Shown: positions 1 through 10,510 of the stretch, one piece after another | How positions within the stretch are numbered: position 1 is the first letter of the stretch | Layout of the letters: every line of letters starts with the position of its first letter | NCBI GenBank assembly: GCA_030019105.1 | Contig: JASEGY010000093.1 | Span: forward strand, 1-10,510 | Direction of reading: 5' to 3' | Origin: a bacterium | GTDB lineage: Bacteria > UBA9089 > JASEGY01 | DNA length: 10,510 bases | Position numbers and translations under genes: made by a program | The notes under the pieces: model-generated | Databases searched by the model: none | Seen by the model: the letters and a program-made list of their open reading frames with translations, nothing else | What the model was told of the DNA's origin: nothing

Positions 1-61
1 TCTGCAACTACAACACCCAATTTGGTCAAGCACTATTGGCCGAAACGATGAACAAGGCCTG
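1..61. repeat. Left arm of inverted repeat around small gene
   Basis: Two blocks here recur in reverse complement, in matching order, downstream of the small gene. Positions 1-13 match 757-769 exactly, and 36-61 match 695-720 at 24 of 26 bases, with a 19-base perfect core at 37-55 and 701-719. The spacer between blocks is 23 bases on the left and 37 on the right; the right spacer contains an extra small hairpin. The arm is cut by the window edge and may extend leftward. It could be the end of a small mobile element or a dispersed intergenic repeat. Confidence 0.6.
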
Positions 62-62
62 C

Positions 63-207
63 AAGCGTTCAGGCGTCAGGTATCAGCAGCCAGGTAAAAC
101 CAGGGAAGTCAGGCTATTAGCGAATATGACGATTCTGCTTGCTTCTCTACATAAGATACGCTAACCCTTTTAAAAGCCGACACCTGAAACCTGATACCCG
201 AACGCTT
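63..207. repeat. Imperfect inverted repeat with degenerate 7-base units
   Basis: Positions 63-86 and 184-207 pair as inverted repeats at 20 of 24 bases. Both arms are made of degenerate 7-base units related to caggtnt, which suggests decayed heptamer arrays facing each other rather than a functional stem. No gene is supported between them. A minus-strand reading frame crosses this stretch, but its sequence is largely a translation of repeats. Apart from these repeats and the promoter further on, nothing else is recognisable in the first 220 bases. Confidence 0.4.
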
Positions 208-221
208 ACGAAATATTTTTA

Positions 222-250
222 TTGACATAAAGAAAAATCTGTTGTAGTAT
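222..250 (+). promoter_or_regulatory. Probable sigma-70 promoter of the small gene
   Basis: A perfect -35 hexamer TTGACA lies at 222-227. It is followed by a 17-base spacer and a -10 candidate TAGTAT at 245-250 (4 of 6 consensus bases), with TG just before it. Transcription would begin near 257, giving a leader of about 135 bases. That leader would contain the 33-bp hairpin repeat and the whole heptamer array before the small gene starts at 393. The call rests on sequence match only. Confidence 0.55.
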
Positions 251-255
251 ATAGC

Positions 256-288
256 ATAGCGCGGCCTCCTGCCGCAACCAAACCAATT
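256..288. repeat. 33-bp hairpin repeat, copy 1
   Basis: This 33-base segment is identical to 10419-10451. Its core is a perfect hairpin: stem GCGGC (261-265), loop CTCCT (266-270), stem GCCGC (271-275). It ends in a near-palindrome ccaattttgg and is followed at once by a heptamer array, as is the other copy. On the plus strand, C265 plus the loop read CCTCCT, complementary to the AGGAGG ribosome binding site of the gene at 393. The family of the repeat is not recognised. Confidence 0.8.
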
Positions 289-290
289 TT

Positions 291-367
291 GGATTGCGGA
301 TTGCGGATTGCGGATTGCGGATTGCAGATTGCGGATTGCGGAATGAAGAATCCGAAATCCGAAATCG
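291..367. repeat. Heptamer tandem array (GGATTGC)
   Basis: Seven units of 7 bases run from 291 to 339. Six are exact GGATTGC and one is AGATTGC. Four degenerate units follow up to 367 (ggaatga, agaatcc, gaaatcc, gaaatcg). The array lies in the presumed leader of the small gene, between the hairpin repeat and the ribosome binding site. There are no unique spacers, so this is not CRISPR. Copy-number change by slippage is expected for such arrays. Confidence 0.9.
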
Positions 368-392
368 TTAAACAACCCTAAGGAGGTGCAAT

Positions 393-686
393 ATGAAAAC
401 GTTTATAGTCTTTTCGGGGACAAGTCCCGTACTCTTTCTAACTACTTACCCCAGTATCGAAGATGCAAGGGTCTTGACTAAACTGAAACAAAAGGGAATC
501 AATAAGTTTATTGCCTTTGAGGTCCCGGTTGACAGGGCTAAAGAAAGATACGGAGCCAGATTTGAGGCTATTAGTGAAGAATTAGAAGGGGTAGAAGACC
601 TCAGGGTCCTCGACTACAATGGCAATCATGCCTTCGCTTGCTTTCACTTTGACGAAATGGGTGAAGCCATTAAGTACGAATCGTGA
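393..686 (+). CDS. Small protein of unknown function (97 aa)
   Basis: I do not recognise this protein with certainty and assign no function. It looks like a real gene: ATG at 393 sits 6 bases after a perfect AGGAGG (381-386), and a good promoter lies upstream at 222-250. The protein starts MKTFIVFSGTSPVLFLTTYP and has a compact alternating hydrophobic and charged pattern typical of a small globular cytoplasmic protein. There is no signal peptide, membrane helix or cysteine pair pointing to secretion or metal binding. A GINKFIAFEVP segment is followed by an acidic helix and by LRVLDYNGNHAF, which suggests an alpha/beta fold. It is separated from the polysaccharide operon by repeats and is probably transcribed on its own. 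Inverted repeats on both sides raise the possibility that it is carried by a small mobile unit. Confidence 0.75.
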   Translation: MKTFIVFSGTSPVLFLTTYPSIEDARVLTKLKQKGINKFIAFEVPVDRAKERYGARFEAISEELEGVEDLRVLDYNGNHAFACFHFDEMGEAIKYES

Positions 687-694
687 TTTAAAAA

Positions 695-769
695 CAGGCA
701 TTGTTCATCGTTTCGGCCATTGTCTCAGTTTGAACTTAGCGCCCTTCGGGCGGACTTTGTAGTTGCAGA
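695..769. repeat. Right arm of inverted repeat around small gene
   Basis: This is the partner of the left arm: 695-720 pairs with 36-61 (24 of 26 bases) and 757-769 pairs with 1-13 (13 of 13). It begins 8 bases after the stop codon of the small gene. In RNA it could in principle pair with sequence upstream of the promoter only if transcription came from further left, so an ordinary terminator role is unlikely. Confidence 0.6.
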
Positions 770-811
770 GCTTGCTCTGCCTTAGCACAGAATAAGCAAA
801 GCAAGCTTTGC
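740..811. repeat. Cluster of three short hairpins
   Basis: Three perfect short stems follow one another: 740-744 with 748-752 (CGCCC/GGGCG, 3-base loop), 765-770 with 775-780 (GCAGAG/CTCTGC, 4-base loop) and 796-801 with 806-811 (GCAAAG/CTTTGC, 4-base loop). None is followed by a T-run, so they are not classical terminators, although they lie between two transcription units. The middle one overlaps the outer end of the inverted-repeat arm. Confidence 0.5.
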
Positions 812-876
812 CACTACCTTACGAAAAAAGAGATAGAGGAAATTCCAAATTCCTATACAATCGAGTTAAGAAAAAA

Positions 877-2346
877 ATGGAACGAAAGGAACTAAAAGAA
901 AAAGCAGTAACGAGCGTTCTATGGGTACTGCTATCAGAAGTATTGCAGCGGTTTCTTAACATTGGAGTAAGAGTTGTTCTTGCCCGGATACTTTTCCCCG
1001 ACCAGTTTGGTTTAATTGCCTCTGCTACGGTTGTCATAGGCAGCATAAAAACTTTCAGTAACCTGGGTATTCCGTATGCTATGGTTCAGAGAAAAGACCG
1101 GGTAGAGGATACCGGGTCGACGGCGCTTGTCCTGTTAAGTTTCATAGCAACATTTAACTATCTTTTGGCTTTCTTCCTGGCACCTTATACTGCTTTCTTT
1201 TTTAGGGATGAAAGAGTTGAGCTTATTCTCAAGGTTTTAGCCCTTAGTATTTTTTTCAACTCGGCGGCTATTGTTCCGGACGCATTTTTGGGCAGGGAGT
1301 TTAAGTATAAGATACGGTTTTATCTTGATGTAATCTGTAATATAGTTTCCGGATCAATCTCTATAGGCCTGGCTCTATTCCTTTCAGAAGAATACAGGGT
1401 GTGGGCCCTCGTTGGAGGGGCGATCTCGTATGATCTTACAAATGCTATACTTGTATGGAAATATATCCCTTATAAACTCCGCTTATTTTTTGATTGGCAG
1501 ATAGCCAGAGATTTATTTAATTATGGAAAGTATTTTATTGGTCTGAGCATAGTAATGTATCTGTACAGCAATATTGATAAATTCACCGTGGGGAGAATTC
1601 TCGGAATAACAGCCCTGGGTTATTACAGTTTTGCATATAATTTCACATATAAGATAGTAGGTATTGGTTTAACTGTATTTTCCGGGGTTCCCCTTGTGGT
1701 GTATTCAAAACTGCAAGATGATGTCTTATCGCTAAGGAAGGCTTATTTTCGAACATTGAAGTATGCCTCGTTGTTGTCGGCGCCATTGCTGTTAGGAGCT
1801 TTTATTATTGCCCCTGAGTTTATCGAGGTAGTGTTTGGTTCAAAATGGTTGCCCGCTGTAGTTCCGTTTCAGGTGCTCTGTATTTTTACCTGGATACGTT
1901 CTATAGATACGACCACAGGTGAACTCTATGCCGGCACAGGAAGGCCAAAGTTAAATCAAACTATGGGAATAATTAACTTATGTGGTGTAGCGGTTACTAT
2001 CTATCCTTTGGCTAAAGCTCTTGGTACCACGGGAGTTGCCTTGTCAGTAACTATAGGCCGATTGATCACTCTTTATTTTAACTTCTCAAAATGCGCGGAA
2101 GTGATCGAGTGTAAAATAACCGAACTCTTCAGGGTAGTTTTCCTTACAACTTCAGCTTCATTTGTTATGGTGGCAGGAGTATACCTGCTCAAAATAACTT
2201 TACTTCAAGGAGTGAGTATGCTTAATTTGCTTGCGATGATTTTAGGAGGCGCCGTCATCTTTCTGTCGGTTTTATTTTTTATCAACAAGGAACTCTTTTT
2301 TGAACTGAAAGAGTTGTTGCAGGTTAGATTTAAAAAAACGGCTTAG
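877..2346 (+). CDS. Polysaccharide flippase, Wzx/MOP family
   Basis: This is a 489-residue polytopic inner-membrane protein of the polysaccharide exporter (Wzx, MOP superfamily) type. Such proteins flip lipid-linked oligosaccharide units to the periplasmic face. Seen in the sequence are an amphipathic basic N-terminus, then VLWVLLSEVLQRFLNIGVRV and the family-typical ARILFPDQFGLIA segment, then many hydrophobic stretches to the C-terminus, consistent with about 12-14 helices. I chose ATG 877 because the protein lines up with the family from MERKEL onward. An in-frame TTG at 808 would add 23 residues encoded by the upstream hairpin region. The ribosome binding site is weak. It opens a run of seven same-strand genes, and the next start is 18 bases after its stop. 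A gene symbol such as wzx would be by function only. The substrate is unknown. Confidence 0.9.
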   Translation: MERKELKEKAVTSVLWVLLSEVLQRFLNIGVRVVLARILFPDQFGLIASATVVIGSIKTFSNLGIPYAMVQRKDRVEDTGSTALVLLSFIATFNYLLAFFLAPYTAFFFRDERVELILKVLALSIFFNSAAIVPDAFLGREFKYKIRFYLDVICNIVSGSISIGLALFLSEEYRVWALVGGAISYDLTNAILVWKYIPYKLRLFFDWQIARDLFNYGKYFIGLSIVMYLYSNIDKFTVGRILGITALGYYSFAYNFTYKIVGIGLTVFSGVPLVVYSKLQDDVLSLRKAYFRTLKYASLLSAPLLLGAFIIAPEFIEVVFGSKWLPAVVPFQVLCIFTWIRSIDTTTGELYAGTGRPKLNQTMGIINLCGVAVTIYPLAKALGTTGVALSVTIGRLITLYFNFSKCAEVIECKITELFRVVFLTTSASFVMVAGVYLLKITLLQGVSMLNLLAMILGGAVIFLSVLFFINKELFFELKELLQVRFKKTA

Positions 2347-2364
2347 CGAAAGGAACCGGCTTTA

Positions 2365-3267
2365 ATGGAAAAAAATTTGCCACCCCTTCCCCAATCTCCC
2401 TTGGTAACTGTAGCGATTCCTACTAAGAACAGGAGAGATTTGCTCAAGAGGTGTTTAGATGCCTTGTTAAAGCAATCCTACGCCAATTTTGAAATTGTGG
2501 TGGTTAATGATGGTTCTACTGACGACACAGATGAATTATTAGAAAAATATCCGGTAAGGGTGGTCAGGAATAGTCAAAGTTGGGGTCCCAGTATTGCCAG
2601 AAATCAGGGGACAGAGAAGGCAAAGGGAGATATTGTTTGTTACATCGACGATGATGCTCTTCCTGATGAGGATTGGCTGGCAGCTTTGGTGAGGAGGTTT
2701 TCTGAGGAGAAAGATATGGCTGGTGTCGGTGGGATGCTCTATGATTTAGATGGAGAAACGAAGACAAATCAATGTACTTCTCCTCCCCGATATTGGGTTG
2801 GGGATAGATTTACTGTTTTCTGGGGTGGCAACGCTGCCTTCAGGAAGGATGTTTTGGAAAAGATGAACGGCTTTGATGAATTCATGGAATTCGGATTTGA
2901 GGAAGTTGACCTGTGTGTTAGGCTTTCACTATCCGGATATAAGTTGGTCATCGAGCCCAAAGCCGTCGTATGGCATCCGGAAAGAACCGGCCAGGCTAAA
3001 GAGGAAAAACAGTGTTACTATACAGTGAGAAATGGGATGTATTATCGGTTAAAGAATTTTACCTCTATTAATGATACGATAACTATTCTGAAAGATGGCC
3101 TCAAAGAAAGCAGCATTTTCTCAAACCTATTTAAGTTCTTTCGGGGATATATTAGTTTTAAAACCCTCCGGTTACGACTTTATGCGGCTGTTGTGGGAAC
3201 TATAGTTGGTACTTTCTATGGCTTTAAAGCAAGAAGAAGGGTGTCGGGTGATGGTTCCCAAAAGTAA
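2365..3267 (+). CDS. Glycosyltransferase family 2 (GT-A fold)
   Basis: This 300-residue protein probably transfers a sugar from a nucleotide donor to the lipid-linked repeat unit on the cytoplasmic side of the inner membrane. Seen are the N-terminal nucleotide-binding part (VTVAIPTKNRRDLLKRCLDA, then VVVNDGSTDDT with ND at 48-49), the metal-binding acidic motif YIDDDALP (D95-D97), an acceptor-side GGNAAFRKDVL segment (154-164), and EEVDLCVRLSLSGYKL (179-194), whose acidic residues match the usual catalytic-base position. The C-terminal 40 residues are basic and hydrophobic (RLYAAVVGTIVGTFYGFKAR), suggesting a membrane-associated tail. An AAAGGA lies 10 bases before the ATG. Its end overlaps the next gene by 17 bases. 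Donor and linkage cannot be told from sequence. Confidence 0.93.
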   Translation: MEKNLPPLPQSPLVTVAIPTKNRRDLLKRCLDALLKQSYANFEIVVVNDGSTDDTDELLEKYPVRVVRNSQSWGPSIARNQGTEKAKGDIVCYIDDDALPDEDWLAALVRRFSEEKDMAGVGGMLYDLDGETKTNQCTSPPRYWVGDRFTVFWGGNAAFRKDVLEKMNGFDEFMEFGFEEVDLCVRLSLSGYKLVIEPKAVVWHPERTGQAKEEKQCYYTVRNGMYYRLKNFTSINDTITILKDGLKESSIFSNLFKFFRGYISFKTLRLRLYAAVVGTIVGTFYGFKARRRVSGDGSQK

Positions 3268-4210
3268 AACAGTAATTATTTTTCGCTACGACGATTATCA
3301 TGCGGATAGAGAAGGGATAGATGCCACCAAGAGTCAAATCGAATATCGAATACTGGATATCTTTACAAAATATAAAGTTCCCCTTACCATAGGAATTGTG
3401 CCTAATGTTACCAAGAAAGAATATTGGGAGACAGGTGATACTGGGTTTTTGCTTCTTTCAGAAGATAAGCAGAAATTTGATGCCTTGAGAATCGGGATTG
3501 AAAATAATATAGTAGAAGCGGCCCTGCATGGTTTTACCCATCAAATAGTAGAAATCGATGGCAAGATTTCTGAATTTAAGGGATTGGATTATCCTGAACA
3601 GTTTAGAAAGATAGCCCAGGGAAGGCAGCTCTTAGAAAAGTGGTTTAATATTCAGGTGGCAACATTTATTCCACCATGTAATAGGTGTGACAGTTTAACC
3701 ATAAAGGCCCTGGAAGAAAACAATTTCGTGGTTCTTTCCAACGCCCTATACGGTCCTGTGGTTAACTCAACAGTGAAATATTTGCCGACCGTTTCTTCCT
3801 TGCCCTGGATTTATGAGTCTTTGAGGCTGGCAGAGAAGGCGGTTGGGGGAACAAAATTTATTGTTTGCATGTTCCACCATTATGACTTGGTTGAAAGCAG
3901 GAGTCCAAATCCTTGTAAGATGAGTCTGGAGTCCCTGGAAAAGACCGTTTCGGATTGTGCTCAGAATCCCAATATTGAATTAATGACGCTGGGTAAGGCA
4001 GCTACCACTTACAGTTCTGACCTGGATAGTGAGCAGTATGCAGAGGCGGTAAAATATTTTCAACAGAGCTATCCATACCGGGGCAAGAAATTCTGGGGGA
4101 GGGTAGTAGAGCACTATTTCCCGGATGTAGTCTACTATCCCAAAAGTTATTATCTAAGAAAGAACAAAATCTTGAAGTGGATTTCAACAGCCGCCCAGTG
4201 GTGGCCATAA
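3251..4210 (+). CDS. Polysaccharide deacetylase-fold protein (DUF2334-like)
   Basis: This is a 319-residue protein with the layout of the NodB/CE4-like deacetylase superfamily, closest by eye to the DUF2334 branch. Seen are an N-terminal strand ending in FRYDDYH (D14, D15: catalytic and metal Asp positions), LHGFTHQ with the H-x3-H metal pair H93 and H97, FIPPCN (139-144) where family members carry motif 3, and a late FHHYD (H209, H210) at the position of the C-terminal histidine motif. Family knowledge suggests a metal-dependent removal of an acyl group from a sugar; the actual substrate is unknown. There is no signal peptide, so it may act on cytoplasmic lipid-linked sugars. I chose ATG 3251, preceded by AGAAGGG. 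An in-frame upstream start near 3206 would increase the overlap with the previous gene to about 60 bases. Confidence 0.8.
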   Translation: MVPKSKTVIIFRYDDYHADREGIDATKSQIEYRILDIFTKYKVPLTIGIVPNVTKKEYWETGDTGFLLLSEDKQKFDALRIGIENNIVEAALHGFTHQIVEIDGKISEFKGLDYPEQFRKIAQGRQLLEKWFNIQVATFIPPCNRCDSLTIKALEENNFVVLSNALYGPVVNSTVKYLPTVSSLPWIYESLRLAEKAVGGTKFIVCMFHHYDLVESRSPNPCKMSLESLEKTVSDCAQNPNIELMTLGKAATTYSSDLDSEQYAEAVKYFQQSYPYRGKKFWGRVVEHYFPDVVYYPKSYYLRKNKILKWISTAAQWWP

Positions 4211-4237
4211 ACCCTTACTCTAAAGAAAGGAAACGAA

Positions 4238-5422
4238 GTGAAAATTCTGTGGATTTGTCCAACATGGCCTTATCCTCCCACCATAGGGTCTAAAGTAAGA
4301 GTAATGAACTTGCTCAAGCCTTTGTCAGAGAGGCATGATATCACCTTATTATCCTTCATAAATCCATCGGAGGACGATAGTAATATTGACGTTTTGAAAG
4401 GACTTTGCCGGGTTAGGACAATTCCATTCACTAATAATCCGGAAAATTACAGCCTGCTTAATTTGTTACCTTATGGTGTTTTTGGATATACTTGCCAGGA
4501 AATGTCCCGGGCAATTGACGAAGAAATATCCTGTGACGACTACCAGGTGATGATTTTCGAACACCTTTCCATGGCTCAATATTTACCTCATTCTTTTCCC
4601 GGCCTTAAGGTATTGAGTCTTTACGATGTCGAAAGTGACCAGTACCGGAGTCTTTCGAAAAACAAAAAAGGTATCAAAAAGAGGATTTGGACGTATTTAG
4701 AATTCTTAAAGCTTCGACATTATGAAACCACGGTAGTCGATCAATTTGACCTCTGCCTAACTGTCTCTAAGGAGGACCAGGATTTTTTCCAGAAAAACAC
4801 AAAAGGGGTTTTTGTGGAAATTCCTATGGGTATGGACACTTCTGAATACTCTCCACCTTCAAAAACGTTGAGTAATAGCAAGCACGTATCTTTTTTAGGG
4901 GCTTTGGATTATGGGGCAAACATTGAAGCTGTTTTGTACTTTTATGAAGAAGTGTTCCCAAAAGTTCAGGAAGAAATCCCTGGTTGCCTTTTTCAAATAA
5001 TCGGGCGACGTCCACCTCTTGAAATTCAAAAATTAGCAGAAAACCCTCAAGTGATAGTTACGGGGACGGTTGAAGACATAAGACCCTATTTAGAAAAAAC
5101 TTCTGTGTTTGTCTCTCCAATATGGGCCGGAGCCGGGAGCAAAACAAAGATTATCACCGCCATGGCTTCGGGCTTACCAATAGTTTCAACCACGAAAGGA
5201 CTGGAAGGGGTTAAATGTACTCCAGGTGCCGACGTATTAGTTGCAGATAATGCGGACGAATTTGCCCGGACAGTGATCACCCTTTTACATGACGAATCCT
5301 TGAGGTCCCAAGTGGCGGCTTTAGCTAGAAAATCAGCCATCAAGAATTATGACATGAAAGTGGTTGCAGATAGATTTGAAAGTTTCATGAGGGAAAGAAT
5401 ATTGCAACTGCCCGGCCACTAA
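4238..5422 (+). CDS. Glycosyltransferase, GT4-like (GT-B fold)
   Basis: This 394-residue protein has two Rossmann-like halves. The N-terminal half starts KILWICPTWPYPPTIGSKVR, a form common in GT4 enzymes that act on exopolysaccharide or lipid-linked sugars. The C-terminal half carries VSFLGALDYGANIEAV (218-232), FQIIGRRP (252-259), VTGTVEDIRPYLEKTSVFVSP (274-294) and AGAGSKTKIITAMASGLPIV (297-316), which matches the donor-binding region. The Glu normally seen before AMA in that segment is replaced here by Thr307. The start is GTG at 4238 behind AAAGAAAGG. The gap to the previous gene is 27 bases and to the next 29. It is likely cytoplasmic and peripheral to the membrane. Donor and acceptor cannot be predicted. 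Confidence 0.9.
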   Translation: MKILWICPTWPYPPTIGSKVRVMNLLKPLSERHDITLLSFINPSEDDSNIDVLKGLCRVRTIPFTNNPENYSLLNLLPYGVFGYTCQEMSRAIDEEISCDDYQVMIFEHLSMAQYLPHSFPGLKVLSLYDVESDQYRSLSKNKKGIKKRIWTYLEFLKLRHYETTVVDQFDLCLTVSKEDQDFFQKNTKGVFVEIPMGMDTSEYSPPSKTLSNSKHVSFLGALDYGANIEAVLYFYEEVFPKVQEEIPGCLFQIIGRRPPLEIQKLAENPQVIVTGTVEDIRPYLEKTSVFVSPIWAGAGSKTKIITAMASGLPIVSTTKGLEGVKCTPGADVLVADNADEFARTVITLLHDESLRSQVAALARKSAIKNYDMKVVADRFESFMRERILQLPGH

Positions 5423-5451
5423 GCGCCTATCCCAAAAAGGAGAATAGTTTT

Positions 5452-5883
5452 ATGAGTAAGGAGTGTAATAAAGAAATAAGAGAAATAAAGGATGATTCAA
5501 TATTAATTGCCTTGATACTGTACCATGATTTCAAAAAAGATGGCATTGAATTCTTTACTCCAAATGAATTCTCACAGCAACTTGCCTATATGAATCGTCC
5601 GGCAGGGTACAAAATCCCCCCACATCTACATAATAAGCTCCCAAGGGAGGTTGCCTATACGCAGGAAGTTCTTTTTATAAAAAGTGGAAAAGTGAAAATA
5701 GACTTTTATACCCGCAATAGAAAATATTTGGAGAGTGCAATTCTTAAAGCAGGAGATGTGATATTGCTTGCTTCCGGTGGGCATGGATTTACAATGCTTG
5801 AGCCAACTGAAATGATTGAGGTCAAACAAGGGCCTTATGGTGAAGAGAACGACAAAACAAGATTCGAGGGGATTACAGAATGA
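5452..5883 (+). CDS. Cupin-fold protein of sugar-biosynthesis cluster
   Basis: This 143-residue single-domain protein has the two cupin motifs. Motif 1 is PPHLHN (H58, H60) followed by E72 and G79 in QEVLFIKSGKVKIDFY. Motif 2 is GDVILLASGGHGF (G101 to H111). The three His and the Glu could form a metal site. Small cupins of this sort occur in polysaccharide clusters, and some relatives are sugar epimerases or isomerases (WxcM/FdtA group). I cannot decide between an enzyme and a binding protein. The ribosome binding site AAGGAG precedes the ATG. The stop codon overlaps the start of the aminotransferase gene as ATGA, so the two are probably translationally coupled and may act on the same sugar nucleotide. 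Confidence 0.8.
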   Translation: MSKECNKEIREIKDDSILIALILYHDFKKDGIEFFTPNEFSQQLAYMNRPAGYKIPPHLHNKLPREVAYTQEVLFIKSGKVKIDFYTRNRKYLESAILKAGDVILLASGGHGFTMLEPTEMIEVKQGPYGEENDKTRFEGITE

Positions 5884-7022
5884 CAAATAGGGATAAAAAA
5901 TTCATTCCTGTATGTGAGCCAACGCTTTTGGGAAATGAGCAGACTTATGTTGCAGAAGCCATGGAAACAGGTTGGATTTCTTCAGCAGGTAAGTTTATTC
6001 CTGCTTTTGAGGAAGCCTTTGCTGCTTATTGTGGTGTAAAGTATGGAGTAGCTGTATGTAATGGTACAGATGCTATACATCTTGCCTTAGTTGCATTGGG
6101 GATAGGGCCGGGGGATGAGGTGATTATTCCGGATTTTACCATGATTGCCTCGGCCTTTACGGTTTGTTACACAGGGGCTAAACCAGTGTTCGTAGATGCC
6201 GAGCCGTATACCTGGAATATTGACCCGGCACGGATTAAAGAAAAGGTCACCAGCCAAACGAAGGCGATCATGCCTGTACATATTTATGGTCATCCTTGTG
6301 AGATGGAATCGATTCTGGAAATTGCTTCAAAATATGGTTTATTTGTGATAGAAGATGCCGCTGAAGCGCACGGGGCTGAATATAAAGGTAAGAAGGCGGG
6401 TGACTTTGGTGATATTAGTGCTTTTAGCTTTTTTGCTAACAAGAATATCACCACGGGTGAAGGAGGGATGGTAGTAACAAACAATAAAGAACTTTACAAC
6501 AGGGCCAGATACTATAAAAACCTCTGTTTTCCACTTGATGCCCCCCGGACATACTTACATGAAAATATCGGTTTCAACTATCGTATGTCCAATCTCCATG
6601 CTGCCGTTGGTCTGGCTCAGGTGGAAAAAGCCGATGAATACAGGGCAATGAGAATTCGCAGCGCCCACCTTTATCGGAAATATTTGTGTAATGTTTCAGG
6701 TATAACATTACAGCCAGAATTACCTGGTTGTCTGAATGTTTATTGGATGAACGGCGTCTTAGTAACCCCTGGGGTTTATAGGCATACCCGTGATGAACTC
6801 GTTGCTTATCTCAAAACACAAGGCATTGATACACGCAACTTTTTCATAGGCATGCATCGCCAACCTTCCCTTAAAAAATTTGGTTGCAATATGGAGGGGG
6901 ATTATCCTGTTTCAGACAATTTGGCAACAAACGGTTTCTATCTACCGTCAGCCAGCCACCTTACATCGGATCAAATCAGGTTTATATCTGAACAAATAAT
7001 TGAGTTCAAAAAGAAGAAATAG
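5880..7022 (+). CDS. per: DegT/DnrJ aminotransferase, probable GDP-perosamine synthase
   Basis: This 380-residue PLP-dependent sugar aminotransferase (DegT/DnrJ/EryC1/StrS family) probably aminates GDP-4-keto-6-deoxymannose with glutamate to give GDP-perosamine. Seen are GWISSAGKFI (31-40), NGTDAIHLAL (61-70), DEVIIPDFTMIA, PVHIYGHPCEME (132-143), IEDAAEAHGA with PLP-ring D159, and FSFFANKNITTGEGGMVVTN with the catalytic K188. The WISS-x-GK and HxYGHPC-xME segments and the length agree closely with RfbE/Per enzymes as I remember them. The neighbouring gmd gene supplies exactly the needed substrate. The start overlaps the cupin stop (ATGA), and the gap to gmd is 15 bases. The family call is very secure. 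The substrate rests on motifs plus context; a 4-amino sugar on a different nucleotide is the main alternative. Confidence 0.85.
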   Translation: MTNRDKKFIPVCEPTLLGNEQTYVAEAMETGWISSAGKFIPAFEEAFAAYCGVKYGVAVCNGTDAIHLALVALGIGPGDEVIIPDFTMIASAFTVCYTGAKPVFVDAEPYTWNIDPARIKEKVTSQTKAIMPVHIYGHPCEMESILEIASKYGLFVIEDAAEAHGAEYKGKKAGDFGDISAFSFFANKNITTGEGGMVVTNNKELYNRARYYKNLCFPLDAPRTYLHENIGFNYRMSNLHAAVGLAQVEKADEYRAMRIRSAHLYRKYLCNVSGITLQPELPGCLNVYWMNGVLVTPGVYRHTRDELVAYLKTQGIDTRNFFIGMHRQPSLKKFGCNMEGDYPVSDNLATNGFYLPSASHLTSDQIRFISEQIIEFKKKK

Positions 7023-7037
7023 AGGAGGATAAAGGTA

Positions 7038-8021
7038 ATGAAAAAGGCGTTAGTTACTGGTATAACCGGCCAGGATGGTTCATACCTGGCTGAATTTCTT
7101 TTAAAGAAAGGCTATGAAGTGCATGGGATTGTCAGGAGGGCCAGTTCTTTTAACCGGGGGAGAATCGATCATACTTATCTGCATCCGGATTATTACGAAT
7201 CCCGTTACAAACTCTTCTATGGTGACCTCAATGATGCCAGTTCATTAAACACAATCCTCAGGGTGAGCCAACCGGATGAAATCTATAATTTAGGGGCGCA
7301 GAGTCACGTCCGGGTCAGCTTTGATGTCCCGGAGTATACTGGTGAGGTGGTTGCCCTGGGGACACTCAGGCTTCTTGAAGCCATCAGGGAAGCAAATATA
7401 AACCCCAAATTCTATCAGGCCTCAAGTAGTGAACTCTTTGGTCAGGTGGCTGAGATACCCCAAAAGGAAACCACCCCTTTTTATCCCAGGAGTCCTTATG
7501 CCTGTGCCAAGGCTTATGCCTATTATATTACCCGTAACTATCGAGAAAGCTATAACTTTTTTGCCTGTAACGGGATACTGTTTAACCACGAATCTCCCCG
7601 GCGGGGTGAGACCTTTGTTACCAAAAAGATCACTATGGGCGTGGCCAGGATAAAATTGGGATTACAGGAGAAGCTTTTTATGGGAAACCTGGAGGCCAAA
7701 CGGGATTGGGGTTATGCCCCTGACTATGTGGAGGCCATGTGGTTGATGCTTCAACAGGAAGAGCCGGATGATTATGTGATTGCTACCGGTGAGACCCATT
7801 CGGTTAAGGAGTTTCTTGAAGAGACCTTTGGGTATGTGGATTTAGATTGGCATGATTATGTGGAGATTGATCCAATATACTTTCGACCGACCGAGGTGGA
7901 CATTTTGGTGGGTGACGCCACTAAGGCCAGAAAGAAGCTGGGTTGGCAGCCGAAGGTTACCTTTAAGGAATTAGCCAGGATAATGGTCGAAGCTGATCTG
8001 GAATTGGTAAAAAAGCAATAA
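7038..8021 (+). CDS. gmd: GDP-mannose 4,6-dehydratase
   Basis: This 327-residue extended short-chain dehydrogenase converts GDP-D-mannose to GDP-4-keto-6-deoxy-D-mannose, with NADP(H) retained in the active site. Seen are the dinucleotide-binding GITGQDG (G8, G11, G14), [13 protein letters not shown] (33-45) near the NADP phosphate site, [10 protein letters not shown] with S131 and E132, the catalytic pair Y154 and K158 in [27 protein letters not shown] for GDP-mannose binding, and [22 protein letters not shown] near the C-terminus. All expected catalytic residues are present, and the length is within the family range. GAGGAGG lies 9 bases before the ATG. It is the last gene of the operon and supplies the aminotransferase just upstream. 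The same intermediate could also feed GDP-fucose or GDP-rhamnose, but no reductase for those is in the window. Confidence 0.97.
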
Positions 8022-8059
8022 CCTGCACTAAGGCTAAAGCGCGAAGGGCTCTGCTTTGA

Positions 8060-8092
8060 AGAAACCAGGTTTCTTCAAGAAACCTGGTTTCT
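8060..8092. repeat. Perfect 15-bp stem-loop after gmd, possible terminator
   Basis: Positions 8060-8074 and 8078-8092 are perfect reverse complements separated by a 3-base loop (tca); each arm reads AGAAACC-x-GGTTTCT. It starts 38 bases after the gmd stop and could end the operon transcript, but no T-run follows, so intrinsic termination is uncertain. Short palindromes of this form also occur as dispersed repeats in other bacteria. Confidence 0.6.
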
Positions 8093-8210
8093 GGTCACGC
8101 GGGAGAGGTTTTGGGATAGGCTCTAAGTATACAATCCTTGCGGGCAAACAAGTACGGGGTGAGAAGAGGAAATGCAACGAAGATACATTCTTGTGGGCAT
8201 AATTATTTTA

Positions 8211-8406
8211 TTGGGGTATCTGCTTGACACCCCCAACGATTTGGTGTAAAATAGTCCTCCCCTGGGGATCTTCACGCTCGCGCGGGAAACTCTTTTTTCG
8301 CCTGGTACAACAAGCGGTAGCCATAGGCCCGACACCACGCAGTGCTCTTTGTGGTAGACACAGAACGTCATAAAACCCGGGTGGGGGTGTCAAGCGGATA
8401 CCCCAA
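8211..8406. mobile_element. 196-bp MITE-like element with 8-bp target duplication
   Basis: The 25-base terminal inverted repeats at 8211-8235 and 8382-8406 match at 24 of 25 bases; each starts TTGGGGTATC at its outer end. An exact 8-base direct repeat, TTATTTTA, abuts both ends (8203-8210 and 8407-8414), as expected for a target-site duplication. The element encodes no transposase or other convincing protein, so it would need to be mobilised in trans. Its body is more GC-rich than its AT-rich flanks. Several insertion-sequence families make 8-bp duplications; the terminal repeat alone does not let me name one. Confidence 0.85.
8224..8252 (+). promoter_or_regulatory. Near-consensus sigma-70 promoter at left end of the element
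   Basis: A perfect TTGACA (8224-8229) lies 17 bases before TAAAAT (8247-8252, 5 of 6 consensus). The -35 box is inside the left terminal repeat, and the promoter points inward. A transcript would start near 8259 and read through the element toward the palindromes and the glycosyltransferase fragment. The mirror copy of TTGACA in the right terminal repeat has no good -10 at the right distance. Confidence 0.55.
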
Positions 8407-8437
8407 TTATTTTATTATTAACACTCACCATTCGCTT

Positions 8438-8642
8438 AATAAAATTAGAGTTTTGTTAATTTCTAATCATATACGAACCAGGCAGTTATGGAGACATCCT
8501 TGTGTAGCTATCGCAACCTATCAGACAAGGAATTATGAAAATGATTATCGTTATCCTGAACGTCAATACGAGGCAATCCGGTCCCTCTTAACTATTCTTA
8601 GCAATTTTCGATCCAGGGGTCTTGAAAATAAACTTTTAGTCA
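8438..8642. other. Unassigned stretch between the two elements
   Basis: No gene is supported here. A frame on the plus strand stays open from before 8438 into the second element, but it has no start signal and crosses element boundaries. A tiny frame at 8535-8591 (18 residues, MKMIIVILNVNTRQSGPS) has AAGGA just upstream, which may be chance or a decayed start. The stretch probably contains decayed coding sequence of the broken membrane glycosyltransferase. Confidence 0.3.
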
Positions 8643-8815
8643 CAGAGATTTCCAAAGTAGGTTCCAGAAGGGCAAAATTGGCCTTTTGATTTCTGGACAC
8701 TTTCCGGAATGTATAGGCTGACTTGGCCAGTGTGCTCTGGAATGCGCTCACCACAAAGTGTCCAGGAATCAAAGAAGGCAAAAACACCCCTTTTGAGGCA
8801 CTTTGGAAATCTCTG
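8643..8815. mobile_element. 173-bp palindromic MITE-like element with 5-bp target duplication
   Basis: The ends 8643-8658 and 8800-8815 are perfect 16-base inverted repeats starting CAGAGATTTC. A second inner pair, 8685-8703 and 8755-8773, matches at 18 of 19 bases. The arms are equal in length (61 bases each) around a 51-base centre. The pentamer AGTCA abuts both ends (8638-8642 and 8816-8820), consistent with a 5-bp target duplication. There is no coding capacity. The RNA would fold into a long interrupted hairpin, and the one inner mismatch would be a U-G pair on the plus strand. Confidence 0.7.
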
Positions 8816-8840
8816 AGTCAAAAAATAAAGCGAATGGTGA

Positions 8841-9230
8841 GTTTTTTTGGTAATATTTTTATTAATAACAGGAAGGGTTTTATCTCAGACAAAAGACCTT
8901 TTCACCAAAAAGATAACTTCATCCTGGGAGGATTCGACCAGGCGGATATCCAAAGTGTGCCGTACCCTTGAGATAAAAGAGGGGCCTATCATTGTGGTCA
9001 ATGGTATTCCGGATCTCTATTCGTATTTTTTAGAAGACGTACCCGTTATCACGGGAAATTTGGATTCAACGGTTCTGGATAAACTGGTTAAAAAATACGA
9101 GGCAAAGTATTTAATTGTCACTTTTGAAAAAGACGAGGAAATTGGTCCGGTATACGTTGGAGAAAGGGAGTTATCTCCGACAAAGATTATCGAGGGCCAG
9201 GAATTTAAGACAATAAGCTTTGATCTCTAA
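8841..9230 (+). pseudogene. C-terminal fragment of a membrane glycosyltransferase (GT39-like)
   Basis: The frame is open from 8841 and ends at TAA 9228-9230, with no credible start (only a TTG at 8847 without a ribosome binding site). It begins with a hydrophobic stretch, VIFLLITGRVL, like a last membrane helix. This is followed by a soluble tail with EGPIIVVNGIPDLYSYFLED and LVKKYEAKYLIVTFEK. The tail resembles the periplasmic C-terminus of GT39/ArnT-type transferases, where a segment about sugar-site strands is followed by a Lys-Tyr-x-x-Lys-Tyr-Leu-Ile-Val-type strand. Full-length family members have about 450-600 residues, so most of the gene is missing. Upstream, KIKRMVSFF in a different frame meets this frame at a run of seven T (8842-8848), suggesting a one-base frameshift. 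The fragment is probably not expressed as a working protein. Confidence 0.6.
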
Positions 9231-9242
9231 GGACGCTTACGA

Positions 9243-10415
9243 TTACACAAACTCTCGGATAGCATCGACTATGTATGAAATCTTATCTTTACCCATCGTG
9301 GGATACAAAGGCAGGGTAACTTCTCTGGCAGCCACTGATTCGGTTTGAGGCAACAACCCCTCTTGATAGCCGAATCTTTGCCGGTAATAAGTAAAGAGAT
9401 GGATGGGTGAATAATGAATACTGGTCTGAATCTCTTTTTCTCTTAACTTTTCTATAAAACTATTCCGGTCAAACCCATTAAGAAGGAGCGGCATAATATG
9501 ATAAGCAGATTTCCCGTAATGATTATCAAAGGGCAAACTTATCTCTGGCAACCCGGCTAATCTTTCCCTGTATTCTGCGACCAGCTTTCCCCGGCGGAGG
9601 TTATCTCCCTCCAATTTATCTAACTGGGCCAGGCCAAGGGCGGCGCTGATCTCATCCATCCGGTAATTATAGCCCAGGTCAAGACAGTCATAGCCCGGCT
9701 TACCGGCCCGATACCTTTGCAGAGCCATGGTCGTCATTCCGTGGGACCTCAAAATTCTGACCCTGCCGGCCAGTTCTTCATCATTGGTCACGACCATGCC
9801 CCCCTCACCAACTACTAAGTTTTTGTTGGCGTAAAAGCTAAAGCAACCAACATCACCTATTGTCCCCAGTTTCTTGCCCCTAAACTCCGCTCCAGGGGCA
9901 TGGGCTGTATCTTCAACTAAGAAAAGGTGATGCGCCTCAGCCAGTTTACTTACCTCATCCATCCTGACCGGATAACCACCGTAATGAACGACAGCTATTG
10001 CCTTAGTTTTATCCGTTATCTTAGCCCCGATATCGGACGGAAAAATATTTAAGTCATTATCCCCGGTAATATCGGCAAATATTGGTTCGGCCCCGGTGTA
10101 AAGCACGGCATTAGCCGTGGCCACAAAGGTCAGAGAGGGAACAATGACCTCATCCCCCGGCCCAATTCCCAGGGCAAGATAGGCCAGATGAAGAGCCGCC
10201 GTACCACTGGAAGTAGCCAGGGCATACTTTGCTCCAAGGTAAGAAGCAAAACGGTGTTCAAACTCCTCGGTGGCCTCCCCCATAGAGAGCCATTTTGAAT
10301 CGATCACCCTCTTCAGGACCTCCATCTCTTCGGCTCCTAAATTAGCCTCTAAGAGTGGAACTTTCCATTTAGATTGGGGCTTGGTGGTTGGTGATTGATT
10401 ATTAGTAGTAGCCAT
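9243..10415 (-). CDS. DegT/DnrJ/EryC1/StrS sugar aminotransferase
   Basis: This 390-residue PLP-dependent aminotransferase probably converts a keto-sugar nucleotide to an amino sugar for polysaccharide synthesis. Seen are VPLLEANLGAEEMEVL, SSGTAALHLAYLALGIGPGD (69-88), VEDTAHAPGA with D169 for the PLP ring, FSFYANKNLVVGEGGMVVTN with catalytic K198, LGYNYRMDEISAALGLAQLD, and IHYSPIHLFTYYR near the C-terminus. It differs from the operon aminotransferase in the substrate-side segments (HYGGYPVRMDE instead of HIYGHPCEME), so it likely has another substrate. It is convergent with the fragment ending at 9230, 12 bases away. The first 16 residues, MATTNNQSPTTKPQSK, precede the normal family start and are partly encoded by heptamer-like sequence. 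The AGGAGG lies 12 bases before the ATG, inside a hairpin repeat. No other in-frame start gives a full-length enzyme. Confidence 0.93.
   Translation of the reverse strand: MATTNNQSPTTKPQSKWKVPLLEANLGAEEMEVLKRVIDSKWLSMGEATEEFEHRFASYLGAKYALATSSGTAALHLAYLALGIGPGDEVIVPSLTFVATANAVLYTGAEPIFADITGDNDLNIFPSDIGAKITDKTKAIAVVHYGGYPVRMDEVSKLAEAHHLFLVEDTAHAPGAEFRGKKLGTIGDVGCFSFYANKNLVVGEGGMVVTNDEELAGRVRILRSHGMTTMALQRYRAGKPGYDCLDLGYNYRMDEISAALGLAQLDKLEGDNLRRGKLVAEYRERLAGLPEISLPFDNHYGKSAYHIMPLLLNGFDRNSFIEKLREKEIQTSIHYSPIHLFTYYRQRFGYQEGLLPQTESVAAREVTLPLYPTMGKDKISYIVDAIREFV
10370..10397. repeat. Degenerate heptamers inside the coding start
   Basis: Four adjacent 7-base units, tagattg, gggcttg, gtggttg and gtgattg, share a ...ttg ending and encode residues Q7 to S15 of the minus-strand aminotransferase. 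They lie on the coding side of the hairpin repeat and look like a decayed tandem array taken into the reading frame. Confidence 0.5.
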
Positions 10416-10418
10416 TAT

Positions 10419-10451
10419 ATAGCGCGGCCTCCTGCCGCAACCAAACCAATT
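10419..10451. repeat. 33-bp hairpin repeat, copy 2, carrying a ribosome binding site
   Basis: This is identical over 33 bases to 256-288. The hairpin is formed by stem 10424-10428 and stem 10434-10438 around loop 10429-10433. On the minus strand the loop region reads AGGAGG (10433 to 10428), 12 bases before the ATG at 10415. If the hairpin forms in mRNA, it would hide part of this Shine-Dalgarno sequence. The segment ends in the palindrome ccaattgg and is followed by a heptamer array, mirroring the arrangement at 291. Confidence 0.8.
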
Positions 10452-10455
10452 GGTA

Positions 10456-10510
<55 letters not shown>

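Follow-up and report, generated by a model that had tools for sequence, protein, structure and literature searches.

A 196-bp MITE-like element with a remnant of an IS1595-family transposase gene in a sparsely sampled phylum of bacteria

Introduction

Among the described systems that come closest to the element analysed here is one from the archaeon Haloquadratum walsbyi. Its ISHwa6 MITE belongs to the IS1595 family, and an excerpt of PMC3852290 gives its length as 165 bp and those of its inverted and direct repeats as 25 and 8. Target duplications of 8 bp are given as usual for IS1595 members in an excerpt of PMC8101967, and part of PMC12561309 describes ISApl4 as making 8-bp repeats, preferably A/T-rich ones. 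Here we describe a miniature element within a 10,510-nucleotide stretch of a bacterial contig (the window), compare its ends and its coding remnant with IS1595 elements, and consider how it may have arisen.

Results

The element spans 8211-8406 (196 bp), and its 25-bp inverted ends are identical at 24 of 25 positions (Table 1). Two matches to a 22-base pattern of the ends, allowing at most 3 mismatches, lie in the window, and none appeared in 200 dinucleotide-preserving shuffles. At 56%, the G+C content of the 192-bp core exceeds that of its two flanks (49% and 40%). An earlier note on this DNA had reported the terminal repeats together with exact abutting copies of TTATTTTA, which we confirm; its reading of a 196-bp non-autonomous MITE-like element is also supported, and is now tied to the IS1595 family by the ends and by a C-terminal transposase remnant. 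Promoter-like sites number 3 between 8000 and 8900, compared with 1.4 expected, and the one that begins within the left inverted repeat is a candidate promoter by its match to the consensus.

Table 1. Positions of the parts of the element and of the adjoining MITEs in the window
Feature	Position	Strand or location	Remarks
Left target-site duplication TTATTTTA	8203-8210		exact copy at 8407-8414
Left terminal inverted repeat TTGGGGTATCTGCTTGACACCCCCA	8211-8235	+	24/25 against right end; 5' relative to transposase remnant
Right terminal inverted repeat	8382-8406	-	TTGGGGTATCCGCTTGACACCCCCA on - strand
Right target-site duplication TTATTTTA	8407-8414		exact copy of left
12-bp direct repeat AATTATTTTATT, left copy	8201-8212		identical to 8405-8416; contains 8-bp duplication
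12-bp direct repeat AATTATTTTATT, right copy	8405-8416		identical to 8201-8212
Promoter-like site TTGACA-17-TAAAAT	8224-8252	+	11/12 consensus bases; first hexamer within inverted repeat
Putative internal-deletion junction, approximate	8253-8271	+	placed from recognisable C-terminal codons, which start at 8272
IS1595-family transposase gene, 3'-end remnant	8272-8373	+	33 codons + stop at 8371-8373
MITE R	8424-8841	right flank	ends CTCACCATTCGCTTAAT; 239 bp in three whole copies elsewhere
MITE M3	8643-8815	nested in R	173 bp; ends CAGAGATTTCCAAAGT; AGTCA duplication at 8638-8642 and 8816-8820

The plus strand from 8257 to 8370 translates to LPWGSSRSRGKLFFRLVQQAVAIGPTPRSALCGRHRTS, followed by a stop codon. 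Two HMMs were built from the terminal blocks of a second IS1595 subgroup (120 listed proteins, of 8000 scored, and a Methylocella protein). The residues encoded at 8272-8364 match the C-terminal HMM with an E-value of 4.1e-11 (38.0 bits), while the best of 1000 shuffled elements reached 10.7 bits; among 756 peptides, the remnant was the sole match above the inclusion threshold. Its best pairwise match is identical at 19 of 31 residues. Independently of this HMM, a tblastn search of plasmids with the 38 residues encoded at 8257-8370 returned five records with E-values from 0.01 to 0.5, each weak alone. Three are annotated as IS1595 family transposase, two of these being near-identical Methylocella plasmids, and the remaining two have no gene named there. 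HMMs from a first IS1595 subgroup had given weak matches, in the C-terminal case to the minus-strand peptide (E 0.69) and in the N-terminal case to a peptide from genome G226 (E 0.059); both were superseded by the second subgroup. Pfam and NCBIfam searches with the short remnant gave no match, the catalytic domain (DDE_Tnp_IS1595) being missing from the element. Only the C-terminal end of the transposase survives, and it matches the C-terminus of the family. The N-terminal part, site of the zinc-finger domain Zn_Tnp_IS1595, is missing too; to our knowledge, this domain is absent within the IS1595 family only in the IS1016 group. With high confidence we assign the parent to the IS1595 family and regard the element as a MITE-like internal-deletion derivative that kept both ends. 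An intact parent bearing precisely these ends (TTGGGGTATCYGCTTGACACCCC) was not recovered.

The ends lead to the same family. An annotated Methylocella IS1595 element has ends AACGGGTATCCCCTTCAC and AATGGGTATCCCCTTCAC, abutted by an exact 8-bp duplication (TTGGCCTA) in the same register, and the right end of the window element is identical to each of its ends at 17 of 23 positions. Two of the three loci fetched from the tblastn records, on Polaromonas and Sinomonas plasmids, showed no convincing paired ends. We further inspected the best 80 of 99 confirmed IS1595 loci in IMG/VR. The core TATCYRCTTGAC (at most 3 mismatches) lies on at least one side in 62 of the 80; paired ends like N6-TATCCGCTTGAC, with the same tolerance in the core, flank five and are absent from the other 75. 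When the flanks were shuffled in 20 rounds, the mean was 0.2 pairs and the maximum 1. Three of the five paired loci (L164, L193 and L198, the last two sharing ends) carry an exact 8-bp duplication. A scan of the same 80 loci for any pair of ends yielded three with an exact duplication of 4 bp, three with one of 8 bp, and none with any other length from 5 to 12. An inverted-end scan of PF12762 loci in relatives of G226 (16 of 145 genomes) found none alike, which says little as the frame was wrong for several of them.

The body of the element has no second copy in the 61 genomes searched, comprising the window's own and 60 others, 18 of them from the host phylum. Fifty-nine of the 60 gave no match; the single match, in G055, lies inside a 449-residue coding frame, which we take to be that of RNase R, and was discarded as chance. 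The ends do recur, so that the earlier note's proposed search for further copies failed for the body and succeeded for elements with the same ends. The exact end pattern was found in 16 stretches of genome contigs, six of them in the metagenome-assembled genome DeMMO4_10 and each of these no more than about 120 bases from the end of a contig; the other ten have no second end within the stretch and were set aside as chance. A longer pattern gave no match over the genome contigs. Allowing at most 3 mismatches, three of 192 genomes scanned contain ends: DeMMO4_10 (G061, the same as G014), which belongs to the host phylum, with seven ends of at least two element types; G226, with five; and G066 (the same as G001), of the window's own genus, with a single complete element, about 150 bp long. 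In G061 and G226, every end is found close to the end of a contig, about 120 bases away at most.

One left end in G226 runs into MEDYPRSQTELEDRFGTEAA, an IS1595 N-terminus and the sole match above the inclusion threshold to the N-terminal HMM among the 756 peptides (E 3.1e-5). One of the six left/right contig pairs of G226 shares an 8-mer flank (TTGGTTTA), which on the left side is displaced by one base from perfect register, and none of ten flank pairs in G061 shares an 8-mer. The ends of the congeneric element (L068) are GGGGTATCTGCTTGACTCC; among 19 genomes it was found only in G066/G001, and by eye its flanks hold no in-register duplication.

A short element of DeMMO4_10 (L049), the type to which three of the seven ends there belong while the others continue differently, is among the closest counterparts. 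Like the window element it has GGGGTATCTACTTGACACCCCCC ends and a promoter-like leader and has lost its middle, but it measures about 120 bp and keeps N-terminal rather than C-terminal codons, reading by eye MEDYPNL and then a stop. The likeness of the 5' leader between the window and this genome is weak, with 68 of 2000 shuffles as good. Three further loci in DeMMO4_10 (L044, L054 and L057) share these ends and form another, longer type of element, whose interior, ATCTGAAGTGTTTTTTCTTTAACC, by eye resembles the DNA beside two insertions (TCTGAAGTGTTCTTTGACAAA and a near copy).

Several other searches returned chance matches. Across 386 genomes including G226, the four single matches outside G226 were chance-like, with about 4 expected by our own arithmetic, and short matches in Microvirga and Caballeronia were likewise discarded. 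Phage and plasmid DNA gave short matches only; the viral pattern matches L042, L043 and L078 were discarded as chance, and further viral sequence scans for the end pattern gave no match.

The length of the target duplication calls for some care. Because the TT/AA of the element ends also match the flanks, exact direct repetition extends over 12 bp, a fact overlooked in the earlier note's figure of 8 bp; taken by itself, the window would allow a duplication shorter than that repeat or one of all 12 bp. Register with the relatives nevertheless favours 8 bp, as the note had it. In the IS1595 elements whose 8-bp duplications are exact, TATC is preceded by six bases, as it is in the window when this is read in the same register, with TTATTTTA adjoining TTGGGGTATCYGCTTGAC. 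It is also possible to draw the ends as GGGG...CCCC at 8213-8404, giving an element of 192 bp and, from a transposase that makes long duplications, a 12-bp duplication AATTATTTTATT that takes in the whole exact repeat. We consider this very unlikely, both for the six bases just described and because the bases immediately outside GGGG are near-constant in G061 and G226 (TA before six of seven ends and ACT before all five, respectively) though the sites differ. Since sites differ within a genome, such constant bases seem to belong to the ends.

The predicted fold of the element is strong (z -5.19), and together with the promoter-like site this might suggest a regulatory hairpin or small RNA gene of the host, flanked by repeats through chance. 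The likelihood of this is close to nil: the outer stem of the predicted fold is formed by the inverted ends themselves, an Rfam search of the element gave no family at the gathering score, and neither the target duplication, nor the transposase remnant, nor the IS1595-type ends would be expected. Least credible, to the point of being negligible, is an ISL3-family derivative, a reading taken from the minus-strand frame at 8275-8367, in which RAYGYR is similar to a motif at the C-terminus of ISL3 (PF01610) frames, while Pfam and NCBIfam give no match for that peptide, the plus-strand frame over the same bases matches IS1595 with the E-value given above, and the element ends resemble IS1595 ends. 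PF01610 was found in 11 of 41 genomes and not in the window's genome, and an ISL3 parent was dropped after the plus-strand match to IS1595. As a separate observation, genomes of the same phylum contain short C-terminal fragments of ISL3 transposases (L016, L026, L032 and L036 of G003, and others), some of them mid-contig, which may be another set of deletion derivatives.

The IS1595 derivative lies among other repeats. MITE R, in its right flank, has four further copies fetched from the window's genome (C608, C930, C553 and C1052), one of them without its left end. All four are without M3 and so represent the empty site of that nested element. M3 has matches in the window's genome (C84, C131, C87, C202, C775 and C358) and one in a congeneric genome. 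Of the six copies fetched, four have both flanks readable and carry exact 5-bp duplications (GGTTA, ACTCT, AGCCA and CTTCA); L136 is truncated where its contig stops, and in L133 the left flank is masked except for three bases, which do not fit a duplication. Elsewhere in the window, a palindromic repeat (CCAGGTTTCTTCAAGAAACCTGG...) occupies positions 8016-8129 and recurs many times in both the window's genome and the congeneric one. Minus-strand frames close to either end of the contig (109-375 and 10416-10508) share the translated string WFGCGRRPRY, which suggests a dispersed repeat.

An active partner transposase somewhere in the genome, as the earlier note expected, gained no support. The window's own assembly (4.34 Mb, 1053 contigs, 95.33% complete) contains no second copy of the element, no other end with at most 3 mismatches and no match to PF12762 (IS1595); in six distinct genomes, the only PF12762 match was in G005 and below the cut-off. 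In so fragmented an assembly a missing partner is weak evidence of absence and no demonstration of it, since insertion sequences present in many copies commonly drop out. The ends in G061 and G226, crowded against contig ends, have the look of multi-copy sequences in short-read assemblies, which again makes a missing transposase weak evidence. No empty site emerged for the element: a joined-flank probe, compared with 12 fetched stretches, aligned to neighbouring repeats and not across the junction with both flanks, and a search of 21 genome entries with 7800-9240 showed none. In its anatomy the element resembles a MITE, being short (196 bp), with inverted ends and a target duplication, and without a transposase gene of its own beyond the 33-codon remnant. 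Several copies would be expected of a MITE, and the window's assembly, a weak test given its fragmentation, holds one; for this reason we call the element MITE-like.

Discussion

The ends and the retained codons point to the following as the most likely course of events. An IS1595-family insertion sequence would have lost its middle while keeping both terminal inverted repeats, the 5' leader with its promoter-like site, and the last 33 transposase codons with their stop. An IS1595-family transposase would then have acted in trans on the ends of the miniature element, inserting it in an A+T-rich region downstream of the gene that ends at 8021 and creating the 8-bp duplication TTATTTTA. As to timing, the exact duplication and near-identical ends would be compatible with the recent movement proposed in the earlier note, although we only infer it from them.

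At present the element is probably inert cargo. A function for the host is conceivable, in which the end-borne promoter would drive an inward transcript and the hairpin and the transposase-tail frame would act on IS1595 or on neighbouring genes; we regard retention by the host on such grounds as extremely doubtful.

The importance of these observations is modest. They record miniature elements of IS1595 derivation in a bacterial phylum that has been sampled sparsely, and they illustrate how the parent family of a solitary element can be recognized from a remnant of 33 codons together with the register of its ends. The adjoining nested MITEs, in turn, give an order of insertion within a single intergenic region.

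Among full-length elements, the IS1595 element of Methylocella tundrae plasmid p1 (L222) shares with the window element GGGTATC-type ends, an exact 8-bp duplication and a related C-terminal peptide. It differs in having 1022 bp between its duplications and a whole annotated transposase gene. The ISHwa6 MITE, compared here by family, size, repeat lengths and copy number, is given seven copies in an excerpt of PMC3852290, whereas the window element is single, measures 196 bp and retains part of a transposase gene. Since a 165-bp IS1595 MITE with 25-bp and 8-bp repeats appears in that excerpt, IS1595-derived MITEs are a kind already in print, to which the window element adds another member.
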